DNA of 64,000 bases from Candidatus Thorarchaeota archaeon. Its GTDB lineage: Archaea; Asgardarchaeota; Thorarchaeia; Thorarchaeales; Thorarchaeaceae. Under the pieces are notes generated by a model. That model ran no database searches. It worked only from the letters and a program-made list of their open reading frames with translations, and had not been told where the DNA came from. The stretch spans positions 118,025 to 182,024 of the forward strand of contig RDNZ01000001.1 of assembly GCA_011364905.1 (NCBI GenBank), given 5' to 3'. Positions 1-64,000 of this stretch are shown here, one piece after another (the first letter of the stretch is position 1; each line of letters begins with the position of its first letter). The position numbers and the translations under genes were made by a program.

Positions 1-588
1 ATTATCAAACTCCTATTAGATGGAACCCGGAAGGATATCGTTTTCAACTACCTCGTGAACGAGCCCATGACAGTCAAGCAGCTTTCTGATGCCATGAAAA
101 AGAAACCAGGTACAGTGCTGCATCATGTCCAGAAGTTGAAAAACGCAGGGATCATCCAACTCGTTGAAACCCGTGAAACACCGAGGGGGATTGTCGAAAG
201 GTATTATCGAGCAGTGGCAAGAGAATTTCGCCTTGGAATCAGCGAGAGAATGAGTGCATACGACGATGACACAGTGGCATCAAAGGATAGGGTACGAGCA
301 GCGCTTCTGGGTCTATCAACACTTGGTATACATATCTCAGAATCAGACTTCGAACACGCGCATGATCTCCTTCAGAGACTAATAGACAGAGAGGCCGAGG
401 TAGCGAAAGTTTACGACTCCCCGAGCAATCATGCTTTTCAGAGTCTGCCCCCATCCACACGCTATGATGTGTCCTATAGAATGTCACAATTCTTGCTCTC
501 TCAAGATGCGCTATATAGGAAGACGCTCTCAGATTGGCATGACCTAATATCGCATTACTTGAGGAAAATCGAATCGGAGATGGTGTGA
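1..588 (+). CDS. Winged-helix transcription regulator, 5' end outside window
   Basis: DNA-binding regulator of the ArsR/HTH_20 type, inferred from the N-terminal winged helix. The frame is open from base 1 (IIKLLLDGTRKDIVFNYL precedes the GTG at 55), and this supplies helix 1 of the domain, so the gene begins upstream of the window and the GTG at 55 is not the start. The recognition helix region reads TVKQLSDAMKKKPGTVLHHV, followed by a wing (ETRETPRGIVERYY). The remaining ~120 residues are mostly helical and may bind a ligand or form a dimer interface; I cannot assign an effector. The stop codon abuts the GTG of the next gene, so the two are probably co-transcribed and the regulator may control the membrane protein downstream. 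Confidence 0.8.
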   Translation: MIKLLLDGTRKDIVFNYLVNEPMTVKQLSDAMKKKPGTVLHHVQKLKNAGIIQLVETRETPRGIVERYYRAVAREFRLGISERMSAYDDDTVASKDRVRAALLGLSTLGIHISESDFEHAHDLLQRLIDREAEVAKVYDSPSNHAFQSLPPSTRYDVSYRMSQFLLSQDALYRKTLSDWHDLISHYLRKIESEMV

Positions 589-1479
589 GTGGCAATCGAC
601 TTCATTCTTGGTATAGGATTGGCACGAATCATTGCAGTTGTATTGCCAATTGTCGCGGTGGGCATATTCTATGTGTTTAACACCAGGTTCAGAGATAGGT
701 CTGAAGGCAAGGCAAGGAAGTATCTCTCATATCTTGTGGTTCCGCCCCGATTGCACATTGATGGCCCCAATAAGTCATGGAGAAGAGATAAGGTTAGACT
801 GTATTTCTACTATCTTGCAGTTGTTTTGTTCTTGGCCAGCTTCTTGATTGGAGAGTTCTACCAGGTCATGTTTGACTTGCTCCTTCCTGTTACCCAAGGC
901 AGTACAGGAGACGCAAGAATTGTAACTGATGTGCTTTTCACAAGTCTATTCAGTGCTGGCTGGATTGGGTCCCTTCCCTGGATGGGACTTGTAACCTATC
1001 ATGAAACCTGGAGTTGGATACTCTTTACCGCAGCTTTCACAGACAACCCTGGTTTTTTGATCTCAGTGATTCCAACTTTGGTGGGAACATCCATCGTGGG
1101 TGGACTTGCTTTCTTAGTACCTCTTGTAATCAGAAAGATAAGGCAATCATTTCTCTCCTCAATGTTCTTCTTCACAACAGGCATGGCTGTTTTTTCGAAA
1201 GCAACAATTAGTTGTCTTGCCTATGCTTGTGCTCTCCAGTTCGGAAAAGTAGAATTGGTGTATTTTGGAATAACAGCCACAGGAGATATGATCCCCGGTT
1301 TAGTCAGTGTCATAGCTGCCACATTTACACTCGCTCTTGCGATGTTCACACTATTCGTCTTGCTGGGACGAAAATTGTGGATGGTCTACTATACTGACTC
1401 CAAATCTAAGACTTGGTTCACTGTTTTCATCACTTTGAGTTACTGGTTAGGCTTTGTAATTACAATGATGGTGGTGTAA
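589..1479 (+). CDS. Polytopic membrane protein, unknown function
   Basis: A 296-residue protein with about seven hydrophobic helices (roughly residues 8-28, 72-92, 107-127, 153-180, 186-215, 232-258 and 275-296) and a short basic loop after the first (RFRDRSEGKARK). I do not recognise a family, and no catalytic or transport motif stands out. The GTG start at 589 directly follows the TGA of the winged-helix gene, with no intergenic base, which suggests translational coupling. It could be a transporter-like or sensor component regulated by its upstream neighbour, but that is inference from position only. Confidence 0.7.
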   Translation: MAIDFILGIGLARIIAVVLPIVAVGIFYVFNTRFRDRSEGKARKYLSYLVVPPRLHIDGPNKSWRRDKVRLYFYYLAVVLFLASFLIGEFYQVMFDLLLPVTQGSTGDARIVTDVLFTSLFSAGWIGSLPWMGLVTYHETWSWILFTAAFTDNPGFLISVIPTLVGTSIVGGLAFLVPLVIRKIRQSFLSSMFFFTTGMAVFSKATISCLAYACALQFGKVELVYFGITATGDMIPGLVSVIAATFTLALAMFTLFVLLGRKLWMVYYTDSKSKTWFTVFITLSYWLGFVITMMVV

Positions 1480-1484
1480 TCAAT

Positions 1485-2678
1485 ATGGATACTAGACAGA
1501 ACTTGTTGTTCGCTATGTGCATCGTAATTCTCATGATTCAGTTCGTTCCGGTCAGCGGTGTCTCATTAGCACAAACAGATACGGATAGGGACTATTGGCC
1601 AACTGATGAGTGGCTCGTATCGACACCAAGTGCCCACGGATTAGACAATGACATCCTAAATCAGATTGATAATTCGATTTCTGAAAACAATATTCACCTA
1701 GATTCTGTCATTATCGTAAGCGAGGGATACATTGTCTATGAGAAGTACTACAATACATGGACTCAATACATGGCACATACAATTCAATCCTGCACAAAGA
1801 GCTTCATGTCTGCCCTTATCGGGATTGCAATTGACAAAGGGTATATTGACAACGTGAGTCAGCGCGTTCTCGATTTCTTCCCCAATTACACTATTGACAA
1901 TTGGGATCCCAGGAAAGAAAACATCACAATTGAAAACCTTCTTACAATGTCTTCAGGCCTCGAATTTCACGAGGTTGACATCCCGTATTCGGACCCGTTA
2001 AACGATTTGTTCGCTATGTATCGTAGCAATAACATGTGGCAGTATGTATTGAATAGACCCATGGAAAACGATCCAGGCGTTCAGTGGTCATATAACTCAG
2101 GAGGCATAGAACTCCTAGCAGGAATTATAGAGCAAGCAACAGGATATAGTATTGTGGACTTTGCAGAAGAATTCTTATTCGACCCAATAGGTATTGATTA
2201 CTTCACATGGTGGAATGTTCCAGCGAGCGGTCAATATGGATGCAGTGGGGGATTGTATCTCAAACCAAGAGATATGGCTCGTTTCGGGTATCTCTACCTG
2301 AATGAAGGAAGATGGAACGGTACACAGGTTATTTCCTCAGAATGGGTTAATGTTTCAACCCAGATGTATTATGACACCGGGTCTTGGTATCACTATGGAT
2401 ATACATGGTGGGGTGTTCCAGGTTTTAACTTCTATGAAGCAACAGGGCATTACGAGCAGAAAATCTATGTCTTACCCGCTGAGGATATCGTAGTGGTTTT
2501 CACTGGCGATATAGCTGATGAAGACTGGCATCCGACTGACTACTTTGTCATGCAATATGTACTCACTGCAAGTGAGGAAAGCGGGCATCTGGACAGTCTG
2601 TTCGTCATCAATCTTTCTCTTCTAGTGGTTGTTGTTCTACCAGTTCCACTACTTGTGATACGACGAAGATATCACTGA
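1485..2678 (+). CDS. Secreted, membrane-anchored serine hydrolase (beta-lactamase/CubicO fold)
   Basis: Serine hydrolase of the class C beta-lactamase / penicillin-binding-protein-like family (peptidase S12-like; substrate unknown, could be an esterase or amidase). I place the start at ATG 1485, six bases after the previous stop, because it begins a good signal peptide (NLLFAMCIVILMIQFVPVSG). The SxxK motif is S102-C-T-K105 in SCTKSFMSA, and the second motif is the YNS form of Y-x-N in WSYNSGG (about 202-208). A glycine-rich GHYEQ near the C-terminus occupies the usual third-motif region. A C-terminal hydrophobic helix followed by RRRYH would anchor it outside the membrane. Length (397 aa) is normal for the family. 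It probably acts at the cell surface. Confidence 0.85.
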   Translation: MDTRQNLLFAMCIVILMIQFVPVSGVSLAQTDTDRDYWPTDEWLVSTPSAHGLDNDILNQIDNSISENNIHLDSVIIVSEGYIVYEKYYNTWTQYMAHTIQSCTKSFMSALIGIAIDKGYIDNVSQRVLDFFPNYTIDNWDPRKENITIENLLTMSSGLEFHEVDIPYSDPLNDLFAMYRSNNMWQYVLNRPMENDPGVQWSYNSGGIELLAGIIEQATGYSIVDFAEEFLFDPIGIDYFTWWNVPASGQYGCSGGLYLKPRDMARFGYLYLNEGRWNGTQVISSEWVNVSTQMYYDTGSWYHYGYTWWGVPGFNFYEATGHYEQKIYVLPAEDIVVVFTGDIADEDWHPTDYFVMQYVLTASEESGHLDSLFVINLSLLVVVVLPVPLLVIRRRYH

Positions 2679-2831
2679 CAGCGCAATCTGATGCAATGAC
2701 AGTAGCCTTAATGAAAACTATTGACAGGAGTCGAGTCAAAAGGCTCACTTGCCTTCTAAGAACAAGGTCATGAGTTTCATATGAATGCAATTCACTTGAA
2801 ACGTTTTTCTGGAATCGTAAAAGAACAGGAG

Positions 2832-2872
2832 TCGGGCCCCTCCAAGAGAAGGAACCCGAAAAGCGATTTTTT
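2832..2872 (+). terminator. Candidate terminator: hairpin plus T6
   Basis: TCGGG (2832-2836) pairs with CCCGA (2855-2859) around a partly complementary loop, followed by TTTTTT at 2867-2872. It lies ~155 bases past the serine hydrolase stop and just before the convergent OB-fold gene. The stem is short, so this is tentative. Confidence 0.35.
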
Positions 2873-2884
2873 GATGAATCTTAT

Positions 2885-3424
2885 TCAATATCTACGACGT
2901 CTGTCGCGGCCACCGTAGCTGCCACCACGGCGATCTCTTCTATCACGGTATCCACCGCCACCATAGCCGCCGCCGCCGCCGCCGCCACCGTAGCCACCAT
3001 AACCGCCACCGCCACCACGGCCGCCACCATAGCTTCGACGACGGGTGTCTTCGTGCTCTTCAGCACTCATGTCAACTTCTTCGTTGATCTCTTCAATGGC
3101 TTCCTCAGCCTCAGCAACCTCACCGTACTTTCCGATATTGAGTCGGAGGTTTCCGCGGAACAGACCTGTGTAACCGTTTTTCAGTGTGTAGGTAGTTCCT
3201 GCCTTCATATCATCAATAGAGGCGTCCCACAAAGGCACTTGGACAGTACCCGTTGAATCACCAACTGTTGCGTCAGCCACGCGGTGGCTCTCTCCATCTC
3301 TTCGAGATGTGACTTCACGCGCTTCTCCAGTAGCAATCACTTTGAAAGTGATTGTTACATTTTTCATTCGTGGCTTTAACTCAGCCACTGTAGCCTCAAT
3401 AGGCTCGCTTTCTGCGTAACTCAT
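2885..3424 (-). CDS. OB-fold nucleic-acid-binding protein with Gly/Arg/Tyr-rich tail (SSB/RPA/SOSS-B-like)
   Basis: Single-stranded nucleic-acid-binding protein of 179 aa. The start ATG at 3424 gives MSYAESEPIE; a longer frame exists upstream but adds a basic, non-conserved stretch. Residues ~9-105 form one OB fold (VAELKPRMKNVTITFKV, then HRVADATVGDSTGTVQVPLWD, then LKNGYTGLFRGNLRLNIGKYG), the pattern of archaeal RPA-like and eukaryotic SOSS-B/hSSB proteins. An acidic linker (105-126, EAEEAIEEINEEVD) leads to a low-complexity tail (128-179) of GGG, GYGG and RDRR repeats. The tail resembles RGG-type RNA-binding tails, which suggests RNA binding or self-association rather than only replication. 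It is transcribed alone, convergent with the hydrolase gene. Confidence 0.85.
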   Translation of the reverse strand: MSYAESEPIEATVAELKPRMKNVTITFKVIATGEAREVTSRRDGESHRVADATVGDSTGTVQVPLWDASIDDMKAGTTYTLKNGYTGLFRGNLRLNIGKYGEVAEAEEAIEEINEEVDMSAEEHEDTRRRSYGGGRGGGGGYGGYGGGGGGGGYGGGGYRDRRDRRGGSYGGRDRRRRY

Positions 3425-3650
3425 CGTATATTCTCTCGCTTTTGCGAATAACAGGTCAAACAAAAACAGGGTGTTCTTCAGTGGGCATGTGTGTAATCGT
3501 AATAGACCCCTCACGGGCCACGTTTCGAAATCGCCTAGTACTTGGTATACCTGTGTGTTCTTGTGATAGATGTACCCTTAAGAACTTGTGCACAGGGGTC
3601 TTTTATTGCTTTTAAAAACATTCAAAAAGTATGAAGCAATTTAATTAGCA

Positions 3651-4637
3651 ATGAATGGAAATCGAAAGATCCTTGCAGGAATTGTCGCAACGATAGTAGT
3701 TGTGGTTCTTGTCGTTGTTAGTATGAATCAAATACCTCCGCCACAGAATGCGAACCTTACGGACTTCCCCGACTTCTACACAAAGAATGAAGACTATTAC
3801 ATTACGAGAATCGATGGTGTGCCAAATGTCAATCGGGACACGTATCGACTTGAAATAACTGGCCTTGTTGATAATCCTCGTTCTTTCACTCTCGAAGAGT
3901 TGCAGGCTTTGAATCTAACCGATTTACCTCTCACCATAGAGTGTATTGGTAACACCAAAAATGGAAAACTGGTGTCCACTGCTATTTGGAGGGGATTTAA
4001 TGTCTATGATCTGTTGGATTCATTAGGAATTTCAGGAAGCGCAACGGGAGTCAAGTACACTGCTGCTGATGGGTATTATGCATCACATACTATGAACCAG
4101 CTGCAAAACAACGGTGTTCTTGGAGCACTGTATATGAACGGTGTAGAGCTACCTCCAGTTCAGGGATTTCCATTGCGAATTCTTAACCCGGGGTACTATG
4201 GGATTAAACAGCCGGCATGGGTTATTGGGATAGAGGTAATTGATACGCCTCTGGAAGACTATTGGCAAGATCGCGGATGGGACACGTCCCCACCCATAGA
4301 TATTGATTCTAAGATTTTCTTTCCTACTAGCTACGTAAGAATCAATGTGAGCGAATCCCTCAGAATCGGTGGTTGTGCGTTTGGCGGGACTCGCGTTAAG
4401 CTAGTGGAATACACAACAGACGATGGAGCAACGTGGCATAATGCGCCTATAATTCAGCAAATCGACGCAGATAACGTGTGGGTATTTTGGGAGGTTTACG
4501 TGAGTTTTTCAACAGCGGGAAGCTACTCCTTTCAGACCAGAGCAACAGACATCAATGATAATCAACAGATTCAAGTAGACCCTGACCCGCTCGACGGAAC
4601 CAGTAGCTGGCCACTTCTCATCATTGATGTGACTTAG
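3651..4637 (+). CDS. Membrane-anchored sulfite-oxidase-like molybdopterin oxidoreductase
   Basis: Molybdopterin-dependent oxidoreductase of the sulfite oxidase / YedY (MsrP) superfamily; the substrate is not predictable. An N-terminal signal anchor (residues 8-24, AGIVATIVVVVLVVVSM) places the enzyme outside the membrane. The molybdopterin domain spans ~45-210 with the family landmark LTIECIGNT, whose Cys98 is the expected molybdenum ligand, then GFPLRILNPGYYGIKQPAWVIGIEV. Residues ~225-328 match the C-terminal immunoglobulin-like dimerisation domain of sulfite oxidases (RIGGCAFGGTRVKLVEYTTDDG). Length of 328 aa is typical. No heme or membrane-subunit partner is adjacent, so its electron acceptor is unknown. 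A T/A-rich box near 3608-3616 may be its promoter. Confidence 0.88.
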   Translation: MNGNRKILAGIVATIVVVVLVVVSMNQIPPPQNANLTDFPDFYTKNEDYYITRIDGVPNVNRDTYRLEITGLVDNPRSFTLEELQALNLTDLPLTIECIGNTKNGKLVSTAIWRGFNVYDLLDSLGISGSATGVKYTAADGYYASHTMNQLQNNGVLGALYMNGVELPPVQGFPLRILNPGYYGIKQPAWVIGIEVIDTPLEDYWQDRGWDTSPPIDIDSKIFFPTSYVRINVSESLRIGGCAFGGTRVKLVEYTTDDGATWHNAPIIQQIDADNVWVFWEVYVSFSTAGSYSFQTRATDINDNQQIQVDPDPLDGTSSWPLLIIDVT

Positions 4638-4679
4638 CAAGAAGAACAGTAGTAGGAAGCAACTTGCAGGTGTTGTAAC

Positions 4680-5063
4680 TTGAAGAGCATGAAGATCTAT
4701 GTTGCTGGACCCTACACAGGACAGACCAAGGAAGAGATTGAAGAGAATGTCCGAAAGGCTATGGAAGCAGGTCTCAGAATATGGAAAAAGGGACATTTCC
4801 CCTACATCCCCCATCTCACTCATTGGCCGGATATTCTCGCAAAGGAACTCGGAATTGATATGGATTGGCCTGATTATATGAACTGGCACGCACCATGGGT
4901 CGACCACTGTGATGCATTGTTCCTGCTCGCTGAGTCGAAGGGAGCTCTATTGGAACTGAATCGAGTAAAGGAACAAGGTAAAACAGTCTTCCATACACTG
5001 GAGGAAATTCCAACTGTAGACAGATCCTTGACTTGGGCTCACGAATATGTAAATGAAAAATAA
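4680..5063 (+). CDS. Nucleoside 2-deoxyribosyltransferase-like / DUF4406 protein
   Basis: A 127-residue Rossmann-like protein related to nucleoside 2-deoxyribosyltransferases and DUF4406. It begins KIYVAGPYTG, where the glycine-proline-tyrosine motif contacts substrate in that superfamily. ENVRKAMEAGLRIWKKGHFPYIPHLTHW and the later DALFLLAESKGALLELNRVKEQGK (with the E-x2-R type active-site helix) complete the fold. Start choice: TTG 4680 has AGGTG at 4668-4672 in good position, while the ATG at 4689 lacks a site; I use TTG. Likely role is nucleotide salvage or cleavage of a modified nucleotide. No operon partner is evident. Confidence 0.75.
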   Translation: MKSMKIYVAGPYTGQTKEEIEENVRKAMEAGLRIWKKGHFPYIPHLTHWPDILAKELGIDMDWPDYMNWHAPWVDHCDALFLLAESKGALLELNRVKEQGKTVFHTLEEIPTVDRSLTWAHEYVNEK

Positions 5064-5108
5064 TGGGATGAGAGGGTGTAGATTATCTCTTTCCCTCTCT
5101 TGGATTCT

Positions 5109-5285
5109 TCAATCTGCTACTTGGCTCAGTCCTGCAAGACCAAGACAGAAGACTGCAATTCCGACCAATATGATATCAACAGGCTGGCCAAGAATTGGCA
5201 ATATTACAGTCGCTACGCCCATGGCTAGAGCCACTGCGTATAGAATGAATAGAATGATTTTGGTAGGTGACATGTTTTCTGACAT
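5109..5285 (-). CDS. Small two-helix membrane protein (58 aa)
   Basis: A short reading frame opposite to a spurious plus-strand frame. ATG 5285 to TGA 5109 encodes 58 residues starting MSENMSPTK. Two hydrophobic helices (about 9-32, IILFILYAVALAMGVATVIL, and 37-55, VDIILVGIAVFCLGLAGLS) are joined by a PILGQP turn. The fully sense-like composition, a clean Met start and a membrane-typical pattern support a real gene. The function is unknown; such proteins often associate with larger membrane complexes. Its neighbours on both sides are transcribed from the other strand, so it stands alone. Confidence 0.65.
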   Translation of the reverse strand: MSENMSPTKIILFILYAVALAMGVATVILPILGQPVDIILVGIAVFCLGLAGLSQVAD

Positions 5286-5413
5286 TAATCAAGTTCTCTC
5301 CTATTCTGGTTGTCAGTAGCACTGACGTAGTGAGGGTGACATCTCCTATTTATTAGTCTTCCATTCAAAATGCCTCGATAAGTTATTGTATTGGAGTTTA
5401 TTATATTCCTGAA

Positions 5414-5875
5414 ATGGAGATTCTAACTTTGTCTGAGAGGAGTCGTGAACAAAGATTCGATGAAGTATATCAGGTGATTCTGATTGTTGTTGCCCTTTCA
5501 TTCGACATTCTATGGACATCTGGACATTTCCCGTTAGCTGAGATAGCTGTCTTCATGTGGATCCTTGCTTTCTGGGCCTTCGGGAACCTCAAGGGAGGCA
5601 TTTGGGAGTATCCTCTAAAGGTGGGCAGTTTCAATCTGTCGATTACATTGTTGACTTATTTCTACATGGTTGGAGTTTTCGGAGATATTGCAGCGCTAGG
5701 TCTATTGGAGAATCTCCTAATCATCATTTTACTCCCAGGTCTGTGTTTGATTATATCGCTAGTCTTAATGTCCTATCTGCGAGAAGCAGTGGACCGTGTT
5801 ATTGCTTTGCCTGTCTTGATTGGTGGGACTTTGGGTTATGTTTTTTCGATATGGGCCGTGCTTTTTCTCGGATAA
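5414..5875 (+). CDS. Small polytopic membrane protein, unknown function
   Basis: A 153-residue protein with four to five hydrophobic helices (about residues 20-36, 42-57, 72-92, 98-120 and 130-152) after a charged N-terminus (MEILTLSERSREQRFDE). I do not recognise a family. The gene ends ten bases before the first operator of the following TetR regulator, so it lies upstream of, not behind, that promoter. The TTATTATATT stretch just ahead of the ATG is the likely promoter region. Confidence 0.65.
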   Translation: MEILTLSERSREQRFDEVYQVILIVVALSFDILWTSGHFPLAEIAVFMWILAFWAFGNLKGGIWEYPLKVGSFNLSITLLTYFYMVGVFGDIAALGLLENLLIIILLPGLCLIISLVLMSYLREAVDRVIALPVLIGGTLGYVFSIWAVLFLG

Positions 5876-5885
5876 TCAGCGATGA

Positions 5886-5921
5886 CTAACATACGTTAGC
5901 TTAATAACTAACAGGTGTTAG
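5886..5921 (+). promoter_or_regulatory. Tandem ctaac-N4-gttag operators, probable TetR binding sites
   Basis: Two inverted repeats of the same form, CTAAC-ATAC-GTTAG (5886-5899) and CTAAC-AGGT-GTTAG (5908-5921), have centres 22 bp apart, i.e. two helical turns. TTAATA lies between them and may be the TATA element. The pair ends 23 bp before the TetR start, the usual position for autorepression. Confidence 0.7.
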
Positions 5922-5943
5922 TAGATGCACGGGTTGTGCTTTG

Positions 5944-6519
5944 ATGTCCAATGAGGATCCCACTAAGAAACTAGTTCGAGATTCTGCGTACACTCTCTTT
6001 GTTGAGCGAGGATTCCATGGAAGCTCAATGAGGGATATCGCTGAAGGAGCGGGAATCAAGGCTGCTTCCATCTACAACCATTTTGACAATAAAGAACAGA
6101 TCTTCGAAGCTGTTTTCATCGAGCGGCATCCAATGTTTAGAATTCTTGAGATTCTTGATGGTATCAGTGGAGCGACAGCCGAAGAACTACTGACAAATGC
6201 GGTTAATCAGCTCGACAAAGAACTTCGGAGTGATCCGACACTGCTCAACCTGTTTTTTGTAGAACTTGTTGAGATGAATGGAAAACATATTGAGAGAGCC
6301 ATCAAACTCAATTTCCCCACAGACTCTGGGTTCATAAAGCAGATCTACGAGAAGAAGTCAGAAATTCGAAACATATCCATACCTGTTCTTATTCGTTCGC
6401 TTATCGGAACAATATTTGCTAACATTGTATTCAACTGGTTTGTTGGGAAGAGTAATTCTCGACGATGGGGGACTACTTCTGAAATGACCAATGTTTTGCT
6501 TCGAGGGATACTCAAATAG
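5944..6519 (+). CDS. TetR-family transcriptional regulator
   Basis: A 191-residue regulator. The N-terminal HTH (residues ~8-55) has the family pattern YTLFVERGFHGSSMRDIAEGAG then AASIYNHFDNKEQIF. The C-terminal all-helical domain (60-191) would bind an effector and dimerise; the ligand is unknown. I choose ATG 5944 over the TTG at 5941. The gene is preceded by two matching palindromes that are probably its own operators. The 3' end overlaps the convergent aminotransferase gene by 8 bases. Confidence 0.9.
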   Translation: MSNEDPTKKLVRDSAYTLFVERGFHGSSMRDIAEGAGIKAASIYNHFDNKEQIFEAVFIERHPMFRILEILDGISGATAEELLTNAVNQLDKELRSDPTLLNLFFVELVEMNGKHIERAIKLNFPTDSGFIKQIYEKKSEIRNISIPVLIRSLIGTIFANIVFNWFVGKSNSRRWGTTSEMTNVLLRGILK

Positions 6520-7975
6520 CAGTCTGTTCAACGCTTTTGAGGACTCGTTCAAACCGTACGAGTGCATCTTCCACAACTGCATCATCGTCTGCCATACTTG
6601 TATACATTCGAGAGCCTGCAAGTGTGACGATTCCCTCAGCCATGTAAGCCGCACCCACTCTCTCCATGAAGTGCTGCCTGATCTGAATCTCCTTCAAAAT
6701 GGTCTTGATCTTGAAAGGATTTTTGATGACTTTCACAAACATGGTCCCAGAGGTTTCCAGATGACAGATGGCGCCCTGATTGTATGCCACAAAAGGCAGG
6801 TTCAGGTCATCAATGATATCTTCGAGACCCTTGGTCATCTTATCTGCAGCGTGTCCTGCTTTCTCGCAGGCATTGGTTCGGTCAATCTCCTGAATTGTGT
6901 AGTAACCTGCTGCAGAACTCAAAGGATTTGCAGCCAGAGTGCCACCAACATAAGCTCTCTTCTTACCACCTTCTATGCCTGCTGAAACATGTTCCATAAG
7001 ATCGCGTCTTCCACCAAGGCCTCCAGCTGCAGGATAGCCGCCAGCAACGACCTTACCAAAAGTCGTTAGGTCAGGGGTGATGCCGAAATAGCCCTGAGCT
7101 CCAGCAAGGCCGATCCTACCGAATGTGACGACTTCATCAAAGATGAGAAGGGCATCATATTGGTCACATAGCTCTCGTATCTGTTTGTTGTGGTCCTTAT
7201 CAACAGGTCTGGTTCCGGACTCAGGACCAACTGGCTCAACTATAACAGCAGCAGTACCCCCCCGAATTCGGTTTGTGGACATTTTCCTGCGTAGAGCATC
7301 TATATCATTTGGAAATACCTCATGAGTGTGCTTTCTGCACCCGCCAGGAATACCATGCGCTTCGAAGCTACCAGTGCCTGGGATATGTAGTCCATACACC
7401 ATCTGGTCGCTCCAGCCATGATACGCTCCTCCCATTTTGATGATCTTCTTTTTTCCAGTCGCGAGACGTGCAACTCGAATTGCAGCCATGGCTGATTCTG
7501 TTCCGCTCCCAAGCATTCGGAACATCTCAATGGACGGCATGTGTTTGCTGATTTCCTTAGCAAGTTTTAATTCGAATTTAGAGAAAAGACCAGTTAACGG
7601 TGCTTTCTCATTAATCAGTTGAATTATCTTGTCTCTGACAGGTTTGTAGTTATTCCCCAGCATGATAGGGCCGCCTGATTGAAGGAAGTCAATATACTGA
7701 TTGCCATCAGTGTCCCAAAGGTAAGCTCCATCTGCTCGATCAATTACAATAGGAAATGGATAGTTAAATGCAAGATTGTGCTGGACACCTCCAGGAATGA
7801 AATTCTTGGCTTCAGTAATCATGTCCTTTGATTTCTTGCACTTCTCCTCGAAATATCGCAGGTATTCACTCATGGCTTTTTCTTCAATCCTGTACACAGG
7901 GAGGCTCATCAGATGGTCGAGCTTATCATAGATATCAGCAGTGTTGTGATATTCAGAGATACTAAAACCAGACAT
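6512..7975 (-). CDS. Class III aminotransferase, glutamate-1-semialdehyde aminomutase-like
   Basis: PLP enzyme of the class III aminotransferase family, closest in pattern to glutamate-1-semialdehyde 2,1-aminomutase (HemL). Counting from the upstream TTG at 8008, motifs are GSGTESAMAAIRVAR (167-181) for phosphate binding, YHGW (196-199), the cofactor aspartate in LIFDEV (D291) and the Schiff-base lysine in TFGKVVAGG (K319). I prefer the ATG at 7975 because it has a GTGAG stretch in front, but an N-terminal extension of ~60 residues remains compared with HemL. No haem genes are adjacent, so it could be an amino-acid or amine aminotransferase instead. It is not in an operon. Confidence 0.85.
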   Translation of the reverse strand: MSGFSISEYHNTADIYDKLDHLMSLPVYRIEEKAMSEYLRYFEEKCKKSKDMITEAKNFIPGGVQHNLAFNYPFPIVIDRADGAYLWDTDGNQYIDFLQSGGPIMLGNNYKPVRDKIIQLINEKAPLTGLFSKFELKLAKEISKHMPSIEMFRMLGSGTESAMAAIRVARLATGKKKIIKMGGAYHGWSDQMVYGLHIPGTGSFEAHGIPGGCRKHTHEVFPNDIDALRRKMSTNRIRGGTAAVIVEPVGPESGTRPVDKDHNKQIRELCDQYDALLIFDEVVTFGRIGLAGAQGYFGITPDLTTFGKVVAGGYPAAGGLGGRRDLMEHVSAGIEGGKKRAYVGGTLAANPLSSAAGYYTIQEIDRTNACEKAGHAADKMTKGLEDIIDDLNLPFVAYNQGAICHLETSGTMFVKVIKNPFKIKTILKEIQIRQHFMERVGAAYMAEGIVTLAGSRMYTSMADDDAVVEDALVRFERVLKSVEQTAI

Positions 7976-8074
7976 TTCACTCACACTGAGAGCAGATATC
8001 TCTCTCAATGAAAAGAGTTGTGGAGTTCAAGGGCACACCGATTCTTCCTGTCTTTCCTGAATCGGAGTAGTGAA

Positions 8075-8620
8075 TCACTTTGTCGGTACGATTCCGCCAA
8101 ATCCTATATGTGAGAATCTATCCGTAGATTCCCCCAAGTCTTTACATCGTTCTTCGAAGCGTGTCTGAAAAACAGCATATTCCTCGTTCCACACATCAGC
8201 CTCCGTCTTAGACAAGAAAGTGAATGTGAATGATACCTTCGAACCTTTTTTTGATCTAGTTTGTTTTTCCAACGCTGACTTAGCCCGCTCCAACAATAGA
8301 GTGGAGATGATTTGTAGATGAGCAGAAGCTGACTCCAAAAACATTAGTCTTTTTCTAAGCGCCCCATCATCAGTACCCTCAATGATTACTTCCTCATTGA
8401 AGTCAGGATTATGACTGTAGTACTTCACGGACCTACCCGTCTCTTGTACACGAACACTGAAGACATGAGCCTCTACGAATTTTGAAAGGTGATGGGACAT
8501 GGTGCTACGACTGATCTTTATCGTATCCATGAGCTCTTGCGCAGTTACCTCTCCTCTCAATAAGACCTCGAGGTAGATCCTAGCCCTGACTGGATCGGAA
8601 AGAAGTTCAGGTAGTGTCAT
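8075..8620 (-). CDS. ArsR-type winged-helix regulator
   Basis: A 181-residue regulator. Residues 1-70 form an ArsR/HTH_20 winged helix (LLSDPVRARIYLEVLL, TAQELMDTIKISRSTMSHHLSKF, then the wing VQETGRSVKYYSHN). The C-terminal half is helical with a basic middle (RSKKGSKVSF). It is divergent from the serine hydrolase gene at 8739, and the shared region holds a 23-bp perfect palindrome at 8692-8714 and a TTATAAG box near 8671. Control of both genes from that operator is the likely arrangement. Confidence 0.85.
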   Translation of the reverse strand: MTLPELLSDPVRARIYLEVLLRGEVTAQELMDTIKISRSTMSHHLSKFVEAHVFSVRVQETGRSVKYYSHNPDFNEEVIIEGTDDGALRKRLMFLESASAHLQIISTLLLERAKSALEKQTRSKKGSKVSFTFTFLSKTEADVWNEEYAVFQTRFEERCKDLGESTDRFSHIGFGGIVPTK

Positions 8621-8691
8621 ATTGCTATCCCCAATAGAGATGAACTAGTACCTGCTACGAGAAGAGACCTTATAAGTTCGACGTTGTCAAT

Positions 8692-8714
8692 ATATTTCGA
8701 TATTATCGAAATAT
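8692..8714. promoter_or_regulatory. 23-bp perfect palindrome, candidate operator
   Basis: Arms of 11 bases (ATATTTCGATA and TATCGAAATAT) surround one central T. The palindrome sits about 20 bp downstream of TTATAAG (near 8671) and 25 bp before the hydrolase ATG, so a bound protein would cover the transcription start. The divergent winged-helix regulator is the obvious candidate ligand. Confidence 0.7.
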
Positions 8715-8738
8715 TTTCATATATTCGGAGGCAGCGCG

Positions 8739-9764
8739 ATGTCAGAGTTTGATATTGATGAGTTCAGGAAACTGATTGAGAATCAAGTGGAGAACGACAA
8801 ATTCTCAGGGACAGTGTTGGTTGCCAAGGATGACAAAATCATGTTCAAAGAAGCATATGGAATGGCATCAAAGACTTTTGATGTCCCAAATGAGATTGAT
8901 ACAAAGTACAATATTGGTTCTCTGAACAAACTAATAACAAAGATTGCCATTCTGCAACTGGTTCAAGCTGGCAAGGTGGTTCTTGATGATTTTGTGGGCA
9001 AGCATTTGCCGGAGTTTCGAGAAGACATTGCCTCAAGTGTGAGAATCAGACATCTCATCACATTTACATCGGGATTGGGAGACTATTTTGGCCAGAAGTT
9101 TGACGCGGCATTGGGTAGACTTCGAAAGGTTTCCGATTTTGTGCCATTCTTCATTGATGACCCCCTTCTATCAAAACCTGGAGAGAAGCGGAACTACAGC
9201 AATGCAGGATATGTTGTACTTGGTTTGATCATAGAGGCGGCAACTGGGATGGATTACTATGACTATGTGAGAGAGAATATCTATGCTCCTGCTGGAATGA
9301 TGAACACTGATCACTATGAAGTGGACTCTGCCACACCAAAGATGGCTACGGGATACACTCGCATGATGCCAGGTGGCTCTGAGCATCCCAATAAGCGGAG
9401 ATGCAATTACTTTATCATAGGAAGCCGTGGCAGTCCAGCAGGAGGAGGATACTCAACAGTTGAGGACTTTCTCTTATTAGATAATGCAATAGCGAATAAT
9501 GATCTTTTGAACTCGGCTTATTCCAATATGGTACTAAGACCTCTAGAGGTAGACCCAGGTACGCCTCTAAGGGTTATTGCGATGGCAGGAGGAGCCCCTG
9601 GACTTACGGCGCTCTACATCAAGTTCTTTGAATTCGGCCTCACATTCATTGTGATGTCAAACTACGACCCTGAGGATGTCGAACCCTTAGCAGAACAGAT
9701 CAGAGACCTTGTCATTCCTAAATTCTCGCAAAGCAAGGTTGTCAGGCAGCATGACAATTGCTAG
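8739..9764 (+). CDS. Cytoplasmic serine hydrolase of the beta-lactamase fold
   Basis: Class C beta-lactamase-like serine hydrolase of 341 aa without a signal peptide, so probably intracellular. The catalytic SxxK is S61-L-N-K64 in NIGSLNKLITK, the Y-S-N motif is Y153-S-N155 in RNYSNAGY, and GGAPG near residue 286 stands in the third-motif position. GGAGG at 8727-8731 is well spaced from the ATG. The substrate is unknown; family members are esterases, amidases or peptidases. It is a paralogue in fold only of the membrane-anchored enzyme at 1485. Regulation by the divergent winged-helix protein is suggested by the palindrome in its promoter. Confidence 0.88.
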   Translation: MSEFDIDEFRKLIENQVENDKFSGTVLVAKDDKIMFKEAYGMASKTFDVPNEIDTKYNIGSLNKLITKIAILQLVQAGKVVLDDFVGKHLPEFREDIASSVRIRHLITFTSGLGDYFGQKFDAALGRLRKVSDFVPFFIDDPLLSKPGEKRNYSNAGYVVLGLIIEAATGMDYYDYVRENIYAPAGMMNTDHYEVDSATPKMATGYTRMMPGGSEHPNKRRCNYFIIGSRGSPAGGGYSTVEDFLLLDNAIANNDLLNSAYSNMVLRPLEVDPGTPLRVIAMAGGAPGLTALYIKFFEFGLTFIVMSNYDPEDVEPLAEQIRDLVIPKFSQSKVVRQHDNC

Positions 9765-9768
9765 TGGG

Positions 9769-9811
9769 CAAAAAAGAGTCACGGGAAGGAGTCCTCAGAC
9801 CTCCTTCCGTG
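9769..9811 (-). terminator. Terminator of Hdr operon 1
   Basis: CCTCCTTCCGTG (9800-9811) pairs with CACGGGAAGGAG (9780-9791) with one bulged base, and a T6 run on the minus strand (9770-9775) follows. The hairpin overlaps the last codons of the winged-helix gene and may serve the convergent hydrolase gene too. Confidence 0.65.
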
Positions 9812-10142
9812 CGTATATGTACTCTCTTTTATCCTCCCCAACAATCTCAACCATGTTCCACTTCATAAGAGCGAGGAGATTCTCAAGAATGTAGTCCTTC
9901 TCCATCATCGTTGCTTTTGCAATCTCTGTGATTGTCGCAGGTCCATCCTTTAACTCTCCAAGAATATAGCTTCGGTCAATCTCCTCTCGGACTGTCTGCT
10001 CCATTAGTTGTTTGAGTCTCTCAGGTGTTAGGTCTCCGCGCTGAAGAAGAACATCACCTTTGCCAATAAGCCATCTCAAGCGCTCGTTTCCAAAAGCTTC
10101 AGCAGCTGCATCCACTTTCTCCATGTTGGCTGTTTCTTTCAC
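9795..10142 (-). CDS. Small winged-helix protein of Hdr operon 1
   Basis: A 115-residue protein whose C-terminal ~60 residues form a winged helix (GPATITEIAKATMMEKDYILENLLALMKWNMVEIV, split by the turn at MEKD). It is a paralogue of the 80-residue protein at 49093, which occupies the equivalent place in operon 2; both end in KEV. GTG 10142 overlaps the hdrA stop in a GTGA junction with GGAGGTG upstream. Its constant association with hdr genes suggests either an assembly or structural role in the complex or operon autoregulation; the sequence does not decide. It is the last gene of its operon. Confidence 0.75.
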   Translation of the reverse strand: MKETANMEKVDAAAEAFGNERLRWLIGKGDVLLQRGDLTPERLKQLMEQTVREEIDRSYILGELKDGPATITEIAKATMMEKDYILENLLALMKWNMVEIVGEDKREYIYARKEV

Positions 10143-11890
10143 TGTTCGCCACCTCCTTTCAGAGTCTGAGGTGTCAGATATGCCTCGACCATGGTCATGA
10201 TCTGTTCGTCAGTGGAATGTCGCATTGTGATTGCATTACTTGGACATGCAGCTGCACACGTCCCACAGCCTTTGCACTTTGCCTCGGTGACAAATGCTAT
10301 TGGTGGATCGTTTGTTGTGAGCATTCCTATGGCTCCGAATGGGCAAGCTGTCACACAGGTATGACATGACGAGCAAAGCGTTTCATCAACCCACGAAACC
10401 GTCGACTCAATCTCCACGTTCTTTTGAGCCATCAGCGAGGTTGCCTTTGCAGCTGCTCCACTGGCTTGTGTCGCGCTATCAGTAGCATCCTTTGCTGCTT
10501 GAGCAGCTCCTGCAATCATGATACCCGCAGTATGTGTTGTGAGAGGTGCAAGCTTGATGTGCTCCTCATTGAAGAAACCGTCTCCCGAGCGAGTCAGACT
10601 GAACATCTTGCTGACCTCATCCGTTGTAGGAGGAGGAACCATAGCTGTAGTGAGTATTAGGAGGTCTGGCTGAAACTCACAATAGGTCTCTGACAGGACA
10701 TCTTTCCACTTGACGACAATATCGTCTCCTTTAAGGCAGACCTTTGGTTTTTTCGTATGTGCAAACTTCGAGAACATAACGTGTTTCTGTCTTGCTTCTC
10801 GATGGATCTCCTCATGCCCCCTTCCGAATGTTCTAATGTCATCATAGAGAACCATTACTTCATCTGAGATATCCTTGATTTCAGAGGCTGCTTTCGTCAT
10901 TGCGGTGCAGCAATAACGTGAACAATGCTCATGGCCCTTGTTGCCCTCTTCTCGAGAACCAACACACCCGACGAACATGACTTGTTTTGGTGGCTTGCCA
11001 TCACTAATCCGAAGCACTGAGCCATTCTTCTTCATTTTTTCATAATCTGCGAGGGTGATGATGTTTGGATTATTTCCGTATTCGTAGTATCCTTCTGGCT
11101 CGAATGGTTCAAACCCTGTTGCGACAATGACTGTCCCAACTGTTCGTTTGACTGTCTTGCTAGTCTTCAAGTTCTTGATTTCAACTTCAAAGTCCCCAAT
11201 ATGGCCGTCAAAATCAACGACAACGGAGTCCGTCAACAACTCAACATCTTCAATTGCTCGTGCGGCAATGAGCATGCGGTCAATCACATCCTCAGCTTTC
11301 TCATTGTTGGGATACATCGTTGAGAGATATCGAAGATGCCCTCCGAGCTCCGACTCCTTTTCAACAAGAGTCACTTTGAATCCACGGGATCCAATGTCCA
11401 CGACCGCCCTAAGTCCAGTGACACCACCTCCCACAACAAGAGTATGCGGTGTGACTTCAACTGTTTTCACTTCAAGTGGCTCAAGAAGTGCTGCTCGCGC
11501 TGCTGCCATACGAACGAGATCATTAGCCTTTGCTGTTGCTTTTTCTGGTTCTAGAGCATGACACCAACTGCAGTGTTCCCTAAGGTTCACCTGCTCGAAA
11601 AGATACCTGTTGAGTCCAGCCTCCTCTACAACTCGTCGGAATGTGGGCTCATGCATTCGCGGCGAGCAGCTAGCAACCACAACCCGATTCAGATTGTTAA
11701 CATGAATCATGTCTTTGATTAACTGTTGACCAGAATCGCTACACATGAACATGAAGTCAGTTGCATACTCAACATGGGGATAGTATTGAGCGTTCCGAGC
11801 AACCTGTTCCACATCTATTGTTCCAGCTATATTGTGTCCACAGTGACAGACAAACACACCAATCCTTGGTTCATCTACCTGTTCCATCAC
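10139..11890 (-). CDS. hdrA: HdrA-like flavoprotein with N-terminal domain and two C-terminal [4Fe-4S] motifs
   Basis: HdrA-family iron-sulfur flavoprotein (583 aa) of an electron-bifurcating heterodisulfide-reductase-type complex. The N-terminal domain (1-140) has VCHCGHNIAG and the SCSPRMHEPTFR segment. The FAD-binding GGGVTG is at ~153-158, and GCVGSREEGNKGHEHCSRYCC at ~310-330 binds further cofactor. Two ferredoxin motifs close the protein (CSSCHTCVTACP and [12 protein letters not shown]). It lacks the internal CSAC pair and internal ferredoxin that the preceding gene carries, so the two look like complementary halves. The ATGA overlap with the upstream hdrA stop and a GGAGGTG site indicate coupled translation. 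Paralogue: 49783-51531. Confidence 0.92.
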   Translation of the reverse strand: MMEQVDEPRIGVFVCHCGHNIAGTIDVEQVARNAQYYPHVEYATDFMFMCSDSGQQLIKDMIHVNNLNRVVVASCSPRMHEPTFRRVVEEAGLNRYLFEQVNLREHCSWCHALEPEKATAKANDLVRMAAARAALLEPLEVKTVEVTPHTLVVGGGVTGLRAVVDIGSRGFKVTLVEKESELGGHLRYLSTMYPNNEKAEDVIDRMLIAARAIEDVELLTDSVVVDFDGHIGDFEVEIKNLKTSKTVKRTVGTVIVATGFEPFEPEGYYEYGNNPNIITLADYEKMKKNGSVLRISDGKPPKQVMFVGCVGSREEGNKGHEHCSRYCCTAMTKAASEIKDISDEVMVLYDDIRTFGRGHEEIHREARQKHVMFSKFAHTKKPKVCLKGDDIVVKWKDVLSETYCEFQPDLLILTTAMVPPPTTDEVSKMFSLTRSGDGFFNEEHIKLAPLTTHTAGIMIAGAAQAAKDATDSATQASGAAAKATSLMAQKNVEIESTVSWVDETLCSSCHTCVTACPFGAIGMLTTNDPPIAFVTEAKCKGCGTCAAACPSNAITMRHSTDEQIMTMVEAYLTPQTLKGGGEQ

Positions 11891-13227
11891 TGTTCACCTC
11901 CTTGCGCAAGAGTGATACTAGCCCGCATTGCAGCTGCGCTCCCGGCTGCAACGGAGTCCGGAATGTCCTTTGCAGACTCGGCGCAACCTGCGACATAGAC
12001 ACCTGGAACTGCAGTATCTACAGGATTACTCGCGGGGTATTGGATTGGAATGAACCCATCCACACTGACCTCTAGTCCCACATAGTCAGCAAGTTCCTTC
12101 AGGCCTTTCGGAGGAAGTATGCCCGGACAGAGGACAAGTAGTTCATGTTCCTGTTTTAGGAACTCGCCGGTCTCAGTGTTTTCGGCCCAGATTTTGACGT
12201 TCTTGGTCTTCGAATCCTCAGAAACCTCACCAACGCGCCCTCGGATGAACTTGATTCCGAAGCGCTCCTTGGCCATCGTATAGAACTCTTCGAATCCCTT
12301 TCCATATGCTCTGATGTCTGCATAGTAGACTGTCACATTCTTGACAATATCGTGCTGAAGTTCTTTGGACATGACTGCGTTTTTGATCCCATACATACAA
12401 CATACACGACTGCAGTACGGTACGCCTTTTTGCACATCACGAGCGCCTACGCACTGTATAAAGCCAATCGACTTCGGGATCTTTCCATCACTCAGACGCA
12501 TCAGTTTACCCCCAGTTGGACCAGCAGCATTGATAATTCGTTCATACTCAAGAGCATTGATGACATTCTTGAACCGACCATATCCTAACCTGTGGTATTG
12601 CGACACATCAAACAACTCATAGCCTGTTGCTATGACAATAGCGCCTGCAGGAATCTCAAGTTGCTCATCCTCCATAGAGAGGTCTATGGCATCCCTCTGA
12701 CAGGATTTGACACAGAGTTCACACTTGATGCAATTATCCTTGTCAATCGTATACACCAGTGGTGTGTTTTGTGGGAACCCTATGTAGATAGCCTTCCTGT
12801 ATCCAAGATTCTGGTCAAACTCGTTTCTCACTTGGACAGGACAATGAGGTACGCAATCTCCACATCCCGAACATTTGTCTTCCAAGACTCTTCTGGCTTT
12901 CTTGAGAACCTGAACTCTGAAATTCCCTGCTTCACCTGAAATTCCCTTGATCTCGCTATAGGTCAATAGTTTGATGTTTGGATGCCGGGACACTTGGCTT
13001 AGTCTGGGAGTCAAGATGCAAGCACTGCAGTCCAGCGTGGGGAAGGTCTTGTCGAGCATTGCCATGACACCACCGATTGATGGCGTTTTCTCCACCAGAA
13101 CAACTTGATATCCCTGATCTGCAATGTCAAGAGCTGCCTGCATCCCTGCCACTCCGCCTCCGACGACAACTGCAGTTTCGGCGGGTCTCATTGAACCAAA
13201 GTCAACCTTTTCGTCTGCTATGGTCAC
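11887..13227 (-). CDS. hdrA: HdrA core flavoprotein
   Basis: HdrA-family protein of 446 aa with only the central module. FAD site GGGVAG is at ~22-27, followed by the conserved LDCSACILTP cysteine pair, a full internal ferredoxin CSGCGDCVPHCP, a second one CIKCELCVKSCQ, and the VGARDVQKGVPYCSRVCC block. N-terminal and C-terminal ferredoxin domains of canonical HdrA are absent; the next gene supplies them. In bifurcating complexes HdrA carries the FAD that splits electrons between ferredoxin and the HdrBC thiol/disulfide site. GTG 13227 overlaps the mvhD stop (GTGA), and the Gly-Gly codons at the mvhD end form its GGAGGTG ribosome-binding site. Confidence 0.92.
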   Translation of the reverse strand: MTIADEKVDFGSMRPAETAVVVGGGVAGMQAALDIADQGYQVVLVEKTPSIGGVMAMLDKTFPTLDCSACILTPRLSQVSRHPNIKLLTYSEIKGISGEAGNFRVQVLKKARRVLEDKCSGCGDCVPHCPVQVRNEFDQNLGYRKAIYIGFPQNTPLVYTIDKDNCIKCELCVKSCQRDAIDLSMEDEQLEIPAGAIVIATGYELFDVSQYHRLGYGRFKNVINALEYERIINAAGPTGGKLMRLSDGKIPKSIGFIQCVGARDVQKGVPYCSRVCCMYGIKNAVMSKELQHDIVKNVTVYYADIRAYGKGFEEFYTMAKERFGIKFIRGRVGEVSEDSKTKNVKIWAENTETGEFLKQEHELLVLCPGILPPKGLKELADYVGLEVSVDGFIPIQYPASNPVDTAVPGVYVAGCAESAKDIPDSVAAGSAAAMRASITLAQGGEQ

Positions 13228-13655
13228 TTTCCAGCACCTCCTGCTTTCAGCGGACTAGGTCCCAATAGCCGGATAGATTCCGTCATCTCGGTTATCCCCT
13301 CTGCCCATTGTTGTCCTTCTGAGGCACTTGCCCAGAGAAGCTTGAGCCTGTCTGGGTGCAGCCCCATAGTTTTCATTGCCATTTGGAGGGCATCGAATCT
13401 GACCTGGGTTCGGTAGTTGCCGGTTGCGTAATGACAATCGCCAGGATGACACCCAGTGACCATCACTCCATCGGCACCTCCTTTGAACGCTTCAATCACC
13501 ATTACTGGGTCCACTCGCCCGGAACACATCAAGCGAATGACCTTTGCATTGGGAGGATGTTGTATTCGAGAGATGCCGGCTAGATCTGCCCCTCCATAGG
13601 AACACCAGTTGCAGGTAAACGCAACAATCTTCGGTTCGAATCTCTTTCGAGTCAC
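13224..13655 (-). CDS. mvhD: MvhD/FlpD-type electron-transfer subunit
   Basis: A 143-residue [2Fe-2S] protein of the MvhD/FlpD family, which bridges hydrogenase or another dehydrogenase to HdrA. Conserved cysteines are seen in FTCNWCSYGGADLAG, IRLMCSGRVDP and GCHPGDCHY. I use GTG 13655, which overlaps the fusion-gene stop in a GTGA junction; a longer frame to 13850 only repeats upstream gene sequence in another frame. No hydrogenase genes are present in this operon, so its electron donor is probably the GltD module of the neighbouring HdrA or an unlinked enzyme. Paralogue: 49326-49781. Confidence 0.92.
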   Translation of the reverse strand: MTRKRFEPKIVAFTCNWCSYGGADLAGISRIQHPPNAKVIRLMCSGRVDPVMVIEAFKGGADGVMVTGCHPGDCHYATGNYRTQVRFDALQMAMKTMGLHPDRLKLLWASASEGQQWAEGITEMTESIRLLGPSPLKAGGAGK

Positions 13656-16600
13656 GGTATCAACTCTCCTCTTACAGATGCCGCAGCTAAAATCTGCGGT
13701 ATGATCTGTTGCTTGCGATAATGTCGCATATCGATAGCATTCTTTGGACATGCTGCCGCGCAGGTCCCACAGCCTTGACAAAGCTCGAACATTACCCGAC
13801 GTTCCTCTCCAGTCCCGGTAATTGCAAAATATGGGCAAAGATCTGTACAAAGGTCACAGTCAAAGCATCGCTCTGTGTCTATCTCAGCATAGATCGGTTC
13901 CACATAGAAGACACCAGGTGCCATCAGGGCCTGAGCACCAGCAGCTGCACCTTTCCCATAGGCGACAGCCTTTGGAATGTCCATGGGCCCAAGTACAGCT
14001 CCAGCCAAGAACACTCCATCCTGAAATGAGTCTACAGGACGCAGTTTCGGATGAGCTTCCATCAAGAACCCATATTCCCCAGTGGAAACCTTCAGCTTTC
14101 GGGCAAGCTCGGCTGTGTTATCATTTGGCAGCAAGGCAGTTGCAAGAACCACAAGGTCAGTGGTAGTTTCAAGACGCGCACCTGTGTATAGATCCTCTGC
14201 TAGAACAACAAGGGACTTGGTTTCAGGATCTTCCTCAATCTCAGAGGGACGACCTTTTACCACAACTACGCCCTTCTCCCTTGCCCGCCTGTAGAGACCT
14301 TCGTATCCAAGTCCATGAGTTCTGATATCCATGGCATACACAGTGACCTCTGTCTTTGGATACTTCTCTTTGATCTGAATAGCTTGCTTCAGTGAATTTT
14401 CGCAGCCAATATAGCAGCAATAGTCTTGGTTAAATCGTCGGTCTCTTGACCCAACGCACTGGACAAAAGCTACTCGTTTGGGAACCGTGTGATCCGAAGG
14501 ACGATATGGCTTACCCTGAGTTGGACCTGCTGCGTTGGTCAGCCGTTCTAGCTGTGCGTTCGTAATGACATTTTCAAAAGTTCCATACCCAAATTCACGT
14601 GTTTCAATGGGATCATGGACCTTGAATCCTGTGGCTACTATGATGGTTCCTATGTTGAGCTCAACAATCTCATCTTGAAGCGAGTGGTCAACAGCCTCGA
14701 GTTTACAAGCCTCAACGCACTTCTCACATTCGCAGCATACACCACAGCTCAAGCAGCGTTCGGCTTCGGCAAGCGCTACAGCCTCTTTGAATCCAAGTTC
14801 AACCTCACCAAATGATGTAGTTCTCTTGGACTTGCTGAGAGTCCGCATAACTGGTGCATAACTCATCTTGATACTACCATCAATCTCGATATTTTCGATG
14901 GGCTTCAGATATTCTTCGCGGCCTTCTAAAAGATCTTCATCCTTTAGATATCGATCAATAGATTTAGCAGCTTCTTTCCCTGCGGCTACAGCCTCGACAA
15001 CAGTACCACCGCCGCCAAGAACTACAGCGCCTCCACCAAAAACACCTTTCATGTTTGTCTGAAGAGTGACTGGGTTAACTTCAAGTGAGCCCCACATTGT
15101 GGGTTCGAGCTGTGTTAGCAATGCATCAGCAGTCACCTCCTGACCTATTGCGATGATGACATTATCAACCGACATCTTGAATTCTGAATCCGGAATAGGA
15201 ATTGGTCTTCTCCTACCGGTATCATCTGGTTTACCTAGTTTCATTCGTACACATTTCATTCCTGAAACTTGCTTATTCTTCTCGATGACCTCCACAGGAT
15301 TCGCTAGAAGGGCAATCTTGACTCCTTCTTCTTCTGCTGCATCTATCTCAGATGAAATTGCTGGCATTTCTTCTCTAGAACGGCGATAGACAATCGTGAC
15401 TTTCTTTGCCCCTAACCGTCTAGCAGTGCGTGCAGCATCAATTGCTGCATTGCCTCCACCGATCACCGCAACGTTACGACCAATCTCAACGGTTTTTCCG
15501 CTGTTCACCTTATCGAGGAAAGCGAGTGCGTGATGAACACCTTTGGCATTCTCGCCCTTGATATTCATCTTGCGACTGCCAGGAGCCCCAGTTCCAACAA
15601 AGATGGCTTTAAAGCCTTGACTTCTTAGTTCCTCAATTGATTCTATTTTGGATCCTGTTTTGATTGTAACTCCAAGCTTCTTGATGATTCCAATCTCATC
15701 ATCTAAAATGTCCCGGGGGAGCCGATATTCAGGGATACCATACCTAAGTAGACCTCCAGCTTTCTTTCTTGCTTCGAAGACTGTAACTGAGTATCCTTCT
15801 CTAACGAGATCATACGCGCAAGCAAGACCAGCAGGTCCAGCCCCAACGATAGCAATTGGTTTCTTAGCTTTCTTCTTATTGGGAACAATCGGATCGATTT
15901 TGATTTCACCAGCCTCTCTTTCATAGTCAGCTAAGAATCTGTGCAGGTTTCTGATACTTACGGATTCATCATATTTTCCACGCTCACATTCTAACTGACA
16001 AGGATTCGTACAGACTCTACCCAACGTACCAGCGAAAGGCGAGCTCTTTCGATAAATCTCAAGAGCCTCATCGAAACGTTCCTCTTTAAGGAGGATAATG
16101 AATGCTTGAACATTCACATGCGCTGGGCAGGCGATCTTACAAGCAGAGGTGCCTCTCTTGTCAATCGTATACTTGTTAGGCACTGCCTGTGGAAATGGCC
16201 TGTAAGCCGCTCTACGTGTAGCAAGTCCGAATTCATAGTCGTTCTTTACACTAACAGGGCAGGCTTTTTCGCAGTCACCACACCCATTGCATTTGTCATA
16301 ATTGATGTAAGGCGACTTCTTTCTTACTTTCAAACGGAAGTTGCCGACGTATCCATCCACACTATCGAGCTCGCTATAGGTCATGAGATTGATTTTTGGA
16401 TGCTGACCAACCTTGGACATGATTGGTCCCAAAATGCAAATCGCACAATCATTTTGTGGGAAGACCTTGTCAAGCAGAGCCATTTGGCCCCCGATTGTTG
16501 GACGACTTTCAATAAGGTGAGTTTCAAATCCCGCATTAGCCAGATCTAGAGCTGCAGAAATGCCAGCTACTCCTCCACCAATAACCGCAGCGCTTTGTAT

Positions 16601-17032
16601 CACGTCGACCGCTTTTCTTTCTAAGGGCTCAAGGTACTTTACACGCTCAACCGCCATTGCGATGAGCTCCTCAGCCTTCATGGTTGCGAGGTCGTGATCA
16701 TCCATGTGAACCCAACTTACATGTTCACGAAGATTTACCTGATCGTAGAGATAGCGGTTCAATCCAGCCTCTTCAACACAGGCACGGAAAACTGGTTCAT
16801 GTGTTCGGGGTGTGCAAGAAGCAACAACAACTCTGTTTAGGCTGTATTCCCGAATCGCCTGTTTGATATTCTCTTGTCCATCGTCAGAGCATGCAAACAG
16901 CAAATCTACTGCATAAGCAACATCTGGAAGATTCAATGCGTATTTTGCTACACGTTCGCAGTCTACTGTGCCTGCGATGTTCAAACCACAGTGACATATG
17001 AACACGCCTACTCGCAATTCTGGTTCACTCAT
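13652..17032 (-). CDS. HdrA with an inserted GltD/NfnB-like NAD(P)H dehydrogenase module (1126 aa)
   Basis: Giant HdrA. Order of modules: N-terminal domain with FICHCG (1-145); FAD site GGGVAG (152-157); C196-x2-C199; ferredoxin C248/251/254/258; then, after YTIDKRG (~289-294), a complete glutamate-synthase small-subunit (GltD/NfnB-like) module with cysteines 298, 302, 341, 345 and 349, a second FAD site GAGPAG (397-402) and NAD(P)H site GGGNAA (525-530); then the interrupted second ferredoxin resumes at [17 protein letters not shown] (760-776), the rest of HdrA, and two ferredoxins (C1056-C1066, C1085-C1095). The expected GGD of the second flavin motif reads GGA ([12 protein letters not shown], 666-675). 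Likely role: route electrons between NAD(P)H, ferredoxin and HdrBC. ATGA overlap with hdrB upstream. Confidence 0.9.
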
Positions 17033-17925
17033 CTACTACCACCTCCAACTATCTTGGCCACAATTTTGTCAGTCTTCACAGTATGCAAATCAAGACCAAG
17101 TTCTTCGGGAGAGTAACCAAACCCTAAAGCTAGAATTTGTGGGAAATGCAGGACGGGAATATCCAAATCATCCATGGCGAACTTTCGCTTGATGGTTCTC
17201 TGACCCATGTCATGCTGCAAATGACACAACGAACAGACTGTAACGATGCCATCCACTCCAGCATCCTGTGCATCCACAAGTCGTTCATGAAGAATACGAT
17301 CAGCGAGGTCATCCTGGACACCCCTCAAGAGTCCTCCACAGCATCGATGCCGACCGGTATACTGCACACTGTTCACGCCAAACTGCTCAATGAGCTCATC
17401 TGCAAAGGTGGGTCGCTCAGAGTATTCGATGTTCAACAGCTCGTGAGGTTTAAGCATATGACATCCATATCTGAGACCAATTGAGATGTTGCTCAGATCT
17501 CGCACGGACTTTTGCCTGATCTTGTCAGCTCCAATATCGGTGTACAGGAAGTCCACAATGTGCCTGGCTTCTACAGTGCCATCATAGTGCAGACCAACCG
17601 TCTTCAGGATTTCATTTACGCGTTCCCGCATATCCGGATAAGTTTCCAGTACGTGGTTCACGCGTTTATAGGAATGGAAACATCCGCTGCAAGGTGTAAG
17701 GAGATCCAAGCCCATCTCTTCGGCTTTGGCAAGATTCCTTGCAGCCATCGCGATTGAAGTGGTAAGATCAAGAGATTGCATCCAGAAAGGAGCACAGCAA
17801 GTTTCGTTGGGAATGTCTATTGTTTCAATTCCCAGATGGTCTAGAACCTTTCTGGTGGCAGCCTCGTAGCCTATCAAAGATCGTCTTGTGGGAACCAAAC
17901 AGCCCCAAGCTATTGCCTTCTTCAA
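17029..17925 (-). CDS. hdrB: HdrB-like subunit (second copy in operon 1)
   Basis: HdrB-family protein (298 aa) with two CCG domains that hold the non-cubane [4Fe-4S] clusters where disulfide cleavage occurs. Cysteines are complete: C9, CC in [13 protein letters not shown]; then [16 protein letters not shown] and CSLC. The first CC is followed by Ala instead of the usual Gly. It overlaps hdrC upstream and the HdrA fusion downstream by ATGA junctions. Its divergence from the other HdrB copies (18479, 52846) suggests a different disulfide or partner. The physiological substrate cannot be read from sequence; coenzyme M/B is unlikely without methanogenesis genes nearby. Confidence 0.9.
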
Positions 17926-18479
17926 TCCGATTCCACCTCCTTCTTCTGGTTAGCTGCCAAGACCTCGTTAAGTCCGGCCGCTTTCATTATCCCTTGTAAT
18001 TGCGTAATGTCAGGGTCGTGTAAGGGAGGTAAACCAAGTTGTTCACGCATCTTGTCTACTAAGCCGGTTCTTGCGCTCACGCGTCCATTCTGCCTTACCA
18101 TTTCAGCCATCTTGACATAACCCTGTGCAGCGTGTCCCTCCTTGCTTGCCATATTGCGTAACACGGTAACAACATCCGTAAAGTTCACTTGTTGGACACA
18201 TCGTTCTTCACAGGTAAAACAAGCCGCGCAAAGCCAAATCTGGTCGGTTGAGAGCACCTCATCCTTGAGTCCGAGCAATACATTGCCTAGGACTTTCCTG
18301 GGTCTGTAGTCTATTACCGCACCAACAGGACAGCCGCCACTACAAGCGCCACATTTCAAGCATCGAAGAAGACCCTCTCCGCCAACCATGTCAGCGACAT
18401 TATATTTGAATGACGCCTTCACATCTTCGTCGCGAACAGGAAAATCGCCTCGATAGCTTCTCTTTTCAGTTTCTTCCAT
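17922..18479 (-). CDS. hdrC: HdrC-like subunit (second copy in operon 1)
   Basis: HdrC-family electron-transfer protein (185 aa) with two [4Fe-4S] motifs, [12 protein letters not shown] (~40-51) and [11 protein letters not shown] (~83-93), the route between HdrA and HdrB. A charged C-terminal extension of ~90 residues follows. The start ATG shares one base with the preceding hdrB stop (TAATG). Together with 17029-17925 it makes one of two HdrBC pairs in this operon. Confidence 0.9.
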
Positions 18480-19357
18480 TAGTACCTCACACCTGTTAAT
18501 GATTCGAGTATACGACTAGGACTGATACGATTCATGTGCATCCCCAGCTCTTCGTCGAGGATGCCTAAAGATGGACCAAGGAACTGCGGAAGCGTTATCA
18601 CAGGCATTCTGGACTTTCCTAATCTGCCTCCAAGCTGAACCTGAGATAGCTGGATGTTGCAATAAGCGCAGGCTGTGACAATCCCCTCTGCACCCGCTTC
18701 TTTGATGCTCCTGATCTTCTCTATTCCCACCTTACTTGCTAGCTTGTCATCCATTGCAAGAAGAGGAGCACCGCAACAACGAAACTTACCTTCGTATTTG
18801 ACAGGCCATCCACCTGCAACTCGTATGATTGAATCGATGATCGTTGGAACCTTGCCACTGGTAGAATTCATGTCATCGAAAGGTCTTGATACATGACAAC
18901 CATAATGGGCCGCTAAACGGATATTTGTGTAGGGATTAGTTATCGCAGATTCAAGAGAGCTGAGAGTTAAATCCTGTTCAAAGACATCCAGAAGATGCTT
19001 TACTTCCACCTTTCTTGTATATTGAAGCCCATCTCTATCAAGCAAAGAGTTGACATCAGCGCGTGCTCGTTTCCTTCTATCAAGCAGCATTTTCACGTGC
19101 TTCAAGGATCCAGCACAAGCGCCACAGATGGCAAGGATGTCCTTACCTTCATTCTCTGCGAGTGCAAGAATCCTTCCCCCCAGAGCAAGGAAGGCATTCT
19201 CATTGAGAGATTCAATGTATTGTGCGCCGCAGCAGTTTGTGTTGTTTAGAGGGCTTATATTGATTCCAAGCTTTTCGAGGACAGCTATAGTTGCAGCCTC
19301 ATATGCAGGAAGACGTACTGGAGTTACACAGCCTCTGAACAGTACGTACTCCTTCAT
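18479..19357 (-). CDS. hdrB: HdrB-like subunit (first copy in operon 1)
   Basis: HdrB-family protein with two complete CCG domains: FRGCVTPVRLPAYE, NTNCCGAQYIE, CGAC; then YGCHVSRP, FRCCGAPLLAMDD, CAYC. I use ATG 19357 (MKEYVLFRGC), which matches the start of the operon 2 paralogue MKEFVLYTGC; seven extra residues are possible from 19378. It follows hdrC by four bases. It is clearly closer to the operon 2 HdrB (52846) than to the second HdrB in its own operon. Confidence 0.9.
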   Translation of the reverse strand: MKEYVLFRGCVTPVRLPAYEAATIAVLEKLGINISPLNNTNCCGAQYIESLNENAFLALGGRILALAENEGKDILAICGACAGSLKHVKMLLDRRKRARADVNSLLDRDGLQYTRKVEVKHLLDVFEQDLTLSSLESAITNPYTNIRLAAHYGCHVSRPFDDMNSTSGKVPTIIDSIIRVAGGWPVKYEGKFRCCGAPLLAMDDKLASKVGIEKIRSIKEAGAEGIVTACAYCNIQLSQVQLGGRLGKSRMPVITLPQFLGPSLGILDEELGMHMNRISPSRILESLTGVRY

Positions 19358-19361
19358 GCGA

Positions 19362-19853
19362 CTACCCATCCTCTTCAAAATACATCGATCTTACGTCCCT
19401 TGTGTATCGCTTATTGTGAGATAGTCTCGAGCTTAGACCTAGTTCCTTCCGTTCATCAGCAATGAAGTCAGAATAGGCGTCCTTCATGAGCCACCCATCG
19501 GAAAAGATCGCATCTGCTGCTTTTTGAAAAGAAGCCGGTATGATGTTTTCTCGGATTGCCAGACTACGTACAACTCTAAAAACGTCAGCAAGTCTCACAC
19601 CGTATTGACAGGTGTCCTCACACTGATGACATGTCTTGCAGACCCATGGTTGCTCACTATGCAAGACTGGTTCCCGAGCTCCAACAAGAATCTTCTGCAT
19701 AATCTGGCGTGGATTGTAATGAGTACCAGCTGCAACTGCACATCTTGCTGTACACATTCCACAAGCAACACAATTCTCCAGGAGTCTACCCTTTGCCAGG
19801 GTAGTCAATTCTTGAATGAAGCTTGAAGACGGAATGAGTCTAGTTCGTACCAT
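19362..19853 (-). CDS. hdrC: HdrC-like subunit (first gene of operon 1)
   Basis: HdrC-family protein (163 aa) with CVACGMCTARC (~28-38) and CKTCHQCEDTC (~72-82) [4Fe-4S] motifs, then a tail (GWLMKDAYSDFIADERKELGL) shared with the operon 2 HdrC at 53709. AGGTGG lies six bases before the ATG. As the first gene it should carry the operon promoter: a TATA-like AGTATATTG on the minus strand near 20001-20010 and a 12-bp direct repeat between it and the gene. Confidence 0.9.
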   Translation of the reverse strand: MVRTRLIPSSSFIQELTTLAKGRLLENCVACGMCTARCAVAAGTHYNPRQIMQKILVGAREPVLHSEQPWVCKTCHQCEDTCQYGVRLADVFRVVRSLAIRENIIPASFQKAADAIFSDGWLMKDAYSDFIADERKELGLSSRLSHNKRYTRDVRSMYFEEDG

Positions 19854-20704
19854 CTTTTTCCACCTATTGAATCAAGCACGGTGGCCAGATAGAAAGCATC
19901 GATGGTGTTCATGATTCGTCGATTGTCACTAAACTTGGTGGAAATTTGTGGTTTTCAAGGTTCGATGATCCCAAATTTTCAAGGTTCACCGCCCTAGTCA
20001 ATATACTCATATCTTGCATAAAGGGCCTATATGCTTCATTGTCGAAAACAGCGCATACACATTACAAGAAATGATTGGAATTGAAACTATCACAATTGAA
20101 TTCTTACTATATAGGACAAGAAATAGGCATTTCATGATTACGAGCTCCAAGTCTTAACCATGAATCTATTCAATCAGAAAAGCTGGAATGATGTCACAAA
20201 ACAAACATGGCTGTTTTACCTTAGTTTCAGGTTGAAACAAAACTATGCACACAATGGAGATGAAATGTGAACCATTACCTCTCAAACATGCACATTACTA
20301 ATCATTCAACTATATTATTTTTAGCTGATTTGATAAACTGACCTCTTAAGCTTTTTAGTAGCTATTACTACGTCAGCATTAATAAAAATAGTAAAAACGA
20401 AGCTTCCCAAATATCTCTAAAATGATGATTCATATCATTCAAATATTGGCTTGATTTGCATCATTTCATAACTATTTTGTGTCTATGTCCAAAAATCAAC
20501 ACAATAGAGAAAACGAGAAGGTTGTTTGCGGCCTACTTTTTCTTAGGAATTGGAACCCTAATTAGGAATTGAGGCAGTTGCTTTTTCGAAAAACATCATC
20601 TCGAAGCAAATTATGTATCTGATTAGACGTCAATGTGCGCTCTCGCCGCATAATAGAAAAATGGATGGGGGTTCTCTGAAACCCCCTGAACTTACTTCGG
20701 CACT
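19854..20704. other. AT-rich gene-free stretch, promoter region of Hdr operon 1
   Basis: No convincing gene in 851 bases. Visible are a 12-bp direct repeat TTTTCAAGGTTC (19952-19963 and 19976-19987, 24 bp apart) close to the operon 1 start, a TATA-like element near 20001-20010 on the minus strand, several scattered A/T runs, and a terminator hairpin at the far end. A 36-codon frame at 20161 lacks a ribosome-binding site and is not called. Confidence 0.6.
20657..20686 (-). terminator. Intrinsic terminator after small basic gene
   Basis: GGGGGTT (20667-20673) and AACCCCC (20680-20686) form a perfect 7-bp stem with a 6-base loop, and a T5 run on the minus strand follows at 20657-20661. It lies 19 bases past the stop of the minus-strand gene at 20705. 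Confidence 0.7.
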
Positions 20705-20908
20705 TTACTTTCTGCGTATGCTTGGGCCTTCGATAATACGGAGAATCTGTTTCGATGTCAGAGTAGTATACTCAGCATCCGGAAACATGCTATTCTCATG
20801 CTGCTCTTTGATCATCTCTGCAAAGTACTTTAGATACCATCGGACCTCGTCCTTGCTATGTTGACGTATTGCCTTAGTTTTCCGTTTTCGTGAGATACTT
20901 CCTGACAT
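20705..20908 (-). CDS. Small basic protein, unknown function (67 aa)
   Basis: ATG 20908 follows a strong GGAGGT site by nine bases, which decides this start over the longer frame to 21043. The product begins MSGSISRKRKTKAIRQ, then a helical region DEVRWYLKYFAEMIKEQ and TTLTSKQILRIIEG. I do not recognise it. Size, basic N-terminus and helix content would fit a nucleic-acid-binding or regulatory protein, but that is a guess. Its own terminator hairpin follows. Confidence 0.6.
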   Translation of the reverse strand: MSGSISRKRKTKAIRQHSKDEVRWYLKYFAEMIKEQHENSMFPDAEYTTLTSKQILRIIEGPSIRRK

Positions 20909-21045
20909 TCTTGTTTTACCTCCAATGAGGAACAAGACATCCAGAGCAGCTGTTCGCTTATAGCTACAGTCCGCAAACCTAGTCCTCTCCCCCGAGAGGA
21001 CCACAGAGAAAACGCAGGCATCACGAGGAAAAGGACATAGCATTA

Positions 21046-21067
21046 GTTCCCACTAATATTTGGGAAC
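21046..21067. promoter_or_regulatory. 7-bp inverted repeat between divergent genes
   Basis: GTTCCCA (21046-21052) and TGGGAAC (21061-21067) flank CTAATATT. The repeat sits in the ~300-base divergent region between the small basic protein and the TPR-nitrilase gene and may be an operator. No other structure was seen there. Confidence 0.4.
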
Positions 21068-21212
21068 CAATACTGGATTGTCATTATTCCTCGCATTGTA
21101 AACGATTTTTAGGGAAATTTGAATTTAAACATTGACATCGAAGTATTGTCGTACTGCTGGAAATGCTTTTGAACAACTAGAGCACATGTAAAGAAAGCGT
21201 CCAATAGGAAGA

Positions 21213-23780
21213 GTGGCTTTGACAGAATCTGCTCAAGAAAAACTCACTCGTGCAAAGGCCCTCCTAAAGACGGGAGAATATGAGAAATGTCTACAGGTCA
21301 TAAACGCCCTTTCTGCAGGAGATGAGTCAAAGGATCCTCTCGTAACACTGGACACCCTAGTTATCAGAGCAGAAGTTTCCTGGCGAACAGGAAAGCTGGA
21401 TGATGGTCTTGACGCTATTGACAAAGCTGAAAGATTCTTCTCCGCCGATTGGATGAGGAAGCTAGAAGAGCAAAAGGAGATTCTTCAACAAAAGAAGAGC
21501 AATATCCTATCACAAGCAGGTGTGATTTATTGGTACAAAGGTGACCTGATTAAGGCAAAGGAAAGCCATGAAGAGAGCTTGAGAATCAGAGAGAGGCTAG
21601 GGGATAAAGAAGGCATTTCTATAGCCTACAACAACCTGGGTCTCGTTTTTTGGACGAAGGGAGACCTTGACAAAGCAACTGAGTGCTACAAAAGGAGCAT
21701 AACGATCTATGAAGAGCTAAATGATGAGAATGGTGTATCAAAAGTCCTCAATAATCTGGCTAACATAAGTGCATCAAGAGGTGAGCTCGATCAGGCATTG
21801 GAATATCATCAACAGAGTCTAGCCATCAAAGAGCGAATAGCATCAAAGCAAGACGTTGCTGTATCACTCATAAATATCGGCGTGATTTACAGACTCAAGG
21901 GAGAGTTGGACAAGGCAACGGAGTACTACAACAAAAGCTTAGCCATTCAAGAGGATATTAACATTGGACCAGAGTTCGCTCTTGTTCTACACAACTTGGG
22001 AGAGATATACAGTCTAAAGGGAGAAATTCAACTATCTTTGGAGTTCTATCAGAGAAGTCTTCTCATTTATGAAGCAATGGGGACAAAGGAAGGAATAGTT
22101 CTGACTCTGATCAATATTGGGGATTGTTACAGTAGAAAAGGGCAGCCTGAGATTGCATACGAATACTTCCAAAGGGGCTTGACAATTGCAGAGGATATGG
22201 GAAGTCTAAGGCTGATTTCAAATGCTCTCTCTGATATCATTTGGGCCGCATTGGACAATAAAGACACAGAGCTAGCCCACGAATATTTGTCAAAGCTAGA
22301 ACTGGTGAATTCAGAATCCGACAGTCTCTTTGTTGACCAAAGATATCGACTTTCAAAAGCCCTTTTTCTTAAAAAGAGCGGACGTACACGTGAGAGAGCA
22401 GAGGCGGAGGAGATTCTTGAGAAACTTTTGGAGGAAGAAATCACAGACCATTCGCTCACGGTCACAGCTATGATCCATCTGTGCGATTTACTACTGATGG
22501 AACTAAAGATATCAGGGGAAGAGAGCATTCTCAAAAGAGCAAAAGATCTTACCGAACGACTCAGCGGAATAGCTGAAGAACAGGCATCACATCCTTTGTT
22601 CGTCGAAACACTTCTTCTTCAATCTAAGCTAGCAGTTGTGGCATTCGAATTTAATCAAGCAGATGAATTGATGAAAAAAGCGAAGCAGATTGCAGATGAA
22701 AAAGGACTGCTAAGATTGTCAAAAACTGTGGAACGTGAGGTTCAACTTCTACAACAGCAAAGAGAGAAATGGGAAAAAACTCTCAAGACCAGTCCGTCCA
22801 AACAGGAGATGGTTGAACTTACCAACCTGAATGAACTGTTGGAAAAGATGGTCCAGAAAACAGTAGAAACTCTTGGTCTAGAATCAAAGGTCGAGTCAAG
22901 AAAGTCTAAGTATAGATTGGTTTACCAAGACCTGCTGGGAAGCAGTCAGAAATCAGAAAGAGGTCGGTTCAGAGTAGGTATTGCGCAGATTGGACTCGCC
23001 GACCAAGGGGATATTCTGAATGAGCTCTACGAAGAGAAAGGTGACGGATTAATCGGTCTTCGAGATGACTCAATTGAAACAGTGCGAGAGAAATTGCAGA
23101 GCATGGTAAAGAGAGCTAATTCTGAGAATGTTGACGTCCTCATCTTTCCTGAGATGACCATCGATCTCAACTATGAACAACTGGCAGAGGATGTACGAAA
23201 CCTTGCTAAACAGTACGAGATGTGTATCATTCCGGGATCATTCCACAATAAGGATACAAGGAAGAATGTTTGCAGAGTCTATGGTCAAGATGGAATCCTT
23301 TGGGAGCAGGAGAAGCATATTCCAGCTATCATCCATATAGCAGATAAGAGGTTCATAGAAAAAATTGAAACTTCAGAAAAAGAAAAAAACACAATCGTAT
23401 GCAACACACAGTTTGGTAGGATTGCTATAACGATTTGCCGTGACTTTCTTGACATGGACTTAAGAGTTGAATTGAAGAACTCGGACCCTCCTGTGGACCT
23501 AATCATCAATCCAGCTTTCACTCCAGTAACTGCTGATTTCAAAGCGGCACATTTTGACGCGAGAAGGTCAATCTATGCGTACTGCTTTTTTGCTAATGTT
23601 GCGGAGTTTGGCGACTCACTGATTTATAGTCCTGAGAAGGACCGCATTGAGAGGAATGTGCCAAGGGGAGAGGAGAATCTAATCTACAAGGATGTGGATC
23701 TGTTCCAACTTAGATCGGAACGTAAGAAATGGGAAGAAGAGAGGAAGAAAAAAGTTTCATTCATCCAAAGCACGAGATGA
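21213..23780 (+). CDS. TPR-repeat protein fused to a carbon-nitrogen hydrolase (nitrilase) domain
   Basis: An 855-residue fusion. Residues ~1-400 are tetratricopeptide repeats, with several near-perfect units (e.g. AYNNLGLVFWTKGDLDKATECY, split at G). A coiled-coil-like linker covers ~400-580. From ~586 a nitrilase-superfamily domain starts FRVGIAQIG and holds the catalytic triad: Glu in IFPEM (~646), Lys in EKHIPA (~699) and Cys in TICRDFLD (~741). Such domains hydrolyse amides or nitriles. The repeats suggest the enzyme is docked on a protein partner. GTG start with AGGAAGAG in front. The end of the protein is charged. The fusion order (TPR first) is unusual and the substrate unknown. Confidence 0.88.
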   Translation: MALTESAQEKLTRAKALLKTGEYEKCLQVINALSAGDESKDPLVTLDTLVIRAEVSWRTGKLDDGLDAIDKAERFFSADWMRKLEEQKEILQQKKSNILSQAGVIYWYKGDLIKAKESHEESLRIRERLGDKEGISIAYNNLGLVFWTKGDLDKATECYKRSITIYEELNDENGVSKVLNNLANISASRGELDQALEYHQQSLAIKERIASKQDVAVSLINIGVIYRLKGELDKATEYYNKSLAIQEDINIGPEFALVLHNLGEIYSLKGEIQLSLEFYQRSLLIYEAMGTKEGIVLTLINIGDCYSRKGQPEIAYEYFQRGLTIAEDMGSLRLISNALSDIIWAALDNKDTELAHEYLSKLELVNSESDSLFVDQRYRLSKALFLKKSGRTRERAEAEEILEKLLEEEITDHSLTVTAMIHLCDLLLMELKISGEESILKRAKDLTERLSGIAEEQASHPLFVETLLLQSKLAVVAFEFNQADELMKKAKQIADEKGLLRLSKTVEREVQLLQQQREKWEKTLKTSPSKQEMVELTNLNELLEKMVQKTVETLGLESKVESRKSKYRLVYQDLLGSSQKSERGRFRVGIAQIGLADQGDILNELYEEKGDGLIGLRDDSIETVREKLQSMVKRANSENVDVLIFPEMTIDLNYEQLAEDVRNLAKQYEMCIIPGSFHNKDTRKNVCRVYGQDGILWEQEKHIPAIIHIADKRFIEKIETSEKEKNTIVCNTQFGRIAITICRDFLDMDLRVELKNSDPPVDLIINPAFTPVTADFKAAHFDARRSIYAYCFFANVAEFGDSLIYSPEKDRIERNVPRGEENLIYKDVDLFQLRSERKKWEEERKKKVSFIQSTR

Positions 23781-23789
23781 ATGTTGTTT

Positions 23790-24245
23790 TCAGATTTCAC
23801 GCATCATAGATGGCGAGCTTGTACAGAGGGTGGTGAATTCGACTGATTGCTTCATGTCCTCAGGAACCCTATCTCGCGTAACTACAACAAATCCTTTCTT
23901 CACAAAGTATCTTTCAGCTGTGTCAGTCAAAAGGAATAGACGAGTTATTCCATTCTTTTTTGCTAGTTCGGTTATGCTCTCGACCAGTTGCGTACCTAGT
24001 CCGGCTCCTTGAAAGTCAGGGTGCACTGCAAGAGACCTCAATAGTGCTGATTCACCGTAAATCTCCAAACCTACTGAACCGATGAGGAATTCAGATCCAT
24101 CTTTTTCATTTGGATGTCGGATAATGAGGAAGTTCTCCAAATGAGGCTCGATACCATCAGGTGGAAGCTTAGTGATTTCTAGAAGCGCCGAAATCGAAGA
24201 ATAATCAGATTCCTTTGCTCTTTCTGGACTAAAATTATTGGACAT
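23790..24245 (-). CDS. GNAT acetyltransferase, ArsN2-like
   Basis: A 151-residue Gcn5-related N-acetyltransferase. Acetyl-CoA binding is by LRSLAVHPDFQGAGLGTQLV (~68-87). The C-terminal pattern FLLTDTAERYFVKKGF, then RVPEDMKQSVEFTTLC, resembles ArsN2-type arsenic-resistance acetyltransferases. No ars genes are next to it, so the role is open. A GTTATAAC element ~25 bases upstream of the ATG suggests a leaderless transcript. It is convergent with the TPR-nitrilase gene. Confidence 0.8.
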   Translation of the reverse strand: MSNNFSPERAKESDYSSISALLEITKLPPDGIEPHLENFLIIRHPNEKDGSEFLIGSVGLEIYGESALLRSLAVHPDFQGAGLGTQLVESITELAKKNGITRLFLLTDTAERYFVKKGFVVVTRDRVPEDMKQSVEFTTLCTSSPSMMREI

Positions 24246-24371
24246 ATTGCGACTGATAGTAGGAATTGGTTATAACTGACTCGGAGCGAGCGAGGACAAT
24301 CAGACTTGACCATAGCCTTTCTTATACAAGTTCAAACAGTCATTTTGAAGAGAAATCAGAAGCTGGTCAAG

Positions 24372-25184
24372 ATGGTAAGCGATTACTCCTTGAGACCTTT
24401 GAGAGAGGAAGACTGGGACAGGTTCCACGAGATGGAGAAGACTGCATTTGAAGAAGGGGACCTGATGACAAAGGACAATTTCGACAATTCGTTCAGTACG
24501 GATGGATTCATTGCATTGGAAATCAATGAATTGCTAGTAGGCTATATCCGTGTTTCTCAATATGGATCAGAGGAAGGCCATCTTGGTAGAATAGGTGTGG
24601 CTGGTTCGCATCAGGGGCAGGGATGGGGGAAGGTTTTGATGGAGCATGCGATTGATTGGTTCAAAAACAAAGAAAACATCAAGGCAGTCCATCTCTACAC
24701 TCAAGACTACAATAAAACAGCTCAGTCTCTATACATGAAGTACGGTTTCATGGTATCAGGGACAACCTGGAGCTATTTTATCCCATTTGAAGGTCTTGAA
24801 CCTAAAGGAAGATATACCTGTCAAATTATTGATGAAAATGACATTGATGTAGCGGCTGAAATGTTCCCCTCATTACCATCAGCACAGATCAGGAAATTCA
24901 TAGAGAGTGAAGTGAATCAAGTCCTTACACTGAAGAATGAAACCAAGAAGATTGTCGGGGCAGCCAGATTCACACCATCATATCCAGGTGTCTTTCCATT
25001 CGAAATCACTGACGTCGATTGTTTTGATGATTTCATTATCGGGATACAAAAACTAAGTCTGCCAGAGTTTGATTATGTGAGAAGCACTTTCACTGACAAT
25101 GAGGAACTGGCTAAACTCTGTGGAGAGCGCGGATATCATTTACATCACAGACTGTACAAGATGACCCTCAGACTAGTAGACTAG
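24372..25184 (+). CDS. GNAT acetyltransferase with C-terminal second domain
   Basis: Begins MVSDYSLRPLREEDW, the usual GNAT start; the TTG at 24306 would add 22 unconserved residues and I do not use it. Motif A reads LGRIGVAGSHQGQGWGKVLM (~75-95), then VHLYTQDYNKTAQSLYMKYGF. The last ~130 residues (from ~140) are a degenerate second GNAT-like half without a clear acetyl-CoA loop. Tandem GNAT proteins often act on small molecules or antibiotics. The acceptor substrate is unknown. Confidence 0.82.
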   Translation: MVSDYSLRPLREEDWDRFHEMEKTAFEEGDLMTKDNFDNSFSTDGFIALEINELLVGYIRVSQYGSEEGHLGRIGVAGSHQGQGWGKVLMEHAIDWFKNKENIKAVHLYTQDYNKTAQSLYMKYGFMVSGTTWSYFIPFEGLEPKGRYTCQIIDENDIDVAAEMFPSLPSAQIRKFIESEVNQVLTLKNETKKIVGAARFTPSYPGVFPFEITDVDCFDDFIIGIQKLSLPEFDYVRSTFTDNEELAKLCGERGYHLHHRLYKMTLRLVD

Positions 25185-25264
25185 AGCCTGATGGGTGACT
25201 ATTACAAAACCATCATATACAGTTGCATGTAGGGGTACACATTCTCTAAAGCAGGTGGAAGACT

Positions 25265-26152
25265 ATGACCAAGGTTGCAGTTATTTCAACAAATGATCGA
25301 GTCTACGGAGTGAACAAATCCTTCGAACTCCTTGGAATCAATCCAGTCAAAGACAAGAGGGTCGTTTTCAAACCAAACTTCAACACAGCGGACCCACCAC
25401 CCGCATCGACTCACATGGATACATTCAGACAGATTCTGGTAAAGATACAGGAGATGGGAGCAAAGACAATCACTGTTGCAGAGAGATGCGGACCTGCAAA
25501 TACAGATGAGGCATTCAGGAAAAAGGGTCTCTATGAACTGTCAGACGAGTTTGGATTCAATATCGTAAACCTCGAAACGGCAACGGAAGACCAATGGGTG
25601 AAGAAAAATCCTGAAGGAAATCACTGGAAGAATGGTTTCCTTTTTGCAAAGGTCTTCGATGAAGCAGAGTGCGTTGTCGAAACCTGCTGCTTAAAGACTC
25701 ACATGTATGGAGGTCAGTTCACCCTATCTCTGAAGAACGCAACAGCTTTGGTTCCAAGAGTGGGCTACAAATACATGAGTGAGCTTCATAGCTCACCGCA
25801 CCAGAGAAAGATGATTGCCGAGATCAATGCTGCTTACAAATGGGACTTGGTCATTATGGACGGAGTACTTGCTTTTGTTGATGGGGGACCGATGGAGGGG
25901 ACGCTCAAAGAGCCGAATGTGTTTGTTGCCGGAACAGACAAAATCGCAATAGATGCAGTCGGTGTCGCGCTGCTACGAATGCTTGGCACCACACCAGAGG
26001 TTTCCAAGGGATCAATTTTCAAGCAGGAACAGATTGCACGAGCTGTGGAGCTGGGGATTGGGGTTTCGTCTTTCCAGGAGATCGAATTCGTGACGGATTC
26101 AGCACAGAGTGAGAAGTTAGTTGAAAAGATGAAACAAGAGTTCGAAGAGTAA
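25265..26152 (+). CDS. DUF362-family protein
   Basis: A 295-residue DUF362 protein. The family signature is visible: VVFKPNFNTADPPPASTHM near the start, TCCLKTHMYGGQFTLSLKN in the middle, VIMDGVLAFVDGGPMEGT, and AIDAVGVALLRMLG. There is no ferredoxin domain, which some members carry. The biochemical role of the family is unclear; links to iron-sulfur or cofactor metabolism have been proposed. AGGTGG stands seven bases before the ATG. It lies between GNAT genes on the same strand but has its own ribosome-binding site. Confidence 0.82.
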   Translation: MTKVAVISTNDRVYGVNKSFELLGINPVKDKRVVFKPNFNTADPPPASTHMDTFRQILVKIQEMGAKTITVAERCGPANTDEAFRKKGLYELSDEFGFNIVNLETATEDQWVKKNPEGNHWKNGFLFAKVFDEAECVVETCCLKTHMYGGQFTLSLKNATALVPRVGYKYMSELHSSPHQRKMIAEINAAYKWDLVIMDGVLAFVDGGPMEGTLKEPNVFVAGTDKIAIDAVGVALLRMLGTTPEVSKGSIFKQEQIARAVELGIGVSSFQEIEFVTDSAQSEKLVEKMKQEFEE

Positions 26153-26200
26153 TTCACTTAGTTCAAAAGTCTCTTAAATGCCCAACTTCTCAGATGCATT

Positions 26201-27403
26201 ATGATAGAGGTACGAGAAGCCCGTGAAGAAGACAGAGAGTCTGCGCTAAGAGTGCTCTGGAAAGCATTCGAATCAACCACAGGTTATGAAGACTATCTAA
26301 AACAAGAGTGGATTAAGAGATGGAACACTCCTGAAAAGGAGAATTACGCCTATGTTGCAGTGGATGGAAGTAAGGTTGTTTCGAGTCTCTCGTTCTTCAC
26401 TACCGCTGAACAAGAACAGATTATCAGAGGTGCTCCAGTAAGATTTGGCGGCGTATGGGCAGTTGCAACTGATCCAGCGTACCGTAGGAAAGGACTAGTC
26501 AGGAAGATATTTGATATCTCTTTACCTAGGATGCGAGATGAGAGTGCATCTCTCTCAATCTTAGACCCCTTCTATAGACCATTCTATGAGAAATTTTCAT
26601 ACGCATTAGCAGAGAAGCGAGCCTACCATGTATTCACGAGGGACCAAATTAGAGTCGGCAAGACCAGGAACGACATAACATCAAGAGAAGCGAAGGACCC
26701 AGATGATAGGAAAACAATCCAGCAAATCGAAAGAACAATGACACGGTTTGGCTCTAGGTTCTTCACGAGTGGCGAGTTCATGGACTATGTCATGAAGAAT
26801 GGTATTATGCATATACTTGAGGACGATAGTGGGCCAGTAGGCAGTGTGTGGTTCAACTTCACGAAAGGACCACCGAGGGAGCCTCCTGAACTGACTGTCG
26901 GTATGTCGAGATACGCGCGCGATGATGTTTTTCCCTCAATCGTCGAGTTGGTTCGTAACCACTCAGTTAACGTGAGCAAAGTTTCATGGTGGACCGATGC
27001 TGATGTTCCAGTCAGACATTATTTCAGTGATATCCATCGAACCGAGTCGCATTTGATAGGCTCTATGATGATGAGGGTTGTTGATATTGAAGGCTACTGC
27101 CGAAGTATCAAGATTCCTGAAGATACGACAGAAAAAGTCACTATTGAGTTGACTGATGATCAATGTCCATGGAACAATGGTATCTTTACTCTTGTTCCTG
27201 ATGGAGGTAAACTAACAGCTGAAAGGAGTGACTCAGAACCAGACATATCTCTTAACGCATTTCAGTTATCGGAAGTGATTGCAGGGATTACTCCACCGAC
27301 ACTTCTTAGGTCTCTAAAGGAGATCGACTGCGATGAAAAGACAGCAAGAAGACTTGAGGACATATTCCCTGCTGATGCATTTGTATCGTACACTCGTTTC
27401 TGA
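26201..27403 (+). CDS. Eis-like N-acetyltransferase (GNAT plus SCP2-like domain)
   Basis: A 400-residue protein with the architecture of Eis-family acetyltransferases. An N-terminal GNAT domain carries VWAVATDPAYRRKGLVRKIF (acetyl-CoA loop RRKGL, ~88-105). A second divergent GNAT region spans ~140-290. A C-terminal sterol-carrier-like domain (~290-400) includes LNAFQLSEVIAGITPP. The protein ends in SYTRF; a free C-terminal carboxylate is catalytic in Eis. Bacterial members acetylate aminoglycosides or lysines; the archaeal substrate is unknown. TTAAAT ~28 bases upstream and no Shine-Dalgarno indicate a leaderless message. Confidence 0.85.
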   Translation: MIEVREAREEDRESALRVLWKAFESTTGYEDYLKQEWIKRWNTPEKENYAYVAVDGSKVVSSLSFFTTAEQEQIIRGAPVRFGGVWAVATDPAYRRKGLVRKIFDISLPRMRDESASLSILDPFYRPFYEKFSYALAEKRAYHVFTRDQIRVGKTRNDITSREAKDPDDRKTIQQIERTMTRFGSRFFTSGEFMDYVMKNGIMHILEDDSGPVGSVWFNFTKGPPREPPELTVGMSRYARDDVFPSIVELVRNHSVNVSKVSWWTDADVPVRHYFSDIHRTESHLIGSMMMRVVDIEGYCRSIKIPEDTTEKVTIELTDDQCPWNNGIFTLVPDGGKLTAERSDSEPDISLNAFQLSEVIAGITPPTLLRSLKEIDCDEKTARRLEDIFPADAFVSYTRF

Positions 27404-27456
27404 TTATACTAGTCTACCATAGAGAAGGTCCGGAAAAGGACAAAGCCAATCCGAAT

Positions 27457-28341
27457 TCATTTCAATGATTTAACGAAGTTGTCTGCACAGGTCTCTGAAC
27501 AGAAGGACTGAGATTTCCCTTCCACGTTTCTCAAAATCATTTCGCCTTTCTCTATAGAGTCACCGCAGTACGAACAAACTGCATCCATGTCTGTTGTATT
27601 TCCACAGCAAGGAGTGAGAATAACATCTTTGATCTCCTTTTGGATACCAAGAAACTCGTCATTATCAGAGAGGAAGATGTATGCAAGTCCTTGGAGCAAG
27701 TCACTCAAAGCGGTGGATTCGATATCGACATCCTTCATTTGAGTCGCTAGATACTCCATCGTTTCATCAACCATTTCAATCTGCCGCAGCATAAGGTCTT
27801 CCAGATGTCCCCAATCTTTTTCCTTCATGTCGACATTTAGGCCATCTTTGAAAAGCTTGAAGTATGAACCTACAACATCGCCGCTCATCTTCGAGTCAAT
27901 GATAATGAAGACTTTCGCTGTACGTCTATAGTAAATCCCTCGACGACTCTTACTATCGTCTTCATCTTTTTGAGAGAATTCCTCCACAAGACCTTGTTCT
28001 ACCAGTTTTGGTAAATGATAATAGCAGTTGTATTTTGATACATCCACCTCTGGGAGATATTGCTCGACGTTTGCCACGATGTCAGGCACAGTCAACCAGA
28101 AACGTTTAGTCTTCTTTTCCTCCACCACAGTCGTGCGCACCTTCGTGCCATCAGCCTTGATCGTTTCTTCTGTGGTTGTATGCTCTTTGATGCTCTCAGT
28201 TCCATACCGGAGGGCAACAAGAATAGCACGCCGAATAGGATCTCGAAAAGATTCGACAAGGTCTCGGTTAGTAATCATGAAGTAACTGCGTACTTTTGAA
28301 TCAGGGAAAACTGGTTGTGGTTCTGTGGACAATATTCGCAC
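27457..28341 (-). CDS. Winged-helix regulator with C-terminal zinc-ribbon/TRASH-like motif
   Basis: A 294-residue regulator. The N-terminal winged helix starts at DLVESFRDPIRRAILVALRYG and continues through YYHLPKLVEQGLVEEF; a charged insert with many Thr/Lys/Glu separates helices. The middle is helical. The C-terminus has CCGN, CSYCG and FCSETC, a metal-binding pattern like TRASH or zinc-ribbon domains, so it may sense a metal or redox state. GTG 28341 is the longest start; ATG 28278 is an alternative. The divergent region upstream contains several TTACAC half-sites that may be its operators. Confidence 0.8.
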   Translation of the reverse strand: MRILSTEPQPVFPDSKVRSYFMITNRDLVESFRDPIRRAILVALRYGTESIKEHTTTEETIKADGTKVRTTVVEEKKTKRFWLTVPDIVANVEQYLPEVDVSKYNCYYHLPKLVEQGLVEEFSQKDEDDSKSRRGIYYRRTAKVFIIIDSKMSGDVVGSYFKLFKDGLNVDMKEKDWGHLEDLMLRQIEMVDETMEYLATQMKDVDIESTALSDLLQGLAYIFLSDNDEFLGIQKEIKDVILTPCCGNTTDMDAVCSYCGDSIEKGEMILRNVEGKSQSFCSETCADNFVKSLK

Positions 28342-28389
28342 CGTTTATTTTTCGACAGATACACTAAATCTGCTTCAATGCTATAGCTC

Positions 28390-28479
28390 TTACACTTTTA
28401 TAGCCTTTGCTATCTTTGTTAGTATTTTCTTTACACCTTTATCAACGATAAGTTTATAAGAAAGTGTAATGTTTACACT
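28390..28479. promoter_or_regulatory. TTACAC half-site cluster with 17-bp palindrome
   Basis: TTACAC occurs at 28390-28395, 28431-28436 and 28473-28478; the last forms AGTGTAA-TGT-TTACACT, a perfect inverted repeat at 28463-28479. CTTTTATAG (28394-28402) reads as a TATA box on the minus strand for the regulator, and TTTATAAG (28453-28460) as one on the plus strand. The divergent metal-motif regulator probably binds here. Confidence 0.55.
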
Positions 28480-28530
28480 ATGTGTAGCATAACAATGTGA
28501 CAATTGAACTAAATTGTCTGGGTGATAAAA

Positions 28531-28650
28531 ATGGCGTTCACTAAAACAAGAAAAAGCTCAAAGGGTTGCTGGGAATGCACTGAAAGAAACAATCTAGACC
28601 GTGTTTCAATATATCAGTACAATAGTCCGGTAGCCTCAATGATTAGGTAA
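28531..28650 (+). CDS. Possible 39-aa CxxC peptide
   Basis: ATG 28531 has GGGTGAT five bases before it and a TTTATAAG box ~70 bases upstream. The product starts MAFTKTRKSSKGCWECTERN, with one C-x2-C pair in a basic context, and ends SPVASMIR. It is too short for confident homology. It is followed at 28683 by a 15-bp RNA hairpin. It may be a real small metal-binding peptide or a leader; evidence is only the expression signals. Confidence 0.4.
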   Translation: MAFTKTRKSSKGCWECTERNNLDRVSIYQYNSPVASMIR

Positions 28651-28682
28651 TCCGAGAAAATCTCTCTATTCTCCATACTAAG

Positions 28683-28723
28683 GAGGAAGCATCGCACTCA
28701 GATCGTGGGTGTGATGCTTCTTC
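28683..28723 (+). ncRNA. 15-bp RNA hairpin, plus-strand transcript
   Basis: Bases 28683-28697 pair with 28709-28723 over 15 consecutive positions with an 11-base loop. Two pairs (28685/28721 and 28694/28712) are G-U on the plus strand and would be A-C mismatches on the minus strand, so the structure belongs to a plus-strand RNA. No T-run follows, which argues against a simple terminator. Confidence 0.5.
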
Positions 28724-28921
28724 AACTATATCTGCGTGTTGCAGCCAAACCACACTCTTCGAAATTGCTTCCAAGTTTCAATGCCTTCTTTTCCACATGG
28801 ACCTGTTTTGAAAAACCATCAATGCTGAGAAACTCAATTCATAGCTTTTGCACAGAATAAAGTGTTTTATTAGTTGCGACCATAGGAAGGAACTCTTGCC
28901 GTTTGTGTGGAGGAGCGATGG

Positions 28922-31900
28922 ATGAAGAAGGTGAGAACGAACCAAAGGAGGCCTTCCCTGAAATTCATGGCGGCTATTATTGTATCAATGTTAGCAGTTT
29001 CTACCATAGCCATGATCAGAGTAACAACCGATATTGGCTCTGGAAAAGAGTTAGAACCAATTCCTGTTGACCAGGTATATGCAAGCCACCCCTGTGAAAT
29101 CAGTTCAGTTCTTGCCCAAGAAGGAGTTTGGGTTTCACCTGATTCATCACTCGCTGGAACTCCATCTCAAGCTCACACTACGGTCTCGGATACTTCAGGG
29201 ACCACGATTGTTGCAGATTTTCATGGATTCTATAGAAACAACACCTTTTCGATAAACGGAACTCTGTATGACAACCTCGAAATGCCAGGAGCTTTCTCCA
29301 TGAATGAGCCCGGTAGGCCCATGCTACCACGGTTGTCCGAGTTTGTCGAGATTCCTTTTGACGTTGACGTTTCGGTTCAAGTCCTCGCCTCATCGTATGT
29401 GACAGACACTGGATACAACGTCAGACCTGCTCCCCTCCCCAATGTTCCAGTTGAGCTAAGTGTACCCGACTCTTACAATTTGTCCCTATTCTATCCGGCT
29501 CCAACAATCTTCGACCCTGTGTATTCGAGAAATGCCTTCTTTCCCGGAAATGGTACCAGTGTTAGTGGAGAAACAACCGCGACATCGATAGTGATAAGGG
29601 GCCACAGACTGCTGGAACTCAACTTCTATCCCGTTCAGTTCAATCCTGTAACAGGAAACGCTCTGATGTTCTCCCAATTAGTAATTAAACTAAAGTATAG
29701 CAAGCCTGCTCAGATTCAGCCAGTTCGAAGCTCGTTGCGATCAGATATCTTTGAGCAAATCATTCGTGACTCCATTTTATACTACGATCCTATCCACATC
29801 CAACACTCTGAAACCTTGGGCGAACCGTTCCTGTACTCAATCACACCACCGTCGCCGCCATCTTCTCCAAATTCCACGGTGCATATGTTCTCTCAGTCCC
29901 AATTGATCCCAGAGGATGTAAGCGGCGAGTATCTGATTATCACAACCGACCTTCTCAAACCTCAAGCTCTGAAACTAGCCGCTTGGAAACAGCAAAAGGG
30001 CGTTCGCTCCGCAGTCTATTCCTTTTCGGAACCACCAACAACAACAGATGTAAGGGCGGTAATTGAATTTGCTTACAACAATGCGATTCCAGCTCCGACA
30101 TATGTCTTGCTTTTTGGAGATGTCGAAATCATTCCAACTAATTATGACATGAATCATAGAGCAAAGTTCGGCCCGGGTTTTCCGCCTCCTCTTTTTCAAC
30201 CAAATACGGATGGTTTCGGTACCATTGCATCGGACTTAGGCTACTTCAATATTGAGGGGCATAGATATTTCCCCGATATGATTTACAGCCGGATATCAGT
30301 GGACACCCCAGAACAAGCCGAGATAGTCGTAAACAAGACTCTTCAATATGAGCAGTCTCCGCCATTTCAACCAGAGTTCTATAGCAATATGCTGTCAACT
30401 GGATATTTCAATGACATGAAACCCAGAAATGGGATAGAAGACAGAGAGTACCCATTTGTCTATTATCTTGAAAAGATTAGAGAATTTTTGGAATCGGACT
30501 ATGCTTACAAAGTGAACTACACCTATACACGGTCGGATGCTCAAATACCGGTGAAGTTCTACACTCGATTCGATCCGACAGATCCAGACTCCAATCTGCT
30601 GTCGAACTCACCCCTAGCTGACTATTACTGGCCTGAAGAAGAGGTCAATCCAATTTTGGCTGCTCCTGTAATAGAGAGATTGCAGTCAGTTTTCAATCAA
30701 GGAAGTTTCTTCGCTCTCTATTACGGTCATGGCAGTTCGACGAATATGGTCTACAACTTTGATGCGAATCCAAGGGAAGGCATAGAAGGATGGGTCACGC
30801 CATACTTCGACACCTCTTGTGTTCGGGATTTGGTGAATGGAAATAAGACACCATTGATAGTGAGTATGGGTTGCAATACTGGATGGTTTGATGGTGAAAC
30901 CGATCAAACGTACATGGATATCTCCGGGTTGGTTCCAAATCCTTTTAGTTCTGTGGCGAGCGAATGCTTCGCTGAGAACATTACAAGGATGAAAGATGGG
31001 GGCGCTATTGCGGTAATTGCAGCTTCACGTCCAGCTTATGCACGAATCAGCGGAGATCTACTAAACGGAATAGTCCAAGCCTTCTGGCCAGGATTTCAAG
31101 AGTCTGAAAATCAACCCATTTACGAAATGGGTGCGGCTCTACTTTTCAGCAAGTTACAGGTAGCACACGCAAGGATGACTCGCTATGATCCAGAGGCGCA
31201 AACCAGAACAACATTCGAAGAATTCCATCTCTTTGGCGACCCTGAAACACAGCTTTGGACAGAGAATCCTTCCAATTTTAGTGTCGAGTATCAGCCCATC
31301 GGAACCACAGGTGACCAGAAGTTTGCTGTGACCGTCAAAAACAAAGACACCGGTGATCGCGTCCCTGGAGCCAAGGTTTGTATCCAACAGGGCACATATA
31401 TCTATCAAGTTGGTTATACGGACAATTGGGGTCAAATAAGATTCAATTGCGATCCATTTGATACATTATCATCTCTCAATGTGACTGTGACAAAACACAA
31501 TTTCAGACCATATATCGGTGAAGTCGAGACTTTTGCGCCGGACTACATTAGTCCCACTGGAGAGCCCCCCACAGTTAGCGCTTCCCCCGAATCAGTCGTT
31601 GTGGGCAGAGATGTAAAAATCATCGTATCTGGATTCGATGAACAGCAAGAAGTAAACATATTTTTCGATGGAGTGGAGCAATATCCGCCGATACCTGTGG
31701 GCTCAAACGAAGTTCAAATACCTGTACCTGACGATGAGCCACCTATCGTTACAGTCACTGCGAAACAAGGTAATACTCGGGCATCTAATTATTTCAAACG
31801 ATTATCTACAGACCAGAATCCTGATTCTTACATCTATTCGCAGTATGACGAAAGCACTTGGCATCTTGCAAATTACGAACTTGTTTGGGACAATCCTTGT

Positions 31901-32611
31901 ATAACAATATACAAAGGTTCGAGGCAAGTGACATATGTCAAACAGAATGAGAATTACGATGTCAAAGTGAAGGTGTATTGTGGAGGAAACGCGGATGCAG
32001 TTGATACTAAAGTGTCCCTTCGATGTTCATATAATGGAGGAGTATCTTGGAGACCAGTTGGAAATGATACAATTACAATTGCCCTTGGAGAATCAAATGA
32101 GGCATCCATTAGCTGGATGCCTAACCTCCCTAATGCTGCATACTTACAAGTAGTACTCGAACCCACGAATGAAAGACTAGAAGATGAGAGCAACAACATC
32201 GGATTAGAGTATCAAGATGTCATTCCTCTGTGCTCGCCTGGTTCAAGAAACTTTCAGGTTGGTAATCCTACAGATGCCAAAGACTATGTCTTAATCAACG
32301 TGAAGCAGGAGGGGAGCTATGACGATGTTTGGAATGCCACGGTTCTAAACTACTCCTCTCAGAGAATGGAGGCAAATGAAAACAAGTCAGTAACGTTGTT
32401 TGTTGATCCCGGAATACTTGAGAATTCTCAAGAAGAACGCAATTTCACGGTTGATATCTACATTAATGGGAGATTAGTAGGCGGCGCGACAATGGAAGCA
32501 ACAGCCAATGCAGCAGAATGCCATCACGTCTGTTATTGCATTTGCGTTTTGATTCTATTAGTAGGAATAATAGCAATTGGAGTGCTTCTTTGGTATGCGA
32601 GAAGACCATGA
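28922..32611 (+). CDS. Large surface C25 (gingipain-type) cysteine peptidase, membrane anchored
   Basis: A 1229-residue secreted protein. ATG 28922 follows GGAGGAG by about seven bases; GTG 28907 is less likely. Signal peptide at residues ~15-35 (FMAAIIVSMLAVSTIAM). An N-terminal propeptide-like region leads to a peptidase C25 domain (~325-770) with the catalytic histidine in LYYGHGSS and the catalytic cysteine in VSMGCNTGW. Immunoglobulin-like repeats (~790-1190) follow, and the C-terminal helix (CICVLILLVGIIAIGVLLWY) with a basic end anchors it. Likely function: extracellular proteolysis of peptides for nutrition or processing of surface proteins. Monocistronic. Confidence 0.9.
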   Translation: MKKVRTNQRRPSLKFMAAIIVSMLAVSTIAMIRVTTDIGSGKELEPIPVDQVYASHPCEISSVLAQEGVWVSPDSSLAGTPSQAHTTVSDTSGTTIVADFHGFYRNNTFSINGTLYDNLEMPGAFSMNEPGRPMLPRLSEFVEIPFDVDVSVQVLASSYVTDTGYNVRPAPLPNVPVELSVPDSYNLSLFYPAPTIFDPVYSRNAFFPGNGTSVSGETTATSIVIRGHRLLELNFYPVQFNPVTGNALMFSQLVIKLKYSKPAQIQPVRSSLRSDIFEQIIRDSILYYDPIHIQHSETLGEPFLYSITPPSPPSSPNSTVHMFSQSQLIPEDVSGEYLIITTDLLKPQALKLAAWKQQKGVRSAVYSFSEPPTTTDVRAVIEFAYNNAIPAPTYVLLFGDVEIIPTNYDMNHRAKFGPGFPPPLFQPNTDGFGTIASDLGYFNIEGHRYFPDMIYSRISVDTPEQAEIVVNKTLQYEQSPPFQPEFYSNMLSTGYFNDMKPRNGIEDREYPFVYYLEKIREFLESDYAYKVNYTYTRSDAQIPVKFYTRFDPTDPDSNLLSNSPLADYYWPEEEVNPILAAPVIERLQSVFNQGSFFALYYGHGSSTNMVYNFDANPREGIEGWVTPYFDTSCVRDLVNGNKTPLIVSMGCNTGWFDGETDQTYMDISGLVPNPFSSVASECFAENITRMKDGGAIAVIAASRPAYARISGDLLNGIVQAFWPGFQESENQPIYEMGAALLFSKLQVAHARMTRYDPEAQTRTTFEEFHLFGDPETQLWTENPSNFSVEYQPIGTTGDQKFAVTVKNKDTGDRVPGAKVCIQQGTYIYQVGYTDNWGQIRFNCDPFDTLSSLNVTVTKHNFRPYIGEVETFAPDYISPTGEPPTVSASPESVVVGRDVKIIVSGFDEQQEVNIFFDGVEQYPPIPVGSNEVQIPVPDDEPPIVTVTAKQGNTRASNYFKRLSTDQNPDSYIYSQYDESTWHLANYELVWDNPCITIYKGSRQVTYVKQNENYDVKVKVYCGGNADAVDTKVSLRCSYNGGVSWRPVGNDTITIALGESNEASISWMPNLPNAAYLQVVLEPTNERLEDESNNIGLEYQDVIPLCSPGSRNFQVGNPTDAKDYVLINVKQEGSYDDVWNATVLNYSSQRMEANENKSVTLFVDPGILENSQEERNFTVDIYINGRLVGGATMEATANAAECHHVCYCICVLILLVGIIAIGVLLWYARRP

Positions 32612-32750
32612 CGTTAAGTTAGCAGTTCATACTTTATCATAAAATCTAGAGTCGTTTTCGGCAAATATTTTGTTTTATCTTTTAATAGCTGAATTTTTAT
32701 ACAACCTGCATAGAGTTTACAACTACTACGTCGTTAGGAGGTAGATGTAA

Positions 32751-32873
32751 ATGGACCGTAGGATCCTTTATGCTATCATTGTTGTTCTCATAATCATTTT
32801 ACTTATCGTAGTTTTGGAATGCTTGGGAATATCAGATATAATACCCGGTTTTCCAGTGGAAGGCTTTACATAA
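32751..32873 (+). CDS. Single-pass small membrane protein (40 aa)
   Basis: ATG 32751 preceded by AGGAGGT (spacing ~7) and a TTTTTATAC box at 32693-32701. The product begins MDRRILYAIIVVLIIILL and has one strongly hydrophobic helix (residues 5-24), then CLGISDIIPGFPVEGFT. The strong ribosome-binding site and the clean helix argue for a real gene. Function unknown; it may interact with a membrane complex. The 330 bases around it (32612-32943) hold nothing else that I can support. Confidence 0.6.
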   Translation: MDRRILYAIIVVLIIILLIVVLECLGISDIIPGFPVEGFT

Positions 32874-32943
32874 TCCAGTGCGTTACTTGCACCCAATGAT
32901 CCAGATGCTAGTTCCAGCGGTGAAGAGACCTACAGCTATCTTC

Positions 32944-34413
32944 CTATAGCTTCTCAGTCAAACTTTCAAAATGAATTCTTAAGAATTCTAGATCCTCCTT
33001 TTCAATGAGTGATTGGAGCTGTGGAACAATCTCTCTTAGACGCGTTGCGTCGCTGTCCATAATCGCTGCATCAGCCTTGAGTAGCAGAACAAGTCCCAAT
33101 ATTCCGGGAAGGTCTTCAGACAGTGCCTTATCCTCCAAAATGGCCAACGATGGAGAAACTACTTCTTCCGAGGTACAAGAATAAACTTCAATCTTTGCGA
33201 GTTGATACAAGAAGATGAGTTCCATAATGAAAGCTCCCCGAAATTGTTCATAGATCTCAAGTCCCTGATTAACACTACTTAGAGCTGATGTAAAGTCTCC
33301 TCGAGCCATTTCCAAAACGCCAGTAACAAAGTAGAGCCATGCAAGTTGACTCTCATCTCCAGATTTCAAGATTGGTTCTTGATATGTATCCAAAAGAATC
33401 TGAGCCTCTGTGAGCCTATTCAAGAGAATAAGTGACCACATCTGATTGAGTTTTGCGCGATTTGTCAGAATTGGTCTGTTCTTTACCTGATTTTCGGTCA
33501 TTAGTCCCCACTCCAAACCAGATTCAGGTTCGCCAATCACATTGTATAAGGTCGAGAGAAAGTAAGAAGCATTGGCTGTGCTCAAACCTGCTCTTTCTCG
33601 TAGCGTGATAACATCTAGAAGACTCTTGATTGCGCTATCAAACTTGCCGCGCATTGCGTCTATAAGACCAAGCTTATCCAGAATATTTGCGTAGTTCATG
33701 GGAATCCCCAGAGAAGATTCAACTATTGCATATGCTTGTTGAAGTAATTCCTTACATTCTGCCCGATCCTGGTTCATAATGATGTTTGCTTTCTTTGTTA
33801 GAAGGTGTGCAACTCGTACTCGGTCATTGAATTTCTCGGCGGCGCGTAACGCTCTGTTAATGCATCGAAGTCGGCCATCAGCGTCACCATCTGAGAGTGC
33901 CTTCTCTGACAAGTAATCATAAAGCGTGGCTTCGTAGAAACCAAAATTAGATTCGTTGTCCATTAGCTCTTTGATCTTATCCATTATTTCTGTTTCATAC
34001 ATGGTTTTTGGATAGTTTCTCATGGCAACTTCGAATTTCATGAAGTACATTTCTAGTGCGATCCAATCATCTGGTTGCGTAGCAAGAATTGCATCAGCCA
34101 TTTCATGGACTTTCTCAACATCTTCATAGGTGCCCTGATATGATGAAGCAAAGAACAGATTTGGTTCCAAAATCTGATTTTCACCATATTTCTCTCTAAT
34201 CTTGTCGATGAGTTTGTATTCGTATGCAAGGATAGCATGATGAATTGCAAAATAGACAGTCATGACTCGACTATTAGTGTTTAAGACCAATTCACCCAAT
34301 CTTTCAACAAAGTTATAGTAGTCTGAAGCTTCAGCCATAACATACTCCAGCACATTCTTTGTTTCTTCATCGATAAAAGGGAAATATTGGGTTATAGTCC
34401 CAATTGGTTCCAT
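32944..34413 (-). CDS. TPR-like helical repeat protein, unknown function
   Basis: A 489-residue all-helical protein. ATG 34413 is chosen because GGAGGAG lies six bases upstream; the frame extends to 34446 without such a site. Residues ~150-420 show degenerate tetratricopeptide repeats (e.g. GLIDAMRGKFDSAIKSLLDV and GVLEMARGDFTSALSSVNQG). No catalytic domain is seen. It may be a scaffold, or a regulator of the MalT/SARP-like TPR type without its DNA-binding part. No operon partner. Confidence 0.65.
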   Translation of the reverse strand: MEPIGTITQYFPFIDEETKNVLEYVMAEASDYYNFVERLGELVLNTNSRVMTVYFAIHHAILAYEYKLIDKIREKYGENQILEPNLFFASSYQGTYEDVEKVHEMADAILATQPDDWIALEMYFMKFEVAMRNYPKTMYETEIMDKIKELMDNESNFGFYEATLYDYLSEKALSDGDADGRLRCINRALRAAEKFNDRVRVAHLLTKKANIIMNQDRAECKELLQQAYAIVESSLGIPMNYANILDKLGLIDAMRGKFDSAIKSLLDVITLRERAGLSTANASYFLSTLYNVIGEPESGLEWGLMTENQVKNRPILTNRAKLNQMWSLILLNRLTEAQILLDTYQEPILKSGDESQLAWLYFVTGVLEMARGDFTSALSSVNQGLEIYEQFRGAFIMELIFLYQLAKIEVYSCTSEEVVSPSLAILEDKALSEDLPGILGLVLLLKADAAIMDSDATRLREIVPQLQSLIEKEDLEFLRIHFESLTEKL

Positions 34414-34566
34414 CGCTACTCCTCCGCTATGGCGAATATCCAGCATATCATGTATGCGTCACTTAGAGAAAAATCTTGTTCACATTCCACTAATGTCTAA
34501 ATGAATTGTTGACACATTAGTACGACATCTGCGAAGTATAAGGAAGAAGAGAATCGTCAATTGGAT

Positions 34567-35481
34567 TTATAGTCCGACCTCATCAATCATTCGCTCTAAC
34601 TCAATTCGTCCAAGCCTTGGGAATTTTTTCACAGGATATGAGAGAAGGACATCAACAGATTTGGCGAAATGCGCGCTCTTGGTAAGGTGAGAGATCTTCT
34701 CAGCGTCTCGGAAATGTTCGGTCACAAACTTTGCAAAGAGTATAGGTTCCATTGCGGAGCAGAAAGAATACCAATACTCATCAGGAAAAGATTCCCGGAA
34801 CCATCTGTTTATCTCTTCTATCTCCGAAGTCTGTTCATCATATGTGATTTTGAGATAGAACTCTGAGTTATTTCCAAGACTCAGATTCCACCGTGCAGCG
34901 AACCAGACTGCATTACTGTCAAGCATCTCCTGAATGGCTCTGCTTACTCGTCTTGCCGTCAAGCCGGTTTCCTCCGCTAGTTGACCGACTTGCATTCGAG
35001 CATCTTCGAGAAGATATTTCAAAACTTTAAGATGAAGTTTCTTGATTTTGAATTTTTCACCACGTTGTACCAATATTGTGTGTAATTCGGCATCATTGAC
35101 TGAATCAAGTGTCCGAATGAACGATGCAAGACTCTGAAGTCCTTCTGCTCCTTTGTACTCACATTGGAGAAAATATAGTCTACCAGCTCCGGTTACTATT
35201 TGGCCTACTTGGACTATCAAGGGATTAGATCCAATCAGTTCCATGAGTTCTTCTTCATCCTCAGAACCATCGGTGAAAACTAGTGCAACCAAATAATCAG
35301 AGTCCATCATTGCTGGCTTCAAAATCACTGAGAATTCTTCTATGACACCGGTTTCAATCAACCTATCCATACGTTTTCTAATAGCAGTGGCAGTCAAACC
35401 AGTTTTTTCGCCTAGAGCTTGGTAAGATAATCTGCAATTTTCATCAAGTGCGAGAAGTATTCGCTTGTCAATAGAGTCCAC
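34567..35481 (-). CDS. Lrp/AsnC-type regulator with two HTH segments
   Basis: A ~304-residue regulator. N-terminal AsnC-type HTH: DSIDKRILLALDENCRLSYQ, then TGLTATAIRKRMDRLIETGVI. A second HTH occurs at ~157-195 (LKVLKYLLEDARMQVGQLAEETGLTARRVSRAI, broken at QV). The tail has no obvious RAM domain. I use GTG 35481, which has AGGGTGG five bases before it and aligns with the start of the paralogue at 36032. The two paralogues lie on opposite strands around a small gene and probably arose by duplication. Confidence 0.85.
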   Translation of the reverse strand: MDSIDKRILLALDENCRLSYQALGEKTGLTATAIRKRMDRLIETGVIEEFSVILKPAMMDSDYLVALVFTDGSEDEEELMELIGSNPLIVQVGQIVTGAGRLYFLQCEYKGAEGLQSLASFIRTLDSVNDAELHTILVQRGEKFKIKKLHLKVLKYLLEDARMQVGQLAEETGLTARRVSRAIQEMLDSNAVWFAARWNLSLGNNSEFYLKITYDEQTSEIEEINRWFRESFPDEYWYSFCSAMEPILFAKFVTEHFRDAEKISHLTKSAHFAKSVDVLLSYPVKKFPRLGRIELERMIDEVGL

Positions 35482-35510
35482 AACTTCCACCCTGACTGGT
35501 TTTAATCAGT

Positions 35511-35882
35511 TTACGGTGGAATTAGAGCTCTAAATAAATTATCTTTGGGAGTTCCATCAATGTCCAGTGATGCGCAGTAGATGCATCCAGTGCCAATCAC
35601 GGACAATTCAAAACCGCTATCTCTGAGCTGTTGGAGATATAACAGATGTTTGGAGAGTGTATCAATAAGTTCTGAGGATTTTAGCTCACTCTTTCCATTG
35701 GAGTCTGGAATTGATATCTCAACCTCAATTGAGAGAGAATGGTCATCATCTTGGTTATTCACGAGTAGTATACGGAGCCACGGAGTTCGATGAATCAAAA
35801 CAGTTACTTCTCCGGTGCCGCCTTCACCTCTAAGTGTAGCTTCGGCTTTGGCATATTTCTCTTTCAAGCTGAAACTATTCAT
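35511..35882 (-). CDS. Hypothetical protein between Lrp paralogues
   Basis: A 123-residue protein starting MNSFSLKEKYAKAEATLRG; ATG 35882 has GTGA close upstream, and a GTG at 35903 would add seven residues. The middle has alternating beta-like segments (TVLIHRTPWLRILLV and LSIEVEISIP) and a CIYC pair near the C-terminus. I do not recognise it. It ends 29 bases before the Lrp gene on the same strand, so the two may form an operon with this gene first. Confidence 0.6.
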   Translation of the reverse strand: MNSFSLKEKYAKAEATLRGEGGTGEVTVLIHRTPWLRILLVNNQDDDHSLSIEVEISIPDSNGKSELKSSELIDTLSKHLLYLQQLRDSGFELSVIGTGCIYCASLDIDGTPKDNLFRALIPP

Positions 35883-36031
35883 ACATTTCACGAAGTTTAA
35901 CACTCACGAAATAGATATGAAATGTCCTACACCTGCTGGTTTGGAAACTAGCTGTACATCACATATCTCTAGACCGAAAAACAAATGGGTAGGTTAGAGA
36001 GCGGTTTCAATCTTGGTATGAAGTGATTCCC

Positions 36032-36943
36032 ATGGATGATATCGATAAGAGAATCATATTCCAACTTGATTCAGACTGCAGAATGACATACCAAAAAATG
36101 GCTGACAAACTAGGTATTACTGCTACTGCTGTGAAAAAGAGAGTCACGAAATTACTGGAGCGAGGGGTGATAGATCGCTTCATTACTACGCTCAACTTCG
36201 AGATGATTGATTCCGACCTAGTACTAGCCATAGTCCAGACAGATGGTTCTGAATTCGAGGAGGACTTCATTGACGAATTAGGAGAACCATCCTTTGTATT
36301 CCAAGTCAGTCCCATTGCTTGTGGTAAAGGAGGTCTTTATGCTGTGTTTGCTGTTACTAGCGGGCTTTCTGGCCTTTCAGAATTTGGGACATTCATACGA
36401 ACCTTGAAACCAGTTGCAAATTCGGAGATTCATGTTCTTCTTTATCCTAAAGGGAAAAAAGTCAACCTGACAAAGACTCAGCTTCGAGTTTTGAAATATT
36501 TGGTCGAAAATCCGCGTATGTCTATCGTGGAGATTGCAGACCTAAGTGGAATGACTGCGAGGAGAATTAGACGTACAATCGAGGAGTTGCAAGAAGGAGA
36601 AGGGATTCTCTTCGCCGTCATCTGGAACCTTGGAATAGGTGGACTAACCGAAGTCCTATTGCGAATTGAGTGGGATGAGAAAAATACCGATCATGAATCA
36701 GTTATAGCTTGGCTTAGGAAAAGGTATCCTCTCGAATACTGGTCACCATTCATCAGCGCCGCATTCCCTGTCATCTTTGCTCGTTTTGTTGTAGAGAAAC
36801 TTGAAACTATCGAATCAATTGCACGAGAGGTGAAAAGAGCACCATTTGTGAAATCTTTATCGACCCTAGTCTTTTATTCCAACTATCTATTCAATTGGCC
36901 TGGTGTCACAGAGCTAAGACGACTCTTTGAAACTGAACTATGA
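36032..36943 (+). CDS. Lrp/AsnC-type regulator with two HTH segments (paralogue)
   Basis: A 303-residue paralogue of 34567-35481 over its full length. First HTH: DDIDKRIIFQLDSDCRMTYQ, then LGITATAVKKRVTKLLERGVI. Second HTH near 155-190: LRVLKYLVENPRMSIVEIAD, then SGMTARRIRRTIEEL. I use ATG 36032; a GTG three codons earlier is possible. Two HTH units in one chain would allow recognition of two half-sites. The effector is unknown. It is transcribed away from the hypothetical gene. Confidence 0.85.
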   Translation: MDDIDKRIIFQLDSDCRMTYQKMADKLGITATAVKKRVTKLLERGVIDRFITTLNFEMIDSDLVLAIVQTDGSEFEEDFIDELGEPSFVFQVSPIACGKGGLYAVFAVTSGLSGLSEFGTFIRTLKPVANSEIHVLLYPKGKKVNLTKTQLRVLKYLVENPRMSIVEIADLSGMTARRIRRTIEELQEGEGILFAVIWNLGIGGLTEVLLRIEWDEKNTDHESVIAWLRKRYPLEYWSPFISAAFPVIFARFVVEKLETIESIAREVKRAPFVKSLSTLVFYSNYLFNWPGVTELRRLFETEL

Positions 36944-36971
36944 TAGATCTAAACTTTTACCAAGGTGCGCG

Positions 36972-37589
36972 TTAAACAGTAATTCCACTACGGACCGTAG
37001 ACACAAGCGCTTCCTTAATTTTGTCCCACTTGAACTTGATACCTGCTGTCACCATAAGGTTTGACAATCCTCCAATCGCGCTTATCAAGATGGCAGCAAG
37101 ACTGTTAGCATCAACCTCTTTCCTGAACTCGCCTGATTCAATGCCTTCTTTGATAGTGTCCTCAAGGAGTTTCATAACCGCCATCTGCTGAAATCTATGC
37201 TGTTTTCTCATTTTTGGCGATCGAGAAGAGGCCACTTGAAACTCAAGATCCATTAGACACATTTCCTCAGAGACCTCGCACATGGATGCAAAGACAAGGT
37301 CTGCAGTTCGCTCAAGCTTTGCCAAAGCTGTTTTCTCTTTATCAATCACTGCTTTGAGCTCCAGATAGTTCAGTGTCGCAAACTTCTTCTGAAGCTCGAT
37401 AAACAGGGCTTCTTTGCTATCAAAGTAACCATAGATTGCACCCTTGCTAAAGCCGCTCTCTTCAACAATGTCATCCATGGAAGTTTCATGATAACCTTTC
37501 CGCGAGAATAGGGTTATTGATGCTTCAAGGATCTTCTCCCTCATCATAGTCTTGTATTCATCAGATACTTTCGGAGACAATAAGGACAC
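36972..37589 (-). CDS. TetR-family regulator of an MFS exporter
   Basis: A 205-residue regulator with a TetR HTH at ~17-62 (ASITLFSRKGYHETSMDDIV, then GFSKGAIYGYFDSKEALF) and a helical ligand domain. GTG 37589 is the likely start. An 18-bp near-palindrome with the same sequence as two sites before the MFS gene lies 19 bp upstream, so it probably represses both itself and the transporter until an exported compound binds. The gene follows the MFS gene on the same strand, separated by a hairpin. Confidence 0.9.
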   Translation of the reverse strand: MSLLSPKVSDEYKTMMREKILEASITLFSRKGYHETSMDDIVEESGFSKGAIYGYFDSKEALFIELQKKFATLNYLELKAVIDKEKTALAKLERTADLVFASMCEVSEEMCLMDLEFQVASSRSPKMRKQHRFQQMAVMKLLEDTIKEGIESGEFRKEVDANSLAAILISAIGGLSNLMVTAGIKFKWDKIKEALVSTVRSGITV

Positions 37590-37607
37590 CTCATCGTATG
37601 CTATATA

Positions 37608-37625
37608 AAACTGACTGGTCGGTTT
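37608..37625. promoter_or_regulatory. TetR operator 1
   Basis: AAACTGACTGGTCGGTTT is a near-perfect inverted repeat (AAACYGAC/GTCGGTTT) overlapping the CTATATAAA box at 37601-37609 of the tetR promoter. It matches the two sites at 39082 and 39113. Confidence 0.8.
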
Positions 37626-37653
37626 AATATAAATCTATTGTACTGAACGGGAT

Positions 37654-37679
37654 GTTGCCCTCGATCTCTCAAGGGCAAC
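37654..37679 (-). terminator. Hairpin between MFS and tetR
   Basis: GTTGCCCT (37654-37661) pairs perfectly with AGGGCAAC (37672-37679) around a 10-base loop, just past the MFS stop at 37691. There is no strong T-run, so it is a weak terminator or an mRNA-stabilising 3' end. Confidence 0.5.
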
Positions 37680-37690
37680 CATTGATTACA

Positions 37691-39055
37691 TCAGTCCTCC
37701 TCGAGGTCAATTGTGATCTCGCCAAGAGGCAGGATGGATTTGTTCATCCCAGCAAAGACCCCTATTACAGCGAGAAGGATGCCTCCAATGAGGTACCAAG
37801 TCTGAATGCCAAAAACGTCACCAATCGCACCGGCCGCTCCTAGTCCAATAGGTGTCATAATGGGGCCAAGACTGATCAAGACTGTAAAGACTCGGCCTTG
37901 AATGTGGGGAGGAACGACTGCCTGCACTATAGCCATGATTGAACCGCTAGCAAGGGGAATCATCATTCCAGCAAGGAACATCCCGGCAACTGCCAGTTGT
38001 ATCAGATTAGCTGGTGTTATCCCGACCAAGACGATGCTTGCAGATGCAATAAGGATAGCCATCAATGCTGTGAGCATTCTTCTTCTGAAGCCGCCCCAGA
38101 CACCCAATGCAATGCCGCCGAGAACCATACCAACCCCCATCATTGACTCAATCAATGCAAGTTCGAAAGCACCACCAGCAAAGTGACGCAGCACGAGAAG
38201 AGGTGTAAGTGCAAAGGTTGGGATCAGTACGAAATTAATCACCATCATAGCGACCGCAATGAACCGTCCACCTTTCCAGTTCTTCATATATGAAAAACCT
38301 TCAACGATGTCCTCAATTACACCCGATGTGACCGAATCATGCCTCAACTCAGTCGAGGTAGGTTCTGGAACCTGAATCATGAACAATGGCAAGACTGCTA
38401 GCGCAGCGGTAGCAACATCAACCATGAGTATTAGCTGCATGGGCAGAAACACCAAGAGGACTGCACCCATTGCGGGAGCAGCTATCTTGGCAAGACCCTG
38501 TAGAGCCTGGTACATTCCATTCACCCGTGAAAGATGTTCCTCTGGCACCATCAAAGATGCCGATGCCTGTAGTGCAGGCCACTGGAAACTGCCTAACGTT
38601 GAACGGACAGCCATTACAGCAAACACATGGATGAACTCAACCACGCCCATTGTCCAAAGGGAAGCTAGAACCACTATTGCCAGAGCTGATAGTGTGTCTG
38701 AAACAATCATAACTCGGCGGCGACTCCAGCGATCAACTAGTGCGCCAGCGAAGGGACTGACTAAGATCTGAGGTAAGATGACCATCATAGTTGCCAGTGA
38801 AAGAATTACTGCACTCCCGGTCGTGTAGGTCAGCCACCAGACAAGTGCAAATTGGACAAGTGCACTGCCAACGAGAGAGAACGCCTGTCCACCAAAGATC
38901 TTCATGTAATCCTTCATCTGAGTAGGTTTCAGTATTGGGATTTCTTGGAGAGATTCAACAGCCATTGATTCAGTCTGCGGTAGCACTATACTAACCTGAT
39001 GCGCATTCGTTGTAGATCCATCAAGATTTGGTTCATTCTTTGAGAGTAAAGTCAA
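37691..39055 (-). CDS. MFS efflux transporter
   Basis: A 454-residue major facilitator of the drug/macrolide-efflux type (MFS_3-like), with ~12 transmembrane helices from ~residue 45 (MKIFGGQAFSLVGSALVQFALVWW, split after Q). The intracellular loop 2-3 motif reads GALVDRWSRRRVMI (~108-121), the family G-x3-D-x2-GRR-type signature. TTG 39055 gives a 45-residue hydrophilic lead; the ATG at 38965 is an alternative start. Two operators for the neighbouring TetR stand upstream, so expression should be induced by its ligand. Substrate unknown. Confidence 0.88.
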   Translation of the reverse strand: MTLLSKNEPNLDGSTTNAHQVSIVLPQTESMAVESLQEIPILKPTQMKDYMKIFGGQAFSLVGSALVQFALVWWLTYTTGSAVILSLATMMVILPQILVSPFAGALVDRWSRRRVMIVSDTLSALAIVVLASLWTMGVVEFIHVFAVMAVRSTLGSFQWPALQASASLMVPEEHLSRVNGMYQALQGLAKIAAPAMGAVLLVFLPMQLILMVDVATAALAVLPLFMIQVPEPTSTELRHDSVTSGVIEDIVEGFSYMKNWKGGRFIAVAMMVINFVLIPTFALTPLLVLRHFAGGAFELALIESMMGVGMVLGGIALGVWGGFRRRMLTALMAILIASASIVLVGITPANLIQLAVAGMFLAGMMIPLASGSIMAIVQAVVPPHIQGRVFTVLISLGPIMTPIGLGAAGAIGDVFGIQTWYLIGGILLAVIGVFAGMNKSILPLGEITIDLEED

Positions 39056-39081
39056 TTTTGATACACTCCATGTATTTATTA

Positions 39082-39130
39082 AAACCGACTGGGCGGTTTT
39101 TATTATTAAAATAAACTGACTAGTCGGTTT
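39082..39130. promoter_or_regulatory. TetR operators 2 and 3 before the MFS gene
   Basis: AAACCGACTGGGCGGTTT (39082-39099) and AAACTGACTAGTCGGTTT (39113-39130) have centres 31 bp apart, three helical turns. They match operator 1 and lie 27-75 bp from the MFS start. Confidence 0.8.
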
Positions 39131-39222
39131 ATAAATGTATCTACTCCAGTCAGAATTCAGAAAAACAGAGATTTACAGAAGTATCTCTTTAGAAAAAGCA
39201 TACGGGATGAGAGTACGAAGAA

Positions 39223-40686
39223 CTATTCAGACACTCGAGCCAAGTTCTTTGCGAGCTTCTTCTTCTCCTCTATGTCACTTAAGCGGTTAATCATTATTCT
39301 CTGTGCCTGAGGAGAGCCAGCACCATGCATTGATTCAGTTAGATATCCAACAGCAGCCCGGCCGAGTGTCAGGTTCTCAATAAGTCTGAGCATCTTCACA
39401 CGATCCATTGTGTCAACCCCCTCTGCTCCAGCCAGATACTTCTCGACGATTTCACGGGTTTCAGGATTATTGAGCTCTCGTGCACTTGGACAGGTAACAA
39501 AGAGCCCTCCAGCTATGTCCTGCAAGAGTCGGGATATTTCATAGGGAAACCGCGTCACGTTTTGCTTGCACACATTTGCTAATAGAAGATCAACGAGATA
39601 GTTGCCTGCAGGAGTCTTGTGTCCCGCAGCTGAACAAGCAATTCCACAGGAATATAGCGTTTCATTCAGGTGAACCATCTCTGTGATTTTATCTTTGATG
39701 TGGGATGCCTTTTCAACTCCATTATATTCTGCAATGGATGCAGCCGCCCCAACGAGAACATCTCCAACTCCAACCTTGCAACCACCATAACTCTGACGAT
39801 GGTAGGCTGCAAAGGACTCAACCAACCTATTGCAGAACTCGCTCTCGCCATTCATGAAGATGCGTTCGTTGGGTACGAATACATTATCAAAAACAATGAG
39901 GCACTCTTGGCCTCCAAAAGTGGGATTACCACAGTCCACGTCTCCAGTTTCTGTCTGGTCTAGTCGACGAAGATCACACGATTGGCGTCCATAATAGTAG
40001 GTGATACCCTCTGCATCTGCAGGAATAGCACAACAGATTGCATAGTCCTTGTCTTCGTTCCGCATCGCCAAGGTAGGCATGATGAGATGTTCGTGGGAGT
40101 TTATAGCTCCAGTTTGATGCGCCTTGGCGCCCCGTATCACAACACCATCGTTTCTTCGCTCAGCAACATGGACAAAGAGATCAGGATCCTTTTGTTCCGA
40201 GGGTCGTTTGCTACGGTCACCTTTTGGATCGGTCATGCATCCATCAATTACCCAATCTTCAGCTTCTGCTTTTTTGATATACTCAATGAACCTCTTGTTA
40301 TAGTCAGTTTTGAACTGCTGGTCAATCTCGTAGGTAGTGAGATAGACTGCGTTCAGCGCGTCCATGCCAACACATCTCTGAAAACATGTTCCTGATAGCT
40401 GGCCAAGTACGCGTTGCATCTTGACCTTGTCCTGAAGGTCCTCTGTGCTATTATGCAAATGGCAAAACCTATTGATCCTGTTTCCTGTAATCACGGACTT
40501 AGCGGTCATTAGGTCTGAGAACCTTTCATCATGAGCCAAATCATAGGTGAGCGCCACTGAATTGATTGATGCTCTGATTATTGGATGATCTATAGGATTC
40601 TCGATCTTCTCACCAAGCATGTATATCTTGAGAGGACCGCGTTTTCTCAGACTCTCTATATATTCTTCACCAGTCTTCAGAACCAT
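39223..40686 (-). CDS. 4-hydroxybutyryl-CoA dehydratase / vinylacetyl-CoA delta-isomerase-like enzyme
   Basis: Flavin and [4Fe-4S] enzyme of the HpaB/AbfD family (487 aa). The cluster ligands of 4-hydroxybutyryl-CoA dehydratase are all recognisable: C101 and C105 in GTCFQRCVGMD, and H296 and C303 in YHRQSYGGC, with the H-x6-C spacing of the characterised clostridial enzyme. This separates it from HpaB monooxygenases, which lack them. It would interconvert 4-hydroxybutyryl-CoA and crotonyl-CoA, or isomerise vinylacetyl-CoA. ATG 40686 has AAGGAG upstream. The gene stands near an acyl-CoA synthetase (43465) that may supply CoA esters. Confidence 0.88.
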   Translation of the reverse strand: MVLKTGEEYIESLRKRGPLKIYMLGEKIENPIDHPIIRASINSVALTYDLAHDERFSDLMTAKSVITGNRINRFCHLHNSTEDLQDKVKMQRVLGQLSGTCFQRCVGMDALNAVYLTTYEIDQQFKTDYNKRFIEYIKKAEAEDWVIDGCMTDPKGDRSKRPSEQKDPDLFVHVAERRNDGVVIRGAKAHQTGAINSHEHLIMPTLAMRNEDKDYAICCAIPADAEGITYYYGRQSCDLRRLDQTETGDVDCGNPTFGGQECLIVFDNVFVPNERIFMNGESEFCNRLVESFAAYHRQSYGGCKVGVGDVLVGAAASIAEYNGVEKASHIKDKITEMVHLNETLYSCGIACSAAGHKTPAGNYLVDLLLANVCKQNVTRFPYEISRLLQDIAGGLFVTCPSARELNNPETREIVEKYLAGAEGVDTMDRVKMLRLIENLTLGRAAVGYLTESMHGAGSPQAQRIMINRLSDIEEKKKLAKNLARVSE

Positions 40687-40752
40687 CAATGGCAACTCCT
40701 TTTCAAGAGGTGGTTCTATTTGATATCTCGAAATCACTTATGAGCTGTTCTA

Positions 40753-41586
40753 TTAGTCGAAGTGCTCATCAAGCCAAGTTCCAAGTGGGTCCCAGCTTCC
40801 AGGAGGAAAATCGGAGTGTGTTCCACCTTTCGCGATGTGAAACATTTTTTCAGTTGATGGAATTTCATCGAAAAGTGCCCTGCAGTCCTCAACTGTAAAT
40901 AACTCGTCTTTGTCACCCACTCCAACAAAGATAGGCATATCTCCAAAGTCTGGAAATGTGAAGTCTCGAATACTGGTAATCTTCATGAATCTGTAGGTAT
41001 AGTTGAAATTGAAGAGAGGATTATCAAGTCCAAGCATCCCTTCACGATAATACTTTATCACAGGTTTACTGGGTCTAAAAACAGAACTGAAGAAGATTTT
41101 CAGTTTTTGAGTTGTAGACATAGGTGGATAGGCACCGGGTCTAGTCCTACGAGCTCCGCTCAGGAGGACAGCACCATCTATATTCTCGAGACAATTGTTG
41201 AAAGCAATTGCACTTGACAGGACTCCAAGACTATGGCCCAATATAACAACTTTCGGATGAATCTGCTTGACGAACTGGATTGTTTCACAGAGGTCCTTGA
41301 TGAATCGCTCCTTGCTTGGATAGTCGCCTCGATTCCCATCAGAGAGTCCGTGTCCCCGCAGATCAAGACCATAAACTGTGAATCCCAAATCTGTGAGAGG
41401 TCTGGTAATTAATCCATACGGACCGCTATATGCAGTGATTCCATGAAATAGAAGTATCGCTGTACTCTTGGAAACTTCACTTCTAGACTCCCATTCTCTA
41501 AGAAAGAGGATTTTGTTATCAGAGGTTCTAATTAGATGATGGGGACCTTCGAATTGATTCTGGAGGGACTGAATATCGAGTGCCAT
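40753..41586 (-). CDS. Alpha/beta hydrolase, monoacylglycerol-lipase-like
   Basis: A 277-residue serine hydrolase. The oxyanion-hole motif is LLFHGITAYSG, the nucleophile elbow GHSLG, the acid in GDKDELF and the histidine in GGTHSDF. DLRGHGLSDGNRG is the typical lid-side segment of monoacylglycerol lipase/lysophospholipase-like enzymes. The ATG at 41586 (MALDIQSLQ) is favoured over the frame start at 41640. It has no signal peptide, so it is intracellular. Its substrate is unknown; it lies 66 bases upstream of the dehydratase on the same strand and may be co-transcribed with it. Confidence 0.85.
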   Translation of the reverse strand: MALDIQSLQNQFEGPHHLIRTSDNKILFLREWESRSEVSKSTAILLFHGITAYSGPYGLITRPLTDLGFTVYGLDLRGHGLSDGNRGDYPSKERFIKDLCETIQFVKQIHPKVVILGHSLGVLSSAIAFNNCLENIDGAVLLSGARRTRPGAYPPMSTTQKLKIFFSSVFRPSKPVIKYYREGMLGLDNPLFNFNYTYRFMKITSIRDFTFPDFGDMPIFVGVGDKDELFTVEDCRALFDEIPSTEKMFHIAKGGTHSDFPPGSWDPLGTWLDEHFD

Positions 41587-41668
41587 ACTATCACTTTGTG
41601 AAAAGCATGTGTTGGTGCCTAAAGTATTCTCCCCCCTCAATCAGCTAGACATTACTTGGACAAATCTA

Positions 41669-42313
41669 TCATTCTCTGTACGCCTTGAAGATTTCAATGA
41701 CCTCGCTATCAGGTACATCATACCAATTCCTGTATGCATTGGCAACTGCGAAAATGAATCCCGACTCTATCCTTGGACAGATAAGATTCTCAACTTTGGC
41801 TCCAACGAGATCTGCAGCGCTGCGAGATGATGTTGGAACTGCCACAGTAATACTAATCGGCCCCAAAGTTCCTACTGATTCAACCGCGGCCATCATTGTG
41901 TATCCACTAGCAAGCCCGTCATCTACAAGAATGACGTCCTTGTCAGATATGTCGATGATTCCCACAAGACCACGATAATCCTCCTTTCTCCGATCAATCT
42001 GTTCCTGAGTGTTCTTAGTGACCATTTCTATCTGATGTTGGTTTAATCCTAATGATCGCACTAGACGCTCATTGAGCAGCATTGCCCCTTGGGAAGTTAG
42101 GGCCCCAAAGCCAGCTTCTGTGTTTCCAGGAACTTGGAGTTTCCTAACAATAAGAGCATCCAACTCAGCCTGTAATGACTTTGCAATCTCTACACCGACA
42201 GGGATTCCCCCATTAGGTATAGCAAGTACTACAGGGCGGGCTGCGAAATGAATGTCCTTCAGCCCTTGCGACAGAACCTTTCCAGCTTGGGTGCGGTCCT
42301 CATATGAATACAA
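41669..42313 (-). CDS. Phosphoribosyltransferase
   Basis: A 214-residue type I phosphoribosyltransferase. The PRPP motif is DVILVDDGLASGYTMMAA (~126-143). AIPNGGIPVGVEIAKSL precedes it, a form typical of predicted PRTases found with stress or dienelactone-hydrolase modules in other genomes. The base specificity is not apparent. TTG 42313 is preceded by GAGGAG with six bases spacing, which decides the start. Confidence 0.85.
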   Translation of the reverse strand: MYSYEDRTQAGKVLSQGLKDIHFAARPVVLAIPNGGIPVGVEIAKSLQAELDALIVRKLQVPGNTEAGFGALTSQGAMLLNERLVRSLGLNQHQIEMVTKNTQEQIDRRKEDYRGLVGIIDISDKDVILVDDGLASGYTMMAAVESVGTLGPISITVAVPTSSRSAADLVGAKVENLICPRIESGFIFAVANAYRNWYDVPDSEVIEIFKAYRE

Positions 42314-42393
42314 GGATTACTCCTCATCTACTTAGTTAGTTACTGAAATCGACCGCATAGAGGGTACTGCGGGAATTAATAAAGGAGTGCCAA

Positions 42394-43398
42394 ATGACTA
42401 AGTTGGTGTTTAATGTGGCAAAGTCCAGAGACCGCATGCTTTACCTCTCACAGGCGGATGTAAGTCGGATCGATCTTCCAATGGAAGAAATAATTAGTCA
42501 AATGGAAATTGCATTCGAAGAGAAGGCACAAGGCAGAGTAGAAATGCCGCCCAAACCTGGAATTCATCCGGGTGAGGCTGACAACTTCATACATGCGATG
42601 CCAGCATATATACCTGCAATGAAATCTGCTGGCTTGAAATGGGTGAGTGGATTCCCACTCAATAAGGAGAGAGGACTGCCTTACATATCTGGACTCCTGA
42701 TTTTGAATGATCCAAACACGGGTCTGCCAATCTCTGTGATGGACTGTGTATGGATTACTGCAAAGCGAACAGGAGCTGCCACCGCCGTCGCTGCAAAGCA
42801 TCTTGCTCGGCCTGAATCCTCTGTTGTTGGAATTTTGGGATGCGGAGTTCAAGGACGGAGCAATCTCGAAGCATTGAGTATTGTTTTCTCTTTGAAGAAG
42901 TTGAAAGCGTACGATGTCAATCCTAAAGCCTCATCCATATATGCACAGGAGATTGAAGAGAGATTTGGACTAGAAGTTGAAGAAGTCTTCAGTCCGAAGA
43001 AAGCTGTTTCAGATTGCGATATAGTTGTAACTGCCGGACCGATTCTAAAGAAACCGCATGCCACGATTCAGGCTGGTTGGATGGATGAGGGCACTTTTGC
43101 ATCACTTGTAGATTTTGATTCATATTGGCATCCTGATGCCTTGAGGGAGGTTGACAAATTCTGTACCGATGACGTTCCACAACTCCAACACTATCAAAAC
43201 GTAGGCTACTTCCAAGATATTCCTGAAATATATGCAGACATTGGGGAGCTAGTTACTGGATCAAAACCTGGTAGAGAATCAGCCGAAGAACGAACCATTA
43301 CCTGCAATCTGGGACTGGCGATGGACGATATGGCTATCGCACCATTGGTGTATCAGAAGGCAATGGAGAAGAGAGTTGGCATTTGGTTACCATTGTGA
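42394..43398 (+). CDS. Ornithine cyclodeaminase / mu-crystallin family dehydrogenase
   Basis: A 334-residue NAD(P)-binding protein of the ornithine cyclodeaminase/alanine dehydrogenase/mu-crystallin family. The Rossmann motif is GILGCGVQGRSNLEAL (~148-163); the substrate lysine lies in GLKWVSGFP; DIVVTAGPILKK and MDDMAIAPLVYQKA match family blocks. It may be an L-alanine, ornithine or imino-acid enzyme. AGGAGTG lies five bases ahead of the ATG. Same strand as the acyl-CoA synthetase 66 bases downstream. Confidence 0.87.
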   Translation: MTKLVFNVAKSRDRMLYLSQADVSRIDLPMEEIISQMEIAFEEKAQGRVEMPPKPGIHPGEADNFIHAMPAYIPAMKSAGLKWVSGFPLNKERGLPYISGLLILNDPNTGLPISVMDCVWITAKRTGAATAVAAKHLARPESSVVGILGCGVQGRSNLEALSIVFSLKKLKAYDVNPKASSIYAQEIEERFGLEVEEVFSPKKAVSDCDIVVTAGPILKKPHATIQAGWMDEGTFASLVDFDSYWHPDALREVDKFCTDDVPQLQHYQNVGYFQDIPEIYADIGELVTGSKPGRESAEERTITCNLGLAMDDMAIAPLVYQKAMEKRVGIWLPL

Positions 43399-43464
43399 GA
43401 GTTTGAAAGCATCGAATTTGACGAAGTCTTTTATCTTCGAAATGGTATCAATAGTTGACCAGTC

Positions 43465-45195
43465 ATGATTTCGATAGAGAAGAAAGATGGCGTGCCAATG
43501 TGCACACTGGAACAGTACGAAACTGACTTTGCTGATAGACATCTGGTCCATGGAGTGATTGAGAAGTGGGCAAAAGAGAAACCTGAGGAGATCGGACTAA
43601 TCTGTGCAGATGACGGTAGGGAATTCTCATGGAGAACGATTCACCAATCAGCGACCGCAATTGCACTCAAGTTGACTGAAATGGGATTCAAGAAAGGTGA
43701 TTTTCTGGCCACTTCATTGCCATTTCTCCCTGAGCACATATTCCTACAGTATGCTTGTTTTCAGATTGGAGTAATCCACGTACCTCTGGATTTAAGGTTG
43801 AAAGCTCCAGAAGTCATTCGTTGTCTGACTCTGGTGAAAGCGAAGGCGTATTGCCATTTGGGAAAGACACCTAATGCAGACTTTGGAGCACTGGGAGTCG
43901 CGGTCAGACAGAATTGCCCATTTGTAAAGCACTTCATCCAATTCTCGAAACCTGAGGAGTGTAACGAGGGATCAATATCAGTGTTTACATTTGCAAAGGA
44001 GGCAGAAGACTTAGCTGAACTAGTCCTTTCTGGCAAAGCTCCAGAACTGGTTCAGAAATTCTCAGATGCAAAAGATAGTATAGTTGAAACTGATGGGTGT
44101 CAAGTAATTTATACCACTGGTTCTACTGGAGCTCCAAAACCTGCACTTCTCTCTCACCGCGGAATCACATCCCAGAATCTGACTCTGGGAATGGGCTTTG
44201 ACATGACAGAGAAAGACACCATGTGCGTGAACTTACCCCCGAGTCATGTCGGAGGCCAAGCTGAGCAATTGATGACTCCCTGGTTCTTTGGTGGAAAATG
44301 TGTGGTCCTCCACATTTTCAAACCGGATCTCACTTTGGAAGCAATTCAAAAGTATAAGGTGACGCTCTTTGGACAGATACCTGCTCTCTTTGCCATGGAG
44401 TGGCGTCTTCCCAATTATGCGGACTATGACCTCTCCAGTCTTAAATTCGGACTGTACGGAGGGCAAGCGGTCTCACGCCAATTCCTAGAGCAGCTGCAAA
44501 AGATGACTCCGAGATTCGGAACAGGCCTGGGTCTGACAGAAACTTCGGGTTTTTGCACTTACACACCGCTCGATGGTACTGTAGATGACATTCTTGCAGG
44601 AGTTGGTTATGCAATGCCCATTACGCCCATTTCTATTCGAGAGCCTATGCTTCCAGACGGGAAAGCTGGGAAAGAAATGCCTCCCGGAGAGAATGGAGAG
44701 ATCTGTTTCAAGGGGCCACAACTATTCCTAGGTTATGTGAATAATGAGGAGGCGACCCGGAAGACAATCTCGAGCGACGGATGGTTGTACACCGGTGATT
44801 ATGGCAGCTATGATGAGAAAGGATTGCATCTTGCTGGTCGAACCAAGCTAATAATCAAGCCGAAGGGATACAATGTCTTTCCTACAGAGGTTGAGAATTT
44901 CATTATGAACGCATTGAAAGAGAAAGTAGCTGGTGTCGCCTGTGTTGGAGTCAAGCATGAAGTATTCATCGAAGCGATCTTTGCATTCGTAGTAGCAAAA
45001 CCAGGCATGGAGGTCACTCCTGAGGAGGTTTATGAGGCAGCAAAAGGAATGGCTTCTTACAAGCGTCCATCACATGTCGAAATTATTACAGAGATGCCCT
45101 TGAACCGTGTGGCAAAAACAGACTATGTTGCCTTAAAGGAAGACGCAGATAAAATCGTTGAAGAACTCCGTGCAGCTAGTAAATGGGATAATTGA
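43465..45195 (+). CDS. Acyl-CoA synthetase (AMP-forming, ANL superfamily)
   Basis: A 576-residue ligase that activates a carboxylic acid as its adenylate and then its CoA thioester. Motifs: P-loop YTTGSTGAPKPALLSH (~213-228), GLTETSG (~355), YTGDYG (~438) and the C-terminal catalytic lysine in LNRVAKTDY (~553). The acid specificity is not predictable, but the 4-hydroxybutyryl-CoA-type enzyme four genes away suggests a short-chain or hydroxy acid. A TTTTATC box ~33 bases upstream without a ribosome-binding site suggests leaderless translation. Its 3' end meets a 31-bp repeat. Confidence 0.9.
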   Translation: MISIEKKDGVPMCTLEQYETDFADRHLVHGVIEKWAKEKPEEIGLICADDGREFSWRTIHQSATAIALKLTEMGFKKGDFLATSLPFLPEHIFLQYACFQIGVIHVPLDLRLKAPEVIRCLTLVKAKAYCHLGKTPNADFGALGVAVRQNCPFVKHFIQFSKPEECNEGSISVFTFAKEAEDLAELVLSGKAPELVQKFSDAKDSIVETDGCQVIYTTGSTGAPKPALLSHRGITSQNLTLGMGFDMTEKDTMCVNLPPSHVGGQAEQLMTPWFFGGKCVVLHIFKPDLTLEAIQKYKVTLFGQIPALFAMEWRLPNYADYDLSSLKFGLYGGQAVSRQFLEQLQKMTPRFGTGLGLTETSGFCTYTPLDGTVDDILAGVGYAMPITPISIREPMLPDGKAGKEMPPGENGEICFKGPQLFLGYVNNEEATRKTISSDGWLYTGDYGSYDEKGLHLAGRTKLIIKPKGYNVFPTEVENFIMNALKEKVAGVACVGVKHEVFIEAIFAFVVAKPGMEVTPEEVYEAAKGMASYKRPSHVEIITEMPLNRVAKTDYVALKEDADKIVEELRAASKWDN

Positions 45196-45214
45196 ATATT
45201 ACTCGAATAAAATT

Positions 45215-45245
45215 AGAAAGGATGGAAGGAGGTGCGACCCGCGCA
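45215..45245 (-). repeat. 31-bp repeat, copy 1
   Basis: Identical over 31 bases to 46611-46641, in the same orientation. On the minus strand it lies directly after the subtilase stop and ends in T-rich sequence, so it may belong to a terminator. The similarity continues weakly into the subtilase end: CTGTAAACGAA is shared at nearly the same offset. Confidence 0.85.
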
Positions 45246-45266
45246 AGTTTGCGGTTTGTGCCAGAT

Positions 45267-46544
45267 TCAAACAGTTTCGTTTACAGTCCTTCTCCTCTTG
45301 ATTGCAATAGGTAGTACAATTAAGATAACGATGATGGGGATTGAAACTCCGACATAGATTCTGAGAGGCAATAGAGATACGCCACTATTCGTAGGTTCAC
45401 CATTAGTAGTAAGAGGATCATGATTGATGTTGGACCAATTGAGTCTGTATGAATTTGCTGAGGGAACATATTCAGCCAGATATTCCCGTGCTTTTTCAAC
45501 ATTCAATTTACCATATCCAGATTTGTCATCCCATCCTTCGTCGAGAATATCTGTTGCACCCCAGACTAAGGCATCTTCAATTTGACTATTTGATGCCCAT
45601 GGAAACTGATTCCAGAGAAGAACAGCTGAAGCCGCTGCTATTGGTGTTGAACAGGATGATCCTCCGAATGTCCCATAGGTAGCTGTTGCTTGCATGTAAG
45701 CCGGAATTCCTCCTGCAGGAGCAAGCAAGAACAATTGATTCCCATAACCGCCGTCTACATAGGACCCACTGCTATCGAACCTACCAATACCGCGAGCAAA
45801 GGGAAGAGCTGTAGGAACGTCCATGGGATGCAACGGGTACAGCACATTATCAACAGCAACAAAGAATAAGGCATTTCCACCCTCATAGAGTTCTGTAACT
45901 TTGTTTTGAAGGTCAACCAAGACTGGATCATCAAGTTCAATCCAATACAAAGTATCCAAAAAACTCATCGTGAAAACCATCTTTCCAAAACTTGAACCCC
46001 ACTCAAAAATGTCAGTCAATTGCTTCACATACGTACGACAGTACGTAAAATCATCCTCAGGATAGTTACCCCAAGACCATACACTATACAGTGGAGCATT
46101 GACTATTCCAGCTACACCTATTCCATTGTTGATTGTGGAAGCTGCGACTGATGCCACTGCAGCTTCATGTGAATTATAACTGACACTTGGATATGACAAA
46201 TATTCTGAATACTCTGCATTCCACGCAAAACTCGCTCGTTCTGTGATGTTGAGGTCTCCATTTTGGTCATCGATAATGGGCTGTCCAATGACACAGAGAC
46301 CAACTGCTCCAGGAGAATAGAAGGAATAGCCGTGGTCCCAAACACTGTGGATCTTGATAGCATCCAGATGCCAGGGATTACCTATGGGATCGTCTGGGAT
46401 GAATCCTCCTACAATAGGGCGAATACCAAATGTCGGGATTATAATCAGGAAGATTATCAAACCAACAAGAGCCATTGGCTTCGAAACACATGACTTAGAA
46501 CTTGCTTTCTCATTGCTCACAGGTCTCAACTCAGATGAAACCAA
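45267..46544 (-). CDS. Subtilase-like (S8) membrane protein lacking the usual catalytic Asp
   Basis: A 425-residue protein with the subtilisin fold. Transmembrane anchors at ~24-42 (MALVGLIIFLIIIPTFGIR) and ~395-418. The catalytic His is in SYNSHEAAVASVAAS, the oxyanion Asn in FFVAVDN and the nucleophile Ser in GGSSCSTPIAAA. The first motif, normally V-x-V-I-D-T-G, reads LCVIGQPIID, with Gly where the catalytic Asp belongs. It could be a pseudoprotease, or a nearby Asp (IIDD) might substitute. Start: TTG 46544 or ATG 46475, neither with a clear ribosome-binding site. It follows the hydrogenase operon on the same strand and is bracketed by the two copies of the 31-bp repeat. Confidence 0.82.
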   Translation of the reverse strand: MVSSELRPVSNEKASSKSCVSKPMALVGLIIFLIIIPTFGIRPIVGGFIPDDPIGNPWHLDAIKIHSVWDHGYSFYSPGAVGLCVIGQPIIDDQNGDLNITERASFAWNAEYSEYLSYPSVSYNSHEAAVASVAASTINNGIGVAGIVNAPLYSVWSWGNYPEDDFTYCRTYVKQLTDIFEWGSSFGKMVFTMSFLDTLYWIELDDPVLVDLQNKVTELYEGGNALFFVAVDNVLYPLHPMDVPTALPFARGIGRFDSSGSYVDGGYGNQLFLLAPAGGIPAYMQATATYGTFGGSSCSTPIAAASAVLLWNQFPWASNSQIEDALVWGATDILDEGWDDKSGYGKLNVEKAREYLAEYVPSANSYRLNWSNINHDPLTTNGEPTNSGVSLLPLRIYVGVSIPIIVILIVLPIAIKRRRTVNETV

Positions 46545-46610
46545 TTTGTTGCTATAGAATCAAAATTCCTTGAATTAAGAACACTCATCCCAGCAACGGA
46601 TTAGCAAAAA

Positions 46611-46641
46611 AGAAAGGATGGAAGGAGGTGCGACCCGCGCA
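46611..46641 (-). repeat. 31-bp repeat, copy 2
   Basis: Second copy of the repeat, here in the 3' region of vhuU. On the minus strand it ends in CTTTCTTTTTTG, a good archaeal-type T-rich termination signal. Confidence 0.85.
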
Positions 46642-46687
46642 CCCTTGCGGGGTGTGTCAAGCCCGGCCCGTTCGTTTACAGCCGAAC
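46627..46687 (-). promoter_or_regulatory. 3'-UTR RNA hairpins after vhuU: candidate SECIS region
   Basis: Archaeal SECIS elements lie in the 3' UTR. Directly past the vhuU stop, the minus-strand RNA can form GUUCG-(8-base loop GCUGUAAA)-CGAAC (46670-46687) and GGUGCG-CGGGU-CGCACC (46627-46643). The region is much richer in G+C than its surroundings. I could not match it confidently to the known archaeal or Lokiarchaeal SECIS consensus, so this is a location, not an identification. Confidence 0.35.
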
Positions 46688-46689
46688 CT

Positions 46690-46842
46690 TCATCCGCCGC
46701 CGGTCACTAGCTCCTTCCTGACTAACTCGCGACCCTCATCGTCTACAACGACCAGATGAGCGCCGCAGGATAGTCAGCAGTCATAACACCGAACAACCAT
46801 CTCAATGATGTTCAGTATTCCTTCAGGTATTTCGTCAGTCAT
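46690..46842 (-). CDS. vhuU: VhuU-like selenocysteine-containing hydrogenase small polypeptide (UGA read as Sec at codon 23)
   Basis: Split-off C-terminal piece of the [NiFe(Se)] hydrogenase large subunit. ATG 46842 has AGGTG six bases ahead and starts 11 bases after the vhuA stop. The frame has an internal TGA at 46774-46776 and ends at TGA 46690-46692, 50 codons. Around the internal TGA it reads VRCYDC-U-LSCGAHLVVVD, which aligns position by position with the universal C-terminal motif RxYDPCLSCATH: U falls on the first nickel-binding Cys, C26 on the second, and H29 marks the maturation-protease cleavage site. The mature piece would be 29 residues, close to the 25 of methanococcal VhuU. VhuA lacks this motif, so the enzyme needs this gene. 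Odd: Cys replaces the Pro before Sec. Confidence 0.85.
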
Positions 46843-46853
46843 AGTGTACACCT

Positions 46854-48170
46854 TTATTTTTTGACCATTGGCTCAGGGAGTTTGAGACCCTCGAGAGCCT
46901 TGTCCTCGAAAATCTGCTTAGCCGCGACCATGAGGCTCTTCTCGATACCTGCAATGTTGTTGTTTGTCGCAACCACCAGATTAGCTTTAGTAAGCATTCC
47001 TTTTTCGTCTGATACATAGTTGTGCATCAGTGTTCCTCGTGGAGCCTCAACGATACCGACACCGTTTCCAGCTTTGGGTTCAACATCCACAACCTTCACA
47101 TCAGTGTCGCAAATGTCTGGATCATTGAGGAGCTTGGCAATCCACTCGAAGGCCTGGACCATCTCCACTATCCTTGCATAGTGATATGCAAAGGTGTGAT
47201 GTGAAGGTCGACCAACCAATTCACGCATCTCCTTGAGGGCGGCATCAGCTAGCGGAGTAGCCATTCTCTCATTTACATTGCACCTTGCTAGCGTATTAGC
47301 TCTCCAAATTCCCTCTGGATATCCTGCTGGTTTGTAGTATATGTGAGTTGCGTAGCTATGGTCCGATACATACTCACCGTAGTACTTCGTGTAGTCCTTT
47401 GGCTCAAAGTCAGCTACAATCTCACCACCAGGCTCCTGCACTCGAACAGTGCCATCATAGATGTCAAGTGTTCCCTTGTTTGAAAGACCGAGGTAGTAGG
47501 TTGGCACGACAGCTACCTTTGTGATAACATCGAGATAGTCTGTGACAACCTTCTTCGCAAGGTCCACTGTGTTCAAAGTCAATTGTTGAATCTCCTCGAG
47601 TCTTCCTAGAAAGAAGTCACGGTCTTCCTCCTTCAACGATGTTAACATTCCTCCGGGAATCGCTGTTGTTGGGTGGACCGCCTTTGCTCCTACAGTCTTG
47701 ATCAGCTCCTGGCCAAACTCCATCATCTTGATGGCTTGGACTGCCACATCAGGGAGGTCTCGTAAGACTGCAGCAACGTTCCTGTCCGCAGGATTGGCAA
47801 AAGGTCCGTAGACGAAGTCTGGTGCCGCAAGAGCATAGAAGTGAATCACATGCGAGGAGAACTGCTTTGCTTCAATCATCAGTCTGCGCAACTTGACTGC
47901 AGTTGGAGTTGGTGAAACTCCCCAAGCAGCCTCAACTGCTTTCACAGATGCGAGATGATGGGGGATTGGGCAGATTCCACAGATTCTTGGTGCAATTCTA
48001 GGAGCCTCTTCCATTGGGCGACCCTCTAGAAACTTCTCAAAGAATCTTGTGGAGTTCACATTAAACTGAACGTCCTTGACCTTGCCATCCTTCCCAAGCT
48101 TCAGAGTAAGGGAACCATGTCCTTCGAGTCGAGTAACTGGATCAATTCGAATAGTCTTTTCTTCGGTCAC
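46854..48170 (-). CDS. vhuA: F420-non-reducing hydrogenase large subunit, split form (VhuA/MvhA)
   Basis: Catalytic subunit (438 aa) of a group 3c [NiFe]-hydrogenase that feeds H2 electrons to Hdr. The N-terminal metal motif RICGICPIPHHLAS provides C64 and C67. TRLEGHGS near residue 13 is also conserved. The protein stops at LPEPMVKK and has no DPCxxC motif at its C-terminus; that motif lies in the small vhuU gene downstream. It starts within the vhuG stop (ATGA overlap). Confidence 0.93.
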   Translation of the reverse strand: MTEEKTIRIDPVTRLEGHGSLTLKLGKDGKVKDVQFNVNSTRFFEKFLEGRPMEEAPRIAPRICGICPIPHHLASVKAVEAAWGVSPTPTAVKLRRLMIEAKQFSSHVIHFYALAAPDFVYGPFANPADRNVAAVLRDLPDVAVQAIKMMEFGQELIKTVGAKAVHPTTAIPGGMLTSLKEEDRDFFLGRLEEIQQLTLNTVDLAKKVVTDYLDVITKVAVVPTYYLGLSNKGTLDIYDGTVRVQEPGGEIVADFEPKDYTKYYGEYVSDHSYATHIYYKPAGYPEGIWRANTLARCNVNERMATPLADAALKEMRELVGRPSHHTFAYHYARIVEMVQAFEWIAKLLNDPDICDTDVKVVDVEPKAGNGVGIVEAPRGTLMHNYVSDEKGMLTKANLVVATNNNIAGIEKSLMVAAKQIFEDKALEGLKLPEPMVKK

Positions 48171-49090
48171 CGGGTTTTAACCTCTTCTCGCTTGATTCGT
48201 ATTTGCCCTAAGTTACTGGTAGCATAGTCGAAACGATAGAATGTCCCTAACGGGTCTTTTACTTGTTCTTTGATTTGTTCGGAGGGGAGAGGAGCGTATG
48301 TGCCAAGCATTGCCATAGAGTTGGCGCCATGATCCTGCAATATTGGAGGAGGCGGGCCAAAACAACCCCTGCAAGTGGCACCCTTATTCACGCACTGACC
48401 CTCGCATAATCCCCAAGTTGACGAACCCATGCAGATGTAGCCCTGCTCAAGAAGACATCTGTCTGGATCCGCGATTCCTTGATACGGGCGTAAGATTTTC
48501 TCAACGGGGGTCTCTTTCTTCTCACGTTCGCAGTAATGACAAACTGTATGTGGTGGAAGTTCGATAGGTTCGCCAGCAAGAAGCTTCGTAACAGCTGTGA
48601 GAATCAGTTTAGAAGTGGGGGGACAGCCGGGAAGGTAGATATCTATGTCTACAAAGCTGTTGTTAGGTTTCACCACGGGAGCAATACCAGGCAGATTCTC
48701 ACTTGGAACCTTTCCACCAGTCACAGTAGCATTCTCGCGAAACTTGACATCATAGCACTCCTCTATATCGGAAAAGTTTGCTAGACCTGGAATTCCGCCG
48801 AAGCATGAACATGAACCAAATGCAATCAGTACTTGGCATTTATCACGCAACAACTTGAGAAGGTGAATATCCTCCTCAGTCCGGGCCATTCCTTCATACA
48901 GACCGACAACTATAGATTTGTCTTCGTAACTCTCGAGGTGATGGAGTTTGAAGTCAGCCACTGCTTGCCAGTACTTTATTTCAAGAGCTGGGAGAACTTG
49001 AGCCAAATTGAGATGGATGTCCACAAGGCTTTGGAAGCAGCCCCAGCAGGAACTGCCTTGGCCCATTGCAATGGAAACAGGATCAGCCAA
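48167..49090 (-). CDS. vhuG: F420-non-reducing hydrogenase small subunit (VhuG/MvhG)
   Basis: Electron-transfer subunit (307 aa) of the hydrogenase with three iron-sulfur clusters. Cluster cysteines are in GSSCWGCF (C15, C18), GSCSCFGG, LPGCPP, CHYCERE, GYICMG and the C-terminal CEGQCVNKGATCRGCFGP. TTG 49090 is chosen because AAGGAGGT stands at the right distance; those bases also encode the last residues (KEV) of the upstream winged-helix protein. Works with VhuA, VhuU and MvhD. Confidence 0.93.
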   Translation of the reverse strand: MADPVSIAMGQGSSCWGCFQSLVDIHLNLAQVLPALEIKYWQAVADFKLHHLESYEDKSIVVGLYEGMARTEEDIHLLKLLRDKCQVLIAFGSCSCFGGIPGLANFSDIEECYDVKFRENATVTGGKVPSENLPGIAPVVKPNNSFVDIDIYLPGCPPTSKLILTAVTKLLAGEPIELPPHTVCHYCEREKKETPVEKILRPYQGIADPDRCLLEQGYICMGSSTWGLCEGQCVNKGATCRGCFGPPPPILQDHGANSMAMLGTYAPLPSEQIKEQVKDPLGTFYRFDYATSNLGQIRIKREEVKTR

Positions 49091-49092
49091 TC

Positions 49093-49335
49093 TCAGACCT
49101 CCTTCAGTGTGTAGACCATCTCGTCATTTTCTTCTCCGGTCACTTCGACTTCGCCCCAACGAAGCATCCCCAGTAGGTTCCAAACAACCAAATCAGTATC
49201 GTATTGCGTCGCCTCTGCAATCTTCGATACCGGGGCAGGTCCGCCCTTGAGGAAGTCGCCAATGGCTTTTCGTTGTTTGCGAACATCGCCTCGTTTTTGC
49301 GAGAAGAAACGTCCAAACATATTACTCAAACCCAT
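49093..49335 (-). CDS. Small winged-helix protein of Hdr operon 2
   Basis: An 80-residue paralogue of the protein at 9795 (shared core ITEIAKAT / VSKIAEAT ... NLLGMLRWGEVEV, C-terminal KEV). One winged helix fills the whole chain, after a basic N-terminus (FFSQKRGDVRKQRKAI). Position between mvhD and vhuG, inside an enzyme operon, suggests a subunit or assembly role or autoregulation. ATG 49335 overlaps the mvhD stop; ATG 49320 is an alternative. Confidence 0.75.
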   Translation of the reverse strand: MGLSNMFGRFFSQKRGDVRKQRKAIGDFLKGGPAPVSKIAEATQYDTDLVVWNLLGMLRWGEVEVTGEENDEMVYTLKEV

Positions 49336-49781
49336 TCCCTCCTTATTGGTCCAAGCTTTCGTACTTGTTCGGTGAGTGTCCTAACACCATCTGCGAAAAC
49401 CTGCGCCTCTGAGGCACTCGCCCATTGAAGCCGCACCCTACGAGGATCGACTCCAGCCTGTTCGATGGCAGTCTCCATTAGAGCCCATCGAGCCCGGGCT
49501 TTCAGATTTCCACTTGTATAATGGCAGTCACCAGGATGACACCCAGAAACAAGCACACCATCTGCGCCCATATTCAGCGCAGCCAGAATGAATTCTGGAC
49601 TTATTCGTCCTGTGCAGTTCACTCGAAGAATTCTTGCATTCGTCGGGTACTGTATCCTGCTCGTCCCTGCAAGGTCAGCACCTGCATACGAACACCAATT
49701 ACAGCAGAACGCCATAATCTTTGGTTCCCATTCTCCTTGTGAGTCCACAGTTTCAGTAGTTGATAATGACGTTGATGTCAT
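49326..49781 (-). CDS. mvhD: MvhD-type electron-transfer subunit of operon 2
   Basis: A 151-residue [2Fe-2S] protein linking hydrogenase to HdrA. Conserved FCCNWCSYAGADLAG, RVNCTGRISP and SGCHPGDCHY. The ATG at 49781 (MTSTSLSTTE) has GGAGGTGG eight bases ahead; an in-frame GTG three codons earlier overlaps that site. All expected cysteines are encoded by Cys codons, so it is not a selenoprotein, unlike VhuD of some methanogens. Confidence 0.92.
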   Translation of the reverse strand: MTSTSLSTTETVDSQGEWEPKIMAFCCNWCSYAGADLAGTSRIQYPTNARILRVNCTGRISPEFILAALNMGADGVLVSGCHPGDCHYTSGNLKARARWALMETAIEQAGVDPRRVRLQWASASEAQVFADGVRTLTEQVRKLGPIRREWV

Positions 49782-49782
49782 T

Positions 49783-51531
49783 CTATCCACCTCCTTGTAT
49801 TGATGGTGAAGGGCATAGGAATGCCTCCACCATTGTTAGAATCTGATCATCAGTTGAGTGATACATCACAATAGCGCTACTCGGACAAGCGGCAGCGCAG
49901 GTTCCACAGCCGTGACATTTTGCCTCGGTCACTACAGCTATTGGCGGATCTTTGGTTTCATCCATTGAAATCGCATTGTAAGCACAAGCAGTGAGGCATG
50001 TGTGACAGCTTGAGCAAAGCTCAGGAATGACATGTGATACAGTGGATTCAATCTCCACTTCACCCTGAGCCATTAGACCCACAGCCTTGGCAGCGGCGCC
50101 ACTAGCGTCAATGACCGATTCTGAAGCATTCTTGGCTGCTTGAGCGGCGCCTGCGATCATCACACCAGCAGTATGAGTTGTGAGTGGTGCAAGTTTGATA
50201 TGCTCTGGATTGAAGAACCCATCACCGCTTCGGGTGAGACTGAACAGATGCGAGGTCTCTTCAACATCCTCTGGAGGAATCATCGCAGATGCAAGAACCA
50301 CCATGTCAGGCTCAAACTCAAGATCCTCGTCAGCAAGAACATCGCGCCACTTTATCGTGATTTTGCTTTTCTTGACAATGACGTCAGGATATTCGTTCTG
50401 CGGGAACTTACTATAGATGACATGCTTCTGTCGAGCCATTCGATGAAACTCTTCATGCCCTTTACCATAAGTTCGAATATCCTGATACAAGACCAGTACT
50501 TCATCAACACGGTCTCTCAAATCAGCAGCTGCCTTTGCCGTGGCTGAGCAGCAGTGACGCGAACAATGTTCGTGCCCTTTAACACCTGGTTGACGAGACC
50601 CGACACAGCCGATGAAGACAACCTTCTTCACTGGCTTGCCATTACTGATTTTCAGAAGTTGTTCACTACGAGGAAGCTCCTGAAGTTCAGCCAAAGTAAG
50701 TATGTCAGGGGACTCACCATAGGAATAGTAGCCAACTGGTTTGAATGGTTCAAATCCAGTAGTCACAATCACTGCACCCACCTCATATCGTTCCTCTTTC
50801 TCAGTCTTAAGATTCTTGACAGTGACCCCGAAGTTTCCAATGTAACCATCAAACTCAGAGACCTTGCTCTCTGTGAGGATTTTGATTCGTTTGTTTTTCT
50901 TGACGTCTCGAATAAGTGGTTTGATTATATCAGCTCCGGTTTCATCAGAGGGGAAAAGATGAGTCCATTTGGCAACATTACCACCAAGCTTCGGTGTCTT
51001 TTCGACAAGCAACACATCAAATCCACGGTCTGCTATGTCTAATGATGCTCTAAGACCAGCAATACCACCGCCAACCACCAGAGTTGTAGGAAGAACATTG
51101 ACCTTTTTTATCGGCAGATTTTGTAGCTTAGATGCACGCGCAACAGACATTCTTACGAGGTCTATAGCTTTCTCTGTCGCAAGTTCTGGTTCTCTCATGT
51201 GGCACCAAGATACATGTTCCCGAAGGTTGACCTGGTCAAACAGATACCTATTGAGGCCTGCCTCCTCCACAACTCGACGGAACGTGGGCTCATGCATACG
51301 AGGCGAGCAGCTGGCAACAACAACTCGGTTGAGATTATGTTCTTTGATCTTCTCTTTGATGAGCGTCTGCCCAGCATCCGAGCACATGAACATCTCATCT
51401 GCTGCAAAAGCAACACCTGGCAGATTCGATGCCATATGCGCCACTGCTTCAACATCAACAGTACCAGCTATGTTGTGCCCACAGTGACAGACAAACACTC
51501 CGATTCTTGGTTCATCTTCTGTTCCTGACAT
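49783..51531 (-). CDS. hdrA: HdrA-like flavoprotein with terminal ferredoxins, operon 2
   Basis: A 582-residue HdrA-family protein and close paralogue of 10139-11890. N-terminal domain VFVCHCGHNIAG with SCSPRMHEPTFRRV; FAD site GGGIAG (~150); GCVGSRQPGVKGHEHCSRHCC; two C-terminal [4Fe-4S] motifs, CSSCHTCLTACA and [12 protein letters not shown]. The internal CSAC pair and internal ferredoxin are missing and are found in the preceding gene instead. ATG 51531 follows that gene by four bases, with GGAGG at its stop. Confidence 0.92.
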   Translation of the reverse strand: MSGTEDEPRIGVFVCHCGHNIAGTVDVEAVAHMASNLPGVAFAADEMFMCSDAGQTLIKEKIKEHNLNRVVVASCSPRMHEPTFRRVVEEAGLNRYLFDQVNLREHVSWCHMREPELATEKAIDLVRMSVARASKLQNLPIKKVNVLPTTLVVGGGIAGLRASLDIADRGFDVLLVEKTPKLGGNVAKWTHLFPSDETGADIIKPLIRDVKKNKRIKILTESKVSEFDGYIGNFGVTVKNLKTEKEERYEVGAVIVTTGFEPFKPVGYYSYGESPDILTLAELQELPRSEQLLKISNGKPVKKVVFIGCVGSRQPGVKGHEHCSRHCCSATAKAAADLRDRVDEVLVLYQDIRTYGKGHEEFHRMARQKHVIYSKFPQNEYPDVIVKKSKITIKWRDVLADEDLEFEPDMVVLASAMIPPEDVEETSHLFSLTRSGDGFFNPEHIKLAPLTTHTAGVMIAGAAQAAKNASESVIDASGAAAKAVGLMAQGEVEIESTVSHVIPELCSSCHTCLTACAYNAISMDETKDPPIAVVTEAKCHGCGTCAAACPSSAIVMYHSTDDQILTMVEAFLCPSPSIQGGG

Positions 51532-51535
51532 TATG

Positions 51536-52834
51536 TTATGTTCCTCCACTGGATAGGATGATGGTGGCTTTCATTGCAGCTGCGCTGCCAGCAGATACTG
51601 AATCTGGGATATCTTTTGGTCCATCAGCACATCCGCAAACAAAAACGCCTGGGATCTTTGTGATAGTTGGACCGAAGAAAGTGTGACTGATTTCGATGTA
51701 ACCATCATTCGTCTGGTCTATACCTATCTTCTTGGCCATCGTGTCCATTCCACTTGAAGGAATTACACCTGGACTGATGACCACAAGGTCATGTTCAATA
51801 AGTCGAAGTTTGGAAGTGGCTGTGTCCTCAACCTTCACAACAAGGTCGTGAGAACTCTTTCCTTCCATAACCTCCGCAACACGACCTCTCACAAAACGAA
51901 CGCCAAAACGACTCTTGGCCATTTCATAGAATTCCTCAAAGCCTTTACCAAAAGCTCGTATATCTGCATAGTAAACCCAAACTTCCGCTTCGGGATTATG
52001 TTCAAGAGCCATTACAGCATTTTTTATCGAATACATGCAGCATACCCGACTACAGTATGGAACGCCTTTCTGAACATCTCGTGCGCCAACACATTGAATG
52101 AAACCTATTGACTTGGGCTTCTTTCCATCGCTGAGACGAATAAGATGTCCGTGTGTCGGACCAGCTGCGTTGATTAATCGTTCGAATTCCATCGCATGAA
52201 TGACATTGGGGTACTGTCCATACCCAAGACGTGGATACCTTGATACATCGAAGAGTTCAAATCCTGTGGCAATGATGATAGTACCGACATCGAGATTGAC
52301 AAAACTGTCTTTCATCTCCAAGTCAATTGCATTTCTTTCGCAGACTTTCACACATCTGCTGCAATCTATGCAATTCTCCTTGTCAACCGTATATACATTG
52401 GGTGTAGCCTGTGGAAACGGTGTGTAAATTGCTTTTCTAAAACCCAGACCTTGATCAAACTCGTTCGCTACTTCAACAGGACATTCAGCAGAACAGGCAC
52501 CACAACCAGAGCAAAGATTCTCTCTTACAAATCGAGCTTTTCTTCTTAGTTTGACCCTGAAGTTACCTGCAGAACCGGTTACACTCCCAACTTCAGCACA
52601 TGTCATCAAACGTATGTTTGGGTGCCTAGCAATCTCGCTCAACTTCGGAGTCAATATGCAAGCGCTGCAATCAAGGGTTGGAAAAGTCTTGTCTAGCATT
52701 GCCATGCGTCCACCAATTGAAGGAGACCGTTCAACCAGGTAAACCTTGAACCCCTGATTTGCAATATCTAAAGCAGCTTGCATTCCAGCAACGCCACCAC
52801 CTACAACAAGTGCTCTTGCTGTTTCTTTGCTCAT
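51536..52834 (-). CDS. hdrA: HdrA core flavoprotein, operon 2
   Basis: A 432-residue HdrA core: FAD site GGGVAG (~12-17), LDCSACILTP, ferredoxin CSGCGACSAECP, second ferredoxin CIDCSRCVKVCE and VGARDVQKGVPYCSRVCC. It is almost collinear with the HdrA part of the fusion at 54251, e.g. FDQGLGFRKAIYTPFPQATP is identical in both, which shows where the GltD module was inserted there. AGGAGC stands upstream of the ATG. Confidence 0.92.
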   Translation of the reverse strand: MSKETARALVVGGGVAGMQAALDIANQGFKVYLVERSPSIGGRMAMLDKTFPTLDCSACILTPKLSEIARHPNIRLMTCAEVGSVTGSAGNFRVKLRRKARFVRENLCSGCGACSAECPVEVANEFDQGLGFRKAIYTPFPQATPNVYTVDKENCIDCSRCVKVCERNAIDLEMKDSFVNLDVGTIIIATGFELFDVSRYPRLGYGQYPNVIHAMEFERLINAAGPTHGHLIRLSDGKKPKSIGFIQCVGARDVQKGVPYCSRVCCMYSIKNAVMALEHNPEAEVWVYYADIRAFGKGFEEFYEMAKSRFGVRFVRGRVAEVMEGKSSHDLVVKVEDTATSKLRLIEHDLVVISPGVIPSSGMDTMAKKIGIDQTNDGYIEISHTFFGPTITKIPGVFVCGCADGPKDIPDSVSAGSAAAMKATIILSSGGT

Positions 52835-52845
52835 TTCATTTGCTC

Positions 52846-53712
52846 CTAATGTGCTTCTAGAATTGCCTGTGGACTAATCTTGTTCAGTTGTATGCCTAAC
52901 GATTCAGAATCAATCCCAATTGCAGGACCCAAGAGCTGAGGTAGTGTCATGCACGGGATCTTAGGCTTGTCTGAGGCGCCTTCACCGAACTGAACTTGCG
53001 TCAATTGAATATCACAGAATACACAGGCAGTGACAATTCCATCAGCATTCTCTGCTCTGATATTCTCAATCTTGTCACGACCTATTGCATTTCCAACTTC
53101 ATCATCCATGGCCAGAAGTGGTCCACCACAACAACGAGTCTTTCCAGTATAGTCGACGGGGGTTCCACCTACAGCCTCGATTATACGATCAATGATAGTA
53201 GGATTTTCAGCGTCATCAACTTGGACAATCTCCTCGGGTCTAGTAACATGGCATCCATAGTGCGCTGCTAACCGAAGATCCTTGTAGGGATTGACAACCG
53301 CCGACTTGATGGCGTCATAGCCAATATCTTCACGGAAGACTTGAAGTAGATGCTTGACCTGCACGGTGCCGGTGTACTTCAGACCCTCCTCTTCCAGGAT
53401 ATCGTTGACTTCATTACGAAGCTCTTCATTACTATCAAGATCGTGCTTGACATGCTTGAGAGATCCTGAACACGCTCCGCATATTGCTAGTATGTCCAAA
53501 TCCATGCTCTCAGCAAGAGCGAGAATCCTGCCACACATTGCTGAAAACGCAGTGTGACTCACCGACTCAATGTACTGAGCCCCGCAACAGTTTGCGTCTT
53601 TCATTGTTGTAAGCTTGATACCAAGTTTCTCCAGAACTACGTGCACTGCTCTCTCATACGCAGGCAACCGAACGGGTGTGGTGCATCCTGTATAGAGAAC
53701 GAATTCTTTCAT
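52846..53712 (-). CDS. hdrB: HdrB-like subunit, operon 2
   Basis: A 288-residue HdrB with two complete CCG domains (YTGCTTPVRLPAYE, ANCCGAQYIE, CGAC; YGCHVTRP, TRCCGGPLLAMDD, CVFC). It contains the non-cubane clusters of the thiol/disulfide active site. Its start overlaps the hdrC stop (ATGA). Nearest relative in the window is 18479-19357. Confidence 0.92.
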   Translation of the reverse strand: MKEFVLYTGCTTPVRLPAYERAVHVVLEKLGIKLTTMKDANCCGAQYIESVSHTAFSAMCGRILALAESMDLDILAICGACSGSLKHVKHDLDSNEELRNEVNDILEEEGLKYTGTVQVKHLLQVFREDIGYDAIKSAVVNPYKDLRLAAHYGCHVTRPEEIVQVDDAENPTIIDRIIEAVGGTPVDYTGKTRCCGGPLLAMDDEVGNAIGRDKIENIRAENADGIVTACVFCDIQLTQVQFGEGASDKPKIPCMTLPQLLGPAIGIDSESLGIQLNKISPQAILEAH

Positions 53713-54230
53713 ACTTCAATGCCTCCCTTGAAGTATCTTTTCTTAATCTTCTTGACAAACTCAGTATTCCATCCGAGGTCTGCGTCTAGTCCCAAATCAG
53801 AGCGATCATCTTCCTCAAAATCTGTGTATGAGTCATTTAGCATCCAACCATCTTCAAGCACTTTATCGATTGCGTTCTGAAAGACAGCAGGGATGTAACC
53901 TTCGCGAGCAGCAATCTCACGAACAGCAGTGAATATGTCCGTGGGGTCAACATCTTCCTGACAACGCTCCTCACAGAGTCTGCAGGTCATACATAACCAG
54001 GGTAGCTCGCTAGTAAGCACTTCCTCTCTTTTCCCAAGGAGTATCTTCTGTATGAGCTTTCTTGGCCGATATCTATCAGTCATGTTCGCGACCATGCATG
54101 AGGCAGTACACATTCCACATTGAATACAATGCATTATGCCTGATCCACCAGGTTCCAGCTCAATTTCCTTGGCAAAGCTTGAACTTGGCTCATGATAGGC
54201 AGGCAATTCGGTATTTACATGTTCAGTCAT
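53709..54230 (-). CDS. hdrC: HdrC-like subunit, operon 2
   Basis: A 173-residue HdrC with [4Fe-4S] motifs CIQCGMCTASC (~35-45) and CMTCRLCEERC (~80-90) and the tail GWMLNDSYTDFEEDDRSDLGL shared with the first hdrC of operon 1. GGTGA lies four bases before the ATG. It carries electrons between HdrA and HdrB. Confidence 0.92.
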   Translation of the reverse strand: MTEHVNTELPAYHEPSSSFAKEIELEPGGSGIMHCIQCGMCTASCMVANMTDRYRPRKLIQKILLGKREEVLTSELPWLCMTCRLCEERCQEDVDPTDIFTAVREIAAREGYIPAVFQNAIDKVLEDGWMLNDSYTDFEEDDRSDLGLDADLGWNTEFVKKIKKRYFKGGIEV

Positions 54231-54250
54231 TTTTCACCACGTTCCATTTA

Positions 54251-56995
54251 TTATTCATCAACTTTCGATAGTATGATAGTCGCTCTCATTGCAGCAGCAC
54301 TTCCTGCTGAAACAGAGTCAGGGATGTCCTTGGGACCATCAGCACATCCACACACGAACACTCCATCAATGGAGGTATCAACAGGTCGGATGACCTGGTC
54401 TTCGACAGTTACATATCCTTCCTCAGAGAGGTCCATGTTGAGTTCAACCGCAATATCCGCCAGACCCTCTGGTGGTTGGACACCAGGACTAATCACAACC
54501 AGGTCATGATGCACTTCGTGTAGTTCGCCTTTCACAGTATCTTCGAATCTTACACTTAGTGAGTCGGTTTGCTTGTCAGGATTAACTTCTGCAACCCTTC
54601 CACGAACAAAATTAACGCCGAACCGTGTTCGAGCCATTTCGTAAAACTCCTCGAAGCCTTTGCCAAATGCCCGGATATCGGCGTAGTAAACTGTGACTTC
54701 GGTGTCAGGATTGTGCTCCTTTGCCATGACTGCATTTTTGATCCCGTACATGCAGCATACGCGGCTGCAGTATGGAACACCTTTCTGGACATCGCGAGCT
54801 CCAACGCACTGAATGAACCCAATGCTCTTGGGAGCCTTCCCATCGGTCAGCCGCACAAGGTGCCCATGTGTTGGGCCAGCGGCGTTAATGAGCCGCTCAT
54901 ATTCCAATGCATGAATAACATTAGGTAGACGGCCGTATCCAAACTGTGGATACTCAGTAATGTCAAAAAGGCGATACCCAGTGGCCAGTACAATGGCACC
55001 TACATGAAGGTCGAGGACTGAGTCATTCATTGAATGATCAATTGCTTCACGCGTACAAGCCGCGACACACTGCTCGCACTCACAACAGTTTGCACAGCCC
55101 AAACATCGTTCTGCTTCAGCAGCAGCCACAGCATCATTGAAACCGAGCTCAACCTCCGAGAATCCACGTTTTCTACTATTGATTGCTTGTTTTGGCATTG
55201 CGGCGCGGTTATCAAATGGTATGTTAGTCTTGTCGACCTCAAATGACTGCACTCTGTGCCGTTCTTTGATGCGTCCCTCTTTGAGGTCCACACCACGGAT
55301 GTATCTGTCAATAGAAAGAGCAGCATCCTTTCCATGACCCACAGCTTTTACGACGGTAAGAGGTCCAAGAACCACATCTCCACCTGCAAACACACCAGGA
55401 ATACTTGTTTCCAAAGTTATGGGATCTGCTTTTACTGTGGCCCACTCTGAGCAATCAAGTTCAGTCTGTACGCCGTGTGGGTCTGCAGACTGTCCAATAG
55501 CAATAATCATAGAATCAATTGCCATTGTAAATTCCGAATTTGGAATTGGGACCGGACGCCTTCTGCCTGAATGATCAGGCTCACCTAGTCGCATCCTCAT
55601 GCATCTGATTCCAGTAATTTTGCCTTTGGAAGAGAGAATCTCCACCGGAGATGTAAGGAGCATGATCCTGATTCCTTCTTCCTTCGCATCGTCAACTTCG
55701 CTTGGTATTGCAGGCAGCTCGACATGAGACCGTCTATAGATGAGTGTGACTTCTTTGGCTCCTAATCTTATTGCAGTACGAGCAGAGTCAATCGCAGCAT
55801 CCCCACCCCCGATGACAGCGACCTTCTCGCCTATCTCAACTTCCTTACCTTTGTTCACTCTTTCAAGGAAGTCAATCGCATGGACTACTCCTTCAGATTC
55901 TTCGCCTGCAATTCCCAGTTTGTTACTTTGCCATGTACCAGTAGCAACGAAGACTGCTCTGAAACCTTTCTCCTTGAGGTCGTGAATCGACTTAACTCGT
56001 GTATTGGTCTTGATCTTGACACCCATATCGACAACACGCTGAATCTCCTCATCCAGAATATCACGTGGCAAACGATACTCAGGAATTGCATATCTGAGCA
56101 TTCCACCAGCTTCCTCGCGAGCTTCGAAGACAGTTACAGGGTAGCCCATCCGTGCAAGATGATAGGCACAGCTAATTCCCCCTGGACCTCCACCGACGAC
56201 AGCAACTCTTTCTTTCTTGTCAATCTTTGCTTCTACTGGAGCCGCTCCATGCGCTCGTTCATAGTCTGCAAGAAATCTGTGAAGATTTCTTATACTGACG
56301 CTTTCATCATGCATTCCTCTCTCGCATTCGGCCTCACAGAAGCTGATACAAACCCGACCCAAAACCCCAGGGAATGGAATAGACCGTCTTACTATCTCAA
56401 GGGCTTCTTTCATTTTTCCGTGTCGCATCATGGTCACAAAACCTTGTGCATTGACCTCTGCAGGACAAGTAGCTCGACAGGATGGTTCTCCCTTCTTATC
56501 AACGGTCACGACGTTTGGCGTTGCTTGAGGGAATGGCGTATAGATAGCCTTTCGAAAACCAAGTCCCTGATCGAACTCATTAGGTAGCTCCACGGGGCAA
56601 ACTGAAACGCAGTCTCCGCATCCGGAGCATTTGCTTTCATCCACATAACGAGCTTTTTTGTGAATCCGAACTCGGAAGTCCCCTGTTTCACCTTGGACTG
56701 ACTTGATTTCTGAATAGGTTATCAGGTCAATGTTTGGATGCCTTGACACTTCACTGAGTTTAGGTGTGAGAATGCATGCACTGCAGTCCAGGGTTGGGAA
56801 TGTCTTATCGATCATCGCCATGCGACCGCCAATCGAGGGCGACTTTTCAAGGAGTGTAACCTTGAATCCTTGATTGGCAATGTCTAGAGCTGCTTGCATA
56901 CCGGCTACTCCGCCACCTACGACGAGGGCCTCATTAGATTTGATACCGTGTTCGGTACTGTCAGTAACTGATTTTGACTGTCTCTCAATGGTCAT
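54251..56995 (-). CDS. HdrA with an inserted GltD/NfnB-like module (914 aa), first gene of operon 2
   Basis: Fusion of an HdrA core with an NAD(P)H-dehydrogenase module. FAD site GGGVAG (27-32), C71-x2-C74, ferredoxin C123/126/129/133, then after VVTVDKKG (~162-169) a full GltD/NfnB-like insert: cysteines 173, 177, 216, 220 and 224, second FAD site GGGPGG (268-273), NAD(P)H site GGGDAA (396-401) and the intact second-flavin motif FAGGDVVLGP (536-545). HdrA resumes at CLGCANCCECEQCVAAC (631-647). It lacks the N-terminal domain and C-terminal ferredoxins of the operon 1 fusion. ATG 56995 has GGAGG eight bases upstream; a longer frame to 57091 is not supported. Confidence 0.9.
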   Translation of the reverse strand: MTIERQSKSVTDSTEHGIKSNEALVVGGGVAGMQAALDIANQGFKVTLLEKSPSIGGRMAMIDKTFPTLDCSACILTPKLSEVSRHPNIDLITYSEIKSVQGETGDFRVRIHKKARYVDESKCSGCGDCVSVCPVELPNEFDQGLGFRKAIYTPFPQATPNVVTVDKKGEPSCRATCPAEVNAQGFVTMMRHGKMKEALEIVRRSIPFPGVLGRVCISFCEAECERGMHDESVSIRNLHRFLADYERAHGAAPVEAKIDKKERVAVVGGGPGGISCAYHLARMGYPVTVFEAREEAGGMLRYAIPEYRLPRDILDEEIQRVVDMGVKIKTNTRVKSIHDLKEKGFRAVFVATGTWQSNKLGIAGEESEGVVHAIDFLERVNKGKEVEIGEKVAVIGGGDAAIDSARTAIRLGAKEVTLIYRRSHVELPAIPSEVDDAKEEGIRIMLLTSPVEILSSKGKITGIRCMRMRLGEPDHSGRRRPVPIPNSEFTMAIDSMIIAIGQSADPHGVQTELDCSEWATVKADPITLETSIPGVFAGGDVVLGPLTVVKAVGHGKDAALSIDRYIRGVDLKEGRIKERHRVQSFEVDKTNIPFDNRAAMPKQAINSRKRGFSEVELGFNDAVAAAEAERCLGCANCCECEQCVAACTREAIDHSMNDSVLDLHVGAIVLATGYRLFDITEYPQFGYGRLPNVIHALEYERLINAAGPTHGHLVRLTDGKAPKSIGFIQCVGARDVQKGVPYCSRVCCMYGIKNAVMAKEHNPDTEVTVYYADIRAFGKGFEEFYEMARTRFGVNFVRGRVAEVNPDKQTDSLSVRFEDTVKGELHEVHHDLVVISPGVQPPEGLADIAVELNMDLSEEGYVTVEDQVIRPVDTSIDGVFVCGCADGPKDIPDSVSAGSAAAMRATIILSKVDE

Positions 56996-57329
56996 ATGCT
57001 GTCCTCCGGAATCACCACGCAAATCTCGTAATAGAGAGGTCCGGCGATATGTCTGAGAATTGCACGTCCCACTGAGTATTGGTGGCACCATGCACGCATC
57101 GAAGTCTTTGTTATAGTCGCGTCTTCTTTCAAAGCCAATCGCCGTGACCTAGGTCACTTCTTGTGAATAACCAAAGACTATATGCTTGTCGAGTATGACA
57201 ACGTAAAATGGCATAGTGATGGATATCCATTTGAGACATGAACAAGCAAGAAATGAATGAAAACATCCATTTTTCAAAGAATATTGGAATGCGCATTTTT
57301 GGTGCTGTTACAATTTGAAATTTCTAGCA
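56996..57329. other. Promoter region of Hdr operon 2
   Basis: No gene. Contains the GTGACC palindrome (57144-57157), a CTATATG element (57179-57185) that reads CATATAG on the minus strand as a possible TATA box, a second A/T box near 57111-57116, and a perfect 12-bp palindrome ATGGATATCCAT (57219-57230). Confidence 0.5.
57144..57157. promoter_or_regulatory. 14-bp perfect palindrome, candidate operator of Hdr operon 2
   Basis: GTGACCTAGGTCAC lies ~150 bp before the first operon 2 gene and ~22 bp downstream of a TATA-like element (minus strand). No matching site was found before operon 1. Confidence 0.5.
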
Positions 57330-59204
57330 CTAAGCGAATTTTAAGGGCGAAATGCAATCTCCAAGCCTCATCTGAGCATCCAAAAGTCTCGAGCGCTGCT
57401 CTTCTAGCACGTCAAACAGCGCTTTTGGAGCATCGGAAACGGTATCCTTGTAGATTTTCTCAATGCGATTAATTTTGTCAAGTAACTCGGGCACTCGTGT
57501 TTCAAATTGGAGTACGTAATCCTCACGAGAATATTCTTTGTCGAGATGACACTGAAAAAGTTCCTTTAGGTCATCGTACACCGGAATAAACCCAGTAGGT
57601 GTTTCGATAGCATCAACCTCATTATGTACTCGAAGCTCCATCCACTTCAACCAGACTGTCTTGTCGAGTTTGTCGGTGATGAAGTCCCCCTGTTTGTTCT
57701 TTAGGAAGTAATTAACTGAGAATATTAACGGAACTTTGGTAGCATCTTTAACGAAGTCTAAGTGATTTTGAATGTACTTTCCCAAAGGAATTGAGATGAA
57801 ATCAAGATTCGAGAATGGTTGAAACATTCTGACTCCTCTCGGGCCAAGTGTCGCGGAGGTGGTTTCCGACTCAAGACTAGCACCCATCGTGATCACACCA
57901 TGAATCCAATCGAGAGACTGCTGTACAGGAACCCATGTGTCCTTGTCGCGCCCTCCATAAATGATAGCGCCAACCTCCACACCACGTGGATCATCAAGAG
58001 TATCATCAAGATTGGAAAGACCGTCCAGGCCAACAGTATAACGGGCATTTTTGTGAGCAAATGGAATTTCCTCGCCCTCTCGATCTACTTTACCAAGAAA
58101 CCACTCACCAGAGTGGTTTATGCCACTCTTAGGAGAGTCAAAACCGTCATCCAGCCAACGAACACCTTCATCTTCGGTCACGAGCACATTAGAGAAGATT
58201 GCTGGTTTATTTGAATGTAGAACATCCCAAATAACAGGATCATCCTTCGAGGTCACAGACCGAATGATGCCAAATATCCCTCGTTCAACATTGACACCTC
58301 GTACTTTTCCATCCATTACGCGAAGATATGTAAGATCATCTCCTACTATAGTGTTTCCTCGCACCATAGAAGTGCTTGTCTTTCCACAGCCAGAGGGATA
58401 TGCACCCGTGAAATATGTTCGTCGAGATGATGGCCCATGAACAGCCATCAAAAACATGTGTTCAGCCAACCAACCTTCTCGGTCAGCTTTACGGATAGCA
58501 AGTCTCAAGGCAAGTTTCTTCAAACCAATAGTGTTTCCCGCGTACTGCGTGTTCATGCTGTAAACAATGTTTTCCTGATAGTCTATCATCACTCCTCGTT
58601 TCTTCCAATCGGTACTGACTGAATGAATGAGCTTACCTGAAGAGTGAAGCATCCAGAAAATCTCCTTACCATCTGGGATTCTTCTAAAATAATCATAACC
58701 CCGCCTGTAAAGCAAGTCTTCACTGTGAGCAACGTAGAATGAATCGGTGATTTGAACAACAGGGATTGAAAAAGGAGAATCCAATGGTCCAAGACAGAAG
58801 AAACGAACGACCATCTTTTTGTTGTTCATACTTCCATCAAGTCGTTCTTTCACTATCTCGAGCCCTTTCTCTCGTTCCATCTGAGACAATTGTTTTCCAA
58901 GAGTCTCGCCTTGTGGAACCAAATAGACCGTACTCTCTTTATCTCGCGCCTGGTCATGAAAACCGTCGAAATGAACTGTTTGATAAGGATTAGCAAGCGG
59001 GGTTTCTTCCCCTCTCGCAATGGCGGTTCTACGGATGTATTCAGTGTCCATCTTTGAGTCATTGCAAACAAACACTTTCATCGGTTTGCAGAGTCGAATA
59101 GCATTAGCGATGAACTCATGCACCTTCCTATTTGGGATTGCTTGGAGCTTGCTAAGATTAGCCTCTGTCAATGCTTGCTCAAGTGTTTCCATGGTCTCAT
59201 TCAT
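57330..59204 (-). CDS. pckG: Phosphoenolpyruvate carboxykinase (GTP)
   Basis: GTP-dependent PEPCK (624 aa), converting oxaloacetate and GTP to PEP, CO2 and GDP. The P-loop is AYPSGCGKTSTS (268-279) with the hyper-reactive Cys of the GTP class (C273); the metal-binding GDDL is at 288-291; FVCNDSKMD near 46-54 and YPNNE-free N-terminal blocks match the family length. It should serve gluconeogenesis or PEP/oxaloacetate exchange. Divergent from the aldehyde oxidoreductase, with a shared 200-base promoter region in which I see no clear operator. Confidence 0.93.
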   Translation of the reverse strand: MNETMETLEQALTEANLSKLQAIPNRKVHEFIANAIRLCKPMKVFVCNDSKMDTEYIRRTAIARGEETPLANPYQTVHFDGFHDQARDKESTVYLVPQGETLGKQLSQMEREKGLEIVKERLDGSMNNKKMVVRFFCLGPLDSPFSIPVVQITDSFYVAHSEDLLYRRGYDYFRRIPDGKEIFWMLHSSGKLIHSVSTDWKKRGVMIDYQENIVYSMNTQYAGNTIGLKKLALRLAIRKADREGWLAEHMFLMAVHGPSSRRTYFTGAYPSGCGKTSTSMVRGNTIVGDDLTYLRVMDGKVRGVNVERGIFGIIRSVTSKDDPVIWDVLHSNKPAIFSNVLVTEDEGVRWLDDGFDSPKSGINHSGEWFLGKVDREGEEIPFAHKNARYTVGLDGLSNLDDTLDDPRGVEVGAIIYGGRDKDTWVPVQQSLDWIHGVITMGASLESETTSATLGPRGVRMFQPFSNLDFISIPLGKYIQNHLDFVKDATKVPLIFSVNYFLKNKQGDFITDKLDKTVWLKWMELRVHNEVDAIETPTGFIPVYDDLKELFQCHLDKEYSREDYVLQFETRVPELLDKINRIEKIYKDTVSDAPKALFDVLEEQRSRLLDAQMRLGDCISPLKFA

Positions 59205-59407
59205 GGTATTCGACCTCGCTCCGTAAAATGCCCACGCTTTCAGACCTCACTAGTAATATAACAGCGTCGCCAGCTGCAAAGCATGAATAGTTTTCTGTCC
59301 CCCAAATGCATACCTGTTCATGTCGCAAACGACAAGGTTCAAATGCGAGCAAGCGACGAAAACAGCTAAGAACCTGCAGTTACGCAGAGCCCCCTGTTGG
59401 TGATTCC

Positions 59408-61591
59408 ATGCCTAAGGAGTTCACATATGATATACCAGCAATTGAGCGCGGGTATGCTAACCAGACGCTCTATGTAAACCTGAGCAACAACGAAATCAAG
59501 ATCAAGCCTGTGGATGAAAAAATGAAAGAAACTTTCACAGGCGGGAAAGGATTTGATCTCTGGCTGATGTGGAATGGACTTCCCAAGGACCGAATTGTCA
59601 AATGGGACGAACCTGAGAATGAAATATGCATCGCAACAGGACCATTAGGAGGAGTGGCTCTGTATCCGGGTGCAGGTAAGTCGATTGTCACCGCCATTTC
59701 TCCCATGACGGGAATCGTGATTGACAGCAATGTAGGAGGATATGCAGGACCAAACCTGAAGTTCGCTGGCTTTGATGCAATGGAGATTCAGGGAAAGGCC
59801 AAGCAAGATGTGTACATCTTCATCGACGGTGATCATGGAAAAGTGGAGATCCGTGACGCTGGGGACCTTCCCGATACGGCATATGAGATAACTCGCGTAC
59901 TATCAGATCGCCACACAGAGAAAGAGGGGAAGGATATGGCTGTGGTGACCTCAGGGCCAGCGGCAGAACATGCTTGGATGGGTTGTCTGAACTTCTCTTG
60001 GTGGGACAATCGAAGAAACGTGCCAAGATACAAACAAGCTGGTAGAGGTGGAATTGGTACCGTCTTTAGGAATAAGAAGGTCAAAGCAATCGTAATGAAG
60101 AAGGAGAAGATCACTCTTGAGATGAGCGGACCAGCTAATGTTGACGGACTAAAGACAGTTGGCCGAGAGCACTCAAAGGAAATTCTAGAACAGGATCCCA
60201 AGCAGAACCGGATGAGAGTTGTCGGTACTGGCCATCTGCCCTCAATCATGGACGAATTCGACCTCTTCCCCACTCGCAACTTCAGAACTGGCAGTGACTC
60301 TGAAGCGAAGAAACTCTCTGGTGAGGAATGGGAGAAAATCTTCACTAACACAGGAAAAGGATGGGATGGATGTTGGCGACCTTGCGCCATCAATTGCTCT
60401 CACTGCATTGAAGGCTTTGTTCCGAAGACGGGACCCTTCAAGGGAAAAAGTGTCCTTGTGGACGGACCTGAGTATGAAACCATAGCAGGATGCGGATCAA
60501 ATCTAGGTATTTTTAATCCCAATGATGTTGCAGAGCTAAACTTCTATTGCGACGCATATGGTATAGATACTATCTCTTTCGGTACGACAATGGCTTTTGT
60601 AATGGAGCTATTCGAGGGTGGATATATCACCGAAGAAGCCACTGGCGGCCATAAGCTGAAGTGGGGAGCCGCTGAAGAAGCACTTGCAGTACTTCATGAG
60701 ATAGCTGATGGCAAAGGTTTCGGTGGTCAGCACTTCGGGAAAGGCATCCATTACCTCAAAGGATACTTCGGCGACAAGTTTGGTGTTGACTGCGACCTAA
60801 TGCAGGACATTGGAATGGAGCATAAGGGCTTGGAGTATTCTGAATACGTGACCAAGGAGAGTCTTGCTCAGCAGGGCGGCTATGGTCTCACGCTGAAAGG
60901 ACCTCAGCATGATGAGGCATGGTTGATCTTCATGGATCAGGTTCACAATTACCTGCCAACATTTGAGGACAAAGCAGAAGCGCTCCACTATTTCCCAATG
61001 TGGCGAACGTGGTTCGGACTCAATGGGCTTTGCAAACTACCGTGGAACGATGTGGTACCAGCGGACAACGCACAGACTTCTGAACCTGCCAAGGTGCCCC
61101 GCCATGTTGCGTTCTATGCGCGGTTCTTCGAGACGATGACTGGAAGACCAACTAAAGGTGATGATCTAATCACAATGTCAGAGAAGGTCTATAACTTCCA
61201 GAGGATATTCAATATCAGACAGGGCAAGGGTCTCAGGATTAATGACTCCTTCATTCCCTACAGAAGCGCAGGTCCTGTTACTGACTGGGAATATGAGTCA
61301 CGCCAGGACCGATACGATGGACAACTGAAGGAGCTCGGAGTTGATGTCAGCAAGATGTCAACAACGGAGAAGAACAAGAAACTCCGGGAACACAGGGAGG
61401 AAAGCTACAAACTTCTGACCGATGCAGCCTACAAGCGAAGAGGCTGGACCCGAAATGGCGTTCCAACCATGGAGAAGATCAAGAAACTTGGTCTTGATTG
61501 GATACCAGAGGTGGTCGCTATCGTGAAGAAGCACCAAAGTTCCGAGCCTCCAAAGGATACACTTCCTGCTTCGGATGAAGCCTGGAAGTAG
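59408..61591 (+). CDS. Tungsten aldehyde:ferredoxin oxidoreductase family protein
   Basis: AOR-family enzyme (727 aa) that oxidises aldehydes to acids and reduces ferredoxin, with tungsto-bispterin and one [4Fe-4S] cluster. ATG 59408 has GGTGATT six bases ahead; the frame to 59306 adds unconserved residues. N-terminal domain: TGGKGFDLWLMW, TGPLGG, GYAGPNLKFAGFDAMEIQGKA. The cluster region is GCWRPCAINCSHC (C322, C326, C330, C333), spaced differently from the common C-x2-C-x3-C, with the distal Cys in NGLCKLPWND (~541). The reduced ferredoxin may feed the neighbouring Hdr complexes. Confidence 0.92.
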   Translation: MPKEFTYDIPAIERGYANQTLYVNLSNNEIKIKPVDEKMKETFTGGKGFDLWLMWNGLPKDRIVKWDEPENEICIATGPLGGVALYPGAGKSIVTAISPMTGIVIDSNVGGYAGPNLKFAGFDAMEIQGKAKQDVYIFIDGDHGKVEIRDAGDLPDTAYEITRVLSDRHTEKEGKDMAVVTSGPAAEHAWMGCLNFSWWDNRRNVPRYKQAGRGGIGTVFRNKKVKAIVMKKEKITLEMSGPANVDGLKTVGREHSKEILEQDPKQNRMRVVGTGHLPSIMDEFDLFPTRNFRTGSDSEAKKLSGEEWEKIFTNTGKGWDGCWRPCAINCSHCIEGFVPKTGPFKGKSVLVDGPEYETIAGCGSNLGIFNPNDVAELNFYCDAYGIDTISFGTTMAFVMELFEGGYITEEATGGHKLKWGAAEEALAVLHEIADGKGFGGQHFGKGIHYLKGYFGDKFGVDCDLMQDIGMEHKGLEYSEYVTKESLAQQGGYGLTLKGPQHDEAWLIFMDQVHNYLPTFEDKAEALHYFPMWRTWFGLNGLCKLPWNDVVPADNAQTSEPAKVPRHVAFYARFFETMTGRPTKGDDLITMSEKVYNFQRIFNIRQGKGLRINDSFIPYRSAGPVTDWEYESRQDRYDGQLKELGVDVSKMSTTEKNKKLREHREESYKLLTDAAYKRRGWTRNGVPTMEKIKKLGLDWIPEVVAIVKKHQSSEPPKDTLPASDEAWK

Positions 61592-61687
61592 CTGACATGG
61601 CTACCATTACAAAGCACGAGAAAATTGAATCCTGGAAAGAAACGCTTCCCTAGACATTTTCATTTTTGAACGGATCTTAATGTCCTC

Positions 61688-61705
61688 TCTGAGTTTTATC
61701 TCAGA
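61688..61705. terminator. Small hairpin at convergent junction
   Basis: TCTGAG and CTCAGA form a perfect 6-bp stem with a TTTTAT loop between the aldehyde oxidoreductase and the convergent TPR gene. Weak on its own, but the position fits a bidirectional terminator. Confidence 0.35.
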
Positions 61706-61722
61706 TTTGTCCATCATCGTAC

Positions 61723-62775
61723 CTAGTGAACTTCCTTTGAGTTCCTAATTTCGTCAGCTCTCGCTCTTGAAGATGCAGCTTGGCTACTATCACCCAACTG
61801 CTCATACACTTCGGCGAGAAGTATCCAAGCATCAGCATCATCTCTACTGATAGATAGATATTGGCCTAGGAATTCCATTGCTTTTTTGAACTCCTTTTTG
61901 TCCTTCATACACTTACCCATCAGTAGGTAGGATCCTGAAAGCTTTGGATAAAGCCTGATAGCCTGTTTTGCTTCGTTTTCTGCTCTCTTGTTTTCTCCAA
62001 TTTTGTAGTATTCAAGTCCAAGCTGCAATCTTGCAAAAGCAGGTTTCTTACCATATTTGATGGAGTTCTTGAATGCTTCAATCGCTTCTTTGGATCTGTT
62101 CTGTTTACTAAGCAATGTGCCATAGTTCACCCATGCGGAGTCATTTCGTGGATTCATCTTCAAGACTCGTTGCAGAATAATCTCAGCATCAGAGTGGTTC
62201 TCCATTTTTTCCAATACATTAGACAGAGTTACCCAGGCATTCTCTTTTTTCGGATACAGTTCAACTGCTTTCCTCAATAGCTCTTCTGCTTCGCTTAATT
62301 TTCCTAGTGATGAAAGAGTTGATCCAAGGTTGGTTAGAAAGTTTTCATCAGTAGGATGGTGAGTTAACGCCTCGCGAAGGACTTTCTCCTCAGTTTCATG
62401 ATCTTGTTTCAAGAACAATATCAGAAGCCAAGGGCCCCAGTTAGCCACCTTGTCTGGATTAGCTCTTGCCAATTGCTCGTAATACTTCAGTGCCTTGTCT
62501 AGTTTTCCTTGCTTTTGATAGAAATGGCCTGTGGCGTTCAAGGCCTCCTCATCATTGGGATTGATTTCCAGAGCCTTCAAGAAGGTTTGTTCTGCAACCT
62601 CTGTGTTTCCCTGCATATTGATGATTGTTGCCAAGTAGACCCAGGGTTTAACGTAATCCTGTTGAGTGTCAATTGCTTGTTTGAGATAGGAAAGAGCACG
62701 AACCAAATCGCCAGTTTTCATATATCCAAATGCGATGTCAAACAATTGCCGGGCTTTAGGATTGGTGGAATTCAT
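61723..62775 (-). CDS. TPR-repeat protein
   Basis: A 350-residue protein composed almost wholly of about nine tetratricopeptide repeats (e.g. PWVYLATIINMQGNTEVAEQ, GHFYQKQGKLDKALKYYEQL). No signal peptide or catalytic domain. Probably a protein-interaction scaffold. It overlaps the preceding membrane-protein gene by ATGA, so the two are co-translated and their products may interact at the membrane. Confidence 0.82.
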   Translation of the reverse strand: MNSTNPKARQLFDIAFGYMKTGDLVRALSYLKQAIDTQQDYVKPWVYLATIINMQGNTEVAEQTFLKALEINPNDEEALNATGHFYQKQGKLDKALKYYEQLARANPDKVANWGPWLLILFLKQDHETEEKVLREALTHHPTDENFLTNLGSTLSSLGKLSEAEELLRKAVELYPKKENAWVTLSNVLEKMENHSDAEIILQRVLKMNPRNDSAWVNYGTLLSKQNRSKEAIEAFKNSIKYGKKPAFARLQLGLEYYKIGENKRAENEAKQAIRLYPKLSGSYLLMGKCMKDKKEFKKAMEFLGQYLSISRDDADAWILLAEVYEQLGDSSQAASSRARADEIRNSKEVH

Positions 62776-63542
62776 TCCTGACCGCCTTCTTTAACTTCTT
62801 CATGACATTGTGCAATGGCTACGGCAGCATCTAGACCATATACTGCAGCTTTTCCACTGGCATTAATCAACGTAATAATGTAGTATTCAAGGTGTTCGCA
62901 ATAATGAAAGAGTATCCGCATTGGCCAACCCTCTTTACTGGAACCATCTACACATTCGGCATCATGTCCAGAGTATCGTATTGTCCTCTGCTCATCTTGA
63001 TGAGCGCCCATCCTACCCATATTCTCTTTCAGGCGATTGAACTCATCTGAGGCTTTGCCAGCATTCCTGTACCACTTTACAAGGTATAGAACTGTACCAA
63101 GATTCGGAAGGCTCGTCCGAAAACCTATCTGTCCAGTTTCATCACCCTCTTGAAGCTCGGTGAGAGCCCACGAATGTTTCCTACTCATAGTGAATGGACC
63201 CTTTCGTGGATCATAACCCTTGAAGACTCCATGAATTATCACAAATGCCCCAAAGATTGCTATGGCGGATCCAACTGGAGTCACCATAATACCTAGTACT
63301 CCAAGCATCAAACATATGAGTCCCCCAAAAAGAAAGATGTAAGGTCGTTCATAGTTTGCAGCAATAGCAACTGCAATTGTAAGAATAATCAGTCCAAGCC
63401 CAAGAAGGGCGAACATCAAATCGATACCAGCAAATGCAGAGAAGAAGATAGGTACGATGTATATCGTTACTAGGATTATAATACCTCCAATGCAAGATAT
63501 ACATGCACCACAGTCAGCTTGACCCTCATCCACCATTTCCAC
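62772..63542 (-). CDS. Membrane protein with soluble C-terminal domain, unknown function
   Basis: A 256-residue protein. A CGACISC stretch at ~12-18 precedes about four hydrophobic helices (~20-42, 44-64, 69-84, 88-108). The C-terminal ~140 residues are soluble and contain IRYSGHDAECVDGSSKEGWPMRI-type beta strands (split here after D) and a closing helix. I do not recognise a family. GTG 63542 is the longest start; ATG 63536 also fits a nearby GGTGG. First gene of a pair with the TPR protein. Confidence 0.65.
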   Translation of the reverse strand: MEMVDEGQADCGACISCIGGIIILVTIYIVPIFFSAFAGIDLMFALLGLGLIILTIAVAIAANYERPYIFLFGGLICLMLGVLGIMVTPVGSAIAIFGAFVIIHGVFKGYDPRKGPFTMSRKHSWALTELQEGDETGQIGFRTSLPNLGTVLYLVKWYRNAGKASDEFNRLKENMGRMGAHQDEQRTIRYSGHDAECVDGSSKEGWPMRILFHYCEHLEYYIITLINASGKAAVYGLDAAVAIAQCHEEVKEGGQE

Positions 63543-63767
63543 CTAATTTCGTAAATGGAAACCAAATAATAAATTCTTCTTCGAAAGTATGAGTTTCAAA
63601 TAGAATAGATATAATTAGAACACTCTGTAGTTTGTGAATTCAACCGTCTGGAAGGTTGGGTGACATTCTCTTGCTAATGTCAGAGGGATTGTGATGGAAT
63701 CAGCAAGGAGAAAATTGAAAGAAGTTGAGTGCAATTGCTTGTCCGAGAGAATTTTCAGCTCTATTGG

Positions 63768-64000
63768 TTATGCTCTAAGACGCCGAGCTAAAAGAAAAAC
63801 TATCACAAAGAATTCAAGAATCACACCAGCGATAAGAAAAGGGGTCAGAGTTGATTCAAATTGCGCTTGGCTATGAGTGAAACTGTAAACACCCGGATAG
63901 TACTTCAAACGCAACGTATACACTGTGTTGTTGGGATACTTTATTGAGGTGTCATATTGTTCGGTGCGTCTAGCCTCCGTATCATAGTACAGTGATTCCA
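63768..64000 (-). CDS. Membrane-anchored protein, N-terminal part outside window
   Basis: The minus-strand frame is open from the right edge to TAA 63768 and encodes the last ~76 residues of a protein: an extracellular-like beta segment (TVYTLRLKYYPGVYSF), then a hydrophobic helix (FLIAGVILEFFVIVFLLA) and the basic end RRLRA. This is a typical C-terminal membrane anchor of a surface protein. A 61-codon plus-strand frame over the same bases has no such features. The family cannot be named from the fragment. Confidence 0.6.
   Translation of the reverse strand, partial: ESLYYDTEARRTEQYDTSIKYPNNTVYTLRLKYYPGVYSFTHSQAQFESTLTPFLIAGVILEFFVIVFLLARRLRA

Follow-up and report, generated by a model that had tools for sequence, protein, structure and literature searches.

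Does the in-frame TGA in a short reading frame behind a hydrogenase gene of a Thorarchaeote encode an amino acid, and if so, which signals would direct its decoding? The locus lies in a window of 64,000 nt from Candidatus Thorarchaeota archaeon (GCA_011364905.1, contig RDNZ01000001.1, positions 118,025 to 182,024), where vhuA, encoding a [NiFe] hydrogenase large subunit, is followed by the short frame vhuU. We consider it very probable (about 94%) that this frame encodes the VhuU selenoprotein subunit carrying the second CxxC motif, and that its UGA is read as selenocysteine (Sec) via SelB, tRNA-Sec and a SECIS element folded as a three-way junction. The gene, its signals and its hydrogenase and Hdr neighbours are as follows.

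46690..46842, minus strand: vhuU, 50 codons including UGA (Sec), then a TGA stop
46842-46840, minus strand: start codon ATG of vhuU
46774..46776, minus strand: in-frame TGA, the Sec codon, at the Ni-binding Cys position (37/37 loci)
46692-46690, minus strand: stop codon TGA of vhuU
46849..46853, minus strand: AGGTG, resembling a ribosome-binding site, 6 nt ahead of the vhuU ATG
46856-46854, minus strand: stop codon of VhuA
46854..48170, minus strand: vhuA, [NiFe] hydrogenase large subunit without C-terminal CxxC (NCBIfam VhuA)
48167..49090, minus strand: vhuG/mvhG, hydrogenase small subunit
49326..49790, minus strand: mvhD/vhuD (FlpD), a frame without internal TGA
49783..52834, minus strand: two hdrA genes (49783-51549, 51536-52834), frames without internal TGA
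52846..54230, minus strand: hdrB and hdrC

VhuA is 96% identical to that of SMTZ1-45, the nearest named relative, and matches the NCBIfam VhuA model nearly end to end (positions 4-417 of 418). It lacks the C-terminal CxxC, as an earlier note on this DNA had stated, and the 50-codon frame that the note described, beginning 11 nt past vhuA with its own AGGTG site, is indeed present. As expected of VhuU, it is a separate short frame adjoining a VhuA without the C-terminal motif. Its product would be MTDEIPEGILNIIEMVVRCYDC-U-LSCGAHLVVVDDEGRELVRKELVTGGG; with TGA read as U, the translated frame opens with TMTDEIPEG, contains YDCULSCGAH and closes with VTGGG before the TGA. With C in place of U, the frame matches the NCBIfam VhuU model (NF041786; E 6.8e-14) at 51.4 bits, below the model cut-off of 70. 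The frames upstream of the vhuA-vhuU pair (vhuG, mvhD, the two hdrA, hdrB and hdrC) contain no internal TGA. The residue ahead of Sec is Cys (YDCU or FDCU) in all Asgard VhuU examined (46774-46779 here), so that Cys and Sec adjoin each other at the nickel site, where most [NiFe] large subunits have Pro-Cys.

Loci of relatives were gathered via VhuA, and 37 distinct loci of Thorarchaeota and Lokiarchaeota have the vhuU frame. The earlier note had placed the TGA at 46774-46776 on the nickel-site Cys and proposed aligning UGA against Cys codons in related genomes; the Sec codon is TGA in 37/37 of these loci and TGC or TGT in 0. For 34 of the 37, whose vhuU frames are of equal length, codon periodicity could be compared. 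Pairwise differences at the three codon positions are.165/.036/.431 before the UGA,.206/.133/.386 from the UGA to the stop, and.56/.59/.58 past the terminal TGA, where the periodicity is gone. The third-position bias persists beyond the UGA; therefore the 27 codons after it, over which the note had seen the frame stay open, are translated. This periodicity is direct evidence of selection on a protein whose translation passes the UGA and ends at the second TGA. It also speaks strongly against a genuine stop, or an error of sequencing, in a decayed or misread gene. TGA is an ordinary stop codon in this organism and errors do occur in MAG assemblies, yet the codon recurs in place at 37 independent loci, periodicity continues past it, and both the SECIS and the decoding machinery are intact, which makes a stop or an error very improbable. 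A general reassignment of UGA to Trp or Cys in this organism, operating without a SECIS, is more improbable still: SelD, another long frame, has a TGA too, but UGA terminates many genes in the window, vhuU included, the position concerned is that of the active-site Cys/Sec, the genome has the Sec machinery together with a SECIS, and no in-frame TGA happened to be noticed in its ordinary conserved genes.

The possibility that the terminal TGA encodes another Sec was considered and ruled out, because periodicity stops there and one locus (L080, about 4420-4600, Harpocratesius of the Lokiarchaeota) has TAA instead. That locus keeps the Sec UGA and has no AUGA at its stop, so its SECIS must differ or be located elsewhere.

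The genome encodes the full archaeal/eukaryotic Sec gene set (tRNA-Sec, PSTK, SepSecS, SelB and SelD), which the earlier note had listed as a check. The tRNA-Sec with anticodon tca (UCA; 58 bits, over cut-off), PSTK (E 1.5e-39; 136 bits against a curated cut-off of 290, adjoining the other Sec genes), SepSecS (454 bits) and SelB (281 bits, over cut-off) are clustered within about 4.3 kb of one contig (C16:14394-18674). SelD (211 bits; L008, G000:C57:75214-76023) has one in-frame TGA, giving VTSHGUSCK. The stop UGA of selD also sits within an AUGA, and its minimum-energy fold likewise forms three arms, the outer stem of the junction falling within the coding sequence, although this single-sequence fold is not significant against shuffles. 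The note's picture of a Sec-making archaeon with a split [NiFeSe] hydrogenase thus gains support from the machinery and from the conservation of the UGA, which together predict Sec insertion. The Lokiarchaeota that it cited for their selenoproteins do keep the UGA at their own loci; the organism, however, is a Thorarchaeote.

The earlier note did not remark on a SECIS at the vhuU stop codon, whose parts are these.

46630..46707, minus strand: predicted three-way-junction SECIS spanning the vhuU end and stop codon (covariation; model R1, 107 bits)
46698..46707, minus strand: outer stem P1, 5' strand GTGACCGGCG, within vhuU codons (92.5% of cells paired, 5/10 pairs double-changed)
46690..46693, minus strand: SECIS core AUGA, whose UGA is the vhuU stop (invariant in 31 Thorarchaeota sequences)
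46660..46688, minus strand: hairpin P2 with GUAAAC apical loop (6/8 pairs double-changed)
46657..46658, minus strand: SECIS core GA, 3' half of the quartet
46641..46653, minus strand: extra hairpin P3, ACCC-CGCAA-GGGT (98% of cells paired)
46630..46639, minus strand: outer stem P1, 3' strand CGCGGGTCGC (covariation)
46606..46629, minus strand: conserved, terminator-like pyrimidine-rich tract ACCTCCTTCCATCCTTTCTTTTTT past the SECIS

RNAalifold, run on 31 Thorarchaeota sequences, returned the junction with all three helices unprompted. Across the whole junction 94.3% of 680 cells are paired, 12/22 pairs show double changes, and the covariation score is reached by 0/500 shuffles. The AUGA...GA core of type I eukaryotic SECIS elements is invariant in the 31 sequences, and P2, with 8 pairs (6 of them double-changed) and a loop containing AAA, agrees with the type I upper stem (7-15 bp) and apical loop (8-20 nt, unpaired A's); the P3 loop is YGCAA. 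Single-sequence folds have unexceptional energies (z about -0.4 to -1.7), and the structural case for the junction rests on covariation. VhuU loci of Lokiarchaeota fit the model built from Thorarchaeota as well, more weakly. A short lower stem of three bases beside the AUGA, in which 62% of cells pair and one pair never forms, was rejected, and the misleading structure given by a single-sequence fold of a shorter SECIS window was corrected by the alignment. Rfam returned nothing convincing across 45-47 kb.

What has been observed is the conserved frame, the genes for the machinery and the covariation of the RNA; from these we infer the following course of events. The 3' SECIS would direct SelB and Sec-tRNA-Sec to the UGA at 46774-46776, where Sec would be inserted. 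The terminal UGA would both end translation and form the AUGA of the SECIS core, perhaps acting as a stop because it is buried in that core. VhuU would then give VhuA its second pair of nickel ligands, and the two would assemble into the [NiFeSe] site of a Vhu-Hdr complex, feeding the Hdr part. Judging by other [NiFe] large subunits, a maturation protease probably cuts off the tail past CGAH; its removal would explain why the tail codons can double as an RNA stem.

As a hidden gene, vhuU had been overrated in its novelty, since the parts of PMC11227280 cited here already report VhuU/FrhA selenoproteins with a eukaryote-like SECIS for Asgard archaea including Thorarchaeia, PMC11291895 describes Asgard VhuU of ~50 aa, and an NCBI VhuU model exists. 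The vhuU studied here is a further member of this published family. As described in those parts, Asgard FrhA/MvhA/VhuU likewise carry Sec at the nickel site in a split-off subunit of ~50 aa, with a eukaryote-like type I SECIS; the Thorarchaeia frhA SECIS has a GUAAA apical loop, and in Lokiarchaeia the stop UGA overlaps the AUGA (PMC11227280). The frhA lower stem, [U/C]GG_C[C/U][A/G] (Huang et al., in PMC11227280), matches part of the vhuU outer stem P1. P3, the ~10-bp outer stem formed from vhuU codons and the repeats behind vhuU go unmentioned in the main-text parts of the same paper cited here. The element shares with type I eukaryotic SECIS the AUGA/GA core, the upper stem and the unpaired apical A's, and differs in its extra internal-loop hairpin and in overlapping the end of the coding sequence. 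In methanococci the SECIS belongs to the GAA_A type. Methanococcal VhuU (NF041786) is likewise a separate selenopolypeptide beside a VhuA without the C-terminal motif, whereas here the tail after the motif is longer and the score falls below the model cut-off. We found no description of a three-way-junction or orphan SECIS in the literature searched. What is newly seen here is the third arm of the vhuU SECIS, together with the small-gene insertions behind vhuU; the junction detail is a refinement, and the insertion-site and cysS observations treated below are leads. Conservation and RNA evidence together back a gene that standard annotation is likely to truncate or miss, and the expectation of the earlier note that gene callers would overlook it is plausible.

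Downstream of vhuU the end of the gene occurs a second time.

45209..45284, minus strand: decayed second copy of the vhuU 3' end and SECIS, a direct repeat
45267..46544, minus strand: subtilase (S8) gene between the two copies (Pfam PF00082)

Counting the window, 11 of about 25 Thorarchaeota loci carry 24 extra copies of the vhuU 3' end in all (45209-45284 here, and L094, L095, L097, L098, L100-L103, L114 and L121), every one on the vhuU strand and at distances of up to 10 kb. Between the repeats lie genes for a DUF6036 nucleotidyltransferase, MNT/HepT pairs, DUF433/DUF5615 pairs, an OB-fold protein, the subtilase and membrane proteins, many of the small ones of toxin-antitoxin type. The OB-fold gene is also found directly downstream of vhuU in a locus without repeats (G016), and may therefore be a long-standing neighbour and not cargo.

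We see about even odds that small cassettes insert repeatedly at the vhuU 3' end. Each newcomer would restore this end and the SECIS, and the displaced copy would persist as a direct repeat, much as at tRNA genes. The number, spread and uniform strand of the extra copies favour this, as do two further near-intact copies of 138-152 nt in one genome (G015), whose vhuU codons begin at GATGAGGATCGCGAG or shortly after. Across 16 genomes of the genus, most low-mismatch matches to the repeat core fall on contigs that carry vhuU or that bear the same genes as cargo or flank. One pair shows a clear exchange of cargo: the window and G005 have a common left flank up to the SECIS end and a common right flank that starts within the final repeat, so that homology breaks off and resumes within repeats, and the genes between are unrelated. 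In two genomes the SECIS segment is mosaic: by vhuA they belong to one clade and by SECIS to another, with the switch inside the vhuU 3' end; their SECIS segments are 93% (G010) and 92% (G007) identical to the other clade, against about 70% upstream. On the other side, no recombinase was recognised among the cargo frames scanned, most remnants measure just 25-60 nt, and the arrays are limited to genus g1 plus G041 and G031, with none in the close relative G036. The main rival to insertion is a local terminator family, in which the short repeats would be a lineage-specific hairpin and pyrimidine tract reused nearby by duplication. Many remnants do hold a GTGCG-n5-CGCAC inverted repeat and a CTCCTTCCATCCTTTC tract directly past a gene, but close matches are rare outside the vhuU region and the copies in G015 and G007 contain vhuU codons and the SECIS; we judge this origin rather unlikely. 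A pattern search for the repeats as genome-wide terminators gave no support.

Recurrent insertion at vhuU would resemble integration at tRNA-gene 3' ends and integron arrays, where the host gene end is likewise re-created, direct repeats separate small cargo genes and toxin-antitoxin-type cargo is prominent (archaeal integrons, in the part of PMC9668308 cited here). It would differ in that the repeats derive from a selenoprotein gene and that no integrase was identified in the cargo scanned. If insertion is the correct reading, mobile DNA targets a site that also serves as a signal in translation, and excised cassette circles would be joined at GATGAGGGTCGCGAG.

A SECIS-like element also occurs 3' of cysS, where the model built on vhuU finds it in 9/30 Thorarchaeota cysS loci (L172, L173, L174, L176, L177, L178, L179, L183 and L189); it is absent from the cysS locus of this genome (L184) and from the other cysS loci fetched. 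Its AUGA, AAAG and GAC core is invariant in 9/9, and a separate fold of the nine elements gives the same three-way junction, with 14/21 pairs double-changed. The CysRS frames of these loci contain no in-frame TGA, and no selenoprotein partner was seen upstream or downstream of the element in four to six genomes. Both the kinship of this RNA with the SECIS and repeated insertion behind vhuU are what we infer from these patterns. As far as the literature searched goes, the element would be a SECIS retained without a UGA to decode. Taken as one scenario, in which the vhuU 3' end with its SECIS is a recurrent insertion site for toxin-antitoxin-like cassettes in Thorarchaeota, each insertion swaps the SECIS so that this decoding RNA moves along with mobile DNA, and the SECIS has also settled behind cysS under selection, the proposal is tentative, with the odds somewhat against it.

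Two further observations concern vhuA. Some VhuA paralogues, with identities of about 66-71% (L066, L068, L069, L070, L072, L085 and L086), form a second group that has no vhuU frame directly downstream, and its members may use VhuU from the other locus. One genome (L108, G018:C29:57000-75000) has two VhuA-VhuU pairs ~9 kb apart, one of them with a divergent SECIS.
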